Assembly (NCBI GenBank): GCA_009692205.1 | Contig: SHZR01000014.1 | Location: forward strand, 1 to 64,000 | Direction: 5' to 3' | Length of the DNA stretch: 64,000 bases | Source: Gemmatimonadota bacterium | Lineage (GTDB): Bacteria; Gemmatimonadota; Gemmatimonadetes; Longimicrobiales; Gaopeijiaceae | Shown: positions 1 to 64,000 of the stretch, piece by piece | How positions within the stretch are numbered: the stretch's first letter is position 1 | Layout of the letters: each line of letters starts with the position of its first letter | Position numbers and translations under genes: made by a program | Notes under the pieces: generated by a model | Seen by the model: the letters and a program-made list of their open reading frames with translations, nothing else | Told to the model about the DNA's origin: nothing | The model's database searches: none

Positions 1-2
1 GG

Positions 3-203
3 CGTGTAGGGACGGCGGGCGAACGGGTAGCTGTTCAATTGGGCGGGCTGCCTGCGTGGTTCGCGATGGATGCTGCGGCCGCACACGCGAACCTGCTCTT
101 ACTGCTGGCCACTCAGGACTACCTGGAGCTACCGCAGGTCGGCAGCGCGCCGATCCCGCTCAGGTCGGAGACGGTGAGGAGCGTGGCGGTGTGGGAGGGA
201 TGA
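3..203 (+). CDS. C-terminal fragment of an unidentified protein entering from the left edge
   Basis: An open frame runs from the window edge to a TGA at 201-203 (66 codons). It has no start inside the window and normal GC-rich codon use. The translation has an Ala/Leu-rich stretch (HANLLLLLA) followed by a short polar tail ending in VAVWEG. I do not recognise the family. It could be the end of a real gene or a chance open frame in GC-rich DNA. Confidence 0.4.
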   Translation, partial: RVGTAGERVAVQLGGLPAWFAMDAAAAHANLLLLLATQDYLELPQVGSAPIPLRSETVRSVAVWEG

Positions 204-325
204 GCGCGGCGAGTCCTGAGCGCGATCGGCTGCTCGACCGCAGGATTTCGGCCGCGGACGACGGAGCCCCAACCACCACGAAATGAGTCCCGTGGCTGAC
301 TTATGGCTGACTCGCCCCACAATGA

Positions 326-358
326 GAAAACGGCCCAAGGCCGGAAAGCCTTGAGCCG
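326..358 (-). terminator. Rho-independent terminator of tRNA-Lys
   Basis: On the minus strand, just downstream of the tRNA, an 11-bp stem with one G-U pair (331-341 with 348-358) closes a 6-nt loop and is followed by TTTTCTC. Position and orientation fit termination of the tRNA-Lys transcript. Confidence 0.7.
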
Positions 359-363
359 CTTAG

Positions 364-437
364 TGCCCCGCCAGGGACTCGAACCCCGAACCTATTGATT
401 AAGAGTCAATTGCTCTAGCCAGTTGAGCTAGCGAGGC
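364..437 (-). tRNA. tRNA-Lys (anticodon CTT)
   Basis: A 74-nt cloverleaf reads on the minus strand from 437 to 364. The 7-bp acceptor stem pairs GCCTCGC with GCGGGGC and has discriminator A. The D arm carries TAGCTCAACTGG and the T arm GGTTCGAGTCC. The anticodon stem ATTGA/TCAAT encloses the loop CTCTTAA, giving anticodon CTT, which decodes AAG. CCA is not encoded. Confidence 0.96.
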
Positions 438-502
438 GTCGCGCCGGAGACCGAAGGAGGCTCCGACGAGAGAGGAGAAAGCTACGGCGGCGACGGCGAG
501 GG

Positions 503-937
503 TCAACCTCCCGGTCCGCGCCGTCTCCGCTGCCGCTCGAGCGCCTCGATCCGCGCGCCGTGGTCGAACTGGACGGTGCCGAAGTCCACCGCGAATCGAT
601 CGAACCGGATGTGTACGCCTCCGAGGTCGCGCTCGAGGCTGTCGAAACGCGCCTCCATCCCGTCGAAACGCACCTCCATCCCATCGAAACGCGCTTCCAT
701 CCCGTCGAAACGCCGCTCGTGTGCGTCGAAACGGGCTCGGGTCTCGGCCTGAAAGCGGTCGAGGCGCTCGTTGACCGCCACGACGCCTTCGGCGACGCGG
801 CGAAGGTCGTCGCGCATCGACTCCCACAGCACCTCCGAGCGCGTGAGCCGGGCGTCCATGGCCGCAAATGCCGCGTCCATCCTCGCAAAGCGCGTCGCGA
901 GGAAGTCCATGAGGGTTGTGTATTCGTCCGAGGTCAT
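503..937 (-). CDS. Small heptad-repeat coiled-coil protein
   Basis: This is a 144-residue soluble protein starting MTSDEYTTLMDFLATRF. It has no signal peptide or membrane segment. The middle third repeats a seven-residue unit of the type RFDGMEA at least three times nearly unchanged, with two diverged copies, so it should form a long coiled coil. The Arg/Asp/Glu-rich pattern resembles DUF-type coiled-coil proteins and tail-fibre stalks, but I cannot assign a family. The longer upstream reading of this frame runs through the promoter region of the divergent DUF4159 gene and is not used. Function unknown. Confidence 0.7.
   Translation of the reverse strand: MTSDEYTTLMDFLATRFARMDAAFAAMDARLTRSEVLWESMRDDLRRVAEGVVAVNERLDRFQAETRARFDAHERRFDGMEARFDGMEVRFDGMEARFDSLERDLGGVHIRFDRFAVDFGTVQFDHGARIEALERQRRRRGPGG
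641..745. repeat. Five tandem 21-bp repeats encoding heptads
   Basis: Units of 21 bp start at 641, 662, 683, 704 and 725, each beginning with (g/a)tcgaaacg. The first three are almost identical and the last two diverged. Each unit equals one heptad of the coiled-coil gene that contains them, so copy number can change without a frameshift. Confidence 0.85.
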
Positions 938-1100
938 CGGGTACCGGCGGCGGAGAGCGAGGAGGGAAATTGGGTGATCGGCCGGGACGGTGCCATGTCT
1001 CGTTGCGCCGACAACGATTGCACAACGGGCGGCCTGGTTGTGCCCCTGAGCGCCGACGCTCACCTTCCCATGCGAGCGTCCAACGGACCGAGCGCAGACC

Positions 1101-1922
1101 ATGGCCCTGACCGTCCCCGTCCCGACTGCGATCGCACGGCGCCTCGGCGTGACGGTGACCGTCGCGATCGCTGTGGTGCTGGGCAGTCTCTGGGACCAGG
1201 CGCGCGCCGTCGGCAATCCACCCGCCGTGGACGACGCGCAGTTCCGCGGCTCCGAGACCGTCCCCTACAACAGCAGGTTCACGTTCACGCGCATCCGCTA
1301 CGACACGCCGCGAGGCTCGCGTGGGGGATTCCGCGGAGGCTTCGGGGGCTCGGCCTGGGCGCACGACTACCCGATGGCCGACCTCAACATGCAGATCATG
1401 TTGAATGAGTTCACGGGAGTGAACGCGAACACGGACGGGAGCAACGTCTTCGAGCTCGAGAACCGCGAGATCTTCCGCAACCCGATCCTGTACATCTCCG
1501 AGCCGGGCACCTGGGGACTCACCGAGGATGGAGCGGTCAACCTGCGGGAGCATCTGCTCAAGGGCGGCTTCCTCATCTTCGATGACTTCGAAGAAGACCA
1601 GTGGTACAACATGGCCGAGCAGCTCGCGCAGGCGCTCCCGGAAGGCCAGTGGGTCGAAATCGACGAGACGCATGACATCTTCGACACGTTCTTCTACGTC
1701 GAGAACATCTACGTCCCGCATCCACTCGTGAGGGTGACTCCGAGCTATCGGGTGATCTTCGAGGACAACGACCCCGAGAAGCGCATCATGGTGCTCGCCA
1801 ACCACAACTCGGACCTGGCCGAGTACTGGGAGTACGCCGCCCAGGGCTACTTCGCGGTCGACCCGACGAACGACGCGTTCCGGCTGGGCATCAACTACAT
1901 CGTCTACGGCCTGACGCACTGA
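1101..1922 (+). CDS. DUF4159 domain exported protein
   Basis: A 273-residue protein with an N-terminal signal or anchor of about 37 residues, then a glycine/arginine-rich patch (GSRGGFRGGFGG) and a DUF4159 body. The family signature is seen in FTRIRYDTP near the start, in NPILYISEPGTW, and in LREHLLKGGFLIFDDF. DUF4159 proteins adopt a glutamine-amidotransferase-like fold related to the DUF4350/GATase-1-like domains of Bacteroidetes and Gemmatimonadota secreted proteins; their activity is not established. The gene is divergent from the heptad-repeat gene and is followed at about 115 bp by a secreted hydrolase on the same strand. Confidence 0.85.
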   Translation: MALTVPVPTAIARRLGVTVTVAIAVVLGSLWDQARAVGNPPAVDDAQFRGSETVPYNSRFTFTRIRYDTPRGSRGGFRGGFGGSAWAHDYPMADLNMQIMLNEFTGVNANTDGSNVFELENREIFRNPILYISEPGTWGLTEDGAVNLREHLLKGGFLIFDDFEEDQWYNMAEQLAQALPEGQWVEIDETHDIFDTFFYVENIYVPHPLVRVTPSYRVIFEDNDPEKRIMVLANHNSDLAEYWEYAAQGYFAVDPTNDAFRLGINYIVYGLTH

Positions 1923-2036
1923 GGGCGCCGTGAACGATCGCCGGTTCGAGCTCGTGCGAGGGTGAGCGCCCGAGGCTAGGTTGCGTTGCAGCACATGGGA
2001 TCCTGTCCGCCACATGCGGGCCTTAGGGAGAACGTT

Positions 2037-3563
2037 ATGCGCCGTGCCCTCGTCGCGTTGCTCCTCGCGGTCTCGCTGCTGCCTCGAGGCGCGGCGCCGC
2101 AGGCCCTCACCAGCCTCTCGTCCCTTCGCGTCCGCTATAACACGCAGAAGGCGACGGTGCGACCCGAGGGAGCGCTCCGCGAAGAGATCGATCAGCTCGA
2201 CCGGGAGATCGCCGACGCGACGCGCCTGGGTCACACGGGCGACGTGCGGCGCCTTCTCGCCAAGGGACCGGTGCTCCTCGCAGGCCGCCCCTGGACGGAC
2301 TCGCTCGAGTACTCGACGTCCCTGGTGGTGCGCTCGGATCGAGTGGTCGTCGACCCCGCGCGGCCATGGCTGGTCCGGCTCGAGCAGATCTACCGTCCCG
2401 CCGTCTCGCTGGACGGGCCGCTTTCCGCGCACGTGGAGATCCGACGGCCCCCCGCGCCTCGAGGGAACGGCGCGTCAGCTCCGGCCGCAGTCACGATCAA
2501 GGACCTAGGCAGCTTCGAGGGCGTTGGGCGCGACCTGCGCGAGTCGCCTCACCCCATGGACCTGGATCTCACCGGCGTCCCGGACGGCACTTACCAGTTG
2601 GCCGTCGTCGTCCAACAGGCGGGTCACTCGGTGGGCGCAGCGGCCCTCACGATCGCTGTTCGGTCTGGCCTGGACGCGCTGGTCGCGCGCCTCGAGCACG
2701 GCGCGGCCTCCGCCCCCGAGTCGGTGCGCGCGGACATCCTGTACCCGGTCGACCGCATGCGGCAGGTCAACCGCGGGCGGCTCGAACTGCGCACCTTCGA
2801 TCCGGCCCGGGACTTCGCCGCGGCAGAGGAGATATTGGCTGCCAGCGCCTCCGGGCACGATCCGTTCGACGGCAGGACCGGCGACTTCAAGCGCCACTAC
2901 CTGCTCGAGTCCGCAGGCGAGATCATGCCGTATCGCATGTACGTGCCGACGGAGTACGACCCGTCGCGACCCATCGCTCTCATCGTGGCCCTGCACGGTC
3001 TCGGGGGGACGGAGGACTCGTTCTTCACGGGCTACGACGGCCTAGTCCCGCTGCTGGCCGAGGAGCGGGGCTACCTCGTCGCCGCGCCACTCGGATACCG
3101 GGTGGACGGCTCGTACGGCTGGGGCCTCGCCAACCTTCCCGCGGATCCGACGACGCGTCAGGTCCAAGCGCGCAGCGAGGAGGACGTGATGCAGGTGCTC
3201 GAGCGCGTGCGCGAGCAGTACAACGTCGATCCCCGCCGCATCTATCTGATGGGACACTCGATGGGCGCCATCGGCACGTGGCGCATCGCGCCGAAGTATC
3301 CCGACCTCTGGGCCGCGCTCGGCGCGTTCGCGGGTGCGGGCCAGCCAGCCACGCTCGAGCGCATCGCCGGTGTGCCGCAGTTCGTCGTGCACGGCGACGC
3401 GGACCCCACCGTCAACGTGGCGGGCTCGCGGGGCATGGTCGCCCGCATGCGTGAGCTCGGCGTGACGTTCGAGTACATCGAGGTGCCCGGTGGCGGACAC
3501 AGCGACGTGGTGGCGCCCAACCTCGCGGGGATGTTCGACTTCTTCGACGCGCATCGGAAGTAG
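2037..3563 (+). CDS. Secreted alpha/beta hydrolase (esterase/PHB-depolymerase-like)
   Basis: A 508-residue protein. The ATG at 2037 is preceded by AGGGAG and begins a clear signal peptide (MRRALVALLLAVSLLP). The first ~280 residues are a lineage-specific N-terminal region; the rest is a peptidase_S9/LpqC-type alpha/beta hydrolase. The oxyanion segment is IVALHGLGG. The nucleophile is Ser408 in GHSMG, the acid is probably Asp456 in HGDADPTV and the base His488 in GGGHSD. It probably hydrolyses esters outside the cytoplasm; the substrate cannot be told. It converges on the cytochrome gene with a 45-bp gap. Confidence 0.88.
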   Translation: MRRALVALLLAVSLLPRGAAPQALTSLSSLRVRYNTQKATVRPEGALREEIDQLDREIADATRLGHTGDVRRLLAKGPVLLAGRPWTDSLEYSTSLVVRSDRVVVDPARPWLVRLEQIYRPAVSLDGPLSAHVEIRRPPAPRGNGASAPAAVTIKDLGSFEGVGRDLRESPHPMDLDLTGVPDGTYQLAVVVQQAGHSVGAAALTIAVRSGLDALVARLEHGAASAPESVRADILYPVDRMRQVNRGRLELRTFDPARDFAAAEEILAASASGHDPFDGRTGDFKRHYLLESAGEIMPYRMYVPTEYDPSRPIALIVALHGLGGTEDSFFTGYDGLVPLLAEERGYLVAAPLGYRVDGSYGWGLANLPADPTTRQVQARSEEDVMQVLERVREQYNVDPRRIYLMGHSMGAIGTWRIAPKYPDLWAALGAFAGAGQPATLERIAGVPQFVVHGDADPTVNVAGSRGMVARMRELGVTFEYIEVPGGGHSDVVAPNLAGMFDFFDAHRK

Positions 3564-3608
3564 GCCGTCCCGAGGCCCCATCGGGCTGAGGCGCCGGCCG
3601 TCGCGATC

Positions 3609-4334
3609 TCACGCCGTGGGATCGAACGTATACCCCAGGTAGGTGAGCAGCAGGATGTACGCGCGCGCGCCGAAGGTGAGGTAGGTCCACAACTTGCTCG
3701 GGCGCGCATCCGCGCTCTTCGGCCGATCCAGGAACGGCACGCACAGCAGCACGAGCCCCACCAGGCCGAATGCCGCGATCCCGATCACGTCACCCTCCAC
3801 GCCGAGGATGGGCGCGGGCGCGAACGCGTCGGCCTTCTCGCCTAGGTGCGCTGGGACGAACGCGGCCGCAGCGGCGGCCGGCGCGAACCTGTGCAGCCCG
3901 GGGGCGTGACACGTGACGCACTGGACCTCGGCGAGCGCCGAGGAGTCGGACATGAGATGGACCTGGTGCCCCTGCGTGGCCGCAATCGCCTCCCAGCTCT
4001 CGCTGGCATCCTCCTGGATGTGGCAGCGCGCGCAGACTTCCGTCGCCGCGGGCGCGTGCTCGCCGATCTCCTCGGGACGCTCCGCCACCCATAGGTAGAG
4101 CTGTCTCATGCTGGCGGTGAGGGGCTGGTTGTGGCAGTCGTGGCACTCGAGCTGATTGTGCTCGCTCTCGGTGAACTTCACGAACGCCGGACCCATCACG
4201 TGGCAGCCCGTGCAGAACCCGTTGTCGTGCTGCACGTAGTTCCAGCCCATGAAGCCGGCAGTGCCGACGACGATCACGAACGCGGCACCGACGCCCCCCG
4301 TCCAAGCGTAGACGATGCGCGGGCGCGTCCGCAC
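3609..4334 (-). CDS. Membrane tetraheme cytochrome c (NapC/NrfH-like) with cytochrome-b-type C-terminus
   Basis: A 241-residue protein if the GTG at 4334 is used. An ATG at 4409 would add 25 residues, but it lies inside a strong hairpin and gives an unlikely N-terminus. One membrane helix (AAFVIVVGTAGFMGW) anchors a periplasmic domain with four CxxCH heme sites: CTGCH, CHDCH, CARCH and CVTCH. The first half matches NapC/NrfH quinol-oxidising cytochromes. The C-terminal ~90 residues are unusual: two further helices with IGIAAFGLVGLVLLCVPFLDR, which recalls the last helices of cytochrome b/PetD. It probably passes electrons between quinol and a periplasmic acceptor. No partner reductase is adjacent. 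Confidence 0.85.
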   Translation of the reverse strand: MRTRPRIVYAWTGGVGAAFVIVVGTAGFMGWNYVQHDNGFCTGCHVMGPAFVKFTESEHNQLECHDCHNQPLTASMRQLYLWVAERPEEIGEHAPAATEVCARCHIQEDASESWEAIAATQGHQVHLMSDSSALAEVQCVTCHAPGLHRFAPAAAAAAFVPAHLGEKADAFAPAPILGVEGDVIGIAAFGLVGLVLLCVPFLDRPKSADARPSKLWTYLTFGARAYILLLTYLGYTFDPTA

Positions 4335-4390
4335 CCAAGCGATCAGCGAATAGGAGCAGACCCAACCTCCGGGCCAAGGCCCGCCGGGCT

Positions 4391-4427
4391 CCGGGCGGTG
4401 GGGCAACATGCCCCCCCACCGCTCCGG
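4391..4427. promoter_or_regulatory. Strong GC hairpin between divergent genes
   Basis: The arms GCGGTGGGG (4395-4403) and CCCCACCGC (4414-4422) pair perfectly, and flanking CCGG blocks extend the stem. It lies between the cytochrome gene (minus) and the desaturase gene (plus), so it would sit in a 5' leader or act as an operator rather than a terminator. Confidence 0.5.
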
Positions 4428-4496
4428 GCTTTGCGGGAAGTCGTGTCCCACCAATACTGTGCTGGGTTGGGTCCCGTGATGGGAGGCCTCGAGTCG

Positions 4497-5378
4497 ATGC
4501 TCCGGTACAAAGCTGATCTCAAGACGCTGTTGTGGATGTTGCTCACCACGACGCTGCTGGTGGCGCTCTGGCGGGCCCCCGCGTTTTCCTGGTGGCTCTA
4601 CGCTCCGTTTCTGTATTTCTCGATCGCTGCCTCGATCATGGCGCACAATCACAACCACGTGAGGACGTGGAAGGGCAACTTCCTGAACCACGCCACGGAC
4701 ATGTGGATCACGCTGTTCTACGGCTATCCGCTGTTCGCCTGGATCCCGACACACAACCAGAACCACCACAGGTACAACAACACGAAGCCGGACCACACGC
4801 ACACGTGGAGGTTCTGGGAGGCGAACAGCCTGCTGACCCTATTGGCCTACCCGGCGATCAGCGCGTTCTATCAGCAGCCCGCCATCGGTGGGTACCTGAA
4901 GTCGTTGTATTCGCGCAACCGCTCTCAGTTCTATGTCGGAGTCGCGCAGATCGTGTGCCTCGTCGCCTGGGTCGCCGCGGCGCTCCTCTTGGATTGGCGA
5001 AAGGCGCTCCTCTACGTGGTGATTCCCCAACAGGTCTCACTGATCACGGTGCTCGTCTTCAACTACATCCAGCACGTGCACGCGGACGAAGAAGATGAGT
5101 GGAATCACTCGAGGAACATCACGGGTCCGGTGCTGAACTTCCTCATGTTCAACAACGGCTACCACACGGTGCACCACATCACGCCGGGCCTCCACTGGAG
5201 TCTCACGCCCGCCGAGCATCGCAAGGTCGCGCACAGGATCGATCCGGCTCTGAACGAGCCATCCATACTCTGGTACTTGGTGCGCACGTACTTGCTGGCG
5301 CCGTTCGTGCCTTCTCTGCGGCACGAGTCGATGAGAGTCGCGCGGCAGACACGCGGACGAGAACCCGCCGCTAGCTGA
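4497..5378 (+). CDS. Membrane fatty acid desaturase
   Basis: A 293-residue integral membrane protein. The ATG at 4497 is preceded by GGGAGG at about 11 nt, so I prefer it to the ATG at 4479. Three histidine clusters of the FA_desaturase superfamily are present: HNHNH near residue 50, HNQNHH near residue 88 and HTVHH near residue 225, with an extra H at YIQHVH. These ligate a di-iron centre that inserts double bonds into acyl chains or hydroxylates lipids. Hydrophobic segments follow the N-terminus and lie on both sides of residue 160. The last bases overlap the converging gene at 5371. Confidence 0.87.
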   Translation: MLRYKADLKTLLWMLLTTTLLVALWRAPAFSWWLYAPFLYFSIAASIMAHNHNHVRTWKGNFLNHATDMWITLFYGYPLFAWIPTHNQNHHRYNNTKPDHTHTWRFWEANSLLTLLAYPAISAFYQQPAIGGYLKSLYSRNRSQFYVGVAQIVCLVAWVAAALLLDWRKALLYVVIPQQVSLITVLVFNYIQHVHADEEDEWNHSRNITGPVLNFLMFNNGYHTVHHITPGLHWSLTPAEHRKVAHRIDPALNEPSILWYLVRTYLLAPFVPSLRHESMRVARQTRGREPAAS

Positions 5379-6135
5379 TCGGACGCAGCGTCCACTCCAC
5401 GTTGGCGGGTAGTTCGCCGTCGAACGCGCCGATGTCGAAGCGCATCGGAACGGTCCCCGTCCCCCGCATGGTGCCGGGGCTCAAGGCGAGGGGCAGTCCG
5501 GTCAGGTCGACGTTGATGGACATGGACGGCTGACTGGTCGCGCTGTCGGTGACATTTTGCGCATCCGAGTTCGGGCAGCGAGACGTTATGGTCGTCGTCG
5601 TTTCTGTCGTCTCGGTCGGCTCGGTCGCTCCGGCACCCACCAGGAGATGATGGGTGCGGAGGTCGCCGCTGATCTCCCACCGCACCTGAGCCATTTGTAT
5701 GCCAGGCGAATTGTGGTTCGTGGCGTTCGTCGATCCGGATCCACGCGAGACAATCACGCCGCGCACGCCGTCCTCGCCGATCGCGCAGGCCACGGGACGA
5801 TTGAGTTCCCTTCGGAACTCCGATGTCCCGGAGAAGGTGAGTGGCTGCGCGAGCCCGCGCGGAGACCCGAGCGTCGGCACGAGCTGCCAGGCAGGCCCCA
5901 TCGCGGCGCCCACCGCGGGCGTTCCGTACGTGATCGGCACCGACGCCGTGTACCTCGCCGAGTAGTTCTCCGTCCACGAGCCCATTTCGGAGGTGCCGGA
6001 CTCCGACCCGGATGCGGTCACGACCAATTCGGCGACCCAGCCGTCACCCGCCTCCCAGGGAGCGCTGTTCGTGGCGGTGCCCATCGCCCCTAGCTGCTGG
6101 ATCGCCAACGCGATCTGGTCGGGAGGGACGCCCAT
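5371..6135 (-). pseudogene. Unidentified protein lacking its natural 5' end
   Basis: The open frame (254 residues from ATG 6135) begins inside the broken phosphoribosyltransferase gene in another frame. In-frame codons continue upstream of the ATG (TTAQLQG), up to the point where phosphoribosyltransferase similarity stops. The body is Thr/Ser/Gly-rich (for example TETTETTTTITS), has few charged residues and looks like an exported protein, yet no signal peptide is present. I therefore read it as the 3' part of a secreted-protein gene joined by a deletion to the gene at 6574. No family recognised. Confidence 0.5.
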
Positions 6136-6574
6136 CCCTTGGAGCTGGGCCGTCGTCCACGACGACCACGGTCTTCCCCTCCAGGTCCAGTGGGCCCTGC
6201 TCGTCCCGGTACAGGCGCTCGCGACGTTCGAGCTCGATGCGCTCTCTCTCCACGACGTCGCGCACGATCTCGGTCCCGATGCCTAGCGCCCGCAGGTGGT
6301 CCTCGTTCAGGACCACGACATCGCCCGTCGCGATGGCGCCGAACGCGATCTCGGGCTGCCAGGGCACACCCAGCTTGCGCACGAGCAACACATCCAGCGG
6401 GGCCTCCAACCTCGTCGCCACCTCGTAGCCCACGGGGACACCGCCCCGGGGGAGAGCAAGGACGACGACGTCCTCGCCCGCGACCTCCCGCTCCACCAGG
6501 TCCGCGAGCAGCCTGCCGGCCTCGTGCCGGTCGGTGAAGCGCTCCAGCGCGTCCTTCCGTCTTGCGGCGCTCAC
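6044..6574 (-). pseudogene. Phosphoribosyltransferase, truncated at the PRPP-binding loop
   Basis: From the GTG at 6574 the protein matches COG1926-type phosphoribosyltransferases, which are about 210-230 residues. The N-terminal part reads DVVVLALPRGGVPVGYEVA, then LDVLLVRKLGVPWQPEIAFGAIA, then VVVVDDG. Normally VDDG continues as (L/I)ATGAT, the PRPP loop. Here, from about 6148 on, the frame reads an unrelated Arg/Asp/Gly-rich tail to a stop at 6044. The catalytic loop and the rest of the Rossmann-like fold are missing. The codons after the break belong to the 5371-6135 gene in another frame. Confidence 0.75.
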
Positions 6575-6751
6575 GACACGTTCCTCTCCTCATAGGGATT
6601 CTGAACGTCGACCCACGCTGAGGCATGCACCTGGCAAGCCCTGCGCCCGTGGAGCCGACCGCGCGGGTGGCTCAGCGAGTCACCTGCCCGGGGCGTATCG
6701 TCACCGCCAGGCGTGGCGGCAGGGGCGAAATGTCCCGTCGGCCGGCCCGGC

Positions 6752-7852
6752 TCAGAGCAGGAAGGCCAGCACGATCTCCAAGACGATGAGGAGCACGATC
6801 GCCATCTCCAGGTACTCGGCCCGAGCCGACGTGGCCTCGTCGTAGAGCGCCGTGTACGTGTCTCGGATGATCGCGAGCTTGCGATCCACGGCGGCCTCCC
6901 AGTCCCGCACGCGGAAGTGCTTGAGCGCGGCCTCGTAGACCTTCGCGAGATAGACATCCTCGGTCACGACGAGCGCGTTCTCGACTCTCTCCGCCACCTC
7001 GGTCACCTCGGCCAGGAGCGCGTGCAGCGACCTCGCGAGCGCGGCATAGCGGCGGCGCGCGAGGCCCGCGAAGGTCTCGCGCGCGCGCTCGATGCGGTCG
7101 TACATGCGCGGCAGCTCCGCGTCGAGGCGCTCGTTGTAGTACCAGAGCTCCAGCAGTTGGGCGTGCGCGACCGCGAGAACGTCCGCGACGTCCGCCTCGG
7201 GGCCCGGCTCCAGGATCAGCGCGCGCGAAGAGTCGATGACGACCAAGTCGTCGGCGTAGTACGAGTAGGCGTGGCTCAACGCATCATGCCGAGCGCTGTC
7301 TGATAGCGCGCGGGTATCGCCGGTCAGGAGCGGCACGAGGTCCAGGCGGGAAAGCACCTCCTCGGCCAGGAGGGGCGGATCGAAGCTTCGGATGGTGGCG
7401 AACAGGTAGTCGACTTGGAGACCCGGCACCGTGGGCTTCTCCAGCGCCCGCGCAATCAACTCCCGAACGCGGGCCAAGTCGGTATCCCACGGCCCGGCGC
7501 GCTCGAATACGGCATCCATCTCGTTGGCCAACTCCACGTAGCCGAGCCAGGGGATCTGCTGCACCGCGACCTCGTACGACAAGCGCACCGCACCGAAGTC
7601 GTAGATACGGGCCCGCACGTCGGCTTGCACCGTCGCCGTAGCGAGTGACAGCGTGGCTTGACCGAGCGGTACGTCCACCGGCGGGCGCGCGTAGTAGACC
7701 GCCCGGGGTTTCGCGCGACTCAAGCTGAGCCGCGTAGCGGACTCGCGGACGTCGCGCTCCACTTGCTCCAGATCCACCGCGTACGCGAGGTCGTAGAGCC
7801 GGGTCACCGCGATGCGCCCGGCAGCGACCCGCGGTAGCTCCGCCGCACTCAT
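6752..7852 (-). CDS. DUF155/RMD1-like protein with C-terminal membrane anchor
   Basis: A 366-residue protein from ATG 7852 (MSAAELPRVAAGR). It is cytoplasmic for most of its length and has one C-terminal hydrophobic helix (EMAIVLLIVLEIVLAFLL). The arrangement of a mixed alpha/beta N-terminal half, a helical segment with AHAQLLELWYYNERLDAELP, and a single C-terminal helix resembles the RMD1/YDR282C (DUF155) family. In eukaryotes that family includes the mitochondrial RMND1 proteins; bacterial roles are unknown. It lies 89 bp downstream of apbE on the same strand and may be co-transcribed. The assignment rests on architecture rather than a signature residue. Confidence 0.65.
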   Translation of the reverse strand: MSAAELPRVAAGRIAVTRLYDLAYAVDLEQVERDVRESATRLSLSRAKPRAVYYARPPVDVPLGQATLSLATATVQADVRARIYDFGAVRLSYEVAVQQIPWLGYVELANEMDAVFERAGPWDTDLARVRELIARALEKPTVPGLQVDYLFATIRSFDPPLLAEEVLSRLDLVPLLTGDTRALSDSARHDALSHAYSYYADDLVVIDSSRALILEPGPEADVADVLAVAHAQLLELWYYNERLDAELPRMYDRIERARETFAGLARRRYAALARSLHALLAEVTEVAERVENALVVTEDVYLAKVYEAALKHFRVRDWEAAVDRKLAIIRDTYTALYDEATSARAEYLEMAIVLLIVLEIVLAFLL

Positions 7853-7941
7853 CGTTGGCTGGTCTCCAGACGTCGGGGTGGTACCAACGATGCCCCACCG
7901 CAGAGATGCACGCCATGCCCCTGGACGACGTGACCGCTCGC

Positions 7942-9021
7942 TCAACGGCCGGCCGTCTCCTCCGCGACGCGGCCCTCCATCGCGGGCGTGACCCGGAACT
8001 CGAGGCGGCCCTCGACCAGCGTGATGAAGAGCGCCGCGATGCCCTCCCGTCGCGCGAGCTCGTAGCCGTCGACCGGGCCGAGGACGCACAGCGCGGTGGC
8101 CCACGCATCAGCGAGAGACGCACTGGTGTGGAGCACGCTAACGGAGGCGCCGCGGCTGTGGATCGGTTGTCCGGTGCGCGGATCGATGATGTGCGCGTAA
8201 CGAACTCCGTCGAGCTCGAAGTAGTTCCGGTAGTCGCCCGAGGTCGCGATGCCCTCGTCCGCCAGTTCCACCGTGCCCCAGACCTCTCCCAGCCCGTCCG
8301 GCCTCTCGATGCCGACCCTCCAGCCTCTCCCTGTTCGTCTCGCGCCCACCGCCCGGATCTCCCCGCCGACATCCACCAGAAAGCTCGTGAGCCCGAGGTC
8401 GCTCAGCCCGGAAGCGACGGCATCAGCGCCGTATCCCTGGGCGATCGCCGAGAGGTCGATGGTCATTCCCGGATTCGACTTGAAGACGGTGCCGGCCGCG
8501 AGGTCGACCTCCAGGCCCGCGTAGCCGACGATCTGGAGTAGAGCGGCCAAGTCTTCCTCGTCCGGAATCGGTCCCGTGCGGTCCCTCGGGCCGAACCCCC
8601 ACGCGTCGACGAGCGGCGCGACCGTGACATCGAACGCGCCGTTCGAACGCTCGCTCACGTCGCGGGCCTGCTCGAGGACCTCGAGCACCTCCTGGCTGAC
8701 CGGAAAGGGCTCGGTGCTCTCGTGCGCGTTGAAGCGAGAGATCTCCGAGCCCGGATCGTACGTCGACATGAGGCGGTTCACGAGATCGAGCCGTTCGTCG
8801 ATGACCGCGCGCACGCGGTCGCGCTCCTCGGGCGAAAGGTCCTCGTCCACACTGACGCTGAACGTGGCGCCCATGGTGGGGCCCACGAAGTCGTGCACGG
8901 CGTCGTCGGTGCGCGCCAAAGGGCGCCACACGGCGAGACCGCCCAGAGCCGCCAGGGCGACCACTCCGCCGATCCACCGGCGGCGGGAATCGGTTTCCTT
9001 TCGGGCGTATTGGACCGTCAT
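7942..9021 (-). CDS. apbE: FAD:protein FMN transferase (ApbE)
   Basis: A 359-residue exported flavin transferase. A hydrophobic segment at about residues 17-33 acts as a signal anchor, followed by GPTMGATFSV, the start of the ApbE fold. Family features are LMSTYDPGSEISRFN, GAFDVTVAPLVDAWGFG, DLSAIAQGYGADAV, the VDVGGEIRAVG segment and HIIDPRTGQP near residue 255. ApbE uses FAD to attach FMN to Thr in periplasmic subunits of Nqr/Rnf and related reductases. No Nqr or Rnf gene is in the window. Length fits the family. Confidence 0.95.
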   Translation of the reverse strand: MTVQYARKETDSRRRWIGGVVALAALGGLAVWRPLARTDDAVHDFVGPTMGATFSVSVDEDLSPEERDRVRAVIDERLDLVNRLMSTYDPGSEISRFNAHESTEPFPVSQEVLEVLEQARDVSERSNGAFDVTVAPLVDAWGFGPRDRTGPIPDEEDLAALLQIVGYAGLEVDLAAGTVFKSNPGMTIDLSAIAQGYGADAVASGLSDLGLTSFLVDVGGEIRAVGARRTGRGWRVGIERPDGLGEVWGTVELADEGIATSGDYRNYFELDGVRYAHIIDPRTGQPIHSRGASVSVLHTSASLADAWATALCVLGPVDGYELARREGIAALFITLVEGRLEFRVTPAMEGRVAEETAGR

Positions 9022-9245
9022 GGCCGCAGAAGCTAGCGCGGCCCGCGCCGCTCGGCGTCTTCATCGCGCGGCCACCGCACGCTATGGTGAGCGGGACATG
9101 AACGCCGGAGACCGTAGATGAGCCCAGCGACTGCAGGCCATGGAGGGCCTGGTGGGTCGCAGCGCCCTGATCTCGTGAGCGAGACGCGCAGCCCTGCTCC
9201 GGGAAGCGGCCCCGGCGACACCTCGACTCGTGACCCCCGTCACGG

Positions 9246-10382
9246 GTGTCCTGGCACAGCCTCGAGGTCGACGAGGCTCTGCGCCGGCTCGTGTCCACGC
9301 GCGAAGGCCTCGACGGGCCTGAAGCGGCCCGGCGGCTCGCGTCGTTTGGGCCCAACCGGCTGCACCCACCCACGCCGACCTCGGCGCTCCGCATCCTGGC
9401 CAACCAGTTCGCGAGCCTCGTCGTCCTCCTGCTCCTCGCCGCGGCCGTCGTGTCGGCGCTCCTCGGCGACGTGCTGGAAGCCGAAGCTATAGGCGCGGTC
9501 CTCGCGATCAACACTCTCATGGGCTTCGTGCTCGAACTCCGCGCCCGACGCGCGATGGATGCGCTGCTCCATTACGAGGTGCCCGTCGCCAAGGTGGTGC
9601 GGGCGGGCCGCGTCGAGCAGGTCTCGTCCGATCGACTCGTGCCCGGAGACGTCATCGAGCTCCAAGAGGGCGACCGCGTGCCAGCCGACGCGCGCCTACT
9701 CAGCGCGGCGGAGCTGCGAACGAACGAGGCTCCGCTCACGGGAGAATCGCTTCCAGTCAACAAGACAGCCGCGCCCGTCGGGGACGCCGACGCCTTCCTC
9801 GCCGAGCGCACGTCCATGGTGTACTCGGGCACCGCGGTGTACGTCGGGAGCGCCTCAGCAGTCATCGTCGACACGGGCGCGCAGACCGAGATCGGGCGGA
9901 TCGGGACGCTGGTCGCATCGGTCGAGGCGGGGAAGACGCCGCTCGAGGCGCGCCTCGACGAGCTCGGCCATCGGCTCGTCTGGTTGACGCTCGGCGTCGC
10001 CGCCGTGGTCACGGGGCTCGGCGTCCTCCAGGGCCTGCCCTTCGGGCGCATGATCCAGACCGGCATCGCGCTCGCGATCGCCGCGGTGCCGGAGGGGCTC
10101 CCTGCGGTCGCGACGATCGCGCTCGCAGTCGGGTTCCGCAGAATGGCGCACCGTCACGCGATGGTCCGACGCCTCTCCGCGGTCGAGTCGCTCGGCGCTA
10201 CGACCGTCGTCTGCACCGACAAGACCGGCACCCTGACCGCAGGCGAGATGACGGCCACGATCGTGGTTGGCTCACGCACGACCATGGAGGTCACGGGAAC
10301 GGGGTTCGGCGCCGTTGGTGAGTTTCGGAGGTGGAACCGGCGGCCATGGGCGCAGCCCCTGGAGTCGCCTAGAACGCGCTGA
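9246..10382 (+). pseudogene. Cation-transporting P-type ATPase, C-terminal ~60% missing
   Basis: The first ~355 residues match P2-type calcium/cation ATPases, which are about 900 residues. They include the cation_ATPase_N domain (residues 1-70), two membrane helices near 53-95, the actuator loop with TGES at about 165, membrane helices 3-4 with the PEGLP motif, and the phosphorylation site DKTGTLT at Asp325. Similarity stops around GEFRR (about 10330). The frame then runs out into the end of the converging acyl-CoA dehydrogenase gene. The nucleotide-binding domain and six helices are absent, so it cannot pump. The GTG start is the first after an in-frame stop at 9231. Confidence 0.85.
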
Positions 10383-11550
10383 GCCCCGTGAGCGTCTGGC
10401 CGAGAATCAGCGAGTGCACGTCGTGCGTGCCCTCGTAGGTGTAGACCGACTCCAAGTTCGCCATGTGCCGCATCGACTGGTACTCGATCAAGATGCCATT
10501 GCCGCCGAGCAGGCGGCGCGCCTCGCGTGCGACGTCGGTGGCCATGTCGACGTTGGCGCGTTTGGCGAGCGACACCTGCTGCGGGGTCATCGTGCCCTCG
10601 TCCTTCATGCGGCCGAGCCGGTAGCAGACGAGCTGCGCCTGTGTGATGCTCGTCAGCATATCCGCTAGTCGTACCTGCTGGATCTGCTTCCCGCCGATCG
10701 GCGTGTCGAACATCACCCGCTCCTTGGCATACGAGAGCGCCTCGTGGAAGCACGCCATCGCCGCGCCGACCACGCCCCACGAGATGCCGTAGCGCGCCTG
10801 CGTCAGGCACATGAGCGGGCTCTTCAGCCCCGCCGATTCGGGCAGCACCGCGTCGGCGGGCAGCTCGACGTCCTGGAAGACCAGCTCGCTCGTGTCCGAG
10901 GCGAGCAGCGACAGCTTGCCCTTCTGGTCCTTCGCGCTGAAGCCCGGGATGTCCGTTGGGACCACGAAGCCTCGGATCCCCTTCACGTCGCCGATGTCGC
11001 CGGTCTGGGCCCACACCACCGCGACGTCCGCCATCGAGCCGTTGGTGATCCACATCTTGGCGCCGTTCAGCACCCATCCGTCCGAGGTCTTCTTGGCCGT
11101 GGTGATCATGCCGGCGGGGTTCGAGCCGTAGTCGGGCTCGCTCAGACCGAAGCAGCCGATCGCCTCCCCGGTGGCGAGCTTGGGCAGCCACTCGCGGCGC
11201 TGTGCCTCGCTGCCGAACGCGAAGATCGGGTACATGACCAGCGCGCCCTGCACGGACGCGAACGAGCGGATGCCGGAGTCCCCGCGCTCGAGTTCCTGCA
11301 TGATGAGCCCGTACGACACGTTGTTCAGAGCGGCGCAGCCGTACTCCTCGGGAAGCGTCGCACCCAAGACGCCCAGCTCGCCGAGCTCGGGGATCAGCTC
11401 CTTGGGGAAGCGACGCTCGATGTACGCCTTGCCGATGATCGGCATGACGTTGTCCTCGACCCAGGCGCGGATCGTGTCGCGGATCATGCGCTCCTCGTCG
11501 GAGAGGAGCGAGTCGATGTCGTAGAAGTCGATGCCTTGGAACTTGGCCAT
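10369..11550 (-). CDS. gcdH: Glutaryl-CoA dehydrogenase-like acyl-CoA dehydrogenase
   Basis: A 393-residue flavoprotein of normal length. Residues 20-130 form the helical N-terminal domain with IRSFASVQGALVMYPI, where the Arg and the Ser-Val-Gln segment match the glutaryl-CoA binding site. CFGLSEPDYGSNPAGM marks the FAD-binding domain and YEGTHDVH carries the catalytic Glu near residue 373. The family oxidises and decarboxylates glutaryl-CoA to crotonyl-CoA in lysine and aromatic catabolism, passing electrons to ETF. The gene stands alone. Its 3' end overlaps the truncated P-type ATPase frame by 14 bp. Confidence 0.9.
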   Translation of the reverse strand: MAKFQGIDFYDIDSLLSDEERMIRDTIRAWVEDNVMPIIGKAYIERRFPKELIPELGELGVLGATLPEEYGCAALNNVSYGLIMQELERGDSGIRSFASVQGALVMYPIFAFGSEAQRREWLPKLATGEAIGCFGLSEPDYGSNPAGMITTAKKTSDGWVLNGAKMWITNGSMADVAVVWAQTGDIGDVKGIRGFVVPTDIPGFSAKDQKGKLSLLASDTSELVFQDVELPADAVLPESAGLKSPLMCLTQARYGISWGVVGAAMACFHEALSYAKERVMFDTPIGGKQIQQVRLADMLTSITQAQLVCYRLGRMKDEGTMTPQQVSLAKRANVDMATDVAREARRLLGGNGILIEYQSMRHMANLESVYTYEGTHDVHSLILGQTLTGLSAF

Positions 11551-11680
11551 CTCACGAACACCCGGGTTGTAGGCTGGCTCTGAATAGCGGCGCGGAATCT
11601 ACGCGGACGGACGTTCCTCGGCAGATCCTGGGGCGGCCGTGTTCGGCGGCACCGCCTCGATCAGGGCGCGGGCCATCGAC

Positions 11681-12193
11681 TCAGCCCCCCACGTACCAGA
11701 GCAGCGTGCGCGCCACCTCTTCCACGGCGGATGCGAGACCGCGCGGGTCCTCGCCCGGAGTGCTCGCGAGCGCCGCCTGCACGGGGAGAACTACGGCCTC
11801 GGCGGAGACGAGAGCGGCGGTGCGCCGAAGCTCCCCATAAAGGGGATCGCCCACGCGGTCCACCTCGGCCTGGAGGAACACGCCCACGGGCAGCCCTCGG
11901 GTGCGCGCCTGCGTGCCGGGCGACCGGGCCATGCGCTCCTTGACGTCCACCGCCGAGATCCACATGACGCCCTGCCCTCGCTCCCGTAGGCCGTACGCGA
12001 GCTCGGCGTCCGGGTCGCCGGCCACGCCCAGGTTCTGCTGGACCGGCAGGAGCAGCACGCGGAGGCCCCGGAGGTCTGGCGCCACGCCGCGGGTGGAGCC
12101 GGGCTCGGGCAGTGCCGCCCGGCCGCCGCAAGCGGCGAGCACGGATGCCATGAGGACCACGAGCGGCACGCGAGCGCGATCAGCGAGCGACAT
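11681..12193 (-). CDS. Exported lipoprotein of unknown function
   Basis: A 170-residue protein with a lipoprotein signal, LVVLMASVLAAC|GG, so Cys22 should be lipidated. The mature part has an LRVLLLPVQ segment resembling the start of the GNA1162/CsgG-like fold, where small lipoproteins read out a periplasmic nucleotide- or peptide-like site, but this is weak. The gene lies 6 bp downstream of the VapC-like gene, on the same strand, probably by chance of packing. No other domain is recognisable. Confidence 0.75.
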   Translation of the reverse strand: MSLADRARVPLVVLMASVLAACGGRAALPEPGSTRGVAPDLRGLRVLLLPVQQNLGVAGDPDAELAYGLRERGQGVMWISAVDVKERMARSPGTQARTRGLPVGVFLQAEVDRVGDPLYGELRRTAALVSAEAVVLPVQAALASTPGEDPRGLASAVEEVARTLLWYVGG

Positions 12194-12199
12194 GCGCTT

Positions 12200-12634
12200 C
12201 TACTTCTCCTGGCGGGGAGTGGGTACGACAACCAATTCGAGCTCGCTGATTCCTTTGAAGTCGTCTGGATTGCAGGTGTACAACGGTAATTCGTTGGCGA
12301 CCGCGGTCGCGGCGATCATCGCGTCGAACGAGCGAGCCGCGGGCTTCCGTCCCGAGCGCCGGAGCGATGCTGCCAAACGACCGAACACGCGAGCGGCGCG
12401 TGCATCGAACGGCAACGGGTCGAAATCGGACTCCGCTTGCTGAAGGTGGGCCTGTCTGGAGGCGCGCTCTTCATCCGTCATCGCGACGAGCGGGCCCACG
12501 GAAAGTTCTGCGAGCGTGACCGCGGTGATGAGTGGCTCGCGGGGGAGCGCATCTGGATCTTCGATGCGCGGCAAGAGAATCACGGTGCTGGTGTCGAGCA
12601 CGCCCCGAATGTGGCGAGCTGGCGTGTCACTCAA
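12200..12634 (-). CDS. VapC-type PIN-domain ribonuclease toxin
   Basis: A 144-residue PIN domain. The acidic residues expected to bind Mg are Asp14 in GVLDTST, the Glu in TLAELSVG near residue 44, Asp in RSFDAMIAATA near 104 and Asp in CNPDDF near 122. PIN toxins cut tRNA or rRNA when freed from their antitoxin. The start codon overlaps the stop of the antitoxin gene by 4 bp (ATGA), the usual antitoxin-first arrangement, so the two are translationally coupled. Confidence 0.92.
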   Translation of the reverse strand: MSDTPARHIRGVLDTSTVILLPRIEDPDALPREPLITAVTLAELSVGPLVAMTDEERASRQAHLQQAESDFDPLPFDARAARVFGRLAASLRRSGRKPAARSFDAMIAATAVANELPLYTCNPDDFKGISELELVVVPTPRQEK

Positions 12635-12867
12635 AGGGATGTATCCAACGTCCGGTCGAGGTCGGCGCGGAATGCGCGCCCGTCCACGGACGGAAGCCCG
12701 CGCCAGCGCGCAAGGATCGTCGCGGCCGGCAATGCTCGCCCCGGCAGAGGCCTAAGCTCTGCGACGGGCCGCCCGTCGAGCGTGACGGTGAGCGACTCCC
12801 CCTTGGCGACGCGCTGGAGGACACGGCCACCCTGATTGCGGAGCTCTCGGACGGTCACGTCGGCCAT
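12631..12867 (-). CDS. Phd/YefM-type antitoxin of the PIN toxin
   Basis: A 78-residue protein. Residues 1-45 match the Phd/YefM DNA-binding fold: VTVRELRNQGGRVLQRVAKGESLTVTLDGRPVAEL. The C-terminal ~30 residues, rich in Arg and Asp, would wrap around the toxin. The pair should repress its own promoter. A short palindromic segment (caccggtg, 12880-12887) lies just upstream of the start, a possible operator. Confidence 0.9.
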   Translation of the reverse strand: MADVTVRELRNQGGRVLQRVAKGESLTVTLDGRPVAELRPLPGRALPAATILARWRGLPSVDGRAFRADLDRTLDTSL

Positions 12868-12919
12868 AGTGCAACCGTATCACCGGTGATACACCGAGTC
12901 AACTCAGAGCCACGAACGG

Positions 12920-13330
12920 CTAAGGCTTCTCGTCCCCTGCCGCGTCCAAGTCGAGCGAGCACGAGTTGATGCAGTAGCGCATGCCCGTGGGGGTGGGCCC
13001 ATCCGGGAAGACGTGACCCAGGTGGCCACCGCACGATGCACACAGCACCTCGGTGCGGGTCATGAAGTGGCCCTTGTCGACCTCCGTGCGGACGTTGTCC
13101 CCCTCCATCGGCGCGTAGAAGGACGGCCATCCGGTGCCGGAATCGAACTTCGTGTCCGACGAGAATAGAGGAACGCCACAGCCGCGGCAGCGATACACCC
13201 CCTTGGACTTCTCCGAGTTGTACTTGCCCGTGAAAGCGCGCTCCGTGCCCTTCTCGCGGAGCACCTGGTACCCCTGGTCGTCGAGGATCTCCTTCCACTC
13301 CTTCTCCGACTTCTTCACGCGTTCGGCCAT
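12920..13330 (-). CDS. msrB: Peptide-methionine (R)-S-oxide reductase
   Basis: A 136-residue MsrB. Two zinc-binding CxxC pairs are present (CRGCG near residue 48 and [12 protein letters not shown] near 97). The substrate-binding segment [10 protein letters not shown] is intact. The catalytic Cys lies in RYCINSCSL near residue 120. Most homologues have Ala where the second Cys of this motif stands. The enzyme reduces Met-R-sulfoxide in proteins. No signal peptide, so cytosolic. The ATG at 13330 begins [16 protein letters not shown]; longer readings upstream are in antisense DNA of the ilvE/cupin genes. Confidence 0.95.
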
Positions 13331-13480
13331 GAGCGTCCCCTGGGTCGAGGGTCCGTGCGCGCGGTTCCAACCCCCCTCACGCCGCCGGGGTCCAAGGCGC
13401 ATGAAACCTCCCCTCCATTGACAGGCCGCCCTCCCTGGCGCCGATTGGCCGTCCTTCGACCGACTTTTGGGAGCCTCCGT

Positions 13481-13864
13481 ATGAGCGTCAGCGCCGTTCG
13501 CCACGAAAGCTGGGTGGATATCCCGCGGGAGACCGTGACCGACGTCATCGCGCGCCGACTCTTCACCGGCCAGCGGATGATGCTCGCCCAGGTATATCTC
13601 GACAAAGGCGCCATCGTCCCGTGGCACTCCCACGAGAATGAGCAACTCACCTGGGTACTGGAGGGCGCTCTTCGGTTCTGGGTCGGCCAGGAGGGCTCGG
13701 CCGACATGAAGGACGTGGTGGTCGCCGCGGGGGACGTGCTCTACATCCCCTCCAACGTGCCCCACAAGGCCGAGGCCCTGGAGGATACGCTCGACGTGGA
13801 CGTATTCAGCCCGCCTCGGGAAGATTGGCTGAAGCACACGGATACATACTTCCAGAAGCGGTAA
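13481..13864 (+). CDS. Small cupin protein
   Basis: A 127-residue single-domain cupin. The first metal motif is [19 protein letters not shown] near residues 45-63 (His, His, Glu), and the second has the final His in NVPHKAEAL near residue 96. Such proteins bind Fe, Mn or Zn; activities range from dioxygenase to sugar isomerase and cannot be inferred here. A GGGAG sequence precedes the ATG. It is divergent from msrB and 111 bp upstream of ilvE. Confidence 0.88.
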
Positions 13865-13975
13865 GAATCCGGTGAGGCCGGCGGGTCGGGCTTCACGCGG
13901 GCGATGCGACTCATACATTAGGCAACGGGACCACGATCGCCGTTTCGACGGTGGCGATATCAAAGGATCGAGCTG

Positions 13976-14947
13976 ATGGGCGCTGGTAACGGATTCGAGC
14001 CGGTGGACTGGATCTGGCGCGACGGAACGTTCGTGCCGTGGAAGGACGCAAACATCCACCTGCTCTCCACCGCCGTACAGTTCGGGACCTCGGTCTTCGA
14101 GGGCATCCGCGCGTACGACACCAAGCGCGGCCCGGCCATCTTCCGGCTCGACCAGCACATCAGGCGGCTCTTCGACTCCGCGAAGATCTATCGCATGGTG
14201 CCGGACTACACGCCGGAGAATATCGCCGCGGTGTGCAAGGAGGTCGTCGTCAAGAACGGGCTTACGGACTGCTACATCCGGCCGATGATCCTGCGCGGAT
14301 TCGGCGCGCCCGGACTGAACCCGCTCCACAGCCCGATCGAGACGTTCGTGCCTACGTGGAGCTGGGGAGCGTACCTCGGTGAGGGGGCGCTCGCCCGCGG
14401 CGTGGACGTGTGCGTCTCGTCATGGCAGCGCGCCGAGCCCAACACGTTCCCCTCTCGCGCCAAGGCGGGCGGTCAGTATGTGAACGCGCAGCTCATGAAG
14501 ATGGAGGCGATCACAAACGGGTACGAAGACGCGATCGCGCTCGGCCCGGGCGGCCTCGTCAGCGAGGGGACGGGCATGAACATCTTCCTGGTCCGCGACG
14601 GCGCCTTGATCACACCGGTCCTGGACGGCACCTCCCTCGTGGGCATCACGCGCGGGGCCGTCATCCAGATGGCACAGGACCTCGGGTACGAAGTCAGGAA
14701 CGAGCCCGTGCCGCGCGAGAGCCTCTACACCGCGGACGAGATCTTCTTCACCGGCACCGCCGCGGAGGTCACACCGGTGGTGAGCGTGGACCGCATCCCG
14801 GTCGGCACCGGCAAGTGCGGACCGATCACGCTGAGGCTCCAGAAGCAGTTCATGCAGACGGTCCGCGGGGAGAACGACGACCCGCACGGCTACCTGACGT
14901 TGGTGAGTCAGGAGCCTCGTCGGGCCCGGCAGCCCGCGATCAGGTAG
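13976..14947 (+). CDS. ilvE: Branched-chain amino acid aminotransferase
   Basis: A 323-residue fold-type IV PLP enzyme. It starts at the ATG at 13976, preceded by AAAGGA. Family features are [12 protein letters not shown] near residue 40, [18 protein letters not shown] with the PLP-binding Lys near residue 162, the [13 protein letters not shown] block near 200 and [12 protein letters not shown] near 260. It transfers the amino group between glutamate and branched-chain 2-oxoacids, the last step of Leu/Ile/Val synthesis. The 3' end overlaps the converging methyltransferase by 8 bp. Confidence 0.95.
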
Positions 14948-15593
14948 GTCGGGGCTTCAGGGCACGCACCACCACATGGGGGTGGAGGTAGCCGCGGTCG
15001 ATCCGCGTCGCCTCCACGTCCACGAAGCCGGCGGCGCTCATCGCTCGCGACAGATCGTCGAGTGACTGGAAGTGCAGCCGTCCCCCGTGCGTCATCTTGA
15101 CCGCGCGCACGGCTAGCAGCTCCTCGAACGCCGCGGGCGCGAACTTCCAGGTCGGACTGGTATCCAGCTCCTTGACCACGATCGCGCCGCCGTCGCTCAG
15201 CGCGCGGTAGCATCCCTGGAGCACTTTCGCCTTCACCTCGTCGGGGAGCACGTAGAGCACGTCGAGGATCGTGATGCAGTCGAACGTCCCCTCGGGCAGA
15301 TCGTCCGCGGACCCCTGCCGTAGCACCGGCTTGCCGGCTTGGGACGTGGCGGCGAGCGCCAGCTTACGCGCATCCGCGTCGATCCCGTGCAGGACGAGCC
15401 CCGGCCTCTCGAGCGCGAGGTAGGTGAGCCACAGCCCTGAGCCACATCCCACGTCGAGCAGTCGGCCCTCGCGGGGAATGAACGGAAGCAGCCGGTCGAA
15501 CGGGCACACCGCCCAGCGCAGGTGAAGGTACGCCCTCGCTCCCGCCCCTGGCTCCCGGTATTGGGCGATCACCCTGGCCGCGCCCCGAGCCAT
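14940..15593 (-). CDS. Class I SAM-dependent methyltransferase
   Basis: A 217-residue Methyltransf_11/23-type enzyme. The SAM-binding motif I is LLDVGCGSGLWLTYLA near residue 50, followed by the acidic residue in HGIDADARKL. Motif II reads FDCITILDVLYVLP. The start codon shares one base with the upstream stop (TGATG), so it is the last gene of the operon GT2 - ChbG/HpnK-like - methyltransferase - methyltransferase. Its substrate is probably a lipid or glycan made by that operon. Confidence 0.88.
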   Translation of the reverse strand: MARGAARVIAQYREPGAGARAYLHLRWAVCPFDRLLPFIPREGRLLDVGCGSGLWLTYLALERPGLVLHGIDADARKLALAATSQAGKPVLRQGSADDLPEGTFDCITILDVLYVLPDEVKAKVLQGCYRALSDGGAIVVKELDTSPTWKFAPAAFEELLAVRAVKMTHGGRLHFQSLDDLSRAMSAAGFVDVEATRIDRGYLHPHVVVRALKPRPT

Positions 15594-16348
15594 CAGCGGC
15601 CCCCGTCGTCGCCGCGGGCGGCGCGGCAGATCAGCCCGACACCCATGGGAAGGTCCCGCCGCCTGAGGATGGAGCCCTCTAGGCCGAGTAGGCCGCCCAG
15701 CGCACGATTGATGGCACGCGGGGGCAGCCCGAAGCCGCTCATTCCGCCCGTGTCCGACACTCGCCTCGGGACCAAACGCTGAAGCGCCCGCACGATCGCG
15801 ACGGCCGGAAACAGCGTCGCGTTCAAGTAGCTGTTCTGCTCGATCCGCCACCCAGCCGCCAGCACGCGATCGCTCAACTCGGCACGGCGGTAACGTCGCA
15901 CGTGATGCACCCGGTCGTCGTGCACGCTCCAGAGCCACGGGTGCGCCGACGTCATGATCAGCATGTGCCCGCCAGGCCGCGTGACGCGGCGCATCTCCTC
16001 GAGCATGCGATCGTCGCGCTGCACGTGCTCGATGACGCCCAGAGCGGTCACGAGATCGAACGAAGCATCGGGGAACGGCAGGTCCGTGGCGCTCCCGACC
16101 GCGATGCGCGGCCAACCCCGTCCCTTCACGAACGAGGCGGCGGTGGAGGACGCATCCACCCCCCAGGTCGTACCGAAGCCCTGTAGCAAGTCGAGGTTGC
16201 CGCCGGTCCCGCATCCCACGTCGAGGATCCTGCTCCCCTCGCCGAGGCCGAGGCCCTCGATCTGCATGCGATACGTCTCGCGCATGCCGACGAACCACCA
16301 GTGCGTCTCCTCGAGCGCTCGCGTCTGCTGGAAGGCGACCTCCTCCAC
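15593..16348 (-). CDS. Class I SAM-dependent methyltransferase
   Basis: A 251-residue protein using the GTG at 16348, one base after the stop of the deacetylase gene. It opens with a segment typical of glycan/lipid methyltransferases, ALEETHWWFVGMRETY. Motif I follows as ILDVGCGTGGNLDLL, then LGVIEHVQRDDRMLEEMRRVTRPGG. The C-terminal ~80 residues include a hydrophobic stretch (ATLFPAVAIVRALQRLV). A neighbour of a polyprenyl-type glycosyltransferase, it probably methylates a lipid-linked sugar. Confidence 0.88.
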   Translation of the reverse strand: MEEVAFQQTRALEETHWWFVGMRETYRMQIEGLGLGEGSRILDVGCGTGGNLDLLQGFGTTWGVDASSTAASFVKGRGWPRIAVGSATDLPFPDASFDLVTALGVIEHVQRDDRMLEEMRRVTRPGGHMLIMTSAHPWLWSVHDDRVHHVRRYRRAELSDRVLAAGWRIEQNSYLNATLFPAVAIVRALQRLVPRRVSDTGGMSGFGLPPRAINRALGGLLGLEGSILRRRDLPMGVGLICRAARGDDGGR

Positions 16349-16349
16349 G

Positions 16350-17213
16350 TCAGGCCACCAACTCCGCGAAGCTCCGGAGCGCGAAGCCGCGGGCCGCGAT
16401 CGCCTCCCGTAGCGCCGGGTTCGAGAGCGCCGCGGTCTCGCCACTCCAGTCGTAGCCCCAGTCGTAGCGTGCTCGAAGCGCGGGCGTCGTGACGCCCGGG
16501 TGCGCGACCAACTCCGCCACTGCTCCGTCGGGAACGGCCGCGAGCCCCTCGAGGATGCGATCCACCGTCAGGTGGCCGCTCATGCCGAGTGCCGGCGTCG
16601 CGTCGGCGCACCGCAGCGCCCCGAGGGCGCCTCTCCGAACGCGCTGGAGCACGTTGAGCCCGGAGCGCAGCGCGAGGCCGGCGGCTCCCGGATGGCCCGC
16701 TGTCACAGGCACGAACGCCGGCACGCGCACCCAACGGATCCCGTGCTTGCGCGCCAGCTCGACGACCACGGGCCAGACGCCGGGCAGGAGGTGCACGTGC
16801 TGGTGACCATCCAGGTGCGTGGGCCGGATGCCGGCGTCCACGACCCTCTCGACTTGGGCCCCGAGTTCGCGCGCCACGGCCCCGCGGTCGAGTCGCAGCG
16901 TGAGCGCGCGCGACACGAGGGCCGGATGGCTATCGACGAAGCGGCCGTCTTTCGTCACCAGATCACCGAGGCGTCGCGGATCGGTGAGCGGACGCTCTCC
17001 GACGAGCGTCAGGTGCACACCGACATCGAGCCTCGGGTTCCGGCGGCACAGCTCCACCGCCTGTTCGAACGACGACCCCACCGCCGAGATCGAGGCGCTC
17101 GTCACGATGCCTTCGCGATGCGCGGCCTCGATGCCACGATCGATGTCGGGATGGAGACCCAAGTCGTCGGCGTTGACGATCAGCGTTCGGCGAGACTTGG
17201 CGATGCCGGGCAA
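16350..17213 (-). CDS. ChbG/HpnK (YdjC) family carbohydrate deacetylase
   Basis: A 287-residue YdjC-fold protein. The metal-binding motif NADDLG stands near residue 15. GVHLTL and HLDGHQHVHLLPGV give the histidine and aspartate ligands, and VAHPG lies near residue 238. Family members remove acetyl groups from diacetylchitobiose (ChbG) or from hopanoid-glucosamine lipids (HpnK). Position in an operon with GT2 and two methyltransferases favours a lipid-linked amino sugar as substrate. The start is a TTG immediately after the TGA of the GT2 gene. Confidence 0.9.
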   Translation of the reverse strand: MPGIAKSRRTLIVNADDLGLHPDIDRGIEAAHREGIVTSASISAVGSSFEQAVELCRRNPRLDVGVHLTLVGERPLTDPRRLGDLVTKDGRFVDSHPALVSRALTLRLDRGAVARELGAQVERVVDAGIRPTHLDGHQHVHLLPGVWPVVVELARKHGIRWVRVPAFVPVTAGHPGAAGLALRSGLNVLQRVRRGALGALRCADATPALGMSGHLTVDRILEGLAAVPDGAVAELVAHPGVTTPALRARYDWGYDWSGETAALSNPALREAIAARGFALRSFAELVA

Positions 17214-18209
17214 TCACGGCTCCCGTGGATCGGACGCGCCGATCACGTACGTGGGGCGCCGCTTGGTCTCGTCGTAGATCCGGCCGATGTATTCGCCCAG
17301 CAGGCCGATCCCGATGAGCTGGATGCCGCCGAGCAGCGTGATCGCGGCGGCCAGGGTCGCCCAGCCCGGCGGGGAGAGCGCCGGGTTGTTCGTAAGCAGC
17401 GCGACTCCCCCCGCGACGGCAGCGACGACGCCGTAGAGCATCGACAGGAGCGCGATCGTCACGCCGAACGCCGTGAAGAGCCTGAGCGGCAGGATCGTGA
17501 AGGAGAACACGCCCGTCGTGACGAGATGCATGAGCTGCCGGAACGTGTACTTCTCCGTCCCGGCGAAACGCGTGCCCACCTGGTACTCCAGGCCCGTTTG
17601 GCGAAAGCCGACCCAGTCGATGAGGCCGCGCAGGAACTTGTCGCGCTCCGGCATCGCGATCAGGGCGTCGAGGACCACGCGGTCCAGCAGCCGAAAATCG
17701 GACTGGCCAAAGGTGAGGTTCAGTCCCGATACGACCTTCAGGACCTTGTATCCGATCCTCATCATGAGCCGACGACGCCATGAGAACGCCCCGGCGGAGA
17801 TCGCCTTCGTCGTGAAGACGACGTCGTTCCCCTCCCGCCAGAGCTCCACCATGCGGGGGAGCAGCGCAGGCGGGTGCTGCATGTCGGAGTCCATCGAGAT
17901 GACGATGTCTCCCCGCGCGTGCTCGAGACCGGCCACGAGCGCGGCCTGGTGGCCGAAGTTTCGCGACAGGCCCAGCCAGCGCAGGCGAGGCTCCTCGGTC
18001 CGCAGCTTCTTCAGGACCTCCCGCGTCCGGTCCCGGCTGCCGTCGTCCACGATCAGGATCTCGTAGTCGTCGGCGAGCGGTGGCAGCACCGACCGGACTT
18101 CCTGGACGAACTTCGGGAGCCCTTCCGCTTCGTTGAACGCGGGCGCCACCACGGAAAGCAGCCGGGGACGGCTCCGGCGACCTGCCGTGTCCGCGCTGGG
18201 TTCCGCCAT
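17214..18209 (-). CDS. Polyprenyl-phosphate glycosyltransferase (GT2, DPM1/GtrB-like)
   Basis: A 331-residue membrane-bound GT2 enzyme starting MAEPSADTAGRR. The N-terminal catalytic domain has SVVAPAFNEAEGLP, ILIVDDGSRDRT, GLSRNFGHQAAL and the DxD motif MDSDMQHPP near residue 110. Two C-terminal helices follow (VTIALLSMLYGVVAAV and LLGGIQLIGIGLLGEYIGRIY), the GtrB/ArnC type of architecture. It loads a sugar from a nucleotide onto undecaprenyl phosphate. First gene of a four-gene operon, divergent from a membrane glycosyltransferase that could use the product. Confidence 0.92.
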   Translation of the reverse strand: MAEPSADTAGRRSRPRLLSVVAPAFNEAEGLPKFVQEVRSVLPPLADDYEILIVDDGSRDRTREVLKKLRTEEPRLRWLGLSRNFGHQAALVAGLEHARGDIVISMDSDMQHPPALLPRMVELWREGNDVVFTTKAISAGAFSWRRRLMMRIGYKVLKVVSGLNLTFGQSDFRLLDRVVLDALIAMPERDKFLRGLIDWVGFRQTGLEYQVGTRFAGTEKYTFRQLMHLVTTGVFSFTILPLRLFTAFGVTIALLSMLYGVVAAVAGGVALLTNNPALSPPGWATLAAAITLLGGIQLIGIGLLGEYIGRIYDETKRRPTYVIGASDPREP

Positions 18210-18293
18210 GAATGCTCCCGAAGGCAAGGTTGAAGCACCGAGATGATCGAGCCGGCACGCCGTGGACGCCACCCCCGTGCTACGTTGGTTCCC

Positions 18294-20144
18294 ATGTCAT
18301 CGCCGAGGGTCGAGGGCGCCGGAACCGCCGGGAGCGTGCCTTGGGAGCGCTGGCTCTTCGCCGGCGTGTGGTTCGGCGCGGCCGTCCTCGGATACGCCTA
18401 CCTCGGCCGCGGGTGGATTCCGCACGACGTCGGCACGCTCGGTCACGCTGCCGAGCGCGTGCTCGCGGGAGAGCTACCCCACCGGGACTTCGTCGACGTT
18501 TACACGGGCGGCCAGGCGATGCTGCACGCACTCGCCTTCCGCGTCTTCGGCGTCGAGTTGATGACCCTCCGCTTCGTCTTCTTCGGGGCCTATCTGCTCT
18601 GGGTCCCCACGGTCTGGCTCGTCGCCCGGAGCTTCGCCGGCCCCGCGTTGGCCGCAGCCTCGACGCTCATGGCGGCTTCCCTGACGCTGCCCGTCTACCC
18701 GGAGGGAATGCCGAGCTGGTACAACCTCTACCTCGCCACCGCGGGCGTCGCCTGCCTGCTCCGATACCTCCGCGATCGGCGTGCCCTCTGGCTCGTGCTG
18801 GCGGGCGCCGCGGGCGGGGTCTCCATCCTGTTCAAAGTGGTGGGGCTCTACTACGTGGCGGGTGTACTGCTCTTTCTGCTGTACCTCGAGACCACGGACG
18901 AAGCCGGCGAGGCTCCAGAGGCAGATGCCTCCTACCGGGTGGCGGCGGCCCTGGCGTGCATGGTCTTCGCGTTCGCCGCGCTCTACGTCGTGGCGATCGG
19001 CGGCGGGGCGGTCGGGCTCCTGCACTTCGCCGTGCCCCCGCTCGCCGCCGTCACCGTGGTGGCGTCGCGCCTGACGCACGAGACGGGGCGAAGCTCCGCA
19101 GACCGCTTCCGCAGCCTGTCTCGAACGGCCGTCCCTCTGATCGTGGGCATGGCGGCCCCGGTCGCGCTCTTTCTCGTACCGTATGCGCTCAGCGGCTCGC
19201 TCGACGACCTCTACCGGGGTGTCTTCGTCCTGCCGCGGCTGCGCTTCGACTTCGCCGCACGAACGTCCCTTCCCGTGCTCGGGTTCGTGCCGGCCGCTGC
19301 GCTCGTGGCATGGCTTGCCTCACGGAGTCGCGGCGCGACGCTCGCGGGCGGCGCACTCGTGTTGGCGTTGGTCGCGACCAGCCACGTCGACGTCGTGTAT
19401 CGCATCGTGTGGTGGACGCTGACGTCGCTCGGTCCCATCGCCGCCGCCTCCGGAGCCTGGCTGCTCATGCGCCCGGCGGGCGCGGTCGTCCAGGCACGGA
19501 CGGGCACGTTCCTGCTCCTCGCCGTCTTCGGCTTTGCGAACCTCGTCCAGATCCCCTTCTCCGCCCCGGTCTACTTCCTCTACGCCGCCCCGCTCCTCGT
19601 GCTCCTCGCGGTCGCCCTCGCTGCTGACGAAGGGGGCTCGCGCAGCCAGCGACTCTTGTTCGCGACAACCGTCCTGGTCGGCTTCTCCATCTTTCGTCTC
19701 GACGCCGGGTTCATCCAACACCTCGGTTTCCGGTTTCGTCCGCACGAAGAAACCGAAGCGCTCGAGATCGAGCGCGCGCAGGGCATCCGCGTGTCGCTCG
19801 GGCAGAAGCGCGAGATCGAGCAACTCGTCGCCGCGCTGGAGCGCATGGATACCGGCCCGGCGATCCTCGCGCTTCCGGACGCGCCCGAGGTCTACTTCCT
19901 GACCGGGCTGGATAACCCGACCCGGACGCTCTTCGACTTCTTCGACGGTCAAGAGCAGCGGACCGAGCAGGTCCTCTCTCTGGTTGACGCCCTGGATCTG
20001 AGGGTCGTGGTACTCAACCGGGGACAAGTCTTCTCGCCCGCCATTGAGGGCCCCTTACTCGACGGCCTCGAGGCCCGATTCAGCTGGTCGGCCGAGGTGG
20101 GGCGCTTCAGGATCATTTGGAAGGGACCGCCACCCGCACCATGA
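18294..20144 (+). CDS. Multi-span membrane glycosyltransferase-like protein (GT39/GT83 type)
   Basis: A 616-residue integral membrane protein with about ten helices. The first loop carries IPHDVGTLGHAAERVL and HRDFVDVYTGGQ, the Asp-containing loop that in GT-C enzymes contacts the polyprenyl-linked sugar. The soluble C-terminal ~150 residues include LPDAPEVYFLTGLDNPTRTLFDF, seen in related Gemmatimonadota and actinobacterial membrane proteins. Probably transfers a sugar from polyprenyl phosphate to an outer glycan or protein. Divergent from the GT2 operon with an 84-bp gap. Confidence 0.8.
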   Translation: MSSPRVEGAGTAGSVPWERWLFAGVWFGAAVLGYAYLGRGWIPHDVGTLGHAAERVLAGELPHRDFVDVYTGGQAMLHALAFRVFGVELMTLRFVFFGAYLLWVPTVWLVARSFAGPALAAASTLMAASLTLPVYPEGMPSWYNLYLATAGVACLLRYLRDRRALWLVLAGAAGGVSILFKVVGLYYVAGVLLFLLYLETTDEAGEAPEADASYRVAAALACMVFAFAALYVVAIGGGAVGLLHFAVPPLAAVTVVASRLTHETGRSSADRFRSLSRTAVPLIVGMAAPVALFLVPYALSGSLDDLYRGVFVLPRLRFDFAARTSLPVLGFVPAAALVAWLASRSRGATLAGGALVLALVATSHVDVVYRIVWWTLTSLGPIAAASGAWLLMRPAGAVVQARTGTFLLLAVFGFANLVQIPFSAPVYFLYAAPLLVLLAVALAADEGGSRSQRLLFATTVLVGFSIFRLDAGFIQHLGFRFRPHEETEALEIERAQGIRVSLGQKREIEQLVAALERMDTGPAILALPDAPEVYFLTGLDNPTRTLFDFFDGQEQRTEQVLSLVDALDLRVVVLNRGQVFSPAIEGPLLDGLEARFSWSAEVGRFRIIWKGPPPAP

Positions 20145-20162
20145 CCACACCATAACCACACC
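20141..20162 (+). repeat. Imperfect 11-bp tandem duplication at a start codon
   Basis: The copies atgaccacacc (20141-20151) and ataaccacacc (20152-20162) are adjacent and differ at one base. The first ATG overlaps the stop of the preceding gene but is read for only four codons. The second copy is in the thioesterase frame, where the start would be ATA. Confidence 0.85.
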
Positions 20163-20616
20163 CGACCGCTACTCCCGCGAGGGCATCCTGGCCTTCGCCG
20201 AGCAGTTTCCGTTCTTCCGTCTGATCGGCATCCAGGTGATCGATATCGCCCCCGGGTGGTCGAAGACGCGTCTCGAGCACCGACCCGATCTGACACAGCC
20301 CGCGGGCATCATGCACGGCGGCGTCATCGCCTCGCTCATCGACTCGGGCATCGCTCACGCGCTCCTCATGACCGACCGCTTCCAGGAGCTGCGCGAGCAG
20401 CGCGGAGCGCTCGTGTCCGTGGATCTCCGCGTCAAATTCCTGCGGCCGGTCTCCGGCGCTGCCATCTTCTGCGAATCGACGGTCGTTCGCCTAGGTCGCC
20501 ACATCGTCCACGCCGAGGCGATCGTCACCAGCGAAGACGGCAAGGAGGTCGCCCGAGGCGATGCGATCTACATGGCGGTGCCGGGAGACCAGATCGAGCG
20601 GGGTGCGGGCGGCTAA
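20152..20616 (+). CDS. Hotdog-fold thioesterase (PaaI/YbgC class), start disturbed
   Basis: About 154 residues of a PaaI-like hotdog protein: FFRLIGIQVIDIAPGWSKTRL, then the catalytic-type segment AGIMHGGVIASLIDSGIAHAL, then VSVDLRVKFLRPV. It would hydrolyse acyl-CoA or aromatic-CoA thioesters. No ATG, GTG or TTG lies between the previous stop and conserved sequence. The only conventional in-frame start is a TTG at 20044, inside the preceding gene. The natural start is probably the duplicated MTTPD site, now an ATA at 20152. Confidence 0.75.
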   Translation: MTTPDRYSREGILAFAEQFPFFRLIGIQVIDIAPGWSKTRLEHRPDLTQPAGIMHGGVIASLIDSGIAHALLMTDRFQELREQRGALVSVDLRVKFLRPVSGAAIFCESTVVRLGRHIVHAEAIVTSEDGKEVARGDAIYMAVPGDQIERGAGG

Positions 20617-20629
20617 TCTCTCCGGCTTC

Positions 20630-21022
20630 TCAGGTCCCCAGCGAGCCCATCCAAGCCCCGATTGCCACGATCGCGACGGTGAAGAGGATGGCTCCGAACA
20701 GAAATAGGATGCCCATCACCTTCAGCGCCGAACCCAGGCTCTCGAGCGCAGTCATCAGGTGCGCCAGGTCGTTTCCCGCGGTCTCGACCAGGGCGCGCAT
20801 GGAAGACCCCACGCCCCGCAGACTCAGCCCGACGCCGAAATAGATCGCCGCCGCGATCAGAGCGCCGATCGCACTCGCCTCGAAGGTGAGGATGGCGCCG
20901 ATCGCCATGACCGCCGCGCCCCCCATGAGGATCCACGCAAGGCGACCGGCCCACGTGGCCACGCCACGGAGAACCTCGTTCTGCTCCGGCGTGAACTCGT
21001 AGTGCCCGGGCTTGCTGTCCAT
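20630..21022 (-). CDS. Small integral membrane protein
   Basis: A 130-residue protein; the ATG at 21022 is preceded by GGAGG. The first ~20 residues are soluble (MDSKPGHYEFTPEQNEV). Two helices follow near 30-65 (LAWILMGGAAVMAIGAILTF and IGALIAAAIYFGVGLSL). A helical linker, TAGNDLAHLMTALESLGSALKVM, then leads to a third helix. No family recognised. It converges on the thioesterase gene with a 13-bp gap. Confidence 0.72.
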   Translation of the reverse strand: MDSKPGHYEFTPEQNEVLRGVATWAGRLAWILMGGAAVMAIGAILTFEASAIGALIAAAIYFGVGLSLRGVGSSMRALVETAGNDLAHLMTALESLGSALKVMGILFLFGAILFTVAIVAIGAWMGSLGT

Positions 21023-21107
21023 GTCCACCTCCCGTGCGCAAGAACACATCACCCGGTGGCCAACGTGCGCCGGAGGCGGGCTAGGCGCAACCGGAAGCGG
21101 TGACGAC

Positions 21108-23585
21108 CTACACCGCGCGGGCGAAGTGGCCGCGCGTGAACTCGTCCCCGTGGATCCGGCGGATGGCCCCGTGGTCTGGGCGCCCCCCTGAGGCGAGCGC
21201 GTCCAGAGCGCCGCGCCAAGCTGCCGTCATGTCGACGACAGGATCACCCGGCACGTTGAACACGAGCCGGTAGCTGCGGAGCCCCGCGGCCCAGAGCGCG
21301 GATAGGTAGCCGGAGCCGTCCACCGGGCGGGAGTGGAGTAGTCGGTTCCTGCACGCGGAGTCGGTCGCGACCGGGAATACGTAGCCCATCGGGTCGGTGA
21401 GCCGCACGTCCGGGTGCTTCTGCACACACAGATCGCGGCAGGTGGCGACCTCGCGGTCGAACGCAGCCGAGAGCACGCAGTGCTCGAGCGTCATGCCCTC
21501 CGGGCGTCCATACCCGAAGACGTCGAATCCCCGCCCGCCCCAGGGCTCGGCAACCTGCGCCATCTCCTCGGCGGTCAACTCGACCGATAGGACCACTCTC
21601 CGCGCCCCGAGCCCGAACAGCTCACGGGCCGTGTGTGCGTTGAAGCAGTTGACCCCGTAGTCGGCGACCACGTCGCGCCCCTGGCCCGCGAGCTCGGCCA
21701 CGAGACCCAAGTGGCCGCTCGACACGGGCGTGCCGAGCGCCAGCCATCGCTCCATGCCCTTCCGGTCCTCGGGCCGAACGATCGTCGGCGTCCGCAGACG
21801 CAGCACCTTGCCGTGCGCGGTCAGCTCGTCCGCGAGCTCACGAACGCGAGCAGGTGGCGGCGCGGGATGCCGCAGGAAGACGTCGAGCGTGACCTCGTCC
21901 GCTCCCGCGTCGGCGGCCGCCCGTGCGTCGTCGACCGTCCACACCTCCGCCGTGAGGAGCGGCGACGGCACCTCGGCGGGGGTGGGCGCCACTAGGAGCG
22001 CGGCGTCGATCGCGACGCGCCGACCCTCGTGCGCAGCTGAGGTAGACGCAAGACGCGCCACGAGCAACCGGCGCACCGCCTCCTGGCGTGCGTCGTTCAG
22101 GGCGCTCATCGGAAGGAAGAGTCCCGGCTCGAGAGCCGAGTGGTCGAGCCCCTGCAGCGCGAAGGGCGTTTCGCCGAGCCGCCCGAGTTGCTCACGGAGA
22201 CGAGCACCCTCCAGCGCGTGCTTCGCGGCGCGCGCGAGCGCAATCGGCGTCTCGACCACCACAGTATCCGACCCCGCGGTGAACCTGAGCACGAGCGGTG
22301 CCCCCTCGCGGCCCGAGGCCACGACGTCGAGCGGCGTCCGCACATCCGCACCCTCGGCGTCGACGTCCCGGTAGGATCTCCGCGCCCGATCGAGAAGCGC
22401 CCCGTCCGAGGTACGGCACACCGACCAACCCACGCCCACCGTCGCGTCCGCCGGGACCGCTTGCAGTCGCTGCCCCCGCTCTAGCGCGAGCTCGCGCACG
22501 TGCTTCACGACGAAGCCCGTGGAGCCACGCACGGCACCGGCCGGGTGCTCGAAGCCCAGGCCGTCGCCGGCCTCGATCGGCTCCGTCACCGCGATGACGA
22601 TGTCGCCTTTCTCCAACCGCACCACACGGCCGACCGGTACGCCACGACTGTCGGGCTGCGTGCGCGTCACGTAGTCCCTGCCCTCCCGACCGCCGAACAT
22701 CCCCCCGGTGAAGCCGCGCGAGTAGATCTGGACGAGCGGCGCCGTCTCCTCGGGCGTGGGGGGAGCCCACGTGCCCTCCGCCAGGCGATCGAGGAACGTG
22801 CGATACGTCTTCGTCACGGTCGCCACATACTCCGGCCGCTTCTTCCGCCCCTCGATCTTGAGCGTGCGGATGCCGAGCTCCGCGAGGTGCTCGAGGTGCT
22901 CTCCCGCCGCGAGGTCGCGCGCCGAGATCAGGTAGCCGCGATCCAGCTCGCCGCCCGTCGCCTGATCGCTCAGCACATAGTCCTTGCGGCACGACTGCGC
23001 GCACGCGCCGCGGTTGGCGCTCCGCTCCGAGATCATCCCCGACATGTAGCACTGGCCCGAATACGCGACGCAGAGCGCGCCGTGGATGAACGTCTCCAGC
23101 GCGAGGTCGGGCACGGCCTCACGAATGGCGCGTAGGTCATCCAGAGTGTTCTCACGCGCCATCACGACACGCCGCACTCCCATATCGTGTAGGACCCGAG
23201 CGCCGGCCGCGTCGTGCACCGTCATCTGCGTCGAGCCGTGGATCTCCAGCTCGGGGAACACGCGCTGCACGAGCCGCACGGCGCCGAGGTCCTGCACGAT
23301 CGCGGCGTCGATGCCGCGATCCACGCACTCGCCCAGGTGGAGGAGCGCGTCCCGCAGCTCGGCGGGCTTGAACAGGATGTTGAAGGTCAGGTAGACGCGC
23401 GCCCCGTGCGCGTGCGCCAGCGCGCACGACTGCTCGAGCTCGTCGAGCGTGAGCTGAGCGCCATCGTCCCGCGCGTTGAAGCGTTCGGCGCCTAGGTACA
23501 CAGCATCCGCGCCGTTCGCGACCGCGGCGCGGACGGCGTCGAGGCTGCCGGCGGGGGCGAGGAGCTCGGGGATGGGGCGGGACAT
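21108..23585 (-). CDS. Peptidase U32 family protein (RlhA/YegQ-like)
   Basis: An 825-residue U32 protein with a C-terminal DUF3656-type extension. The N-terminal TIM-barrel begins ELLAPAGSLDAVRAAVANGADAVYLG. The cluster GALCVAYSGQCYMSG followed by NRGACAQSCR supplies the Cys ligands for the iron-sulphur site used in U32 RNA hydroxylases such as RlhA (23S rRNA C2501) and TrhP. The second barrel-like half repeats VDDARAAADAGADEVTLDV. It most likely hydroxylates RNA, with prephenate-derived oxygen chemistry, rather than cutting peptides. Length matches RlhA-class enzymes with the extension. Confidence 0.88.
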   Translation of the reverse strand: MSRPIPELLAPAGSLDAVRAAVANGADAVYLGAERFNARDDGAQLTLDELEQSCALAHAHGARVYLTFNILFKPAELRDALLHLGECVDRGIDAAIVQDLGAVRLVQRVFPELEIHGSTQMTVHDAAGARVLHDMGVRRVVMARENTLDDLRAIREAVPDLALETFIHGALCVAYSGQCYMSGMISERSANRGACAQSCRKDYVLSDQATGGELDRGYLISARDLAAGEHLEHLAELGIRTLKIEGRKKRPEYVATVTKTYRTFLDRLAEGTWAPPTPEETAPLVQIYSRGFTGGMFGGREGRDYVTRTQPDSRGVPVGRVVRLEKGDIVIAVTEPIEAGDGLGFEHPAGAVRGSTGFVVKHVRELALERGQRLQAVPADATVGVGWSVCRTSDGALLDRARRSYRDVDAEGADVRTPLDVVASGREGAPLVLRFTAGSDTVVVETPIALARAAKHALEGARLREQLGRLGETPFALQGLDHSALEPGLFLPMSALNDARQEAVRRLLVARLASTSAAHEGRRVAIDAALLVAPTPAEVPSPLLTAEVWTVDDARAAADAGADEVTLDVFLRHPAPPPARVRELADELTAHGKVLRLRTPTIVRPEDRKGMERWLALGTPVSSGHLGLVAELAGQGRDVVADYGVNCFNAHTARELFGLGARRVVLSVELTAEEMAQVAEPWGGRGFDVFGYGRPEGMTLEHCVLSAAFDREVATCRDLCVQKHPDVRLTDPMGYVFPVATDSACRNRLLHSRPVDGSGYLSALWAAGLRSYRLVFNVPGDPVVDMTAAWRGALDALASGGRPDHGAIRRIHGDEFTRGHFARAV

Positions 23586-23685
23586 GGCTCAAGTATAGCA
23601 AACGGTCGCTGAATCCCCGGGTGCCGCGGGCGCGTTCGGAGCTGGGGGCTTGCTCTCCAGCTTGTTGGCCTAGACGAGCCCCAGC

Positions 23686-23797
23686 GACCCATTCACGCTC
23701 GTCGGCGTCGTCCTCGTTATGGTCGCGGTCGCGGTGCTCGCGTGTCTCTGGCCGGCGCGGCGAGCGGCACGGATCCATTCGATGGTGGCCGTGGCAG
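23686..23797 (+). pseudogene. C-terminal relic of a MacB/FtsX-type permease
   Basis: In frame from 23686: DPFTLVGVVLVMVAVAVLA then CLWPARRAARIHSMVAV. This is the end of ADOP/MacB-type ABC permeases, where the last helix is followed by PARRAARVDPMVAL. An in-frame TAG stands just upstream at about 23671 and no start precedes it. Only ~37 of the usual 400-800 codons remain. Such permeases are abundant in Gemmatimonadota. Confidence 0.7.
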
Positions 23798-23820
23798 GCC
23801 ACGATCGGGTGCGAAACGCG

Positions 23821-24072
23821 TCAGTCCGAGGTTTCCGCCCAGCCCCGGTCGCGGACCCATGTAACCGGCGTGCCGGCGTCAACGTCGACCATGTCCGATG
23901 CAGCCTCGTTCGGAAGGCCCTCGAACCAAGCTCGCAGCCCCTGCTCGGCCACCTCAGAGGTCTCAGCATGCGGAGCCCGAAGAGAGCGCTTCAGCGCCTC
24001 ACGTCGCCGCCGAACAGCTTCCCGCCGAACACGCGCAAGCGCATTGGCGGTTCGTGTCGTGGGCTTCATCAT
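23821..24072 (-). CDS. Small basic protein, possible orphan antitoxin
   Basis: An 83-residue protein. The first half is strongly basic and helical (ALARVRREAVRRRREALKRSL). The C-terminus, GTPVTWVRDRGWAE, resembles the end of short toxin-antitoxin antitoxins, in which an acidic segment is followed by PVRWV-type motifs. No PIN, RelE or MazF partner lies on either side. The neighbours are a permease relic and a DUF222-HNH gene. Real or not is uncertain. Confidence 0.5.
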   Translation of the reverse strand: MMKPTTRTANALARVRREAVRRRREALKRSLRAPHAETSEVAEQGLRAWFEGLPNEAASDMVDVDAGTPVTWVRDRGWAETSD

Positions 24073-24125
24073 CTACTCCCTACTCCGGATCCGTAACATG
24101 ATTGCGCGGCGCGGCGCCTCCGCCC

Positions 24126-25508
24126 TCACGCCAACTGGCCCAACGCCTGGAGCGCTCGCGCGTACCTTTCGCTGGGGATCGCGTCGTCGTACTTCACGCG
24201 CGCCGAGCACGTGGCATGGGTCGGCTCCGTGCCTGTCTGCTCGTTGTGTCGGATGAGCGCGTGCACAGGATCGCGGGGAAGCTGGGGAGCTGGAGCCGCA
24301 TCCGGGATGGGTAGCCCCCTGCGGTCGTAGAAGGTGGGCCTTCCGCCCGGCCACGCGTTCAGCTCCACCCTGAAGCCCTCCTCATGCAGCAACCGATGGT
24401 GATGCTTGCAGAGGAGGATCGTGTTTTCGAGGGATGTCGCCCCGCCGTCGGCCCAGTGTCGAATGTGATGCGCATCGGTGAACAGCAGTCCACAGCCCGG
24501 GAAGCGGCACCCGCGATCGCGCACCTCCAGCGCACGACGCAACGCCGGCGGAATGGTCCGCGTCTTCCGCCCCACGTCGAGGACGGCGCCATCCGATTCG
24601 TGCGCGACGCTCACCATGCTCGCGTCGCACGCCAGCCGTCGGCACGTTTCCGCGGAAACGCGCGTGCCGTCCGCCAGATCCGCCCGGCCGGGCTCGGTTC
24701 CGCTTGTCAGCGTGGCCGGCTCCACGTGCAGCACCACCTGGTAACGCTGCGCGCCGGTGCCGCTCACCGGAACGTCCTCGGGTCCTGAGGTCCCGAACCC
24801 CACCGCCATCGCGCGCTCGGCGAGGAGCGCGACCGCGTCGGCCCGCCGTTGCTCTGGGCTCGCTTCGCGGGCACTTCCGTGGAAGAGCGCGTCACCCGCC
24901 GCTTCGATCGCGCGCATCAGGAGCGCTCCGACTTCGGGGTCGAGCCGGCCTCTCACGAGGTACATCCCCTCCTCGTCGGGGAACACCGAGAGGCAGCGCG
25001 TCGCGTGGCGTCGTCGCTCTTGCTCGGCCTCGTCGGCACGGCCGAACCGCTTCCAGCTCCGCACGACGCGCTCGAGTTCGGCAGCCGTGCCCGAGCGCGC
25101 AAGCTCCAGCAGCTCACTCTCGTTCTCCGCGTTGGCCACTCGGGTGAGGGCGCGAACCTTCGCGAACGAGAGCTCCCCGCGCGCCATCGCCGCGGAGGTC
25201 TCCGGGAGCGCCTCTAGCGCGCGGGCCGCCCGGACCTTTTCGCGCGCCGCTCCCAGGTCGAAGCCCGTGCGGAACGCGAGCCAGTGCGCACAGTAACGGA
25301 AGCCCGCACGCTGCCACCCTTGGAGCCGGTCGAACTCGGCGATCAGCGTGAGCAGCCGATGCGTTGCCGCATGCACATGCGCGGCCAGGATCGCGATCTG
25401 GTCGCCGAGGTCCTGCACGATGTCGGCGATGTCTTCGGCGGAAGGTTCGACGGGGCCGGCAAATTCGGCCGAAGCGGTTGCGACGGGGGTCATCGGGTCT
25501 TTCCTCAT
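24126..25508 (-). CDS. DUF222 / HNH endonuclease (13E12 repeat family)
   Basis: A 460-residue protein. Residues 20-330 match DUF222 (LTLIAEFDRLQGWQRAGFRYCAHWLAF near 60, KVRALTRVANAENESELLELA). The C-terminal HNH domain has CRFPGCGLLF, DAHHIRHWADGG and ENTILLCKHHHRLLHEEGF, with the expected histidines and Cys ligands. These are mobile-type nicking nucleases often found in several copies in GC-rich genomes; the role is unproven. The ATG at 25508 is chosen; the ATG at 25493 is also possible. Confidence 0.92.
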   Translation of the reverse strand: MRKDPMTPVATASAEFAGPVEPSAEDIADIVQDLGDQIAILAAHVHAATHRLLTLIAEFDRLQGWQRAGFRYCAHWLAFRTGFDLGAAREKVRAARALEALPETSAAMARGELSFAKVRALTRVANAENESELLELARSGTAAELERVVRSWKRFGRADEAEQERRRHATRCLSVFPDEEGMYLVRGRLDPEVGALLMRAIEAAGDALFHGSAREASPEQRRADAVALLAERAMAVGFGTSGPEDVPVSGTGAQRYQVVLHVEPATLTSGTEPGRADLADGTRVSAETCRRLACDASMVSVAHESDGAVLDVGRKTRTIPPALRRALEVRDRGCRFPGCGLLFTDAHHIRHWADGGATSLENTILLCKHHHRLLHEEGFRVELNAWPGGRPTFYDRRGLPIPDAAPAPQLPRDPVHALIRHNEQTGTEPTHATCSARVKYDDAIPSERYARALQALGQLA

Positions 25509-25798
25509 CTTCAAGAGTGGCAAGCGTTTGCCCTGAATGCGGCAAACGACGCTGCCTCTAAGATAAGGGGCACTTTCGGGATCTATTCGGTTGCCCTAGG
25601 CGGGCTCTCGCGAGCACGGGCGACCGAAAAACGGTCGGCGGCAGCCTCGCGTCGCCCCTGCAAGCGACGAGGACGCTCAGCGTCCGGTTTGCGCGGCGGT
25701 CCGAGACCGACCGCGACACGACGTCCAAAAAGCCATCAATAGCTAGATGGGACGTTGTCGGGTGACGTGGGACCTTCGGCGGCCTCGGCCCGCCCCCC

Positions 25799-26371
25799 CT
25801 ACCAGTCCGGGCTTTCCGCCTGGTCGAGCTTCTGCATCTCGGTGCGGAGTCGCTCCGCGTCCTCGTCGTCGATCTCCGTGACGGGCGCGAGCCGCTCGCG
25901 CTTCATGCCGCCCCGCGCCACGAGACCGATGAGGGCTCCCGCCACGAGAATCGTCGCGGCAGGCAGGAAGTACCCGAGGAGGTTGAAGCCCTCAGGAGGC
26001 GGCAACATCAGCACCTGGGTGCCAAAGTCCGCGACGAAGCCCGCCTGGATGGCTTCAGGGGTCTGTCCCGCCTCGAGGTCGAGCCGGATGCGCTCCGACC
26101 AACCGGGCGAGGTCCCACACTGCATCTGGAACTGGCACGAGTGGACGTCGAGACCGCAACTGCAGTTGCACTTGAGGCTGCGCTCGACGACGAGCAGCTG
26201 ATCGCCGACCAAACCCCCGTGATAGTGGCCACCCATCGGCGCACTCGGATCGTACCCCGTGTGCGCCGGTCCGGTCGACTGAGCCGATAGGCCTGGGGCG
26301 AGGGCAAGTACGACGAGCCCGCCCAAGACCGCCTGGGCGAGGAGGGACCGTCTGGCCGGGTGTCGAAGCAT
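25799..26371 (-). CDS. ccmH: CcmH-like cytochrome c biogenesis protein, Cys-rich variant
   Basis: A 190-residue exported protein. It has a signal peptide (QAVLGGLVVLALAPGLSAQ), a periplasmic domain and one C-terminal helix (LPAATILVAGALIGLVA). CcmH normally carries an LRCxxCxxxxI(A/L) heme-handling motif. Here the site is LKCNCSCGLDVHSCQFQMQC, with two more cysteines downstream. The following segment, QTPEAIQAGFVADFGTQVLMLPPPEGFNLLGYFLP, is typical CcmH. It should deliver reduced apocytochrome or heme in system I maturation, which the tetraheme cytochrome of this window would need. No other ccm gene is adjacent. Confidence 0.78.
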   Translation of the reverse strand: MLRHPARRSLLAQAVLGGLVVLALAPGLSAQSTGPAHTGYDPSAPMGGHYHGGLVGDQLLVVERSLKCNCSCGLDVHSCQFQMQCGTSPGWSERIRLDLEAGQTPEAIQAGFVADFGTQVLMLPPPEGFNLLGYFLPAATILVAGALIGLVARGGMKRERLAPVTEIDDEDAERLRTEMQKLDQAESPDW

Positions 26372-26417
26372 CGTCAGCACGGGAACCAATAAACCGCGGC
26401 CACCCGTGGCGTTCCGC

Positions 26418-27080
26418 TCACCGCTTCCGTGCCAGCGACAATCCATCCCCGATCGGTACGAGGCTCAGCGTCACGCGCTCGTCGGACTTGAGCTTGGCGT
26501 TGAAACGGCGGATGGCCTCGGTGTCCGGGTCGGTCGCGTCAGGATCGATCACCCTGCCGTGCCAGAGCGTGTTGTCGACCGCGATGAGTCCCCCAGGACG
26601 CACCAGCTCGAGGGCGAGCTCGTAGTACGCGTCGTAACTGACCTTGTCGGCGTCGATGAACGCGAAATCGAAGTCCTCGCGACGGCCTTCCCCGAGCAGG
26701 CTCTCGAGCGTCTGCACTGCCGGACCCAGGCGGATGTCGATCATGTGCGCGACGCCCGCCTCGTCCCAATAACGCCGGGCGACGGACGTCCACTCCTCGC
26801 TGATGTCACATGCGACCACGCGGCCGTCGGCCGGAAGCGCCAAGGCCACGACCAGCGCGCTGTACCCGGTGAACGTGCCCACCTCGAGCGTCCTGCGCGC
26901 GCCCGTCAGTTCGACCAGCAGCGCCATGAACTGGCCCTGCTCCGGACCGATCTGCCAGCCGGCCTTTTCGAGATCCCCGGTCTCCTCGCGGAGACGACGC
27001 AGGATCTCGGGCTCGCGCATGGAGACCCGCAGGAGGTAGTCGTACAACTCGTCGGTCAGGGGCTCCGTCCGGCGGCTCAT
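26418..27080 (-). CDS. Class I SAM O-methyltransferase (Methyltransf_3)
   Basis: A 220-residue enzyme of the catechol/caffeoyl-CoA O-methyltransferase type. Motifs: [32 protein letters not shown] for SAM binding, ACDISEEW, then [28 protein letters not shown] with the metal Asp residues, and [10 protein letters not shown]. Its substrate is unknown. The ATG overlaps the stop of the AlkA-like gene (ATGA), so it is the third gene of the SDR - glycosylase - methyltransferase operon. Confidence 0.92.
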
Positions 27081-27700
27081 GCCACCTCCGTTTCGAGGGC
27101 ACGCCAGCAGTAGAACGCCGCGGCGCTTCGCCACGGGCGATACGCGTCGCCGAGGGGCTCGAGCGCCTTCTGGGTCGGCGCCGCCGCGAGGCCGTGAATC
27201 TTGGCGAACCCCGCGCGGACGCCGAGGTCGCCGACCGGCCAGACGTCGGGGCGGTGCAGGCGGAACATGAGGTACATCTGTGCGGTCCACGGTCCGATCC
27301 CTCGCACGAGGGTCAGGCGCCTGACCACCTCGTCGTCGGACTGCTCGTGGAGATCGTGCACCTCCACTTCACCGGACTTCACCTTACCCGCGAGACCTCT
27401 GATCGCCGCGAGCTTCGCCGCGGAGAGGCCCGCCTTGCGCAGCGTCGGCTCGCGCACTCGCAGTACCTTGGCCGGGGTCACGTCCCCGCCGAGCGCTGCT
27501 ACGAAGCGGCCGTGGATCGTTCGCGCCGCGGCGCCCGCGAGCTGCTGGTACACGATCGCGCGCGCCAAGTGAAAGAAGGGGCCCTCCGAGGTCACCGCCA
27601 CGCGGATCGACCCAACCTGGTTCACCCAAGCTCCGAAGACGGGATCCTTGGCGAGCTTACGCCGGCCGCCGGTCCAGATGGTCTCGAGCTCCGCGGTCAC
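27077..27700 (-). CDS. DNA-3-methyladenine glycosylase II-type enzyme
   Basis: A 207-residue AlkA/HhH-GPD protein from a GTG at 27700 (GTGA overlap with the SDR stop). [21 protein letters not shown] gives the first helix bundle. [18 protein letters not shown] is the helix-hairpin-helix; VGDLGVRAG carries the catalytic Asp near residue 165. It excises alkylated purines from DNA. The N-terminal extension of AlkA is missing, as in the shorter bacterial Mag-type enzymes. Confidence 0.92.
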
Positions 27701-28545
27701 AGGAGGTAGCCCCCGTCGATGGGGATCACGGCCCCGGTGATGTGGCGCGCGGTCTCGGAGCAGAGGAACACCACCACTCCTGCCACGTCCTGCGGGTCGC
27801 CGAGGCGCCCGAGCGCCGACTGTTCCCGGGCGCGATCGAGGGCGTCCAGCGGCACGCCTTCCGTGAGGCGCGTGGTGCGGATATAGCCGGGAGCGACCGC
27901 GTTCACGTTGATGTTCATGGGCCCGAGCTCCACCGCGGCGCTCTGCGTCAGTCCGATCAGCCCGGCCTTCGACGACGCATAGTTCGAGATGCCGAAGACG
28001 CTGCGAATGCCGTGGACGGACGCGACGTTGACGATCTTCCCGTACTCCTGCGCCCGCAGCGTCGGGGCGACCGCCTTCGTGAAGTAGAACGCGCCGTCGA
28101 GGTTCGTGCGGACCACGGACTCCCACTCGTGGTCCTCCATCCGCCAGAGCGGCTGGTCGCGGCTGATGCCGGCGTTGTTGATGAGGATATGGATGCCCCC
28201 CAACTCCTCCAGCACCTCGGCGACGAATCGCCGCACGTCCAGGGAGTCCCGCACGTCGCACGCACGGAAGTGGACGCGCACTTCCGTCTCGCGAAGCCGA
28301 CGCGCCGCGTCCTGGGCGTCGAGACGCGCCTTGGCGCCCGAGTCGAGGTAACAGAAGGCGATGTCGCAGCCGCAGCGCGCGAGGTCGAGCGCCACCGCGC
28401 GACCGATGCCGCTCGATCCGCCGGTGACGATCGCGACACGGCCGCGCAAACTGGCCGCGTCGAAGAGCGGCCGGGGCTGGGTGGCGGTGCTCACCTCGTC
28501 GAGCAGCGCCTCTACGGCGACCTGGACACTTCGCTCGTCAGGCAT
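27697..28545 (-). CDS. SDR oxidoreductase (FabG-like)
   Basis: A 282-residue short-chain dehydrogenase. The ~35-residue N-terminal extension precedes GRVAIVTGGSSGIGRAVAL, the NAD(P) site. NNAG is at about residue 126, the catalytic Ser lies in NVASVHG and YASSKAG has the catalytic Tyr-x-x-x-Lys. The C-terminus [10 protein letters not shown] is FabG-like. Substrate unknown; first gene of a coupled operon with a DNA glycosylase and an O-methyltransferase, which gives no functional clue. Confidence 0.92.
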   Translation of the reverse strand: MPDERSVQVAVEALLDEVSTATQPRPLFDAASLRGRVAIVTGGSSGIGRAVALDLARCGCDIAFCYLDSGAKARLDAQDAARRLRETEVRVHFRACDVRDSLDVRRFVAEVLEELGGIHILINNAGISRDQPLWRMEDHEWESVVRTNLDGAFYFTKAVAPTLRAQEYGKIVNVASVHGIRSVFGISNYASSKAGLIGLTQSAAVELGPMNINVNAVAPGYIRTTRLTEGVPLDALDRAREQSALGRLGDPQDVAGVVVFLCSETARHITGAVIPIDGGYLL

Positions 28546-28572
28546 GCGCTTCGTCGTTCGCCAAGGCCGCGC

Positions 28573-28767
28573 CTAATTCGCCGGCGCGAGCCGGTTAAGC
28601 CGCGACGTGAACCCGGTGATCACGTGGATGCGGTCGGCCGAGACTTCCGGTGAGCCCATCATGACGAGGATGCGGCTATCGGGTGCGAATACGCCGCCCT
28701 GCCCGAGCTCACGCTCGATGCGGTAGCGGTCGGCGACTGCGGCCGAGAATGCGGTGGGGATGGTCAT
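28573..28767 (-). pseudogene. Ser/Thr kinase - TolB/WD40 gene with its middle deleted
   Basis: A 64-codon frame. The first ~24 residues, FSAAVADRYRIERELGQGG, match the N-terminus of Gemmatimonadota kinases, in which the P-loop follows. The next residues jump to FAPDSRILVMMGSPE and RIHVITGFTSRLNRLAPAN, the end of their TolB/WD40-type tail, usually close to a W(F/L)EELKRLVP ending. About 800 residues are absent. The kinase active site (HRD, DFG) is gone. Confidence 0.7.
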
Positions 28768-28846
28768 GCGGGACCCTCTCTAAGAGCGAGCATCGCGAAT
28801 GTGCGGCTGAGCCCCGACGGCCGCTAGGCGAACGGCGGTCCTGGCC

Positions 28847-30010
28847 TCAGGGCTCCATCCACGCGTTCGTGATCGATTCCCCGGGCCGGACGCGCTTGAG
28901 CGCCTCCGCGACCGGCAGGATCCGAATTCCGTCCACCTCCTCGGAGCGCGCGCCGCGTGCGAGGACAAATCGCTTCGCCTCGGGATAGTCAGTGCCGAAC
29001 GCTCGGAGACCGCTCAGGTCACTGGACTTCACCGTGCGGGACAGCTTCACCTCCACGGCAATGAACTCCTCAGGTCCGTACAAGACGATATCCACCTCGA
29101 GCCCGGTCCGCGTTCGCCAGAAGGAGACCGTATGGTCACCGGCGTCGGACGCCCAGGCACGCAGGTGCTGGACGACGATGCCCTCCAGAGCCGCGCCGCC
29201 CGCCTCGGATGGCCGATCCAGGGGACCCGCAGGCAACAAGGATTGGTAGAGGCCGGCGTCGAAGTAATAGAACTTCGGGTGGGCAATGGTGGCCCGCACC
29301 GCGCCCCGCGTAAACGGAGGCAGTCGCGCGCCCAGGAGTAGGTCCTCGAGGACCCCCAGATACCCCTCGGCGGTGCGGCGCGTGATAGCGCAGTCGCGAG
29401 CGATGTCCGAGATGTTGACCGGCGACGCGTGCGAGAAGGCGATGACCTCCAGGAACCGGGAGAAGTCGCCATGGCTCCTCACGAGCGCCTCGGCCCGCAC
29501 CTCTTCTCGCACGTAGAGCCCGGCGTAGTCGCGCAGTGCGCGTTCGGGCTCGGGAGAGGCGAGGATCAACGGAATGAGTCCGACACGTAGGGCGTCGTCC
29601 AGCGAGAAGTCATCGCCAAGCTCCGCTGCCAGGAAGGGCCCGAGGGTCGTCATCGCGGCCCTGCCGCCAAGGAGGTTGGTGCCGGCCCGCCTCAGCTTGC
29701 GGGCGCTGGACCCGGACAGCACAAACCGGCGACGGTCGCGTTCGATGAGTTGGTGAACCGCGTTCAGGAGTTCTGGGACGCGCTGTACCTCATCGAGCAC
29801 CACGGGCTGATCACGTGGATGCGGGGCGACGAGGTCCAATAAGCGTTCGGGGCGGGCCGAGAGTTCTCGTTCGACGGCCGCGTCGAGCAGGTCGATGCGC
29901 AGGCCATCCGGATGGCGGCGCGACAGCAGGCTCGACTTCCCGGTACCGCGTGGTCCGAGCAAGAAATACGAGCCCTTGGGCTCCCGAACGAGTCGATCGT
30001 AGTGCCGCAT
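28847..30010 (-). CDS. AAA ATPase with DUF4143 domain
   Basis: A 387-residue protein. The N-terminal AAA_14 domain has Walker A GPRGTGKSS near residue 20, Walker B VVLDEVQRVP near 70 and LSGSSARKL near 100. The C-terminal DUF4143 domain (about 200-350) ends with an RTRTGLEVDIVLYG and VEVKLS segment that resembles a restriction-endonuclease-like fold. Such proteins are widespread and often found singly or in clusters; their function, perhaps related to DNA handling or toxin-antitoxin activity, is unknown. The gene is preceded by a short AT-rich island. Confidence 0.9.
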   Translation of the reverse strand: MRHYDRLVREPKGSYFLLGPRGTGKSSLLSRRHPDGLRIDLLDAAVERELSARPERLLDLVAPHPRDQPVVLDEVQRVPELLNAVHQLIERDRRRFVLSGSSARKLRRAGTNLLGGRAAMTTLGPFLAAELGDDFSLDDALRVGLIPLILASPEPERALRDYAGLYVREEVRAEALVRSHGDFSRFLEVIAFSHASPVNISDIARDCAITRRTAEGYLGVLEDLLLGARLPPFTRGAVRATIAHPKFYYFDAGLYQSLLPAGPLDRPSEAGGAALEGIVVQHLRAWASDAGDHTVSFWRTRTGLEVDIVLYGPEEFIAVEVKLSRTVKSSDLSGLRAFGTDYPEAKRFVLARGARSEEVDGIRILPVAEALKRVRPGESITNAWMEP

Positions 30011-30030
30011 GCAGCAATATCCACCAGTAC

Positions 30031-30055
30031 GTCAAAAACACAATGCGTTTTTGAC
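30031..30055. promoter_or_regulatory. Perfect 9-bp inverted repeat upstream of the ATPase gene
   Basis: GTCAAAAAC (30031-30039) and GTTTTTGAC (30047-30055) enclose a 7-nt centre. The repeat lies 20 bp upstream of the ATPase start and abuts a minus-strand TATAAT at 30061-30056. It could be an operator for that gene; it has no terminator context. Confidence 0.5.
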
Positions 30056-30060
30056 ATTAT

Positions 30061-30190
30061 ATGTTCATTATGGTGGCACCCTCGGCAAAGCCTTATGGTC
30101 TTGCCGCACTGACGCGGCCCGAGGATGGCAACGCAGGGACATGTGGTCAGGTACTCCGAGAGCAGCGATTCGGCGGCCTCGCCTCATACC
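30061..30190 (-). pseudogene. N-terminal relic of a second AAA/DUF4143 ATPase
   Basis: In one minus-strand frame, 30190 down to 30085 reads AAESLLSEYLTTCPCVAILGPRQCGKTIRL. This is the standard N-terminus of DUF4143 ATPases, where a Leu-rich helix leads to a Walker A of GPRQ(V/C)GKT. There is no start codon, and an in-frame TGA stands just upstream. The frame continues for a few codons into unrelated sequence. Only ~30 recognisable codons remain, next to the intact paralogue. Confidence 0.65.
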
Positions 30191-30260
30191 AAGCAATACG
30201 AAGGCGTCACCTTCATTATGCTAGGCATGGTTGCCGCCCCGCACCTGGGTAGTTGGGCTT

Positions 30261-31259
30261 CTACGCCCCTTCCACCACCGAGTGGTCGGTCACCAGGAGC
30301 ATGCCCGAGGTGTGGCTCACGCGCGCGTGCCCTCCCACGATCGAGTCGTGGAGGCGCGCGCCTTCGAGCACCGCGTGCGGCCCGACGACCGTGTGCTGGA
30401 GCTGGCAGCCGTCAGCGATCGTTCCCTCCTCCAGCGTGACGTTCGGGCCGATACGACCCCCGCGGACTTTCACGCCGGCCTCGAACCGAACGGGCTCGAT
30501 GATCTCCGCGTCCTCGACGGTCGCCAGAGGGTCCACGCCCCCGCGCCCCGCGAGCAGCAGGTGGTGGTTCGTCTCGAGCAGCGTCTCCGGCTTGCCTGCA
30601 TCCCACCACCCCTCCACGGGGGCGGTCATGATGCGGCTGCCGTGATCCACCATGTACTGGAACGCGTCCGTCAGATAGTACTCGCCCGCCGGCCCGGCTC
30701 CCGCCGCGAGCGTGTGACGCACGCCCTCGAAGAGGAGTTCGTGATCCCGGATGTAGTAGAGGCCGATGTTCGCGAGCTTGGAGATCGGCTCCTTGGGCTT
30801 CTCGACGACGCGCGCCATGGTCCCGTCGGCGTTCGTGACGATCACGCCGTAGCGCTGATAGTCCTCGACCTCCTTGGCCCAGATGACACCGCCGTACGAG
30901 CTCGGAAGGGACGCGCACAGCCCGTAGTCGACCTCCAGGACCGCATCCGGGAACGCGATGAGGAGATCCTCGTCGACGAACGGCTCGGCCAGGGCGATCG
31001 CGCCCGCGGTGCCGTCCTGGACCTCCTGCAAGACGTAGTGCCCGTCGATGTCCGGGTACTCCGACGCGATCCAAGCCTCCACGGTCTCACGCAGGTGACC
31101 CACGATGAACACCATCTCGTGAACCCCGAGCGCCAGAAGATCGTCTAGGATGTAGGCGAGCACCGGCTTGCCCGCGACCTTGAGCAGCGGCTTGGGGGTA
31201 TGGTGGGTGTGGGGACGGAGACGGGTCCCTTTTCCGGCCAGCGGAAGCACTGCTTTCAT
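30261..31259 (-). CDS. Sugar-1-phosphate nucleotidyltransferase with hexapeptide repeats
   Basis: A 332-residue NTP_transferase protein. The nucleotide loop is LPLAGKGTRLRPHTHHTPKPLLKVAGKPVL at residues 5-35. The metal Asp lies in LIAFPDAVLEVD and the sugar-binding region in GGVIWAKEVEDYQRYGV. The tail (about 240-330) is a left-handed beta-helix with hexapeptide repeats. It resembles archaeal/bacterial bifunctional sugar-nucleotidylyltransferases and RmlA-type enzymes. It makes an NDP-sugar for glycan synthesis, presumably serving the glycosyltransferases in this window. Confidence 0.88.
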   Translation of the reverse strand: MKAVLPLAGKGTRLRPHTHHTPKPLLKVAGKPVLAYILDDLLALGVHEMVFIVGHLRETVEAWIASEYPDIDGHYVLQEVQDGTAGAIALAEPFVDEDLLIAFPDAVLEVDYGLCASLPSSYGGVIWAKEVEDYQRYGVIVTNADGTMARVVEKPKEPISKLANIGLYYIRDHELLFEGVRHTLAAGAGPAGEYYLTDAFQYMVDHGSRIMTAPVEGWWDAGKPETLLETNHHLLLAGRGGVDPLATVEDAEIIEPVRFEAGVKVRGGRIGPNVTLEEGTIADGCQLQHTVVGPHAVLEGARLHDSIVGGHARVSHTSGMLLVTDHSVVEGA

Positions 31260-31312
31260 ACGATTTGCCTGGTTTGGGACGGGGGCGCCACACTATAGGG
31301 ACACGGAGAGCC

Positions 31313-32110
31313 ATGAAGCGAGTCCGACGGATATTCGTCCTTGCCTGTGCCTTGGCGGCGTGCGCGAGCCCACCGGCGCAGGGAAGCTCCGGTGCCGCCC
31401 CGGCGATCGGGCCCGTGCCCCCGAACATCTACGAGATCGCGCCCGAGCAGGTCCTCCCCCCACAGGCGCAGGAGCCTCCGTTCATCGAGGTCTCGGGCGC
31501 CGCGACGGTGGAGGTGGCCGCAGACCAGGCGCAGGTGTCGTTCGCCGTCGAGACCCGCGCCGAGGCGGCGAACGACGCGTCGGCGGCCAACGCCACCGCG
31601 ATGTCCAGGGTGCTCACGGCGCTCCGCGGAGGGCGTCTTCCGGGCCTCGAGATCGAGACGTTCGGCTACTCCCTTGAGCCGCAGTACGCCCAGGATCAAT
31701 CCCGGGTTTTGTCGATCGCGGGGTACGCCGCCTACAACAACGTGCGGGCGACGATCGACGCCGTGGATCAGGTCGGTCGCCTGATCGACCTCGCCATCGG
31801 CGCGGGGGCGAACCAGGTCGCGAGCATCGCGTTCGTCGCATCCGACACCGAGCCGGCGCGTGCCGAGGCCCTCGCCGAAGCCGTCCGCAACGCGCGGTCG
31901 CAGGCGGAGACCATCGCGCGCGAACTCGGGTTCGAGCTCGGCCCGCCCCTCGAGATCCGCGGCGGCGCCGACCGTCCGATGCCCATCCAGTTCGAGGCCA
32001 TGCGCTCCGTGCAGCTGGCAGATGCGACCCCGATCGAAGCCGGCGACCAGTCGGTCAGCGCCAACGTGACGGTCCGTTTCGCGCTCGGAAGAGCGCTGGC
32101 CGGGCGTTGA
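31313..32110 (+). CDS. SIMPL-domain (DUF541) lipoprotein
   Basis: A 265-residue protein with a lipoprotein signal (FVLACALAAC|ASPP). After a Pro-rich linker, residues 70-260 form the SIMPL domain: IEVSGAATVEVAADQAQVSFAVETRAE, then a conserved Asn/Ala-rich helix and EGYGYSLEP-like strands, here FGYSLEPQY. The homologue BP26 is an outer-membrane/periplasmic antigen; function unknown. It is divergent from the nucleotidyltransferase. The stop overlaps the next gene by 4 bp (TTGA). Confidence 0.88.
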   Translation: MKRVRRIFVLACALAACASPPAQGSSGAAPAIGPVPPNIYEIAPEQVLPPQAQEPPFIEVSGAATVEVAADQAQVSFAVETRAEAANDASAANATAMSRVLTALRGGRLPGLEIETFGYSLEPQYAQDQSRVLSIAGYAAYNNVRATIDAVDQVGRLIDLAIGAGANQVASIAFVASDTEPARAEALAEAVRNARSQAETIARELGFELGPPLEIRGGADRPMPIQFEAMRSVQLADATPIEAGDQSVSANVTVRFALGRALAGR

Positions 32111-32538
32111 AGGGGATCCTGAGCGGTCTCACGGAAAGCGGTGCCGCGACGGATCCCGCGTCGCCCGACGCGCGGCTCGTCGGGCGCACGTATGCCATCC
32201 CCTTCGACTCGGTGTGGAATGCGTCGATGCGACTGGCCGACGGCGAGATGCGCGGCTGGAGTGTCATGAGCGCCGACGACCTCGCCGGCGTCATCGTGGC
32301 GACCAAGAAGGCGCTCCTCTTCGGCCAGGGCGATGATGTGAAGATCGACATCGGACTCGACGAGAACGCGCAGACGCGCGTGGACGTGGTGTCCGGCTCG
32401 CATTCGCGGCGCCCCGACCTCCGCCGCAACCGGCGCGCCATCGGACGGTTCTTCCGCAAGCTGGACCGGAGCCTGGAAGCGCGCCCCGAGCAGATCCTGG
32501 ACGCCACGCGCGTGCCGGCATGGATCGAATCCAAGTAG
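32107..32538 (+). CDS. DUF1499-like protein
   Basis: A 143-residue soluble protein starting from a TTG overlapping the SIMPL stop. Segments RTYAIPFDSVWNASMRLADGEMRGW, KIDIGLDENAQTRVDVVSGS and RRNRRAIGRFFRKLDRSL resemble DUF1499 proteins, which are small domains of a START/SRPBCC-like character without known activity. No signal peptide. The last 19 bp overlap the next lipoprotein gene, so the three plus-strand genes are probably one transcript. Confidence 0.7.
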   Translation: MKGILSGLTESGAATDPASPDARLVGRTYAIPFDSVWNASMRLADGEMRGWSVMSADDLAGVIVATKKALLFGQGDDVKIDIGLDENAQTRVDVVSGSHSRRPDLRRNRRAIGRFFRKLDRSLEARPEQILDATRVPAWIESK

Positions 32539-33482
32539 CTCCCCGCGGGCTTGTCGTGCTCCTGACCGCCGCACTCCTTGGAGCGTGCGGCGAGGCGACA
32601 CCCGACCCGCCGGCCGAGCCCGAGGGCGCGGGACTCGACGCCGCCGCCGCGGGCACGTACGTGCCGACCTACGAGCGGAGCTTCGCCTTCGCCGGCTTCA
32701 CGGGGGACAGCGTCTTCCTGGTGCCGTGGTTGATGCGCACGGTCGCCGGTGCGGATTCCGTGGTCCGAGAGGCGCGCGGATGGCTCGGTCGCCGCGGCAC
32801 ATGGGACCCGTTCTACGCGGAGCGTTGGACCACACCGCCGACGCGGGCGCCCTCTCGCATCCTTCCCCACGGCAGCCTCCGGTTGCTGGTCCAAGACGGC
32901 GACGTCATCGACGGGATCATCTTCGGAGACGGTGCCCGGCGCCTCGAGCTGTCGTTCGGCGAGGTCCAGGCGAATTGGGGAGGGCCGAGGGGTGAGTCCA
33001 TCGAGCTGGTGGAGGGCGTCGCCTACCTTGCAGACCAGCGCGTAGAAGGCGTGATCGCGCATATGGCGCGCGCGTCGGCAGGCGCCCGACCACCAGGAGG
33101 CGACTGGGCGTTCCTGGTGTCGGGAGACTCGATGCGCCTCGTCCTGGCCGCCGACATCGAGCACGGGGGCGACGCCGAGCCCGTCTACCGGGGCTACGCG
33201 GACACGGGCACCGAAGAGCGTCTGTGGGCGGAGGTGCGGTTGAGCTGGAGCGCCACCGAGGCGTTCCCGCCGGCGCGCCGCGACATCCCGGTGTCCTGGA
33301 GGGTGACGGCAGCGGACGGGTCCCTCAACGGGGAGCTCAGGGTCCTTTCCTCCAACATCCGAGAGGGCGCCGGACCCGGCCCCCTCTTGCCCGTCCTCGC
33401 GCTCTACGAGGTCTCCGGAGAGATCTCGACGGCCGAGGGGTCGTATCCGGTGCGTGGTCTCCTCGTGCACGAGAGGCGCTGA
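32520..33482 (+). CDS. Exported lipoprotein of unknown function
   Basis: A 320-residue protein with the lipobox LLTAALLGAC|GE at about residue 23. The mature part has a beta-rich pattern with several Trp residues (YERSFAFAGFTGDSVFLVPW, RRGTWDPFYAERWTT) and a C-terminal strand (VSGEISTAEGSYPVRGLLVHER). No conserved domain is recognisable. The ATG at 32520 lies inside the preceding gene's end. It is followed 4 bp later by the DUF445 gene. Confidence 0.8.
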   Translation: MDRIQVAPRGLVVLLTAALLGACGEATPDPPAEPEGAGLDAAAAGTYVPTYERSFAFAGFTGDSVFLVPWLMRTVAGADSVVREARGWLGRRGTWDPFYAERWTTPPTRAPSRILPHGSLRLLVQDGDVIDGIIFGDGARRLELSFGEVQANWGGPRGESIELVEGVAYLADQRVEGVIAHMARASAGARPPGGDWAFLVSGDSMRLVLAADIEHGGDAEPVYRGYADTGTEERLWAEVRLSWSATEAFPPARRDIPVSWRVTAADGSLNGELRVLSSNIREGAGPGPLLPVLALYEVSGEISTAEGSYPVRGLLVHERR

Positions 33483-33486
33483 CCGG

Positions 33487-35058
33487 GTGTCCGAAGCACT
33501 CGTCCAGGCACTCGTCACGATCGGTCTCGGTGCCCTCGCCGGAGGCGTGACGAACCAGGTCGCGATCTGGATGCTCTTCCATCCGTACGTGCCGCCGAAG
33601 CTCTTCGGTCGTTGGCGGATCGGCTTCCTGCAAGGGGCGATTCCCAAGAACCAGCCGCGGCTCGCTGCGGCCATCGGCAAGACGGTGGGGAGCCGCCTCC
33701 TGACCCCCGAAGACCTCACCGGGACGTTCGCCGAGCCCGAGTTCCGCGATGCGTTCGACCAGCGTCTGGCCCACGTGGTCGACCAGGTCTTGAACCGCGA
33801 GCGCGGCTCTCTGCGCTCCATGATCCCGGAGGCGCTGGCCCAGGACATCGACGCGCTCGTCGACGAGGCGCTCGACCGTGGGCTCGAGCAGCTGGAGCAG
33901 TACATGGCGTCGGAGCGGTTCGCAGAAGCGGTGCTTCAGCGCACCGACGCCTTGGTGCAGGCGGTCGCGGACGAGCCGATCGGGGGGGTGCTCACGCCCA
34001 CGCGCGGCGCCGCGATGAAAACGATGGTGCAGGAGTGGTTCCAGAACGCCGTCGAGAGCGAAGACTTCACGGCCGCCGTCGACGACTACCTCGATCGCGC
34101 CGCACGCAAGGTACTCACCCCCGGCAGGACTTTCGAGGAGATCCTGCCCCTGGGGCTGGTCGGGTCCGTCGAAAAGGCGATCGCGAGCTATTTGCCGCTC
34201 GCGGCAGAGCGACTGGGTGGACTGCTCGAGGACCCCAGAGCTCGGGCGCGCTTCGAGTCGCTGCTCCACGACCTCATGCACCGGCTCCTCGGCGACCTGA
34301 AGTTCCACCAGCGGGTCGTGGCGCGTCTCCTCATGACCGAGGACACCGTCGACAAAGTGCTCGACACGATCGAGACAGAGGGATCGGAGCGGCTGTCGGA
34401 GATCCTCCGCGACCCGGCCATCCAAGAGGCGATGGCGAGAGGGGTGAACGCCGCGATCGTGGACTTCCTCCGCCGCCCGGTGGCGAGCGTGCTCGGCGAC
34501 TCCCAGGACCCCAACGTCGTCGAGACGAAGAAGACGCTCTCGGGCTGGGTGGTGGGAATGGCGCGGGATCCGGCGACCCGAGAGTTCCTACTCGAGAAGG
34601 TGCACCAGGGACTCGAGAGAGCGGGGGCCAAGACGTGGGGAGAGCTGCTCGAGCGCGTTCCTCGGGAGCGCATCGCGGAGGCGCTGGTCGCTGCTGCGCG
34701 CAGCGACTCCGCGCGCAGAGGCATTCATGCCGGCGCGCGACAACTGGTCGGGCGGGTGCTGGAGCGACCCATCGGCACCCCCGCGCGGTGGTTACCGGAG
34801 GACGGAAGCTCGCGCCTGGAGACGGCGCTCGGCGACCCGATCTGGGAGTGGCTGCAGACGCAGGTTCCCGCGGTGGTCGAGCGCATCGACGTGGCGCGGA
34901 GAGTGGAGGAGAAGGTTCGCCACTTCCCGACCGAGCGCCTGGAAGAGATCGTGCGCCGCGTGACGGACCGCGAGTTGCGGCTCATCGTGAACCTGGGCTA
35001 CGTGCTCGGCGCGATGATCGGCGTCGTAACCGTCCTAGTGCAGTATCTGCTGACCTGA
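33487..35058 (+). CDS. DUF445 family membrane protein
   Basis: A 523-residue DUF445 protein from a GTG at 33487. An N-terminal helix (VTIGLGALAGGVTNQVAIWMLFHPY) contains the NxxAxxMLFxP motif of the family, and another helix closes the C-terminus (GYVLGAMIGVVTVLVQYLLT). Between them is a long alpha-helical region (about 60-480) rich in Glu/Arg, repeating a DUF445-typical pattern. Bacillus YheB is a relative; function unknown. End of a four-gene plus-strand run. Confidence 0.9.
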   Translation: MSEALVQALVTIGLGALAGGVTNQVAIWMLFHPYVPPKLFGRWRIGFLQGAIPKNQPRLAAAIGKTVGSRLLTPEDLTGTFAEPEFRDAFDQRLAHVVDQVLNRERGSLRSMIPEALAQDIDALVDEALDRGLEQLEQYMASERFAEAVLQRTDALVQAVADEPIGGVLTPTRGAAMKTMVQEWFQNAVESEDFTAAVDDYLDRAARKVLTPGRTFEEILPLGLVGSVEKAIASYLPLAAERLGGLLEDPRARARFESLLHDLMHRLLGDLKFHQRVVARLLMTEDTVDKVLDTIETEGSERLSEILRDPAIQEAMARGVNAAIVDFLRRPVASVLGDSQDPNVVETKKTLSGWVVGMARDPATREFLLEKVHQGLERAGAKTWGELLERVPRERIAEALVAAARSDSARRGIHAGARQLVGRVLERPIGTPARWLPEDGSSRLETALGDPIWEWLQTQVPAVVERIDVARRVEEKVRHFPTERLEEIVRRVTDRELRLIVNLGYVLGAMIGVVTVLVQYLLT

Positions 35059-35064
35059 GGCGGC

Positions 35065-35313
35065 CTAGCGGTCCTTCGGCGACTGTAGCCGGAAACCCCG
35101 CCCGGGGCGCGGAGCCCTCGCCTCGGCGTTCCGCGTGACCCAGCTCATCGGGGTGAAGACCCGCTTCACCGTCCGGCGGCGCCCCCCGCCGGCCTCCATG
35201 ACCTTATCGATCTCTTCGACGCTCTGCGTATAGCGGGCCGGGAGTCCCATCCAGACTCCCCACACGAGGGCGACCAGCGCGCCCCCGACCTTGAGGAGGA
35301 GGCCCGGCGTCAC
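35065..35313 (-). CDS. Small single-span membrane protein
   Basis: An 82-residue protein with one helix (LLLKVGGALVALVWGVWMGLP) followed by a basic cytoplasmic part: ARYTQSVEEIDKVMEAGGGRRRTVKRVFTP. The conserved-looking tail suggests a real gene, and relatives occur in Gemmatimonadota, but no function is known. It converges on the DUF445 gene with a 6-bp gap and follows another small membrane gene by 6 bp. Confidence 0.72.
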   Translation of the reverse strand: MTPGLLLKVGGALVALVWGVWMGLPARYTQSVEEIDKVMEAGGGRRRTVKRVFTPMSWVTRNAEARAPRPGRGFRLQSPKDR

Positions 35314-35319
35314 GTCAAC

Positions 35320-35550
35320 TCACTTCTGCTGTGTGGCCGTCTCGAAAACGAGCAGTCCGATGCCGATGGAGAGGATGATCGCGACGGCGTTCGTGCCCAC
35401 GCCTACCAACGCGACGACGGTCCAAAAGATCAGGTGCGTAAAGAGATAGCCGCCCGGAACGAGATCGCGCATCGGTCGCCGCGGTTGGAGTGAGACGTGT
35501 GGCTCAAGGAATATGCGGGGCGGCAGGGGCGGTGTCACCCCTCCGCTCAT
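35320..35550 (-). CDS. Small single/double-span membrane protein
   Basis: A 76-residue protein whose ATG overlaps the TerB stop by 4 bp (ATGA). The N-terminus is Pro/Arg-rich. One long hydrophobic region, LFTHLIFWTVVALVGVGTNAVAIILSIGIGLLVFE, is long enough for two helices. No family recognised. Translational coupling to terB and the following small gene suggests one transcript. Confidence 0.72.
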   Translation of the reverse strand: MSGGVTPPLPPRIFLEPHVSLQPRRPMRDLVPGGYLFTHLIFWTVVALVGVGTNAVAIILSIGIGLLVFETATQQK

Positions 35551-36017
35551 CGACCGGTCTCTGCGCCTCCCTCGGCGCGCTTCCTTGCCTCGGCGAGGTA
35601 CCCGGCCTCGAGCCTAAGGAGGTTGCAGATCTTGCGCATGAGGTAGTCCTCCCGGCCGGCGAGCTTTCCGTCCGAGTAGGCCAGCCCCCACATGATCTCT
35701 GCGAGGACCATTTTTTGCCCGATCGAGTAGTTCTCGGCGATGAGGTTCGTGAACTGCCAGAGGTCTACAGCCTGGGCACGCTCCTGCTCCGCGAGCACGA
35801 GGAGCTTCTGTGCCTCCGGGGCATCCACGCCGAACTGCCGCTGGACCGCGGCCTCGAGATGCTTGCGCTCGGCGTCCGTGAACTCATCGTCGGCGTGGGC
35901 GATCTCCATCAGGAGCGCGCACGCCGCGAGCCGAATGTCCTTCCGGGACGCCGTCGACTCTGTCTTCGCCGGAGGGTTCGTCGAAGATCTGAAGAAACTC
36001 TTGATCGCCTCGAGCAT
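35547..36017 (-). CDS. TerB-family protein
   Basis: A 156-residue all-helical TerB/DjlA-type domain. The metal-binding pattern is AACALLMEIAHADDEFTDAERKHL near residue 35, with Asp-Asp-Glu ligands, and its internal duplicate LAEIMWGLAYSDGKLAGREDYLM near residue 110. Named after tellurite resistance but generally a membrane-associated metal-binding module of stress systems. The neighbours are small membrane proteins that could be partners. Confidence 0.88.
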   Translation of the reverse strand: MLEAIKSFFRSSTNPPAKTESTASRKDIRLAACALLMEIAHADDEFTDAERKHLEAAVQRQFGVDAPEAQKLLVLAEQERAQAVDLWQFTNLIAENYSIGQKMVLAEIMWGLAYSDGKLAGREDYLMRKICNLLRLEAGYLAEARKRAEGGAETGR

Positions 36018-36070
36018 CGACGCCTCCGTCCAGGACAGGTTGCGGCGAATCTAGTCGCCGCAGCGGGAAC

Positions 36071-36322
36071 TCAGAAGTCGACGGAGCGCACCTTGGCGAT
36101 TCCGGCGCGGAGCGGCGCGAAGACCGCGACCGGAGGTGCACCCACCGCCTCGATCGGTATCGCACAGAGCTCACCGAAGACCGACGTGTGCTCTCGGCCC
36201 GCAGCGGTGCGGGCCGCCTCCACACGGGCATGGATCAGATCGTTCGCCGCTTGAGCGGACAGCGTCACTGGAACGAGGGACAGAGCCGACAGCAGCGCGG
36301 CAGCGCGGGCGACGAATCTCAT
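36071..36322 (-). CDS. Short exported protein, possibly the N-terminal remnant of a metallo-beta-lactamase-fold enzyme
   Basis: An 83-residue product with a signal peptide (RAAALLSALSLVPVTLSAQ). After it, AARTAAGREHTSVFGELCAIP resembles the short pre-domain with a conserved LC(x)xP found ahead of the MBL fold in Gemmatimonadota. The next segment quickly ends without the HxHxDH motif. It could be a truncated gene or an independent small protein. It stands alone between terB and the macro-domain gene. Confidence 0.55.
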   Translation of the reverse strand: MRFVARAAALLSALSLVPVTLSAQAANDLIHARVEAARTAAGREHTSVFGELCAIPIEAVGAPPVAVFAPLRAGIAKVRSVDF

Positions 36323-36428
36323 CGAACTGCTCCTCCGGGCGGGGTCAGCGATCTCAATCGCTGGTGGACACCATAGGTCGTGGCCGACGCACTGGCCAGC
36401 GACCTCGGCACCCCTGGATGCCACACCC

Positions 36429-36954
36429 TCAGTTGCGGGGCGAACTCCGGGTCCGCGACATCTCCTCGACGAGCCCCTCGAACAGACGCACCTCGAAGTC
36501 GGATGCCACCACGATCGTCAGTTCCAGGGGCACGGCGCCCTCGTCGAGATGGTTGAATGAGGATCTCCACCAGGGCCCGCGCGGATTCCTCCGGCTCGAC
36601 GGTCCCGACCGTGAGGCCGAGCGGCGGGAGGGCGAGCGAGGCGAGACCCCAGTCGGTCGCGCGGCGGAGGCCGTTCCGGAGCGCACGCTGCACGGACAGA
36701 GTCGTCTGCGGCTCCTCCTCGGACATGACCACGACGTGAATCAAGAAGCTCGCTGCCAGTCGGCCCGAGGGGGTCAGGACTGCGCCACCGATGGGCAGAG
36801 TGCCGAGCCTGGCCAGGCGAGCCTTGAGATCCTCCCCCGCTGCCAAGCCGATGTCGCGCGAGGCAGCACTCACCGGAGCGAGGTCGGATCGGACGGGGCG
36901 CACCAGGGCATCGACCACCTGCGCCGCCAGGTCCCCCACGACGACGCGGATCAC
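36429..36954 (-). pseudogene. Macro-domain protein with a +1 frameshift
   Basis: A GTG at 36954 overlaps the TPR stop by 4 bp (GTGA). The frame reads a macro (ADP-ribose-binding-type) domain: IRVVVGDLAAQVVDALVRPV, then LPIGGAVLTPSGRLAASFLIHVVV, SVQRALRNGL and LASLALPPLG. Near residue 134 it shifts. Removing one base from the gg at 36551-36552 restores IQHLDEGAVPLELTIVVAS and DFEVRLFEGLVEEM, the expected C-terminus, which ends at 36429. The insertion is not in a long homopolymer. The protein is inactive as read, unless the sequence is in error. Confidence 0.75.
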
Positions 36955-37871
36955 GGGCTTTGCAGCCGCCTGGCGCGGCGGTACATCTCGGCGGCCTCCT
37001 CGGGCATGTGCTTGCAGTCGTACAGGCGCCCGAGAGTATAGGCCGGCTTGGGGTCGTCGGGCAGGAGCTCGGCGGCGCGCTCCATCGCCTGAGTCGCCTC
37101 GTCGTATCGCCCGAGCCGGTTGAGCGACTCCCCGCGGTAGTAGAAGGCGAGTCCGTTGTCCCGGTCTCGCGCGCACACCCAGCGCAGCTCGGTCTCGGCC
37201 TGCGCGTACATCCCGCGACGGAAGTAGAGGATCCCGATCGAGAGGTGGACCCGCAGGTCGTCGGGGTCGACCCGCTGTGCGCGTCGCAGCATTCCCTCCG
37301 CATCTTCGTACCGCGCCAAGGACGTGAGCGTCGACGCGAGGTTCGTGAGCACCTCCACGTTGTCGGGCTCGATGCGCACGGCAGCCTCCAAGTGGTCACG
37401 TGCGGCATCGAACTGCTTCAGCCCGTCGAACAGAACGCCGAGGTTGTTACGCGCCTTCAGGTTCGACGGGTTCACCGTGAGGATGCCGAGGTAGAGCTGG
37501 ATCGCCTCGTGAATCCGGCCCCGCTCGACGAGCGATCGGGCGCGCGTCAGCGGCTCGCCGGCGGGCCTCGCTCCCGCGGCGGCGTGATCGCGCGCGGATT
37601 CGTGGGAGTCGCGTCCCGACGCCTCTTCCGCGGGAGCGGACGGACGCGAAGACGCAGAAGCGGAGGCCGCGGGCTCCGGTCGCACGGCCGGCTCCGGCAC
37701 GGCGTCCTGCGACGGCTCGCTTCGCTCGGCAGAAGTCGGTTCGGGCTCGGTCGCGCTCTCCGTCGAGTCTGCGTCGGAGGCGAACTCCCGCGGAGACATC
37801 GCCTCACTCAGGAGTTCGCCCTGAAGCGGCTCCACCTCCAACGCCCGCTTCTTACGACGACGCCTTCCCAT
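36951..37871 (-). CDS. Tetratricopeptide-repeat protein with a low-complexity head
   Basis: A 306-residue protein. Residues 1-10 are basic (MGRRRRKKRA), then about 80 residues are Glu/Pro/Ser/Ala-rich and disordered. From about residue 108 six TPR units follow (for example IHEAIQLYLGILTVNPSNLKARNNLGVLF, FDAARDHLEAAVRIEPDN). A scaffold role is likely; partner unknown. The ATG shares a base with the CutA stop, and its own stop overlaps the macro gene, so it is coupled on both sides. Confidence 0.9.
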   Translation of the reverse strand: MGRRRRKKRALEVEPLQGELLSEAMSPREFASDADSTESATEPEPTSAERSEPSQDAVPEPAVRPEPAASASASSRPSAPAEEASGRDSHESARDHAAAGARPAGEPLTRARSLVERGRIHEAIQLYLGILTVNPSNLKARNNLGVLFDGLKQFDAARDHLEAAVRIEPDNVEVLTNLASTLTSLARYEDAEGMLRRAQRVDPDDLRVHLSIGILYFRRGMYAQAETELRWVCARDRDNGLAFYYRGESLNRLGRYDEATQAMERAAELLPDDPKPAYTLGRLYDCKHMPEEAAEMYRRARRLQSP

Positions 37872-38212
37872 CAGGAGACCCGGCCGATCTCGGCGCGCAC
37901 CCAGTCCAGATAGGGCTCGTGCCCCGCGCACACATCGAGGGCGATCACCTCGGGTACCTCGTATGGGTGCAGTTCGACCACGCGTCGGCTTAGAGCGCCT
38001 ACGCTCTCGGTCGTCGTCTTGAGGATCACCAGGACTTCCGACTCGTGCGCGATCGAGCCCTTCCAACGGAAGATCGACCGCACCCCGGGCACCACGTTGG
38101 CACACGCGGCCAGCCGCTCTTCGACCAGCGTCTCCGCGATCCGCTCCGCGACCTCCTCGTTCGGCGCCGTCGTGAGCACGGCTACGACGTTCGAGCCCTC
38201 GGCGTCGCTCAT
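37871..38212 (-). CDS. cutA: CutA-type divalent-ion tolerance protein
   Basis: A 113-residue CutA with VVAVLTTAPNEEVAERIAETLVEERLAACANVVPGVRSIFRWKG and ILKTTTESVGALSRRVVELHPYEVPEVIAL, the trimeric ferredoxin-like fold. Linked to copper tolerance in E. coli but widespread and of unclear role. The ATG overlaps the acyl-CoA synthetase stop (ATGA), and its stop overlaps the TPR start. Confidence 0.93.
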   Translation of the reverse strand: MSDAEGSNVVAVLTTAPNEEVAERIAETLVEERLAACANVVPGVRSIFRWKGSIAHESEVLVILKTTTESVGALSRRVVELHPYEVPEVIALDVCAGHEPYLDWVRAEIGRVS

Positions 38213-40050
38213 TGCTTGGTGTCGGCCGCTTCCTCGGCGTACAGCCGATCGATCACGGCGGCCAGACGCTCCTGAACCACGCGTCGCTTCACCTTCAGGC
38301 TTGGGGTGAGGAAGCCGTTCTCGACCGTCAGGTCGTGCGCGAGCAGCGCGATCTTCTTGGGCCGCTCGAAGGACGCGAGATCGCCGAGCGTGCCCAGCAC
38401 CTCCGACTCGACGTACTCGACCACCTTCGGGTTCGAAACCAACTCTTCCCTGCTCGACCAGGCGATCCCCTGCGAGCGGGCCCACTCCTCAACAGCGCGG
38501 AACGCCGGCACGACGAGGAGACTGCAGTACCTCCGCCGGTCTCCGACCATGACGACCTGCTCGACCAACGGATGCGTCTTCAGCCGATTCTCGATCGGCT
38601 GGGGCGCCACGTACTTTCCTCCGGAGGTCTTGATCAAATCCTTCTTGCGATCCGTGATGGTGAGGAAGCCGTCCGCGTCGATCACGCCGATGTCCCCCGT
38701 CGCGAGCCAGCCGTCTGCGCTAAGGCACTCGGCAGTCGCCTCGGGGCGGTTGAAGTAGCCCTTCATCACCTGGGGGCCGTGCGCGAAGATCTCGCCATCC
38801 GCCGCGATACGAATCTGGGTGCCGGGCACCGGCTTCCCCACCGTGCCGATGCGCAGGTTCTCGAACGTATTCACGTTGGTGACCGGACTCGACTCGGTGA
38901 GGCCGTACCCCTCGAGGATGGTCAGCCCGATCGAGTAGAAGAAGCGGTTCAGCGTGGGTGAGAGGGGCCCGCCGCCGCTCACGAAGAAGCGGATCCGTCC
39001 GCCCACGGCGTTCTTGACCTTGGAGAAAACGAGCCGATCCGCTATCCCGTACTGGAGCGCGAGCGCCCCTCCCGGCTGCTGCCCCGCGAGCCGCAGGTCC
39101 GCGACGCGGTCCGCGACGCGCACCGCCCAGCCGATGAGGATCTTCTTGAGCCCGCGCGCCTCCATCACCCCGTTGTAGATCTTCTCGTAGATCCGCGGAA
39201 CGGACGCCACGACCGTCGGACGGACGGTCTTGATGTCGGCGATCAACGTCTCGACCGAGCGCGGATACGCGATCTGGCATCCCACCCAGAAGAACACGTA
39301 GTCGACCATCCTCTGCAGGATGTGCGACAGGGGGAGGAAGCTCACGGTGGTGTCCGTGTCGTCGATCGGAAACACGCTCGAGCACGCACGCACGTTTGAG
39401 GCGACGTTGTTGTGCGTGAGCATGACCCCCTTCGGCTCGCCAGTCGTTCCCGACGTGTAGAGGAGCGTAGCCAGGTCGTCGGGCCGTGCGCTCAGCGCGG
39501 AACGCCGGAACTCGGCGTCTGACCAGCCGTCGGCACGCGCCTTGCCCTCCTCGAGGAAGTCTTTCCAGGAGATCAGGCGTTTCGATGCGTCTGTCGGCGC
39601 GTCGAACGACACCACGTCGAGAGTGAGCCCGCGCTCACTCGCTGCCGCGAGCGCCTTCTCCGCCTGCTCGGGAGTGGAGGCGAACACGAGCTTGGCGCCG
39701 GAGTCCTGGAGCAGGTACCCGACCTGGGGCGCCGTGAGCGTGGTGTACACGGGCACGTCCAGAACACCGGCGCATAGGCAGCCGTAGTCCGCGAGCGCCC
39801 ACTCGGGGCGGTTCTCCGACAGGATCGCCACACGTTCGCCTCGGGCGATGCCACGCGCCGCGAGGCTGGCGACGACGCGCTTCACGAGCTGGAGTGTCTG
39901 CTCGTGCGAGACATCCACGATCTCGGTCTCGGACCGAACGCGCCGGAACGCGACCTTACCCGCATGACGGTCGATGGCATCGAAGAACAGTTCGACGAGC
40001 GTGGACTGCGGAACCGGCAGGTCGTTGGCCGCGTAGGTTACGCTCGACAC
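38209..40050 (-). CDS. Long-chain acyl-CoA synthetase (AMP-forming)
   Basis: A 613-residue enzyme from a GTG at 40050, preceded by GGAGGA at 5-6 nt. The AMP-binding motif is LLYTSGTTGEPKGVMLTHNN near residue 190, followed by SFLPLSHILQRMVDY. LEGYGLTESSPVTNVNT is the A5-type motif, with GWLATGDIG, then DRKKDLIKTSGGKYVAPQPIEN. This is the FACS/long-chain class. It activates fatty acids to acyl-CoA for beta-oxidation or lipid synthesis. Embedded in a run of overlapping genes between an OsmC protein and CutA. Confidence 0.95.
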   Translation of the reverse strand: MSSVTYAANDLPVPQSTLVELFFDAIDRHAGKVAFRRVRSETEIVDVSHEQTLQLVKRVVASLAARGIARGERVAILSENRPEWALADYGCLCAGVLDVPVYTTLTAPQVGYLLQDSGAKLVFASTPEQAEKALAAASERGLTLDVVSFDAPTDASKRLISWKDFLEEGKARADGWSDAEFRRSALSARPDDLATLLYTSGTTGEPKGVMLTHNNVASNVRACSSVFPIDDTDTTVSFLPLSHILQRMVDYVFFWVGCQIAYPRSVETLIADIKTVRPTVVASVPRIYEKIYNGVMEARGLKKILIGWAVRVADRVADLRLAGQQPGGALALQYGIADRLVFSKVKNAVGGRIRFFVSGGGPLSPTLNRFFYSIGLTILEGYGLTESSPVTNVNTFENLRIGTVGKPVPGTQIRIAADGEIFAHGPQVMKGYFNRPEATAECLSADGWLATGDIGVIDADGFLTITDRKKDLIKTSGGKYVAPQPIENRLKTHPLVEQVVMVGDRRRYCSLLVVPAFRAVEEWARSQGIAWSSREELVSNPKVVEYVESEVLGTLGDLASFERPKKIALLAHDLTVENGFLTPSLKVKRRVVQERLAAVIDRLYAEEAADTKQ

Positions 40051-40067
40051 TTCCGTCCTCCGGGCGG

Positions 40068-40487
40068 CTAGAGCCGCCGCACCCGAATGTCGATCTCGAT
40101 GCTGGGATCGAGCGAGTGGAGGACGCTGCAGTACTTGTCGCGCGAGAGGTCGATCGCGTGCTGCAGCCGCTTGTCGTGCTCCTCCAGCGGGCCGCGCACC
40201 TCGTACGTGAGCTGGATCTTCTCGAAGCGCCGCGGCGCCGTCTCCGCGCGCTCGCCGACCGCCTCCACCTCCAGGGACTCGATGGGGACGCGCGACTTCT
40301 CGAGGATCATCTTCACGTCGATCGCCATGCACCCCGCGAGCGCGAACAGCAGATAGTGCGTCGACGATAGGCCCTCTTTCGCGTCGCTGTCGAGCGTTGC
40401 CACCGGCCCTCCGTCCGGTCCGCCGCGGAAGACGAGCCCCTCCCCCGACCAACGGAGGCGAACCTGCCGAACGTTCGAGGGAACCAT
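40068..40487 (-). CDS. OsmC-family protein
   Basis: A 139-residue OsmC/Ohr fold. The two reactive cysteines lie in LFALAGCMAID near residue 54 and in KYCSVLHSL near residue 122, the spacing found in YhfA-like members. These reduce organic hydroperoxides with a lipoyl or thiol partner. The ATG shares a base with the upstream TPR stop (TGATG). Probably co-transcribed with the acyl-CoA synthetase, perhaps protecting its lipids. Confidence 0.9.
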   Translation of the reverse strand: MVPSNVRQVRLRWSGEGLVFRGGPDGGPVATLDSDAKEGLSSTHYLLFALAGCMAIDVKMILEKSRVPIESLEVEAVGERAETAPRRFEKIQLTYEVRGPLEEHDKRLQHAIDLSRDKYCSVLHSLDPSIEIDIRVRRL

Positions 40488-40927
40488 CAGAGCGGCGGCT
40501 CGGTCGAGGAGTCGTACATCTCCCCACGAAGCTGTGCGAGCGTCGAGCGCGCGTGCTCGACGTGCGGCCCCGCGTCGGCCCCGCGGGGTGGGTGGGCAAG
40601 GAACGCCTCGAGATGCGGGATCGCCTCTTCGGAGCGCTCGCCCCGCATGAGAATGAACGCGAGCCCGTAGTGCGCGCCCGACGCCACGGGGTCCTTTTGG
40701 AGCACATGGCGGTACGTCTTGGCGGCCTCTTCCGTCATGCCGATGCGCGTATAGCACATCGCGATCTCCTGCAGCACGATGACGTCCCCGGGAGATGCCT
40801 TGAGAGCCAGGCGGAACGACGTCAGCGCCTCGTGGAACTTCCCGGCCGTGAAGAGATCCTTGCCCTCTTGGTAGTAATCGACCGGCTTCGGGCTGTCGTT
40901 GCCGAGTAGCTTCTTCCAGAACGCCAT
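40487..40927 (-). CDS. Short TPR protein
   Basis: A 146-residue protein with three to four TPR-like units (FTAGKFHEALTSFRLALKASPGD, AAKTYRHVLQKDPVASGAHYGLAF, AIPHLEAFLAHPP). It begins MAFWKKLLGNDSPKP, an amphipathic start. No signal peptide. First gene of the run that continues through OsmC, acyl-CoA synthetase, CutA, TPR and macro domain. Confidence 0.87.
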   Translation of the reverse strand: MAFWKKLLGNDSPKPVDYYQEGKDLFTAGKFHEALTSFRLALKASPGDVIVLQEIAMCYTRIGMTEEAAKTYRHVLQKDPVASGAHYGLAFILMRGERSEEAIPHLEAFLAHPPRGADAGPHVEHARSTLAQLRGEMYDSSTEPPL

Positions 40928-41027
40928 TCGATCGCTCGGGTCGGGCCTGAAAAAGCCGCGGAGGGAGCGCGCGGGCGGCCCTCGCGCGTCCGCCAAGGTA
41001 GACGGACGCGGGGGGACCACGCAACGC

Positions 41028-41657
41028 TCAACTTCTTGCTGCGACGATTGTTTCCGCGTCGGCGGCGATGACGTTCAGACCCTCGCTTTCGAGCCGCTCA
41101 CGAGCTTCGGCGAACGCGTGAACGACGACCGCTCGCCCGCGTGGCGCGACCACCCTCGCGGCCTCGGCCAGCCACCCCGTCCCGAGACGTCCGTCGAGGG
41201 CAACCCCGCGGAGGCTCGAGGGGAAGAACGGCAGCCCCGGCGCCGCCGCGAGACGGCTGACTCGCTCCTGCTCTGGCCACTGCCTCAGATCCGGATCGAT
41301 CGCAACGACGTGCATTTCGGGAAGGGCGCGCGCCACCTCCGCGGCCGCGCGCGCCGGCTCCCCCACGAGCGCAACCGTGCCCGGCCCGCCCACGATGCCG
41401 AGGAGCGCCAACAACCTGGCGGCACCATCACCGTCGGTCGCACCCGGCGCCCCCGCGAGCCCCGGCCCGATCTCGCCGCGCGGTGGGGCGCGCAGGTCTC
41501 CGAATCCCGCCGCGATGAGAAACGCGTCACGGCAGTTCGGGCAGCCCAGCACTCCTTCGTGGACGACTCGGTCCTCGAGACGGTGCGCCAGCAGGATCAA
41601 CCCGAACGGCGGCCCACAACGTGGACAGGTGAGCCGGTCGGTCAGAAGGAGGTGCAT
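41028..41657 (-). CDS. Trm112-like zinc-ribbon protein with methyltransferase-like C-terminal part
   Basis: A 209-residue protein. Residues 1-50 form a four-Cys Trm112-type ribbon (LTCPRCG, then GVLGCPNCRDAFLI). The rest, from about residue 75, reads like a degenerate Rossmann methyltransferase: GTVALVGEPARAAAEVA, MHVVAIDPDLRQW and AEAARVVAPRGRAVVVHAF. The glycine loop GxGxG is poor. It may be a SAM-binding protein with lost activity or an RNA-binding partner. Last gene of the pterin operon, 24 bp after queD. Confidence 0.78.
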   Translation of the reverse strand: MHLLLTDRLTCPRCGPPFGLILLAHRLEDRVVHEGVLGCPNCRDAFLIAAGFGDLRAPPRGEIGPGLAGAPGATDGDGAARLLALLGIVGGPGTVALVGEPARAAAEVARALPEMHVVAIDPDLRQWPEQERVSRLAAAPGLPFFPSSLRGVALDGRLGTGWLAEAARVVAPRGRAVVVHAFAEARERLESEGLNVIAADAETIVAARS

Positions 41658-41681
41658 GCTACGCGCGAAGTGGCGCGCAAT

Positions 41682-42077
41682 TCACCGGTGAGCGGTCGGG
41701 CCATACTGCGCCCACTGCGTGGGGGACTCCCAGACGCGCGCGTACAGGAGGCCGGAAGCGGCCGGCTCGGGCAGGCTCCTCCGCATCTCCTCGAAGAAGT
41801 AGCGGGCCTGGTTCTCGGCGCTCGTCTCCACGCCTGCGAACTGCGGGAGCTCGTTCAGGTTCTCATGGTCGAGCCCATCTGCGAGCGCCCTGAGCGCCGA
41901 CTTCAGGTCGGCGAAGTCGAACGCGATACCAGACTCGTCGAGCTCAGTGAGCTGCACGACCGCCTCCACGACGTACCGATGGCCGTGGAGCTTGGCGCAC
42001 TTGCCCTTGTAGTTGCGCAAGAAATGCGCGGCGTCATAGTGCGCCTGCGCGCTTACCGTGTAGGCGTATCCGCTCAT
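41682..42077 (-). CDS. queD: QueD-type 6-carboxytetrahydropterin synthase
   Basis: A 131-residue PTPS-fold enzyme. The active-site pattern is C-x3-HGH (CAKLHGHRY), which typifies QueD of the queuosine pathway. The zinc His is in YDAAHFL, with HENLNELP and a Glu late in the chain. It turns dihydroneopterin triphosphate into CPH4, the precursor of preQ0. The start overlaps the SDR stop by 4 bp (ATGA). No queE or queC is in the window. Confidence 0.9.
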   Translation of the reverse strand: MSGYAYTVSAQAHYDAAHFLRNYKGKCAKLHGHRYVVEAVVQLTELDESGIAFDFADLKSALRALADGLDHENLNELPQFAGVETSAENQARYFFEEMRRSLPEPAASGLLYARVWESPTQWAQYGPTAHR

Positions 42078-42796
42078 GTCCGCTCGATCTGCAGTACGGG
42101 TATCCGCACATTCTCCGGCCGGGTCGCCACGAACAGCACCGCCTGGGCCACATCGTCAGCCTGGAGCATCTGGTCCCGGTTCGGGAGCTTCGGGTTGGCG
42201 TCCGGATCGAGAGAGTCCCAGATCGAAGTGTCCGTGGACGTCGGCTCGAGGAGCGTCGCGCGCACCCCGCTCCCCTTGAGCTCCTCGAGTAGCACTTCGT
42301 GATAGCCCCTGAGGCCGAACTTCGACGCCGAGTACGCCGCGTTGCCGCGATACGCCTTTCGGCCGGCCACGGAGCCGACGTTCACGATCAAGCCGGACCG
42401 CCGCTCGAGCATCGCCGGCAGGAGAGCGCGGTTCACGAGGAACGGGCCGCGCAGATTGACCGCCAGCGCCCGGTCGAACGCGGCCACGGTCTCTTTGCTG
42501 CCCAAGGCGATCCCGAATACGCCGGCCGAGTTGACCACGAGGTCGGGCGCACCGCCGAGCGTATCGACCATCTCGTCGAGTGCCCCCCATGTGGCTGCGT
42601 CATCGGTCAGGTCGGCCACCAGAGCCTCGCCACCGATGTCCGCCGCGAGCGCTTCGACCTCCGTTCGCGAGCGCGCCAGGCACCAGACGCGCGCACCCGC
42701 GTCCGCGAGCGACTCGGCCACGCATCGCCCGATACCACGGCTCGCGCCGGTCACGAGTGCGGTGCGTCCCGCCAGCCCGCCTACGTCGCCCATCAT
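42074..42796 (-). CDS. SDR oxidoreductase in the pterin operon
   Basis: A 240-residue classical SDR. The cofactor site is TALVTGASRGIGRCVAE; then VNSAGVFG, the catalytic Ser in NVGSVAGRK and YSASKFG. Sepiapterin reductase, which finishes tetrahydrobiopterin, is also an SDR. Position between folE and queD suggests a pterin substrate, but sequence alone does not separate this from other SDRs. It starts 4 bp after folE. Confidence 0.9.
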   Translation of the reverse strand: MMGDVGGLAGRTALVTGASRGIGRCVAESLADAGARVWCLARSRTEVEALAADIGGEALVADLTDDAATWGALDEMVDTLGGAPDLVVNSAGVFGIALGSKETVAAFDRALAVNLRGPFLVNRALLPAMLERRSGLIVNVGSVAGRKAYRGNAAYSASKFGLRGYHEVLLEELKGSGVRATLLEPTSTDTSIWDSLDPDANPKLPNRDQMLQADDVAQAVLFVATRPENVRIPVLQIERT

Positions 42797-42800
42797 GTGC

Positions 42801-43418
42801 CTATTGCGCGAGCGGCCGGTGCGCGCTCGTCGTCAACCGCAGGAACTCGTCGCGCGTCCGCTGGTCGTCGAGGAAGACCCCACGCATGGCTGACGTGATC
42901 GTCACGGAGTTCTGCTTCTCCACGCCGCGCATCATCATGCACAGGTGGTGCGCCTCGACCACCACGGCTACGCCGAGGGGCTGAGTGGTCTCCCAGAGCG
43001 CCTGAGCGATCTGCTCGGTGAGGCGCTCCTGCACCTGGAATCGTCGCGCGAAGACCTCGACGAGACGGGCCAGCTTCGAGAGCCCGACGATCCGCCCGTC
43101 GGGCACGTAGGCGACGTGCGCCTTGCCGAAGAACGGCAGCAGGTGGTGCTCGCACATCGAGTACACCTCGATGTCCTTCACGAGCACCATGTTCTGGTGG
43201 GACTCCTCGAAGAGCGCGTCATCGAGGACCGCCCCCGGCTTCTCCGCGTAGCCCTTCGTCAGGAAGGCCATCGACTCCGCGACCCGCTCCGGCGTCTTGA
43301 GCATCCCTTCACGCTCGGGGTCGTCGCCTAGACGGCGGATCATCTCCGCGACCAAGTCGGGGAACGGAACATCGCCGAGATCGATCCTCGACGTCGAACG
43401 CTTCGTCGGCTTGCTCAT
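42801..43418 (-). CDS. folE: GTP cyclohydrolase I
   Basis: A 205-residue type-I enzyme. The zinc ligands are in [22 protein letters not shown] (Cys, His) near residue 86-90 and [10 protein letters not shown] (second Cys) near 158. Also present: [23 protein letters not shown] and [13 protein letters not shown]. It converts GTP to dihydroneopterin triphosphate, feeding folate, queuosine and biopterin branches. The ATG overlaps the PTPS stop by 4 bp. Confidence 0.97.
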
Positions 43419-43849
43419 ACGCTACCTCCCTCTCCTGGACCCGTGTATTCGACCCAATTACGCGGTGTCTCGCGCACCAGGACCTTGGCGAGCCGCACGC
43501 CGGCAGGGAGCTCGCCCGCGAGCCGCCCCCAGATCGCGACGGCCACGTTCTCGGTCGACGGGTTGATCCCGTCGAGCCAGGCGACCTCGAGATTGAGGTT
43601 CTTGTGGTCCACGTCCTTGAGAACCTGTCGCTCGACGAGCTCCTTCAGGTGCTTCAGGTCCATGACGAACCCCGTCTCGGGGTCGACCGGGCCCTCCACC
43701 GTGACGTCGAGCTCGTAGTTGTGCCCGTGCCAGTTCGGGTTCGCGCAGTCGCCGAACACGGCGCGGTTGCGCTCGTCGGACCAATCCGAGCGATGTAGGC
43801 GATGGGCGGCGCTGAAGTGCACCCGCCGCGTGGCTCGCACAACGGCCAT
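43415..43849 (-). CDS. 6-pyruvoyltetrahydropterin synthase-like enzyme
   Basis: A 144-residue PTPS-fold protein, starting [20 protein letters not shown]. The active site is C-x5-HGH ([13 protein letters not shown]), the arrangement of eukaryotic and biopterin-making PTPS rather than of QueD. Zinc His residues come from SAAHRL and [13 protein letters not shown] and PSTENVAV are family signatures. First gene of the operon with folE, SDR and queD; likely makes 6-pyruvoyl-tetrahydropterin. Confidence 0.93.
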
Positions 43850-44231
43850 CTCGAATCCGGAGAAGCGTGTTGATGAAGCGAAGGGCCGGCGCCCGAGCCA
43901 CGAAAGTGGCCAGGCGTCGGCCCCCGCATGCACATCGGAGGGAGTTATTGAAGCCCGGGATGCTACTTGAGGTGACCTCCCCGAGCTCTGCCGCTTTCCC
44001 CTCGAAGGGGGCCTAGCGTCGTTCCCAGGAGTCAGTCCCGGCTTCGGTACGTTGGCTCAATAATTGGGCCCCCCGATGCACATGGCGAATATAGGGAGGA
44101 TGCACCACAGGGGACAGACCGCCGAAGGTGCGCCGGAGCCGACAGCAACTTAGATTGCGCGCCGGGGTATCGAGCGGGTACCCATTCTTCGCCGACCTGC
44201 GAGGTCGGTAGGCAAGGAAAGCCGTCAGGCG
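43850..44231. other. Divergent intergenic region between the pterin and metal operons
   Basis: A 382-bp non-coding stretch separating the start of the pterin operon (minus) from the metal operon (plus). It holds a near-perfect palindrome, GGCTCAAT-A-ATTGGGCC, at 44054-44070, a plausible operator. A short ATG-initiated 17-codon frame starts near 44099, directly abutting GGGAGG. I see no tRNA, terminator or riboswitch. Confidence 0.6.
44054..44070. promoter_or_regulatory. Candidate operator palindrome
   Basis: Eight-base arms around a single A: GGCTCAAT / ATTGGGCC, with one G-T pair. It is 160 bp upstream of the metal-uptake operon. A Zur- or MntR-type regulator could bind, but it does not match a consensus I know. 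Confidence 0.4.
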
Positions 44232-44564
44232 ATGCTGCGTTCCGAATCTCGCGCGCGAAGGCCCTTGGGCATCGCTCTGTGCGCGCTGATTCTCGGGTCG
44301 AGCGTCGCCGTGCCCCTGCTCGAGCGCGGCGGCTTCTTCGGGCATCCGACGTTGGAGAGCGAGCACGACCCGTCCGCGTGCGCTCACCGACACGACCATC
44401 GGGTGTGCACCCAGATCGGCGCCAATCTCGCGCTGGCGTCGAGGACGCACGAAGAACGCCTCGCCCACGAATTCGTGGATGTCGCGCCTCCCGCCCGCCC
44501 GCGGTCCACGACCGCCAAGCCCCTCCTCGAGGGGCCTCCCTCGAGAGCACCTCCGCTGGCCTGA
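44232..44564 (+). CDS. Small exported Cys/His-rich protein in the metal operon
   Basis: A 110-residue protein. A signal or anchor (RRPLGIALCALILGSSVAVPLLE) is followed by EHDPSACAHRHDHRVCTQIG, in which two Cys bracket a run of three His. This looks like a metal-binding site. The tail is Pro/Arg-rich. I know no named family. It precedes an outer-membrane protein and a ZnuAB-type transporter, so it could sense or chaperone the metal. Confidence 0.65.
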   Translation: MLRSESRARRPLGIALCALILGSSVAVPLLERGGFFGHPTLESEHDPSACAHRHDHRVCTQIGANLALASRTHEERLAHEFVDVAPPARPRSTTAKPLLEGPPSRAPPLA

Positions 44565-44658
44565 CGATCCACGCCCCCTCAGGGGCGGCACTCTCTCTGC
44601 GGCCGCTCTCCGGACCGCGGACACCTCGTCATCCAGGCAACGGAACGCTCTATCAATC

Positions 44659-45858
44659 ATGAGATCCCTATTCATTTGTACCTCGTTGGTCCTGCCTTTG
44701 ATGTTCGGGCTGCCGATCGCGGGATGGGCGCAGGTAGGTAGCCCGTCGGGTGCCTTCATCAACATCGGGTTCGTCGGCATCGCCGACGCCGGGTGGTCCA
44801 CGGAGCCCGACGTCGGCTCCCTGCAGTTGGGCGATCACGACCCCAGGGTGCGCGGCTTCACGATTCCCAACATGGAGCTGACGCTCAACGGGGCGGTCGA
44901 CCCCTACTTCCAGGGCTTCGCCAGCATCATCTATAAGCTGGACGAGGAGGGCGAGACCGGCGTCGAGCTCGAGGAGGCGTTCTTCCTCACGACTTCGCTT
45001 CCTGGAAACCTGCAGGTCAAGGGCGGACAGTTCTTCGGCGAGTTCGGCCGGCAGAACACCCAACATCCCCACGCCTGGGCCTTCGTGGACCAGCCCCTGG
45101 TGCTCGGCGAGCTGTTCGGGCCGGAAGGGCTCCGCGGCCAAGGCATGCGGATTTCTTGGCTCGCGCCGACCTCCTGGTACACGGAGGCGATGCTGTCCGT
45201 CCTCAACAGCGCGGGGGGCACCGCTTTCAGCTTCCGCTCGGAGGAGTCTTCGGTCATTCACGGCGGCGCGCCTGACGAGCGGGCGGTGGACGGGCTGGGG
45301 GACCTGCTACTCGTACCCCGCCTGACCACGTCCCTCGATCTGACCGCGACGCAGACGGTGGTCGTGGGCGCGTCGGCGGCGCTCGGCCCGAACAACTCCG
45401 GGCCCGACGCCGACACGCGGATCTTCGGCGCCGACGTGTATTGGAAGTGGAAGTCCCTGACCGCCTTCCAGGGCTTCCCTTTCGTCTCCTTCCAGGCCGA
45501 GGCGCTCGTGAGGCGGTACGGCGCCGCGAGCAGGGAGTCGGTGGATGATCCCCTGGTCACGCTCCCGACCGAAACGCTACGGGATCGAGGCACCTACGCG
45601 GAGCTGCTGTGGGGAATCAAGCCACGCTGGGTGGCGGGAACGCGGGGCGAGGTCGTCCGCAGCGAGTCCGCCACATACGCGTCGGCCCTGCGTACGGATA
45701 GATACCGGATTTCACCGAGCCTGACCTGGTATCCGAGCGAGTTCTCGAAGCTTCGAGTGCAATACAACCTCGATCACCGAGAGGCCATCGGGACCGACCA
45801 TTCCTTGTGGTTCCAGTTCGAGTTCATCATGGGTGCCCACGCCGCTCACCGCTTCTAG
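44659..45858 (+). CDS. Outer-membrane beta-barrel protein of the metal operon
   Basis: A 399-residue exported protein. The signal is FICTSLVLPLMFGLPIAGWAQ. The mature part alternates amphipathic strands (LTLNGAVDPYFQGFASIIYKL, GNLQVKGGQFFGEFGRQN, WYTEAMLSVLN) and ends in a Phe (MGAHAAHRF), the usual outer-membrane insertion signal. It resembles the zinc-regulated, ZnuA-linked porin-like proteins of Proteobacteria and Gemmatimonadota. It probably takes the metal across the outer membrane for ZnuA. Confidence 0.82.
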   Translation: MRSLFICTSLVLPLMFGLPIAGWAQVGSPSGAFINIGFVGIADAGWSTEPDVGSLQLGDHDPRVRGFTIPNMELTLNGAVDPYFQGFASIIYKLDEEGETGVELEEAFFLTTSLPGNLQVKGGQFFGEFGRQNTQHPHAWAFVDQPLVLGELFGPEGLRGQGMRISWLAPTSWYTEAMLSVLNSAGGTAFSFRSEESSVIHGGAPDERAVDGLGDLLLVPRLTTSLDLTATQTVVVGASAALGPNNSGPDADTRIFGADVYWKWKSLTAFQGFPFVSFQAEALVRRYGAASRESVDDPLVTLPTETLRDRGTYAELLWGIKPRWVAGTRGEVVRSESATYASALRTDRYRISPSLTWYPSEFSKLRVQYNLDHREAIGTDHSLWFQFEFIMGAHAAHRF

Positions 45859-45875
45859 CGAAAGAAACGCCTTTT

Positions 45876-46799
45876 ATGAAGAAGCTCATACCCAAACTTC
45901 TGTCACTGGCGTGGCTCGCCTCTTGGGCCATAGCGGCACCCGTCGCGGGGCAGCTCCGAGTGGTCGCCACGACGCCGGATCTCGGGGCCCTCGCCAAGGA
46001 GATCGGCGGCGACAGGGTAGACATCACTGCTCTGGCGAAGCCGACCGAGGATCCGCACTTCGTGGACGCCAGGCCGAGCCTCATCGTCACGCTCAACCGA
46101 GCGGACATGCTGATCGAAGGAGGTGCGGAGCTGGAAATCGGCTGGCTCCCCGCGCTGCTCCAGGGCGTGCGCAACACGAAGATCGCGGCCGGCGCACCGG
46201 GCCGAGTCTCCGCTGCGTCGGGAGTGGCAATGCTCGACGTGCCGGCCTCCCTCGACCGGTCCAGAGGGGACGTGCACGCGCTAGGAAACCCGCACTTCAT
46301 GCTGGATCCCGTCAACGTCAGGTTGATCGCGGCAGAGATCGCCAACCATCTGGCACAGGTCGATGCGGCCTCGGCGGAGCAATACAGATCCAACCTCCAG
46401 AGATTCAACGAGAGGCTCGACGCGAAGCTGACCGAGTGGCAAGCACAGCTCGCTCCGTTTCGCGGAGCCAAGATCGTGACCTACCACCGTGACTTCGTCT
46501 ATCTGGCCGCACGATTCAACTTGGAGGTGGCCACCACCCTCGAGGAGCGGCCGGGCATCGCGCCTTCCCCCGCGCACGTGGCACAGGTCATCAGCACCAT
46601 GAGGGAGCAGAACGCACGCGTCATTCTCGTGCAGCCCTACCAGAACCGCAGGACGGCCGAGACGGTGGCACGACAGACCGACGCGGTGGTGCTGGACATG
46701 CCCCAGCAGCCCGGGGTGGCCCAGAACACCGACAGCTACTTCACCTTGATGGACTACCTGGTCCACACGCTGGCCGGCGCGCTCGGACAGGGGAGGTGA
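45876..46799 (+). CDS. znuA: Zinc/manganese ABC transporter substrate-binding protein
   Basis: A 307-residue cluster A-I periplasmic binding protein. After the signal (LLSLAWLASWAIAAPVAGQ), RVVATTPDLGALAKEIGG opens the fold. Metal ligands are expected from His in EDPHFVDARPS near 63, His in LGNPHFMLDP near 145 and His in TYHRDF near 208, plus a Glu/Asp near 280. The His-rich loop of ZnuA is absent, so zinc or manganese are both possible. Its stop overlaps the permease start (GTGA). Confidence 0.9.
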   Translation: MKKLIPKLLSLAWLASWAIAAPVAGQLRVVATTPDLGALAKEIGGDRVDITALAKPTEDPHFVDARPSLIVTLNRADMLIEGGAELEIGWLPALLQGVRNTKIAAGAPGRVSAASGVAMLDVPASLDRSRGDVHALGNPHFMLDPVNVRLIAAEIANHLAQVDAASAEQYRSNLQRFNERLDAKLTEWQAQLAPFRGAKIVTYHRDFVYLAARFNLEVATTLEERPGIAPSPAHVAQVISTMREQNARVILVQPYQNRRTAETVARQTDAVVLDMPQQPGVAQNTDSYFTLMDYLVHTLAGALGQGR

Positions 46800-47629
46800 C
46801 CGTGGAACTCGACTTGGTGTGGGCGGTGATGAAGTGGCCATTCGTCGCATGCCTCGTGCTCCCTCCTCTCCTAGTCTATCTCGGCCTGCACGTGGTCGAG
46901 CGCGAGGTCATCTTCGTCGACCTGGCGCTGGCCCAGGTGGCGACCCTGGGCACCAGCATGGCGCTGCTCATGGGATACGATTTCCATGACCGGATCGTCT
47001 TCTGGATTTCGCTGGGGGTGACGTTCCTGGGAGCTGCACTCTTCAGTTGGACCCGTGGTCGAAAAAAGGGACCGGTCCCACAGGAAGCCATCATCGGGAT
47101 CACATTCGTGGTCGCCGCCGCCGGGGTGATCCTCTTGCTCAGTCGAGTGGCAGGAGGACGAGAGGAGCTCGAGCACTTGCTCACGGGCGACATTCTCAAC
47201 GTGACGGGGGCGGAGGTCGGTCAACGCGCCCTGCTGTTCGCGGTATTGGCTGCATTCTACGCCGCCTTCCACGAGCGCTTCGCGCTGATCTCTTCGGACC
47301 CGGAAACGGCCTTCGCCCAAGGCATGCGAGTGCGCCTCTGGGACTTCCTCTTCTACGCCGCGTTCGCCCTGGTGGTGGTGAGCTTCGTGCGGGTGGCCGG
47401 CGTCCTGCTGACCTTCGCCTACCTGATCGTGCCCGCGGTCTGCGCGGTCACGCTCGCGAAGAGTTGGTTGACCCGCCTGGCCGTGGGTTGGGCGGTGGGC
47501 GCAGCCGCCAGCATCGTGGGGCTGACTGCGTCGTACGTGCTCGACCTCCCGACCGGAGCGGCGATCGTGTGCGCCAGCGGGTTGACGCTGGTCGTCGTGG
47601 GCATCTCCTCCACCCTGCGAAGCGCGTAA
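46796..47629 (+). CDS. znuB: Zinc/manganese ABC transporter permease
   Basis: A 277-residue ABC-3 type permease with about eight helices. It starts at a GTG overlapping the znuA stop. ALAQVATLGTSMALLMG near residue 45 and VAGVLLTFAYLIVPAVCAVTLAKSWL near 205 match the family. The ATP-binding partner (ZnuC) is not encoded here: the next gene, 40 bp away, is on the other strand. The ATPase must be elsewhere or shared. Confidence 0.92.
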   Translation: MTVELDLVWAVMKWPFVACLVLPPLLVYLGLHVVEREVIFVDLALAQVATLGTSMALLMGYDFHDRIVFWISLGVTFLGAALFSWTRGRKKGPVPQEAIIGITFVVAAAGVILLLSRVAGGREELEHLLTGDILNVTGAEVGQRALLFAVLAAFYAAFHERFALISSDPETAFAQGMRVRLWDFLFYAAFALVVVSFVRVAGVLLTFAYLIVPAVCAVTLAKSWLTRLAVGWAVGAAASIVGLTASYVLDLPTGAAIVCASGLTLVVVGISSTLRSA

Positions 47630-47669
47630 CCGCGGCGGTCTGGGTCACGACCCGTCCGACCGGGCGCGC

Positions 47670-48566
47670 TCAGCGGAGACGAAATCCTCGGAGTAGCGCG
47701 AGGTTCGCCCGGTCCGCGCTCACGCCGTCGTCGCCCTTGGGCGTCTCGAGAACCTTCGGGACGGCGCGCAGTCGTTCGTCCTCCATGATGCGCCGGAACG
47801 GTTCGCGTCCTAGCGTGCCCTCGCCGATCGCCTCGTGCCGGTCCTTCCGCGATCCGAGGGCGTGCTTGGAGTCGTTCATGTGGATGAGCCGCAGGCGTTC
47901 GAGGCCGAGGACCTCGTCGAACTTCGTCCACACGCCGTCGTAGTCGGTTACGAGGTCGTACCCGGCGCTGTAGCCGTGACAGGTGTCGAAGCACACGCCG
48001 ACGCGCTCGCGAGGCCCCGAAGGAATCGCATCCAGGATGGCGCGGAGGTTCTCGAACGAGCCCCCGACGCTCGTGCCGCTCCCCGCGGTGAGCTCGAGCA
48101 GCACGAGCTGGACGCGACCCTCGGCCGCGACGAGCGATTCCGCGATGCCCTTCGCGTTCCGCTCGATGCCGACCGCCAGGTCTCCGTCGGTCGCGTTGCC
48201 CGGGTGGGTCACGAGGCAGTCGAGGCCGAGCGCGGCGCAGCGATCCAACTCGGCCGCGAACGAGCGCTGCGACCTGCGCCAGAGCCGCGGGTCGGGCGAG
48301 GAGAGGTTGATCAAATAGGAGTCGTGGCTCGCGGCCAGCGCGATTCCGTGTGCCCGCCGTTCGGACCGGAACGCTTCGATCGTCGCTTGCTCGAGCTTAG
48401 GCTCAGCCCAGCGGCTCGGCTGTTTGGTGAAGAGCTGGAGGACGACCGCGTCGAGCGCTGCCGCCCGGGCGGGCGCGCGGTCCACTCCGCCCTCCGTGGA
48501 AACATGGGCACCGAGCTCGTCTGCGCCGGGGGCTTTCACGCCGCGAAGCTCTGCAAAGATTGCCAC
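47670..48566 (-). CDS. nfo: Endonuclease IV (AP endonuclease)
   Basis: A 298-residue TIM-barrel Nfo. The three zinc sites draw on GAHVSTEGG, LVTHPGN, LLELTAGSGTSVGG, VCFDTCHGYSAGYD, LIHMNDSKHALGSRKDRHEAIGEG and VLETPKGDD. It cuts DNA 5' to abasic sites and removes 3' blocks in base-excision repair. It may act after the AlkA-like glycosylase at 27 kb. No signal peptide. It converges on the permease gene with a 40-bp gap. Confidence 0.95.
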   Translation of the reverse strand: MAIFAELRGVKAPGADELGAHVSTEGGVDRAPARAAALDAVVLQLFTKQPSRWAEPKLEQATIEAFRSERRAHGIALAASHDSYLINLSSPDPRLWRRSQRSFAAELDRCAALGLDCLVTHPGNATDGDLAVGIERNAKGIAESLVAAEGRVQLVLLELTAGSGTSVGGSFENLRAILDAIPSGPRERVGVCFDTCHGYSAGYDLVTDYDGVWTKFDEVLGLERLRLIHMNDSKHALGSRKDRHEAIGEGTLGREPFRRIMEDERLRAVPKVLETPKGDDGVSADRANLALLRGFRLR

Positions 48567-48771
48567 CTCCGGAAGCTTCTGACCTCGTCACGGGCTTCGA
48601 TGGCGGGGGCTCTGCACGGCTAGGCCTGCGGTCCAACATCATGCCTTAGAATCACTTACGAGCCTGATACACCTCCGTCGCCACGTTGGCGCTCCTGGGC
48701 ACGAGACTTGTCCTGTAAGGGGCCGTGGTTGCACTCCCCCCAAGAGGCATGAGAGCCGAGCGGAGGAAGGA

Positions 48772-49218
48772 ATGCGCGTAGCGAGTGATGGATACATCGA
48801 CCTGTGGGACCACCGTCGGGTGAAGACCCCGGGATACCACGACCAGGGGCTCGACCCGGTGCCCGAGTCGGAGGCGATCGCCTTCCTGCTCTCGCACAGT
48901 TTCCGCGGTCATCGCCGCGTCGTGCTGCCGCTCTCGGTCGAGGACCGCAAGCGGATTCGGCTGGCGCTGTGGGCCGACTTGGTGTCGGAGCGGATGACGC
49001 TGGTGGACCGTGTATGGCGCTCGATCACGGAGGCGGCGCCCGCCCCGGCTACCGGCAAGGGTCCTCAGCTCGCCCAGTTGATTCGCTACGGCGAGTGGGT
49101 CTATCCCTTGTACTTCGACGGAGACGTCACGCGGGTGATCCCGCTGAGCGGCACACCGTTTGCAGAAGTACCCGAGCAGGTGGTCTTCGAGTTCGACCTG
49201 GAGAGAAAAACAGCATAA
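48772..49218 (+). CDS. Conserved-looking hypothetical protein
   Basis: A 148-residue cytosolic protein with a strong ribosome-binding site (GGAGGAAGG, 4-6 nt before ATG). It has a mixed alpha/beta pattern without Cys or a known motif: RVASDGYIDLWDHRRVKTP, AIAFLLSHSFRGHRRVVLPLSVEDRKRI, IRYGEWVYPLYFDGDV. I do not recognise it. It stands alone with a strong hairpin downstream. Confidence 0.7.
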   Translation: MRVASDGYIDLWDHRRVKTPGYHDQGLDPVPESEAIAFLLSHSFRGHRRVVLPLSVEDRKRIRLALWADLVSERMTLVDRVWRSITEAAPAPATGKGPQLAQLIRYGEWVYPLYFDGDVTRVIPLSGTPFAEVPEQVVFEFDLERKTA

Positions 49219-49223
49219 ACTTC

Positions 49224-49310
49224 GTGCCGGCGTGGTTCGGCCTAAAAACCGTCCCGCCGGCACAAAGTCCCACGCCAGGATGGGTGGGCAACACGCCCTG
49301 GGGGGGCGTG
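49224..49310. repeat. Two consecutive GC-rich inverted repeats
   Basis: First pair: GTGCCGGCG (49224-49232) with CGCCGGCAC (49255-49263), 22 nt apart, extended by ACTT/AAGT flanks. Second pair: CACGCCC (49292-49298) with GGGCGTG (49304-49310). They precede the terminator hairpin, so three stems lie in a row between converging genes. Confidence 0.6.
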
Positions 49311-49312
49311 CC

Positions 49313-49350
49313 AAAGGCGGCGGTAGGTGCTTGCACCTACCGCCGCCTTT
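49313..49350. terminator. Bidirectional rho-independent terminator
   Basis: Two 18-nt perfect arms (aaaggcggcggtaggtgc, 49313-49330, and its complement, 49333-49350) flank two bases. A T-run follows on the plus strand and A's precede it, giving T's on the minus strand too. It lies between the hypothetical gene ending at 49218 and fumC ending at 49385, so it can serve both. Confidence 0.88.
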
Positions 49351-49384
49351 TTTGGGGGGCAGGAGATCGGCGCCAACCCGTCGG

Positions 49385-50800
49385 CTACCCGCCCCCGCCC
49401 GCGCCGCCGCCCTGCGGCAGGCCAGGCTCCGTCATCGCGCGTACGTCGAGCGCCTCGTCCACCTTGTTGGCCGGCAGAAGTCCCTTCTCGATCACCACCT
49501 GGCGCACGCTCACGCCTCGCTTCGCCGACTCCTTCGCGACGACCGCGGCCGCGTCGTAGCCGATGTAGGGGTTCAGGGCCGTGGCGATCGCCGGGTTGCG
49601 CTCCAGCAGCTCCCTGGCACGCGTCTCGTTGGCCTCGATGCCGACGATGCAGCGGTCGGTGAACTCGCGCGCGACGTTGCCGAGCAGCGTGATCGACTCG
49701 AGCAGCGCGTGCGCCAGCACCGGCATCATCACGTTGAGCTCGAAGTTCCCGCGGCTTCCCGCGACGGTCACCGTGACGTGGTTCCCCATCACGCGTGCAG
49801 CGACCATCATCGTCGCCTCGGACATGACCGGGTTCACCTTGCCGGGCATGATGGAGGAGCCCGGCTGGATGGCTGGGAGCCGGATCTCGTAGATGCCGCT
49901 CGTGGGCCCGGAGCCCATCCAGCGGATGTCGTCGGCGATCTTCATGAGGCTCGTCGCCACGGTGTTCAGCGCGCCCGACGCGCTCACCGCAGCGTCCTTC
50001 GCGCCCTGCGCCTCGAAGTGATCGTCGGCCTCGCGAAACGAGATTCCCGTGGCCGAGGCGAGTCGCTCGATGGTCTTGGCCGCGAACTCCGGGTGCGTGT
50101 TGATGCCCGTGCCCGTGGCCGTGCCGCCGAGCGCGAGTTCCTCGAGCTCGACGGACGCGTGCCGGACGCGCTCGATGCTCTTGGCCATCTGAGTGGCATA
50201 TCCGCGGAACTCCTGACCGAGTCGCACGGGCGTCGCGTCCATGAGGTGCGTCCGCCCCGACTTCAGGATCCCGTCGAACGCGACGGCCTTCTCGGCTAGC
50301 GCGGCGCGCATGTGCTCGAGCGCGGGCAGTAGCTCCTTCTCGATCGCGACGCGCGCGGCAACGTAGATCGCCGAGGGAATCACGTCGTTCGAGGACTGGC
50401 CGAAGTTCACGTGGTCGTTGGCGTGGACCGAGCCCTTGCCGCCCAGCAGTTGGGTCGCGCGGTGCGCGATGATCTCGTTGGCGTTCATGTTCGTCGACGT
50501 CCCCGAGCCCGTCTGATAGACGTCGAGCACGAACTGGTCGTCCCACTTGCCGGCCACCACCTCGCTCGCCGCCGCGACGATGCTCTTGGCGATCTGAGGC
50601 TCCAGGTGGCCCTGCGCCACGTTCGTCTCGGCCGCGGCCTTCTTGATCAGCCCGAGGGCCTCGATGAAGCGTCGACCGAAGCGCTGGCCACTGATCGGGA
50701 AGTTCTCGACGGCGCGCTGGGTCTGCGGACCGTAGAGCGCGTCCGCCGGCACCTTCATCTCCCCGAGGGAGTCCTTTTCGATCCGAAACTTCTCAGCCAT
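49385..50800 (-). CDS. fumC: Fumarate hydratase class II
   Basis: A 471-residue homotetrameric fumarase. Signatures: TGSGTSTNMNANEII near residue 97, HANDHVNFGQSSNDV near 130, SGRTHLMDATPV near 187 with the catalytic His, and the GSSIMPGKVNPV loop near 318. It interconverts fumarate and malate in the TCA cycle and needs no metal. The C-terminal ~10 residues are Gly-rich and poorly conserved. Followed downstream by a terminator. Confidence 0.97.
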   Translation of the reverse strand: MAEKFRIEKDSLGEMKVPADALYGPQTQRAVENFPISGQRFGRRFIEALGLIKKAAAETNVAQGHLEPQIAKSIVAAASEVVAGKWDDQFVLDVYQTGSGTSTNMNANEIIAHRATQLLGGKGSVHANDHVNFGQSSNDVIPSAIYVAARVAIEKELLPALEHMRAALAEKAVAFDGILKSGRTHLMDATPVRLGQEFRGYATQMAKSIERVRHASVELEELALGGTATGTGINTHPEFAAKTIERLASATGISFREADDHFEAQGAKDAAVSASGALNTVATSLMKIADDIRWMGSGPTSGIYEIRLPAIQPGSSIMPGKVNPVMSEATMMVAARVMGNHVTVTVAGSRGNFELNVMMPVLAHALLESITLLGNVAREFTDRCIVGIEANETRARELLERNPAIATALNPYIGYDAAAVVAKESAKRGVSVRQVVIEKGLLPANKVDEALDVRAMTEPGLPQGGGAGGGG

Positions 50801-50837
50801 GAATGCATCCTCGCGGAGTTGCGGAGCTATGGATGGC

Positions 50838-50999
50838 TCAGGGAAGAAGGCGCCCGAGGTAGCGGCGCGTTGCCCAGAGCCCGACCCCCGTGCCGACCAT
50901 GCTCACGATGAACGCGGTGAAGATCGACACCGGCGCGCCGGCGGCCCATCCGATCCAGCCTCCGATGGTCATACCGATCATGTCGAAGAGGCGTTTCAT
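50838..50999 (-). CDS. Small membrane protein (53 residues)
   Basis: It starts MKRLFDMIGMTIGGWIGWAAG and contains one glycine-rich helix pair (MTIGGWIGWAAGAPVSIF and TAFIVSMVGTGVGLWATRRY), ending in a basic tail. The ATG overlaps the SDR stop by 4 bp (ATGA). No family recognised, but its size, Gly/Trp pattern and coupling argue for a real gene. Confidence 0.62.
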   Translation of the reverse strand: MKRLFDMIGMTIGGWIGWAAGAPVSIFTAFIVSMVGTGVGLWATRRYLGRLLP

Positions 51000-51697
51000 T
51001 TGGGCTGGCTCGGCCGCATTTCGACGCGGCTCACGTGGGCGCCCTTCGGATAGTCGAGCAGCTGGAGGACCGTGAGCGCGACGTCGTCCGCCTCGAGAGG
51101 CCAGGAGCGCTCCGTCGCCTGCTTCCCACCGAAGTTCGTGTTCACGCTGCCCGGCATGATGACCGACACGCGAACGCCGGAGTGGCGCACATCGAGCATC
51201 ATCGCTTCGGTCATGCCGATCAGCCCGGCCTTGGCGGCGTTGTAGCCCGCCCCCCCCGCGAAGTAGTTGCGGCCGGCGAGCGAGCCGATATTGATGATGA
51301 ACCCGTCTCCGTGCGCGCTGAGGTGTGGCAGGGCCGCCTTGGAGCAGTAGAACGCGCCGCCGAGGTTCACGTCGATCTGCCGGCGCCACTCGTCGACGGT
51401 CATGTCGGCGATCGACTTGAGAATCGCGAAGCCGGCGTTGTTGACGAGCACGTCCAAGCGACCGAAGCGCTTCACGGTTTCATCCACCAGCCGCTGGCAC
51501 GCCGCGGGGTCCGCCACGTCGCATGCGAGGCCGAGCGCGCGGTCGCCGAGCCGCTTCGCCACCGAGGCCACGTCCGCGGCCGTCCGAGCGCTCACTACCA
51601 CCGTGGCACCCGCGGCGTGAAGCCGCTCGGCGGTCGCGAGGCCGATTCCCTTGGTACTCCCAGTGACGATGGCGACTTTGCCCGTCAGATTCGGCAT
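50996..51697 (-). CDS. SDR oxidoreductase
   Basis: A 233-residue classical SDR. Motifs: VAIVTGSTKGIGLATAE, VLVNNAGFAILKS, INIGSLAGRN with the catalytic Ser, and YNAAKAGLIG with Tyr-x-x-x-Lys. The ATG at 51697 gives MPNLTGKVAIV. Substrate unknown. The divergent gene at 51766 is another SDR, so the intergenic region may be a shared promoter. Confidence 0.92.
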   Translation of the reverse strand: MPNLTGKVAIVTGSTKGIGLATAERLHAAGATVVVSARTAADVASVAKRLGDRALGLACDVADPAACQRLVDETVKRFGRLDVLVNNAGFAILKSIADMTVDEWRRQIDVNLGGAFYCSKAALPHLSAHGDGFIINIGSLAGRNYFAGGAGYNAAKAGLIGMTEAMMLDVRHSGVRVSVIMPGSVNTNFGGKQATERSWPLEADDVALTVLQLLDYPKGAHVSRVEMRPSQPK

Positions 51698-51765
51698 ATA
51701 GAGTGGCGTCCGTGTCGGAGTGCTCGAGAGCCCCGAGAGGCCCAGGAGAGACGAAGAGTCTGGCG

Positions 51766-52512
51766 ATGAACGACCGGGAACCGCAACGCGTGGCACTCGT
51801 GACCGGCGGCGCCGTGCGCCTCGGCCGGGCGATCGCGCTCGGGCTCGCCGGCGCCGGATACGACGTGGCGGTGACGTTCCACTCTTCGGAGGCGGCGGCA
51901 CGCGACCTCGAGAAACTCGTCAGCGCCACCGGTCGCCGCTGCGAGATCGTGCGGGCGGATCTGGGCGAGGCGGCGTCCGCCGAGCGCGTCGTGGCGGCCG
52001 TCCGGACGGCTTTCGGGCGTCTCGACCTGCTGGTCAATTCGGCCGCGAGCTTCGAGTCGCGTCCGCTGCTCGACGTCGACGCGGAGGCGTGGGACGCCGT
52101 CATGGCTCTCAACGTACGCGCCCCGCATCTGTTGGTGAGGGCCGCCGCCGACCTGCTCCGGGAGGCTCGCGGCAGCGTGGTGAACCTCACGGACCTGTCC
52201 GCCTTCCAGGCGTGGACGGAGCATCCGCACCATGCGGTCTCCAAGGCGGCACTCGCGCACCTGACCCGCGTGCAGGCGCGCGCCCTCGCACCCGCCGTGC
52301 GCGTCAACGCGGTTGCGCCGGGCGCGGTGCTCCCACCCGACGAGCTCTCCGACGAGCGTCTTCAGGCGCTTGCCGCGGTCACGCCCCTTCAGCGGCTCGG
52401 CACCCCGCAGGATGTCGTGGACGCGGTCCTCTACCTGGCCTCTGCGCCCTTCGTGACCGGCCAGATCCTGGTGGTCGACGGGGGCAGGATGATCGGGCCG
52501 ACTCCGGCCTGA
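51766..52512 (+). CDS. SDR of the pteridine-reductase/FolM type
   Basis: A 248-residue SDR. The glycine loop is TGGAVRLGRAIALGLA, with Arg where most SDRs have Gly or Ser; this TGxxxRxG form is typical of pteridine reductases (PTR1, FolM). Other motifs are VNSAASFESRPL, LTDLSAFQ and HHAVSKAAL (His-His-Ala-Val-Ser-Lys in place of the common Tyr-x-x-x-Lys) and QILVVDGGRM. It may reduce dihydropterins. The Tyr appears replaced by His, which is unusual. Substrate is inference. Confidence 0.85.
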   Translation: MNDREPQRVALVTGGAVRLGRAIALGLAGAGYDVAVTFHSSEAAARDLEKLVSATGRRCEIVRADLGEAASAERVVAAVRTAFGRLDLLVNSAASFESRPLLDVDAEAWDAVMALNVRAPHLLVRAAADLLREARGSVVNLTDLSAFQAWTEHPHHAVSKAALAHLTRVQARALAPAVRVNAVAPGAVLPPDELSDERLQALAAVTPLQRLGTPQDVVDAVLYLASAPFVTGQILVVDGGRMIGPTPA

Positions 52513-52611
52513 CCGGATGCGGAGCGCGCGGGCCCGTGCCCGGTGCCCCTTCCCCATCGAAGTTGCTATCGTTGTGCCCTTTCAAATCGAACCACGGGGC
52601 ACGGAGCGTTC

Positions 52612-54015
52612 ATGGCGTCGGAGTTGGGGACAACGAGCCACCCGCTCAGGGTGGCGATCGTCGGATCGGGCCCGGCAGGCTTCTACGTCGCCGAGCACCT
52701 GCTCAAACAGACCGACGTGCAGGTCCGGATCGACATGTTCGACCGCCTGCCCACGCCTTTCGGCCTCGTGCGCTTCGGAGTCGCCCCCGACCACCCCAAG
52801 ATCAAGAGCGTCACGAGGGTGTTCGACAAGATCGGCCGCAACGCCGCGTTCCGGTTCTACGGCAACGTGGATGTCGGAAAGGACGTCACGCTCGCCGAGC
52901 TCGGGGAACACTACCATCAGGTGTGCTTCGCGACCGGAGCGCAGACGGACCGGCAGATGGGGATCCCCGGTGAAGACCTGCCGCGAAGCCACGCAGCCAC
53001 CGAGTTCGTGGCCTGGTACAACGGCCATCCCGACTACCGCGACTACGAGTTCGACCTCACCGCCGAACGCGTCGCCGTCGTGGGCGTGGGCAACGTGGCG
53101 GTGGACGTCGCGCGTATCCTGGCCAAGACCGCGGAAGAGCTCGCTTCGACCGACATCGCGGACCACGCACTGCAAGCGCTGCGAAGGAGCAAGGTGCGTG
53201 AGGTCACCATGTTGGGTCGGCGCGGGCCGGCCCAGGCCGCGTTCACGAACGTCGAGGTGCGGGAGCTCGGAGAACTCGAGGGCGCGGACATCCGTGTGCT
53301 CCCCGAAGAGGTGAGCCTAGATCCTGTCAGCCAAGCCGAGCTCGACGCCAGCGACGACGACACCCTCAAGAAGAAGGTGGCGATCATCCAGGAGTTCGCG
53401 CACCAACAGCGCGCGGGCAAGTCGCGCCTCCTCACGCTGCGCTTCTTGGTGTCGCCCGTCGAACTCATCGCCGGAGCGGACGGCGGCGTGCGCGCCATGC
53501 GACTCGCGAAAAACGAGATCTACGCCGAGGGGGGCAAGCTCCAGTCTCGCCCGACGGGGGAAGTCGAGGAGTTGCCCGTGGACTTGGTCTTCCGTTCGGT
53601 CGGCTACCGGGGCGTGCCGATCGCGGGGCTGCCGTTCCAGGAGCGCTCCGGCGTAGTCCCGAACGAGCTCGGCCGCGTGACCGACCCGGCCACGGCCCGC
53701 CCGCTCCCGGGCATGTACGTGAGTGGATGGATCAAGCGCGGGCCGAGCGGCGTCATCGGAACCAACAAGAAGGACGGGACGGAGACTGCCACCGCCATGC
53801 TGGAGGACGCCGCCGCTTCGGCGGCCCTGAAGCCGACTCGGCCGGACCCAGCGGCGATCGACGCGCTCGTGCGCTCACGCCGGCCCGACCTGGTGACGTA
53901 CCCCGACTGGACCCGCCTGGATGCGGTCGAGGTCGCGCGCGGCGAGCGCGCAGGCCGGCCGCGCTACAAGTTGACGACGCGCGCCGAGGTGAAGGAGGCG
54001 CTCGCGGAGGGCTGA
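52612..54015 (+). CDS. Ferredoxin/flavodoxin-NADP reductase (FprA/adrenodoxin-reductase type)
   Basis: A 467-residue FAD enzyme. FAD loop: VAIVGSGPAGFYVAEHLL. The conserved DRLPTPFGLVRFGVAPDHPKIK follows near residue 40, as in mycobacterial FprA. NADP loop: VAVVGVGNVAVDVARIL near residue 153. GWIKRGPSGVIGTNKKDG near residue 380 is typical of this family. It carries electrons from NADPH to ferredoxin. Starts at an ATG 99 bp after the SDR stop. Confidence 0.94.
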   Translation: MASELGTTSHPLRVAIVGSGPAGFYVAEHLLKQTDVQVRIDMFDRLPTPFGLVRFGVAPDHPKIKSVTRVFDKIGRNAAFRFYGNVDVGKDVTLAELGEHYHQVCFATGAQTDRQMGIPGEDLPRSHAATEFVAWYNGHPDYRDYEFDLTAERVAVVGVGNVAVDVARILAKTAEELASTDIADHALQALRRSKVREVTMLGRRGPAQAAFTNVEVRELGELEGADIRVLPEEVSLDPVSQAELDASDDDTLKKKVAIIQEFAHQQRAGKSRLLTLRFLVSPVELIAGADGGVRAMRLAKNEIYAEGGKLQSRPTGEVEELPVDLVFRSVGYRGVPIAGLPFQERSGVVPNELGRVTDPATARPLPGMYVSGWIKRGPSGVIGTNKKDGTETATAMLEDAAASAALKPTRPDPAAIDALVRSRRPDLVTYPDWTRLDAVEVARGERAGRPRYKLTTRAEVKEALAEG

Positions 54016-54057
54016 CGCGCCCAGTACGGTCGGAGGCACCTCGATTCCGGGAAGGAC

Positions 54058-55203
54058 ATGGCACCCAAGTGGAAACTGCTGGCCGCCGGCTGGCTCCTCG
54101 TCCTAGCTGGGAGCGGGCTCGCCCTCGCGGTGCAGACCTCCGGAGGCGTAGACGTCCGGGACGTCCGTATCGACACCGAGGACGGCGAGCGCCTGTCCGC
54201 CCTCCTGTACGTGCCGCCCAACGCCACGGCCGAGACGCCCGCGCCCGCCGTCCTCGCGGTCCACGGCTACATCAACTCCCGCGAGACGCAGAGCGGCTTC
54301 GCCATCGAGCTCGCGCGCCGTGGCTACGTGGTGCTCGCCCTCGACCAGACCGGACACGGCTTCAGCGGAGGCACCGCAGGGTCGGAGGGCTACGGCGGCC
54401 CCGCGGGTCTTCGCTACCTGACCGAGCTGCCCTTCGTCGATGAGGACAACATCGCGCTCGAGGGGCACAGCATGGGCGAATGGGCCGTCCTCGCGGAGGC
54501 GTCGGCGTATCCCGAGGGATATCGATCCGTGGCGCTCGTGGGATCGGCGACGGGACCGGGCTTCGCCGCGGTCGGCACACCGACGTATCCGCGCAACCTC
54601 GGCGTCGTCTTCAGCCGGTACGACGAGTTCTCCCAGTTGATGTGGGGGGTTCTTGACGGGGCGGACGTCACCGCGAGTACGAAGCTCAAAGGCGTGTTCG
54701 GCACCGAGGCGGACGTGGAGCCCGGGCGGGCCTACGGCTCGACGCGGGACGGAACGGCGAGATGGCTCGCGTTGCCCAACACCACCCATCCCGGCGATCA
54801 CCTGTCGAGACAGGCGATCGGCTACACCGTTCACTGGATGAACGTCACGCTCGACGGCGAGCGCGAGATGGATGTCGGCGACCAGATCTGGATGTGGAAG
54901 GAGGCGGGCACCCTGATCGCATTCCTCGGTGGCGTGTTCGTGCTACTGGGCGCGTTCGACCTCCTGCTGTCACTCCCGCGCTTCGCCCCACTCGCCGAAC
55001 GAGGCGTCGGTGTCGTCGAACGCGCGGGCGCACGGTGGTGGCTGACCCTCGCGGCGGCCACGGCGATCCCCGCCCTCAGCTACTTCCCTCTGACGAACTG
55101 GGGGGCGATCCTGGCGGCCAATCCGGTGCTTCCTCAGGAGATCACGAACCAGATCCTGGTCTGGGCCCTCGCGAACGCCGTGATCGCCCTGCCCGCGCTG
55201 TGA
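54058..55203 (+). CDS. Alpha/beta hydrolase with membrane segments, N-terminal part cut by an in-frame TGA
   Basis: A 381-codon frame. The N-terminal anchor (LAAGWLLVLAGSGLALAV) is followed by a hydrolase domain: LAVHGYINSRET, catalytic Ser in LEGHSMGEW near residue 140, and the base in NTTHPGDHL near 243. Two helices follow (TLIAFLGGVFVLLGAFDLLL and WWLTLAAATAIPALSYFPL), then the helix ILVWALANAVIALPAL ends at TGA 55201. The next frame is identical (see 55216-55743), and relatives are single proteins of about 560-600 residues. Confidence 0.85.
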   Translation: MAPKWKLLAAGWLLVLAGSGLALAVQTSGGVDVRDVRIDTEDGERLSALLYVPPNATAETPAPAVLAVHGYINSRETQSGFAIELARRGYVVLALDQTGHGFSGGTAGSEGYGGPAGLRYLTELPFVDEDNIALEGHSMGEWAVLAEASAYPEGYRSVALVGSATGPGFAAVGTPTYPRNLGVVFSRYDEFSQLMWGVLDGADVTASTKLKGVFGTEADVEPGRAYGSTRDGTARWLALPNTTHPGDHLSRQAIGYTVHWMNVTLDGEREMDVGDQIWMWKEAGTLIAFLGGVFVLLGAFDLLLSLPRFAPLAERGVGVVERAGARWWLTLAAATAIPALSYFPLTNWGAILAANPVLPQEITNQILVWALANAVIALPAL

Positions 55204-55215
55204 CTCGGCAGGGGA

Positions 55216-55743
55216 ATGCGCGAGGACCGTGCGGTGCCCAAGGCACTCGTGGCCGTCCTCGCGGTTGCGTGCGTGTACGCCGCGGTCATGGTGGCACACC
55301 TGTTGTTCAAGTCCGACTTCAGGTTCTGGGTCGTCGCGCTGAAGCCGATGGCGCTGCGTGACCTCCCGATGTTCCTGGCCTACGTGGTGCCCTTCACGGC
55401 TTTCTTCTACGTGACGCAACTCGCGCTTCATCGAACCCTCTCTCTGCGCGAGGGGGGTCGCCTCGGCCATTACGCGACGGGCATCGGCGCCACCGCGGGT
55501 GGCTTCACCGCGATGGTGGGCGCGCTCTACGTCGCGCTGTTCACGACCGGGCACCTGCCGAGCGTGCTGGGCGCGGACGCTCTCTGGACCGTGATCGCCA
55601 TCCAGTTCGTGCCGATCCTCGCGTTGACCGGCTTCATCTCCGTCTTCGCATGGCGGCGAACGAATGGGGCACTCGCGGGCGCGCTCATGTGCGGCTTGCT
55701 GGTCACGTGGTACATCGTCGCGGGCCAGGCGAATCACGTTTGA
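55216..55743 (+). CDS. C-terminal membrane half of the same hydrolase
   Basis: In the same frame as the preceding gene and separated from it only by the TGA and four codons, this 175-residue stretch begins MREDRAVPKALVAVLAVACVYAAVMVAHLLFKSDFRFWVV. About five helices follow. Homologous proteins carry exactly this region after the hydrolase domain and its first helices. Either it is translated from the ATG at 55216 as a second polypeptide, or it is the silent end of a nonsense-mutated gene. Confidence 0.8.
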   Translation: MREDRAVPKALVAVLAVACVYAAVMVAHLLFKSDFRFWVVALKPMALRDLPMFLAYVVPFTAFFYVTQLALHRTLSLREGGRLGHYATGIGATAGGFTAMVGALYVALFTTGHLPSVLGADALWTVIAIQFVPILALTGFISVFAWRRTNGALAGALMCGLLVTWYIVAGQANHV

Positions 55744-57372
55744 CCGCCGCGATCGGCAAGTTCATCCGGTTCCTTCCGTCGGGCGCCGGACTGATTCTCC
55801 TGGTGGTGGGCCTGCGCTCGACCATCCAGATGATGGGGCAGCCACTCGGCCCGCACGACGAGGGTCTCCTGCTGACCAACGCGAACCTCGTCTCCCAAGG
55901 ACAGGTTCCGTACCGCGACTTCTACAGCAACTACCCCCCGGGCATCTACCTAGCGATCGTCGGACTCTGGAAGCTCTTCGGTGTGTCGGTGACCGCGGAG
56001 CGCGCCCTCGGATTCGCGGCACACGGCGTGCTCTCGCTGAGCGCCGGATGGCTCGCGGCCTACCTGGCCGGTAGCCGATTCTCGTTTCTCGCCGCGGGGA
56101 TGGTGCTCCTTTGGCTGGCGTGGCTAGGTACCGTCGCCTTCGCATGGCTTGTCGCGCTCGCGGCTGCGCTGGTGACGTGTGCGTTGCTGCTCCGCGCCCT
56201 GGAGAACGGCTCCCGTTCGCGGTGGATTGCCGCCGGCCTGGCACTCGGAGGCGTCGGCTGCATCCGCCACGACCTACTCATCTACTTCACGAGCAGCCTG
56301 GTCGCGGTTGCGGTGGCCTGGAGGATTGGCACGCGACGGTGGAGGCTGTCCCGCCCCGAGTTGACCGCAGTCGCGTGCCTCGTCCTCGGTGCCGTTGTCC
56401 CCCTGCTGGCCGTGTGGGCGCCGACGCTGGCCCGTGCGGGGGTCGGGCAGGCCGTGGAGGATGTGTACGGCGTGCTGGTGCGGGACGTCATGCCTGCCCG
56501 CGACCTCCCGCTGCCCCCAGTCCTCGAGCTGCGTCGAACCATCCCACCACCGTTGGCCGCGCCGGCCTTCCTCATCCACAGTTTCGAGGGTGCCGCAGCG
56601 CTCACCCTGGTCGGCCCGGCCGTCGCTCTGCTCTGGCTCCTGGGGGCTCCGCGCATGGGTCTGCGCAGCCGGGCTGGGCCCGCCCTTCTTCTGGCGCTCA
56701 GCGTCGCGGTTCTTCCCCAGATGCTCGGTCGGACGGACGCATCCCACACGCTCTACACTGTGACCCCCTCCCTGATTCTGCTCTCCGCGCTCGTCGAGTG
56801 GCTCACGCGTGGACGTGGTCTCTGGAGCGCCGCAGCCGCCCTGGCAATTGCGGGGATCATGTACTCTCCGGCCCGAACGCACGTCCGGTTCCCGGATCCC
56901 GGCTCACCTGCGGCGTGGCAGGAGGCCTACCCCCGCTACAGCCGGCTACCTGAAGTCGAGGCCGCCCGGGAGGCGGTCCTCGCATTCATCGCCGAGAGCA
57001 CGGACCCGGGAGACCCGATCACTCGTGGGTCTGAGTGACCACCGGCGGATCTACGTCGGGGAAATGGATCTCTACTATCTCGCGGACCGTCCGGGCGCAA
57101 CGCGTGTCATGCAGTTCGACCCTAACATGGTGAACCGGGAAGATGTCCAGCGGCAGATGGCCGCGGAGATCTAGGCTCGCGGGACGAAAGTGGCGATCCT
57201 CTCGTCGCGCTTCACGGACTTCTCCGAACCCAACGAAAGCAGCACGGTTGGCTCGTCCTTTCTCGACGACTTTCTGCGGGTGCAGTTCGAGACCGTACAG
57301 GTGGCAGGACCATATCAGCTCTTGAGAAAGAGGGATCCTGCTCCAGCGCGCAGCGTGGGCTCCGGACCCTAG
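55740..57372 (+). pseudogene. Membrane glycosyltransferase-like gene with a frameshift and an internal stop
   Basis: From a TTG overlapping the previous stop, the frame reads 432 codons of a many-helix protein with GPHDEGLLLTNANLVSQGQVPYRDFYSNYPPGIYLA, a GT-C donor-loop type motif. It ends at TGA 57036-57038. The expected C-terminus continues in the +1 frame (VGLSDHRRIYVGEMDLYYLADRPGATR...), meets a TAG at 57172, then continues in the same frame as ARGTKVAILSSRFTDFSEPNES...QLLRKRD. So one inserted base near 57022 and one Glu-to-stop mutation separate the pieces. Related to the intact membrane glycosyltransferase at 18 kb. Confidence 0.8.
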
Positions 57373-58325
57373 CCCCCGTGCGAGAGCCAGCGCTCGGCCT
57401 CGAGTGCCGCCATGCAGCCGGTCCCTGCCGCGGTGACCGCCTGTCGGTAGTAGTCGTCCATGACGTCGCCAGCAGCGAAAACGCCGGGCACCGAGGTCTG
57501 CGTCCGCCACGAAATGGGCATACGGACGTAACCGTTCTCCTTCAGGTCGATGACGCCCTTCAGGAAAGCGGTGTTGGGCTCGTGCCCGATCGCCACGAAG
57601 AGCCCGCTGACCTCGAGGTCGCGCTCCGCACCGCTCCGAACGTCCTTGAGACGGATCCCCGTGATCACGTCGCCGCCGTGCACGTCCGTCACCACCTGGT
57701 GCCACTCGAAGCGGATCTTCTCGCTCGCGTGGGCGCGCTCCGCCATGACCTTCGAGGCGCGTAGCTCGTCTCGGCGATGCACGATCACGACCTCCTTGGC
57801 GAACTTGGTCAGGTAGAGCGCATCCTCCACCGCCGTGTCCCCACCACCGACCACCGCGAGCGTCTTGCCGCGGAAGTGCGGGAGCGCACCGTCGCAGACG
57901 GCGCAGGCGCTCACACCACCGCCCGACTGGGCCAGCCGTTGCTCGTTGGGAAGCCCAATCCACTTCGCGTTGGCGCCGGTCGCCACGATCACCGCGTCGG
58001 CGAGGACCTCCGCGCCGGACGTGGTGGTCATCCGGAAGGGACGCTGCTGCACGTCGAGCTTCAGCACGTCCTCCGTCAGGACGCGGGTGCCGAAGCGGAC
58101 GGCCTGAGCCTTCATGTCGAGCATCAGGGTCTGCCCATCCACCCCGTCCTTGAACCCGGGGTAGTTCTCGACCTCGGTCGTGAACATGAGCTGTCCGCCC
58201 GGAACCATCGTGCGGTGAAAAGACCCCTCGATCACGAAGGGATGCAACTCCGCTCTCGCGGCGTAGACCGCGGCGGTCCAGGCCGCTGGCCCGGAGCCGA
58301 TGATCACGATCGTCTCTTTGGACAT
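57369..58325 (-). CDS. trxB: Thioredoxin reductase
   Basis: A 318-residue enzyme. FAD loop: IVIIGSGPAAWTAAVYAAR. The redox-active pair lies in ACAVCDG near residue 142, the NADPH loop in LAVVGGGDTAVEDALYL near 155, and the C-terminal FAD segment in GVFAAGDVMDD. The first FAD loop has Ala-Ala-Trp where most have Ala-Gly-Tyr/Leu. It reduces thioredoxin with NADPH. The ATG shares a base with the AI-2E stop, so the two are coupled. Confidence 0.95.
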   Translation of the reverse strand: MSKETIVIIGSGPAAWTAAVYAARAELHPFVIEGSFHRTMVPGGQLMFTTEVENYPGFKDGVDGQTLMLDMKAQAVRFGTRVLTEDVLKLDVQQRPFRMTTTSGAEVLADAVIVATGANAKWIGLPNEQRLAQSGGGVSACAVCDGALPHFRGKTLAVVGGGDTAVEDALYLTKFAKEVVIVHRRDELRASKVMAERAHASEKIRFEWHQVVTDVHGGDVITGIRLKDVRSGAERDLEVSGLFVAIGHEPNTAFLKGVIDLKENGYVRMPISWRTQTSVPGVFAAGDVMDDYYRQAVTAAGTGCMAALEAERWLSHGG

Positions 58326-59581
58326 CAGGTACCCGCAGCCTCCCCGCCTTGGTAGAAGTCGGACGTTCTGTATCTGCTCAATGCCCGGCCGATCATCAGC
58401 CTCCCGATCGCCGCCGCCGGCACGCCGATCAAGAGCCCGACGAAGCCGAAGAAGAAGCCCCCGAGCGCGAGCGCCAGCAGGACGAGCACGGGGTGGAGCC
58501 CCACGGATTCGCCCACGATCCGGGGGCTGATCACGGCGGTCTCGAGCAGCTGCGCGAGGCCGTACACGATCAAGACCTTGAGGAGCGAGATGCCGACGCT
58601 CCCGCTCACCAGCGCTATGAAGATCGCCGGAATGAGGCTCAGCACGAGCCCCAGGTACGGCACCACCGAGAAGATCGTGATGATCAGCCCGAGGGTTCCG
58701 GCGTAAGGGAATCGCGCCACCCAGAGCCCGACCCCGGTGATGATCCCCATGGCGATCGCCACGGTCACTTGCCCCCGGAGGTACTTGGAGATCATCCGGT
58801 CGCATTCCGTCGCGAACGAGACGAGCGCATCGCGGCGGGGCCTCGGCAACAGATCGGCCGCCCTGGCAGTGAGCCGGTCCCAATCGCGCAGGAGGTAGAA
58901 CGTGAGCACCGGCGTGAGCACCACGTACCCGAGCACAGTGAAGGCCGTCCGGAGGCCGCGTCCCAGACCGAGCACGCCGCTCCAGACCCGAGCGCCCAAG
59001 GCCTCCCGCCGCTCCTGCAGGAACGCGACCACCGCGTTCCCGTCCACGCCCTGGAGTCGTGCCAGGAGATCGTCTTCATCGATGAGCGGAACGTCGACGG
59101 TGAGGGCGCGCTCACGCAGCGCCGCGAGCCAGCCTCCGAGACGCTGCAGCAGCAGGGGAGCCTGCTGGGCGACCTCGCCCAGCTCGCGAATCGCCGCGGG
59201 GACGATCAGGAGGAACACGACCGCCAGCAGCCCGAACGCTGGGAGCGCGAGCAGCGCGATTCCCGCGGTGCGCGAGACACGACGCTCGAGGCGATCCACG
59301 AGCGGGTCGAGCATGTAGGCCAGCATGACCGCGAGCACGAACGGTGCGAGGAGAGACCCCGTCGACGCCAGCACCCATACCAGGGTCACCAGGCCGGCGA
59401 CGCCCACCAGTGCCGAGTGGCCCTCACTGCCCCGGAACGGGAGCAGAACGGCCCACAGCAGCGCGAAGAGCAAGACCGGGTTGAGGATCGCGCGCGTGGC
59501 GTAGAGGAAGAACGCCAGTACAAGCACGACCGCGGCGGCCTCGATACCGCGCCACAGCGTCAACCCAGACGATTGGTTCAT
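58325..59581 (-). CDS. AI-2E family transporter (PerM-like)
   Basis: A 418-residue PF01594 membrane protein with about eight helices. The N-terminal helices (VLVLAFFLYATRAILNPVLLFALLW and so on) precede a soluble segment (about 160-220). The family core YVVLTPVLTFYLLRDW follows near residue 236, then the C-terminal helix group (GIITGVGLWVARFPYAGTLGLIITIFSVVPYLG). Family members export signals, polyamines or ions; the name from AI-2 export in TqsA is not evidence for this one. Overlaps trxB by one base. Confidence 0.93.
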   Translation of the reverse strand: MNQSSGLTLWRGIEAAAVVLVLAFFLYATRAILNPVLLFALLWAVLLPFRGSEGHSALVGVAGLVTLVWVLASTGSLLAPFVLAVMLAYMLDPLVDRLERRVSRTAGIALLALPAFGLLAVVFLLIVPAAIRELGEVAQQAPLLLQRLGGWLAALRERALTVDVPLIDEDDLLARLQGVDGNAVVAFLQERREALGARVWSGVLGLGRGLRTAFTVLGYVVLTPVLTFYLLRDWDRLTARAADLLPRPRRDALVSFATECDRMISKYLRGQVTVAIAMGIITGVGLWVARFPYAGTLGLIITIFSVVPYLGLVLSLIPAIFIALVSGSVGISLLKVLIVYGLAQLLETAVISPRIVGESVGLHPVLVLLALALGGFFFGFVGLLIGVPAAAIGRLMIGRALSRYRTSDFYQGGEAAGT

Positions 59582-59588
59582 GGCCGAC

Positions 59589-59945
59589 CTACTCCGCTTC
59601 GAGTAGGTCCTCGCTCTCCAGCGTGAACTCGACCTCTTCGGGTCGTCCGTTCTCGCCCAGGATCTCGTAGGCGATCCGTACGCGCTTCACGGCGGCACGC
59701 GGGTCGATCAATGCGACCTCGAAGTCCAGGCTCTGGTCGGCGGATGTAATGCGGGTGCGGATGCGATCCCCGGGCTCGGCCTTCGGCTCCGCGGCAGGGT
59801 TCCGGAAGAGCGTCTTGGTCGATTGACGCCCGCTCTCGAGTTGACGGGTCACCTTGACGAGCTTGAGCCAGTCCGGCTGGTAGCTCACGGCGTACTCGTG
59901 GCCCTGTTGATCGGCGCCCACACCGTCGCGGTTGTGTCGTGCCAC
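59589..59945 (-). CDS. Conserved-type small hypothetical protein
   Basis: A 118-residue cytosolic protein using the GTG at 59945, which has GGAGAGG about 8 nt ahead. Pattern: YQPDWLKLVKVTRQLESGRQSTKTLFRNP, then DRIRTRITSADQSLDFEVALIDPRAAVKRVRIAYEILG, ending in an acidic strand. It looks like a small beta-rich protein. No family recognised. It is 7 bp upstream of the AI-2E gene and likely co-transcribed. Confidence 0.72.
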   Translation of the reverse strand: MARHNRDGVGADQQGHEYAVSYQPDWLKLVKVTRQLESGRQSTKTLFRNPAAEPKAEPGDRIRTRITSADQSLDFEVALIDPRAAVKRVRIAYEILGENGRPEEVEFTLESEDLLEAE

Positions 59946-60469
59946 TAAGGACCTCTCCGGCGAGCCTGCAGGTCTTGGTGAAAATCCGGAAAACCAATGT
60001 TTCCGGCCGAAGTTTCGAAAGTCAAGTTTTGCTCGGGGGGTGGAGGGTGACCTTCCCACAATGGAGCGATGTTCGGCCGTTCCCAGACAACCGAGTTTCC
60101 GAAACTATAGGTCCTGAGACGCGCCCGAAAGTAGGCAAATCCGCGCGAATCACAGACCCCAGCCGCACGCCCGGACGCGTACGACGGGCGCTCCACGATC
60201 CCGCCGATCGCAGCGAAATTTGGGCGCCCGACAGGCCGTGCTGCCCGACCGCGACCCTAGGCTTGACCACCTCGGGACCCCCCATTACTATCGCCCCGTT
60301 TCTGCACTCTCCCCCGCAGGCTCCGCACGCCGGCCCGTTCCCTCCCTGTGGAATGCGCGTCAGCCGGCATTGAATCCGCACTCGACGACGTAACGTCGTT
60401 CTTCGACCTAGCCGCGTCTCAAGCGGCGATGCACCGGCTGGTCCCGCCGGCCCCTCCAACTGCCCTTTC
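59946..60469. other. Long intergenic region before rho
   Basis: A 524-bp stretch between the divergent hypothetical gene and rho. It contains a good promoter for rho (60263-60291), leaving an untranslated leader of about 170 nt. A small stem, ACGACG/CGTCGT (60382-60396), lies in the leader. No open frame with plausible codon use and no tRNA were found. Confidence 0.6.
60263..60291 (+). promoter_or_regulatory. Predicted sigma-70-type promoter of rho
   Basis: TTGACC (60263-60268) and TACTAT (60286-60291) are separated by exactly 17 bp. The match is close to the consensus and the orientation fits rho. Confidence 0.65.
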
Positions 60470-61729
60470 GTGGACATCGCAGAGCTCAAGAGCAAGAGCG
60501 TCGGAGAGCTGCAAGACCTCGCGGAGGAGTTGCACCTCAGCGACGTTACGGGACTTCGCAAGCAGGATCTGATCTTCCGTATCGAGCAGAACCTCCTCGA
60601 GTCGGAGGTTGTGTTGCACGCGGAGGGCGTGATGGAGACGCTCCCCGAGGGATACGGCTTCCTCAGGTCCGCGGACTGGAATTACCTCGCTGGGCCCGAC
60701 GACATCTACGTCAGTCCGTCGCAGATCAAGCGTTTCGCCCTCCGGACCGGCGACACGGTCAACGGGCAAGTTCGTCCACCCAAGAGCGGCGAGCGCTACC
60801 TGGCACTCCTCAAGGTCGAATCGATCAACGGGCTCGATCCCGAGCAGGCGCAGAATCGCGTCGAGTTCGACAACCTCCGGCCCCGCTACCCCGAGGAGCG
60901 ACTCAAGCTCGAGGTCGAGGGACCAGAGGGCGCGCTTGCCATGCGCGTGGTGGACTTGATCGCACCCATCGGGAAAGGCCAGCGAGGTCTCATCGTTTCG
61001 CCGCCGAAAGCGGGCAAGACGACGATTCTCCAGCAGATGGCCAACTCGATCTCGCGCAACTCCCCGGACGTCCACCTCATCGTGCTGCTCATCGATGAGC
61101 GCCCCGAGGAGGTGTCGGATATGGAGAAGCACGTGAGCGCCGAGGTGATCTCGTCGACCTTCGACGAGCCCGCGGAGCGGCACGTGCAGGTAGCGGAGAT
61201 CGTGCTGGAAAAGGTGAGACGCCTCGTAGAGCAGGGAGAGGATGTCGTGATCCTGCTCGACTCGATCACACGGCTCGCTCGCGCCTACAACACGACCATG
61301 CCGCACTCCGGCAGGATCCTCTCCGGAGGCGTCGACGCCAACGCTCTGCAGAGGCCCAAGAGGTTCTTCGGTGCCGCCCGCAACATCGAGGGCGGAGGCT
61401 CCCTCACGATCATCGCCACCGCGCTGATCGACACGGGCAGCCGCATGGACGAGGTCATCTTCGAGGAGTTCAAGGGCACCGGGAACATGGAGCTCATCCT
61501 CGACCGGGAGACCTCGGAGCGACGCATCTTCCCCGCGATCGACCTGAATCGCTCGGGCACCCGCAAGGAAGAGTTGCTCCTGAGCGACATCGAGCTCAAT
61601 CGCGTGTACCTGCTTCGCGGCTTTCTCGCGAGCATGCCGGCAACGGAGGCCATCGAGTTCCTGCTAGCGCGCATGGAGAAGACCAAGAACAACAAGGAGT
61701 TCTTGGAGTCCATGACTCGGGGGGAGTGA
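60470..61729 (+). CDS. rho: Transcription termination factor Rho
   Basis: A 419-residue hexameric RNA helicase starting at a GTG ([21 protein letters not shown]). The N-terminal Rho_N domain (1-45) and the RNA-binding cold-shock domain (about 50-120, [25 protein letters not shown]) precede the ATPase: Walker A PPKAGKTT near 181, Walker [17 protein letters not shown] near 260. Then [22 protein letters not shown] and the [10 protein letters not shown] end. No long lineage-specific insert separates the N-terminal domains. A ~170-nt leader suggests possible autoregulation. Confidence 0.97.
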
Positions 61730-61744
61730 GCAGGTTGGCCGGGC

Positions 61745-61853
61745 GGCGGGGGTGGCAGACTCGTCCCTCGGGCTCCGGCTGCCGCGGTTATTCGATCTGG
61801 TCGCAAACTCGGCTGCGGCAGAGTCGCCTCGGGACGAGCCTGCCACCCCCGCC
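61745..61853. repeat. 109-bp long inverted repeat downstream of rho
   Basis: The outer arms (61745-61767 and 61831-61853) are 23 nt long and match in 22 positions. An inner pair, CTGCCGC (61779-61785) with GCGGCAG (61815-61821), lies symmetrically inside. No T-run follows. It fills most of the 156 bp between the converging rho and DUF1080 genes. Confidence 0.85.
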
Positions 61854-61885
61854 GAAGGCCTCGCCGCTCACTGTGGGGGGGCTTC

Positions 61886-62473
61886 TCAGGTGAGCGGCCG
61901 GATCCGGACGTTGCGGAAGCGGACGGTGCCTGCGGCGTATTGGAGGGCGAACGGGCCGCTGGCGAAGAGATTGTTCGTCGCGTCGACGACCTGGGTGCCG
62001 TTCAGGGTCACCACCAGTCGGGTTCCCTCGGCCCTGATCAGGTAGGTGTTCCATCGGCCCGCGGCGTTGATCTGCGCGCTGGGCGAGGCCACCCACACGA
62101 TCCCTCCCGTCCGGTACGTCTGATCGGGACGGGTGTCGTAGATGTTGGCCTCGTAGCAGTTCCTGTCCGCGACGACCTGCGGGTTGGCGCACCGAATGAA
62201 GACTCCGCTGTTGGCGGGCTCATCCGCCCAGAACTCGAGGCTCAGCTCGAAGTCGTCGTAGACCTGCTCCGAGACCAGAAACCCGCTCCCGCTCGTGGCC
62301 GTGACGGCGCCCTCGCCCAGCTGCCAGTTGGCGGTTCCCAGGACCCTCCACCCGTCGAGGCTCGAGCCGTCCAGGAGCGTGGTCCATCCTCCCGACTGGG
62401 CGGCGGCGCCTGCTGGAAGTATGGCACCGAGCAGAAGGGCAAAGCGGGCGGCTCGCGCGAGTGGGCGTGTCAT
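61886..62473 (-). CDS. Exported DUF1080 (3-keto-disaccharide hydrolase-like) protein
   Basis: A 195-residue protein with a signal peptide (ARFALLLGAILPAGAAAQ). The mature part is a concanavalin-like DUF1080 domain: WTTLLDGSSLDGWRVLG near residue 30, YDDFELSLEFWADEPANSGVFIRC near 75, YEANIYDTRPDQTYRTGGI near 107, and FALQYAAGTVRFRNVRIRPL at the end. Such domains act on 3-keto-glycosides or bind carbohydrates in Planctomycetes and others. Standing alone. Confidence 0.92.
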   Translation of the reverse strand: MTRPLARAARFALLLGAILPAGAAAQSGGWTTLLDGSSLDGWRVLGTANWQLGEGAVTATSGSGFLVSEQVYDDFELSLEFWADEPANSGVFIRCANPQVVADRNCYEANIYDTRPDQTYRTGGIVWVASPSAQINAAGRWNTYLIRAEGTRLVVTLNGTQVVDATNNLFASGPFALQYAAGTVRFRNVRIRPLT

Positions 62474-62572
62474 ATCGGTGTTCTCCTCATGAGGGCATCG
62501 CGGCACGCTCCGGACCGTGCCGCGTCATCATAGGGCGGCGCCGGTGCTGGCGCACGAGGTCGCAGAGTTCTG

Positions 62573-62600
62573 TTGACATCCGAGCGGGAAGCTACAGAAT
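62573..62600 (+). promoter_or_regulatory. Predicted promoter for the beta-barrel gene
   Basis: TTGACA (62573-62578) is followed after 16 bp by CAGAAT (62595-62600), with an upstream TA giving TACAGAAT. The first usable start of the next gene, GTG 62605, lies almost at the expected transcription start. Confidence 0.45.
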
Positions 62601-62604
62601 TGCC

Positions 62605-63186
62605 GTGGAAACAAATGTTTACATCCCTTGCCTCACCCCTTGCTGGAGACGTAGAGCAAAGAAACGGACTTTGGTTCTGGCCCTCGGCCTGATGGTGGTA
62701 CCGGCGGTCGTGTCGGCGCAGTTGGAGATCGGCCTCGATGGCGGATTCACCTACTCGGACGTGGATGGTGCGACCGACGCCACGATCGGGTTCTCGGTTC
62801 CGACCTCGGGCGCGCGCGTGGCCTTCGCTGCTGGCGAGCAGTTGCTCATCGAGACGCGCCTCGGCCTCGATTGGCAGAAGGAAGGCGACGCCTCGGGGAG
62901 TCTCCTTTCGCTCCTCCCGGGCGTGAACTTCCTGGTGAACGAGCAGGTCTATGTGCGCGGCGAAGCAGGTCTGTCGCGCTTCAGCTTCGATGACGGCGTG
63001 AATCCGAGCGCCTCCGGCACGCAGTACATCTTCGGTGCGGCCGTCGGCATGCGCCGTGCGCTCGGCACGGGAGCGCTCCTGCGCCTCGAGGCCGGTGTCG
63101 ACAAGGCACTCGAGAACACGGGTGACGGCATCCCCTCGAGCCTCGACATGCACGCCACGATCGGCGTGTCGGCGGTCATCAACTAA
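62605..63186 (+). CDS. Small outer-membrane beta-barrel protein
   Basis: A 193-residue protein if read from the GTG at 62605. Its first ~20 residues precede a signal peptide (KKRTLVLALGLMVVPAVVSAQ). The mature part alternates strands (LEIGLDGGFTYSDVDGATDATIGFSV, EQLLIETRLGLDWQK, YVRGEAGLSRFSFDDG) and ends TIGVSAVIN, as in OmpA/OmpW-like 8-strand barrels. No start lies between the GTG and the signal region except a TTG within it, so the true start is open. Confidence 0.72.
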   Translation: METNVYIPCLTPCWRRRAKKRTLVLALGLMVVPAVVSAQLEIGLDGGFTYSDVDGATDATIGFSVPTSGARVAFAAGEQLLIETRLGLDWQKEGDASGSLLSLLPGVNFLVNEQVYVRGEAGLSRFSFDDGVNPSASGTQYIFGAAVGMRRALGTGALLRLEAGVDKALENTGDGIPSSLDMHATIGVSAVIN

Positions 63187-63228
63187 GCAGTCTGAAGGTA
63201 CGCAGCCGCGTTTAGCGGCTCGAAGCAC

Positions 63229-63262
63229 AGCGGCCCCGTCCACCTCGGTGGGCGGGGCCGCT
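63229..63262. terminator. Bidirectional hairpin terminator
   Basis: AGCGGCCCCGTCCACC pairs with GGTGGGCGGGGCCGCT around TCGG, 34 nt in all and almost perfect. It lies between the converging beta-barrel and phosphoribosyltransferase genes. A T-run is weak (CGCTTT), so efficiency is uncertain. Confidence 0.7.
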
Positions 63263-63270
63263 CGCTTTCG

Positions 63271-63789
63271 CTACTCGACCACGTCCCGGTAACGGGGGTT
63301 CACGACCAGTTCGTCGCCCTCGAAGACCTTCCGATCCCAGGGGAAGACGACCTCCGCGTCCATGGTGAGCGCGGTGTAGTCGGGCTTGTAGCCGCTGGTC
63401 CTGGCGAAGCTCGTCGCGGTGCGCACCTCGGCCGGGCGCTGGTCGCGCACGGCCGCGAGAGCGAGCCGCATGGTATCGCCCGAACTGGTGATCTCGTCGA
63501 CGATGAGCACGCGCTTGCCCTGCACTTCCCGCGGCACGTCCGAGAAGATCTCGGGGCGTTGGCGGACCTCGTCGTCGCCATCCCTCCGCGTGATCTGCAG
63601 AGAATAGAAGTCGACATCGAGGATGCAGGCCACGATCGCGGCGGGAATCACCCCCGCGCGTGCGATCCCGATGACGATCTCGGGGTCATAGTCGCGGGCC
63701 ACCCTGAGCGCGAGGGCACGACATAGCTCCCCGAACATGGCCCAGTCGAGATCCAGGAACTCGGTCGGTGTGGTCTCTGGCTTGGTCAT
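63271..63789 (-). CDS. Phosphoribosyltransferase
   Basis: A 172-residue type I enzyme from ATG 63789; an ATG at 63810 would add seven residues. The PRPP loop is intact: RVLIVDEITSSGDTMRLAL near residue 95. Also IVIGIARAGVIPAAIVACILDVDFYSLQITRRDGDDE and a late FPWDRKVFEGD. It is closest to hypoxanthine/xanthine-guanine-type (Gpt) enzymes but its base is not certain. Compare the broken relative at 6 kb, which lost this loop. Confidence 0.88.
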   Translation of the reverse strand: MTKPETTPTEFLDLDWAMFGELCRALALRVARDYDPEIVIGIARAGVIPAAIVACILDVDFYSLQITRRDGDDEVRQRPEIFSDVPREVQGKRVLIVDEITSSGDTMRLALAAVRDQRPAEVRTATSFARTSGYKPDYTALTMDAEVVFPWDRKVFEGDELVVNPRYRDVVE

Positions 63790-63893
63790 GTAGTAGTGGG
63801 GCTCGGGCATGTCGGAAGGTAAGCTCGCCGTTGCTGACCGGACACCCGGCCCGCCTCGTTGACCCCGCGTCGGGCGGTCGCGACCGTTCGGCC

Positions 63894-64000
63894 ATGCCCG
63901 AGTCCACCGCTGCCGCAGCCGAAAAGGTCCTCGAGGCCGCTCTGGCCGAGACCGGCGCCCGCGACCCGCGCGACTTCTACCGCGAGCGTCTCCGTGAGCT
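63894..64000 (+). CDS. N-terminal start of a hypothetical protein running off the window
   Basis: From the ATG at 63894 the frame reads MPESTAAAAEKVLEAALAE, then RDPRDFYRERLREL, an Ala/Glu-rich helical start, and continues past the end. No family can be assigned from 35 residues. It is divergent from the phosphoribosyltransferase gene with a 104-bp gap. Confidence 0.5.
   Translation, partial: MPESTAAAAEKVLEAALAETGARDPRDFYRERLRE

Follow-up and report, generated by a model that had tools for sequence, protein, structure and literature searches.

A chimeric open reading frame joining the front of a multiheme cytochrome to a cytochrome b remnant in a Gemmatimonadota genome

Layout of the chimeric reading frame and its neighborhood

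The window analyzed here (64,000 nucleotides of one contig of a Gemmatimonadota bacterium, whose assembly is probably a metagenome-assembled genome) contains a minus-strand open reading frame (ORF) at 3609..4334, the frame and translation of which give 241 amino acids plus stop. The preliminary description had assigned an N-terminal anchor and four CxxCH sites to this ORF, and both were confirmed by a motif scan and a structure model. The frame is open across 409 codons, and the 241-aa product runs from a GTG at 4334, the earliest likely start, to the stop codon at 3609–3611; an alternative in-frame ATG lies at about 4409.

The N-terminal half (residues 1–152; 3879..4334, minus strand) consists of the anchor helix and the four-CxxCH front of an NrfH-anchored cytochrome that has 9 to 19 CxxCH motifs in relatives, as counted per frame. 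The four motifs, all on the minus strand and all invariant in alignment A4, are located at residues 41 (4200..4214), 64 (4131..4145), 101 (4020..4034), and 139 (3906..3920), the first being an NrfH-type first-heme motif (CTGCHxM). At junction 1 (3876..3881, minus strand), within a GCC-rich run, LHRFAP of the multiheme cytochrome is followed by AAAAAAFVPAHLG of cytochrome b; by alignment, the side ending in CVTCHAPGLHRFAP meets the AAAAAAFVPAHLGEKADAFAPAP side. The following segment (residues 153–175; 3810..3878, minus strand) corresponds to the end of helix E and the start of the ef loop of cytochrome b, upstream of its PEWY motif. At junction 2 (3807..3812, minus strand), 22 codons were lost in frame compared with relatives, and the AAAAAAFVPAHLGEKADAFAPAP segment meets ILGVEGDVIG in the alignment, adjoining a repeat-like run (CCCGCGCCC). 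The remainder (residues 176–241; 3612..3809, minus strand) comprises the last two cytochrome b helices and terminates in YTFDPTA, which reads YTFDPNA in a genome of the same genus (G002).

Upstream, homology to the multiheme relatives stops at LIAWVRTRPR (5′ limit LIAW; 4335..4346, minus strand), and the native start and the first, extra N-terminal helix of the larger homologs are absent beyond this limit. Directly upstream of the ORF is an imperfect 24-nt inverted repeat with a 10-nt loop (4380..4437, no strand assigned), a long GC-rich hairpin whose loop includes the alternative ATG. The repeats around the junctions revealed no clear mechanism of joining.

Structure prediction, which the preliminary description had proposed, placed the anchor at residues 6–36 and the two tail helices at about residues 180–202 and 214–232. 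The pLDDT was 67.7 (under 50 at the junction), and the model had no PDB match at E ≤ 0.001; therefore, it supports the helix positions only. An alignment that combined rows covering only the N-half with rows covering only the C-half came out misaligned and was left out of folding.

The ORF is divergent to a fatty acid desaturase gene (4497..5378, plus strand), as previously described; none of the other four genomes of the genus has this gene, and no partner gene adjoins the chimera. A phosphoribosyltransferase gene (6044..6574, minus strand) breaks off at position 95 of its 158-position profile, ending after VVVVDDG next to an out-of-frame ORF (5371–6135) with no Pfam match. A P-type ATPase gene (9246..10382, plus strand; 378 aa) ends soon after DKTGT and directly abuts an acyl-CoA dehydrogenase gene (10369..11550, minus strand). 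Since about 20 other genes in the window encode near-complete Pfam domains, truncation is concentrated in the 6–7 kb stretch that includes the chimera.

Identity and conservation of the two halves

We compared each half with profiles and with homologs. The N-half was 49–51% identical over about 150 aa to multiheme cytochromes (L019/L061 and L020/L065) of three relatives (G014, G016, and G095). It was closer to A-type cytochromes (51–53%) than to the NrfH-anchored cytochrome type of G002 and G040 (40%). Hallmarks of NapC/NrfH were present, namely the N-terminal anchor, the CxxCHxM first heme, and four CxxCH motifs; none of the 24 invariant columns was violated, and NrfH (PDB ID: 2j7a) was the sole solved relative found by sequence. 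The profile scores were 47.7 bits against a cut-off of 134.2 bits for TIGR03153 (E = 1.5e-12) and 21.5 bits against 24.1 for PF03264, and the tail alone matched Cytochrom_B_C with an E-value of 2.6e-3, below the Pfam cut-off. Thus, the profile searches suggested in the preliminary description matched both halves in kind, and both remained under the curated cut-offs. As both N-half cut-offs were missed and the closest relatives were larger multiheme proteins, we rejected a plain NrfH identity: the NapC/NrfH-like designation holds for the features of the N-half, which is nevertheless the first part of a larger multiheme cytochrome rather than NrfH proper. Own-genome searches found no NrfA above the cut-off, and the multiheme matches were weak.

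The tail and the G002 cytochrome b shared 58% identity (E = 1e-37), and a profile of tail homologs matched b6f subunit IV (4e-11) and bc1 cytochrome b (2e-9) in the PDB. These sequence comparisons identify the tail as the C-terminal end of a cytochrome b of bc type. All cytochrome b relatives in the alignment keep a stretch of about 22 residues containing PEWY, the quinol-site motif of cytochrome b, which the chimera lacks together with the four-helix b6 part and its heme-b ligands. Given the loss of the PEWY segment, the absence of the N-terminal four-helix part, and the 5′ limit of homology, the tail can contain at most two membrane helices. The cytochrome-b character attributed to it previously is therefore correct as homology, but two helices and a stub do not constitute a cytochrome-b module. 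One of the ten invariant columns of the C-half was violated (E182D), and the last helix contains an arginine (L224R).

The GC3 values of the two halves were 0.91 and 0.90, and relative-rate counts against intact relatives showed that neither half was accelerated. These data argue against long neutral drift, and the unaccelerated rates are consistent with a join that is recent, with one that is still constrained, or with an assembly error. The L224R substitution and the PEWY loss occur alongside these rates.

A protein still under constraint could be a miniaturized CymA/NrfH-like quinol dehydrogenase, in which the tail would serve only as a second membrane anchor and electrons would pass from menaquinol to one of the octaheme cytochromes of the genome. 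Such a function would fit the intact heme sites and CxxCHxM motif, the in-frame joins, the lack of acceleration, and the occurrence of three 8-heme c554-like proteins in the genome; the join also falls on the periplasmic side according to the known topology of cytochrome b, consistent with a three-helix topology. We nevertheless consider this function unlikely, because the fusion occurs in no relative, the larger homologs have a native start and a first helix that are gone here, the last helix carries an arginine, no partner gene is adjacent, and the truncated neighbors suggest neutral decay. More specifically, it appears quite improbable that the deletion made a working gene, with a compact four-heme quinol dehydrogenase that reuses a cytochrome-b hairpin as its second anchor and was selected after loss of the bc complex. 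If the chimera were functional, it would represent a rare instance of a deletion giving rise to a respiratory protein.

The intact cluster of relatives and the remaining genes of the genome

Relatives carry both halves as two separate intact proteins, and none of 154 further genomes from the order has the two halves fused, so that the tail is not a regular part of NrfH homologs. The parent of the C-half is a cytochrome b of ~373 aa beside a Rieske protein (CTHLDC...CACHNG, as read from the DNA), and the cluster encodes an 8-heme protein, an NrfH-anchored cytochrome, a beta-barrel-like protein, a 16-heme cytochrome, a monoheme protein, two 9-heme cytochromes, the Rieske protein, and cytochrome b. 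In G002, the parents are encoded on one strand about 8 kb apart, with the NrfH-type 17-heme gene (L050 15954–17546, minus strand) upstream of the cytochrome b gene (L050 8522–10132, minus strand), and the genes for the barrel, 16-heme, monoheme, two 9-heme, and Rieske proteins between them. The gene order in G040 (L052) was identical. Because both parents are on the same strand in this order, excision of the intervening genes would yield the outer ends in the order found in the window. In G014, G016, and G095, the A-type cytochrome sits downstream of cytochrome b; since the N-half is closer to this type, we infer rather than read off the ancestral gene order in the lineage of the chimera.

Clusters of this kind were observed at L050 8522–19000 and in L052, L053, L061, L062, L063, and L065, with 8-, 9-, 16-, and 17–19-heme cytochromes. 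The combination of Rieske/cytochrome b, multiheme cytochromes, and a barrel is a candidate for a system that transfers electrons to the outside of the cell and is coupled to a bc complex. We found no published description of the intact cluster among open-licence papers, and we regard it as a more interesting object than the chimera.

The acyl-CoA dehydrogenase of the window served as a synteny anchor: it is 83% identical to that of G040 (L052 13252–14571), which borders the intact cluster, and this suggests that the chimera and the G040 cluster occupy the same chromosomal place. The 6 kb between this gene and the chimera had no counterpart in G040.

Within its own genome (97.9% complete, 1.67% contamination), the chimera stands alone. 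No match to PF00033 was found anywhere in the genome, and PF00032 gave the weak match of the chimera and one unrelated match, with no second match above chance; a candidate at C48:89759 was rejected as a spermidine-synthase-like membrane protein. The Rieske matches in the genome were of kinds other than bc type: C22 encodes a small ferredoxin of the Rieske kind adjacent to SUF genes, and the match on C15 has no bc context. No homolog of the barrel was found in the genome in a search that lacked its own positive control. The searches with the fused protein detected the parent genes in other genomes and the chimera alone in its own, so intact copies would have been recovered here as well. Among the other four members of the genus, one (G002) has the parent genes.

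Neither a heme-copper oxidase nor a bd oxidase was found by the searches made in this genome. Two NrfD-type loci (C22:126036–127025 and C27:8539–9510), each having ferredoxin-like partners, resemble alternative complex III, and the 8-heme c554-like cytochromes are encoded at C25:6312, C15:131324–132154, and C52:14639, two of them being mutually close in sequence.

These results also bear on an assembly artefact, in which the contig would be misjoined at short GC-rich matches with real sequence dropped, while the intact cluster persists in the population. Several truncated or joined genes within 7 kb, the location of junction 1 in a GCC-rich run and of junction 2 beside the CCCGCGCCC repeat-like run, and the absence of acceleration in either half would agree with an artefact. 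We consider it rather unlikely, as no second cytochrome b or barrel copy occurs on any contig despite the 97.9% completeness, three of the four other genus genomes likewise lack the cluster, and both joins are in frame, for which the chance expectation is about 1/9.

Origin of the chimera and comparison with known systems

Based on these data, the chimeric ORF is probably the scar of a recent deletion and may still be translated. The ancestor would have carried a bc complex–multiheme cytochrome–barrel cluster on the minus strand, with the NrfH-anchored gene upstream of cytochrome b. Through a deletion of roughly 8–10 kb, the first ~152 codons of the kept part of the multiheme gene and the final ~110 codons of the cytochrome b gene would have come to share one reading frame. 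The PEWY segment would have disappeared in a second in-frame loss of 66 nt, and the multiheme gene would also have been cut at its 5′ end. This origin is consistent with the presence of both parents in relatives, intact, on one strand, and in matching order, with the absence of the fusion from relatives, and with a tail that equals the G002-type cytochrome b minus exactly the PEWY segment; the truncated neighboring genes, the arginine in the last helix, the acyl-CoA dehydrogenase shared with the flank of the G040 cluster, and the lack of other cytochrome b, bc-type Rieske, and barrel matches in the genome also agree with it. The two in-frame joins, the lack of a stop over 241 codons, the intact state of all four CxxCH motifs and 24 invariant N-half columns, the GC3 values, and the unaccelerated rates speak against a scar in that they would fit a maintained gene as well. 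We found no pre-deletion strain.

If the ORF is translated, its product would cross the membrane with three helices and hold four hemes in a periplasmic domain. Its NrfH-type first heme might still receive electrons from menaquinol, but the protein would have neither heme b nor a Qo site. None of its former partners was found, nor anything that could pass electrons onward. The chimera is therefore most likely without a role and in early decay. The preliminary description had proposed an unusual fused electron-transfer module; this proposal was not supported, since heme-b ligands and PEWY are missing, the halves are the two ends of a cluster of separate genes, and the neighbors are truncated. 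Deletion product is a more fitting description of the chimera than a module designed for electron transfer. As a scar, it would document the loss within a genus of an apparent bc/multiheme/barrel electron-transfer cluster, and it cautions against inferring a new enzyme from a domain fusion seen in one assembled genome.

Compared with known systems, the chimera shares the anchor helix and first four CxxCH motifs with the multiheme NrfH-anchored cytochromes (L061 2421–3689 and L065 3653–5611), whereas these continue with many further CxxCH motifs, several of them having an extra N-terminal helix, and the chimera ends its multiheme part after the fourth. The anchor, CxxCHxM first heme, and four hemes are those of the tetraheme quinol dehydrogenases NrfH, NapC, and CymA (2j7a chain C); however, the family scores of the chimera are below the cut-offs, the likeness is strongest near the first two hemes, and NrfH has no tail. 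The final ~93 residues of the short bc-complex cytochrome b (L050 8522–10132) are 58% identical to the tail when the PEWY gap is counted and 76–77% identical across aligned columns, with the same C-terminus, but the chimera has neither the PEWY segment nor helices A–D, which hold all heme-b ligands, and is missing most of helix E. Fused multiheme-b cytochromes (CbcL, MtoC, and MtrH; 416–1034 aa) combine a multiheme part with a b-type membrane domain (PMC6295460). Although the chimera likewise has a membrane part after a multiheme c part within a single chain, it has 241 aa, its membrane part consists of two residual helices of bc type, and it has no heme b; its length and the bc-type origin of its tail led us to reject a CbcL-like fusion.
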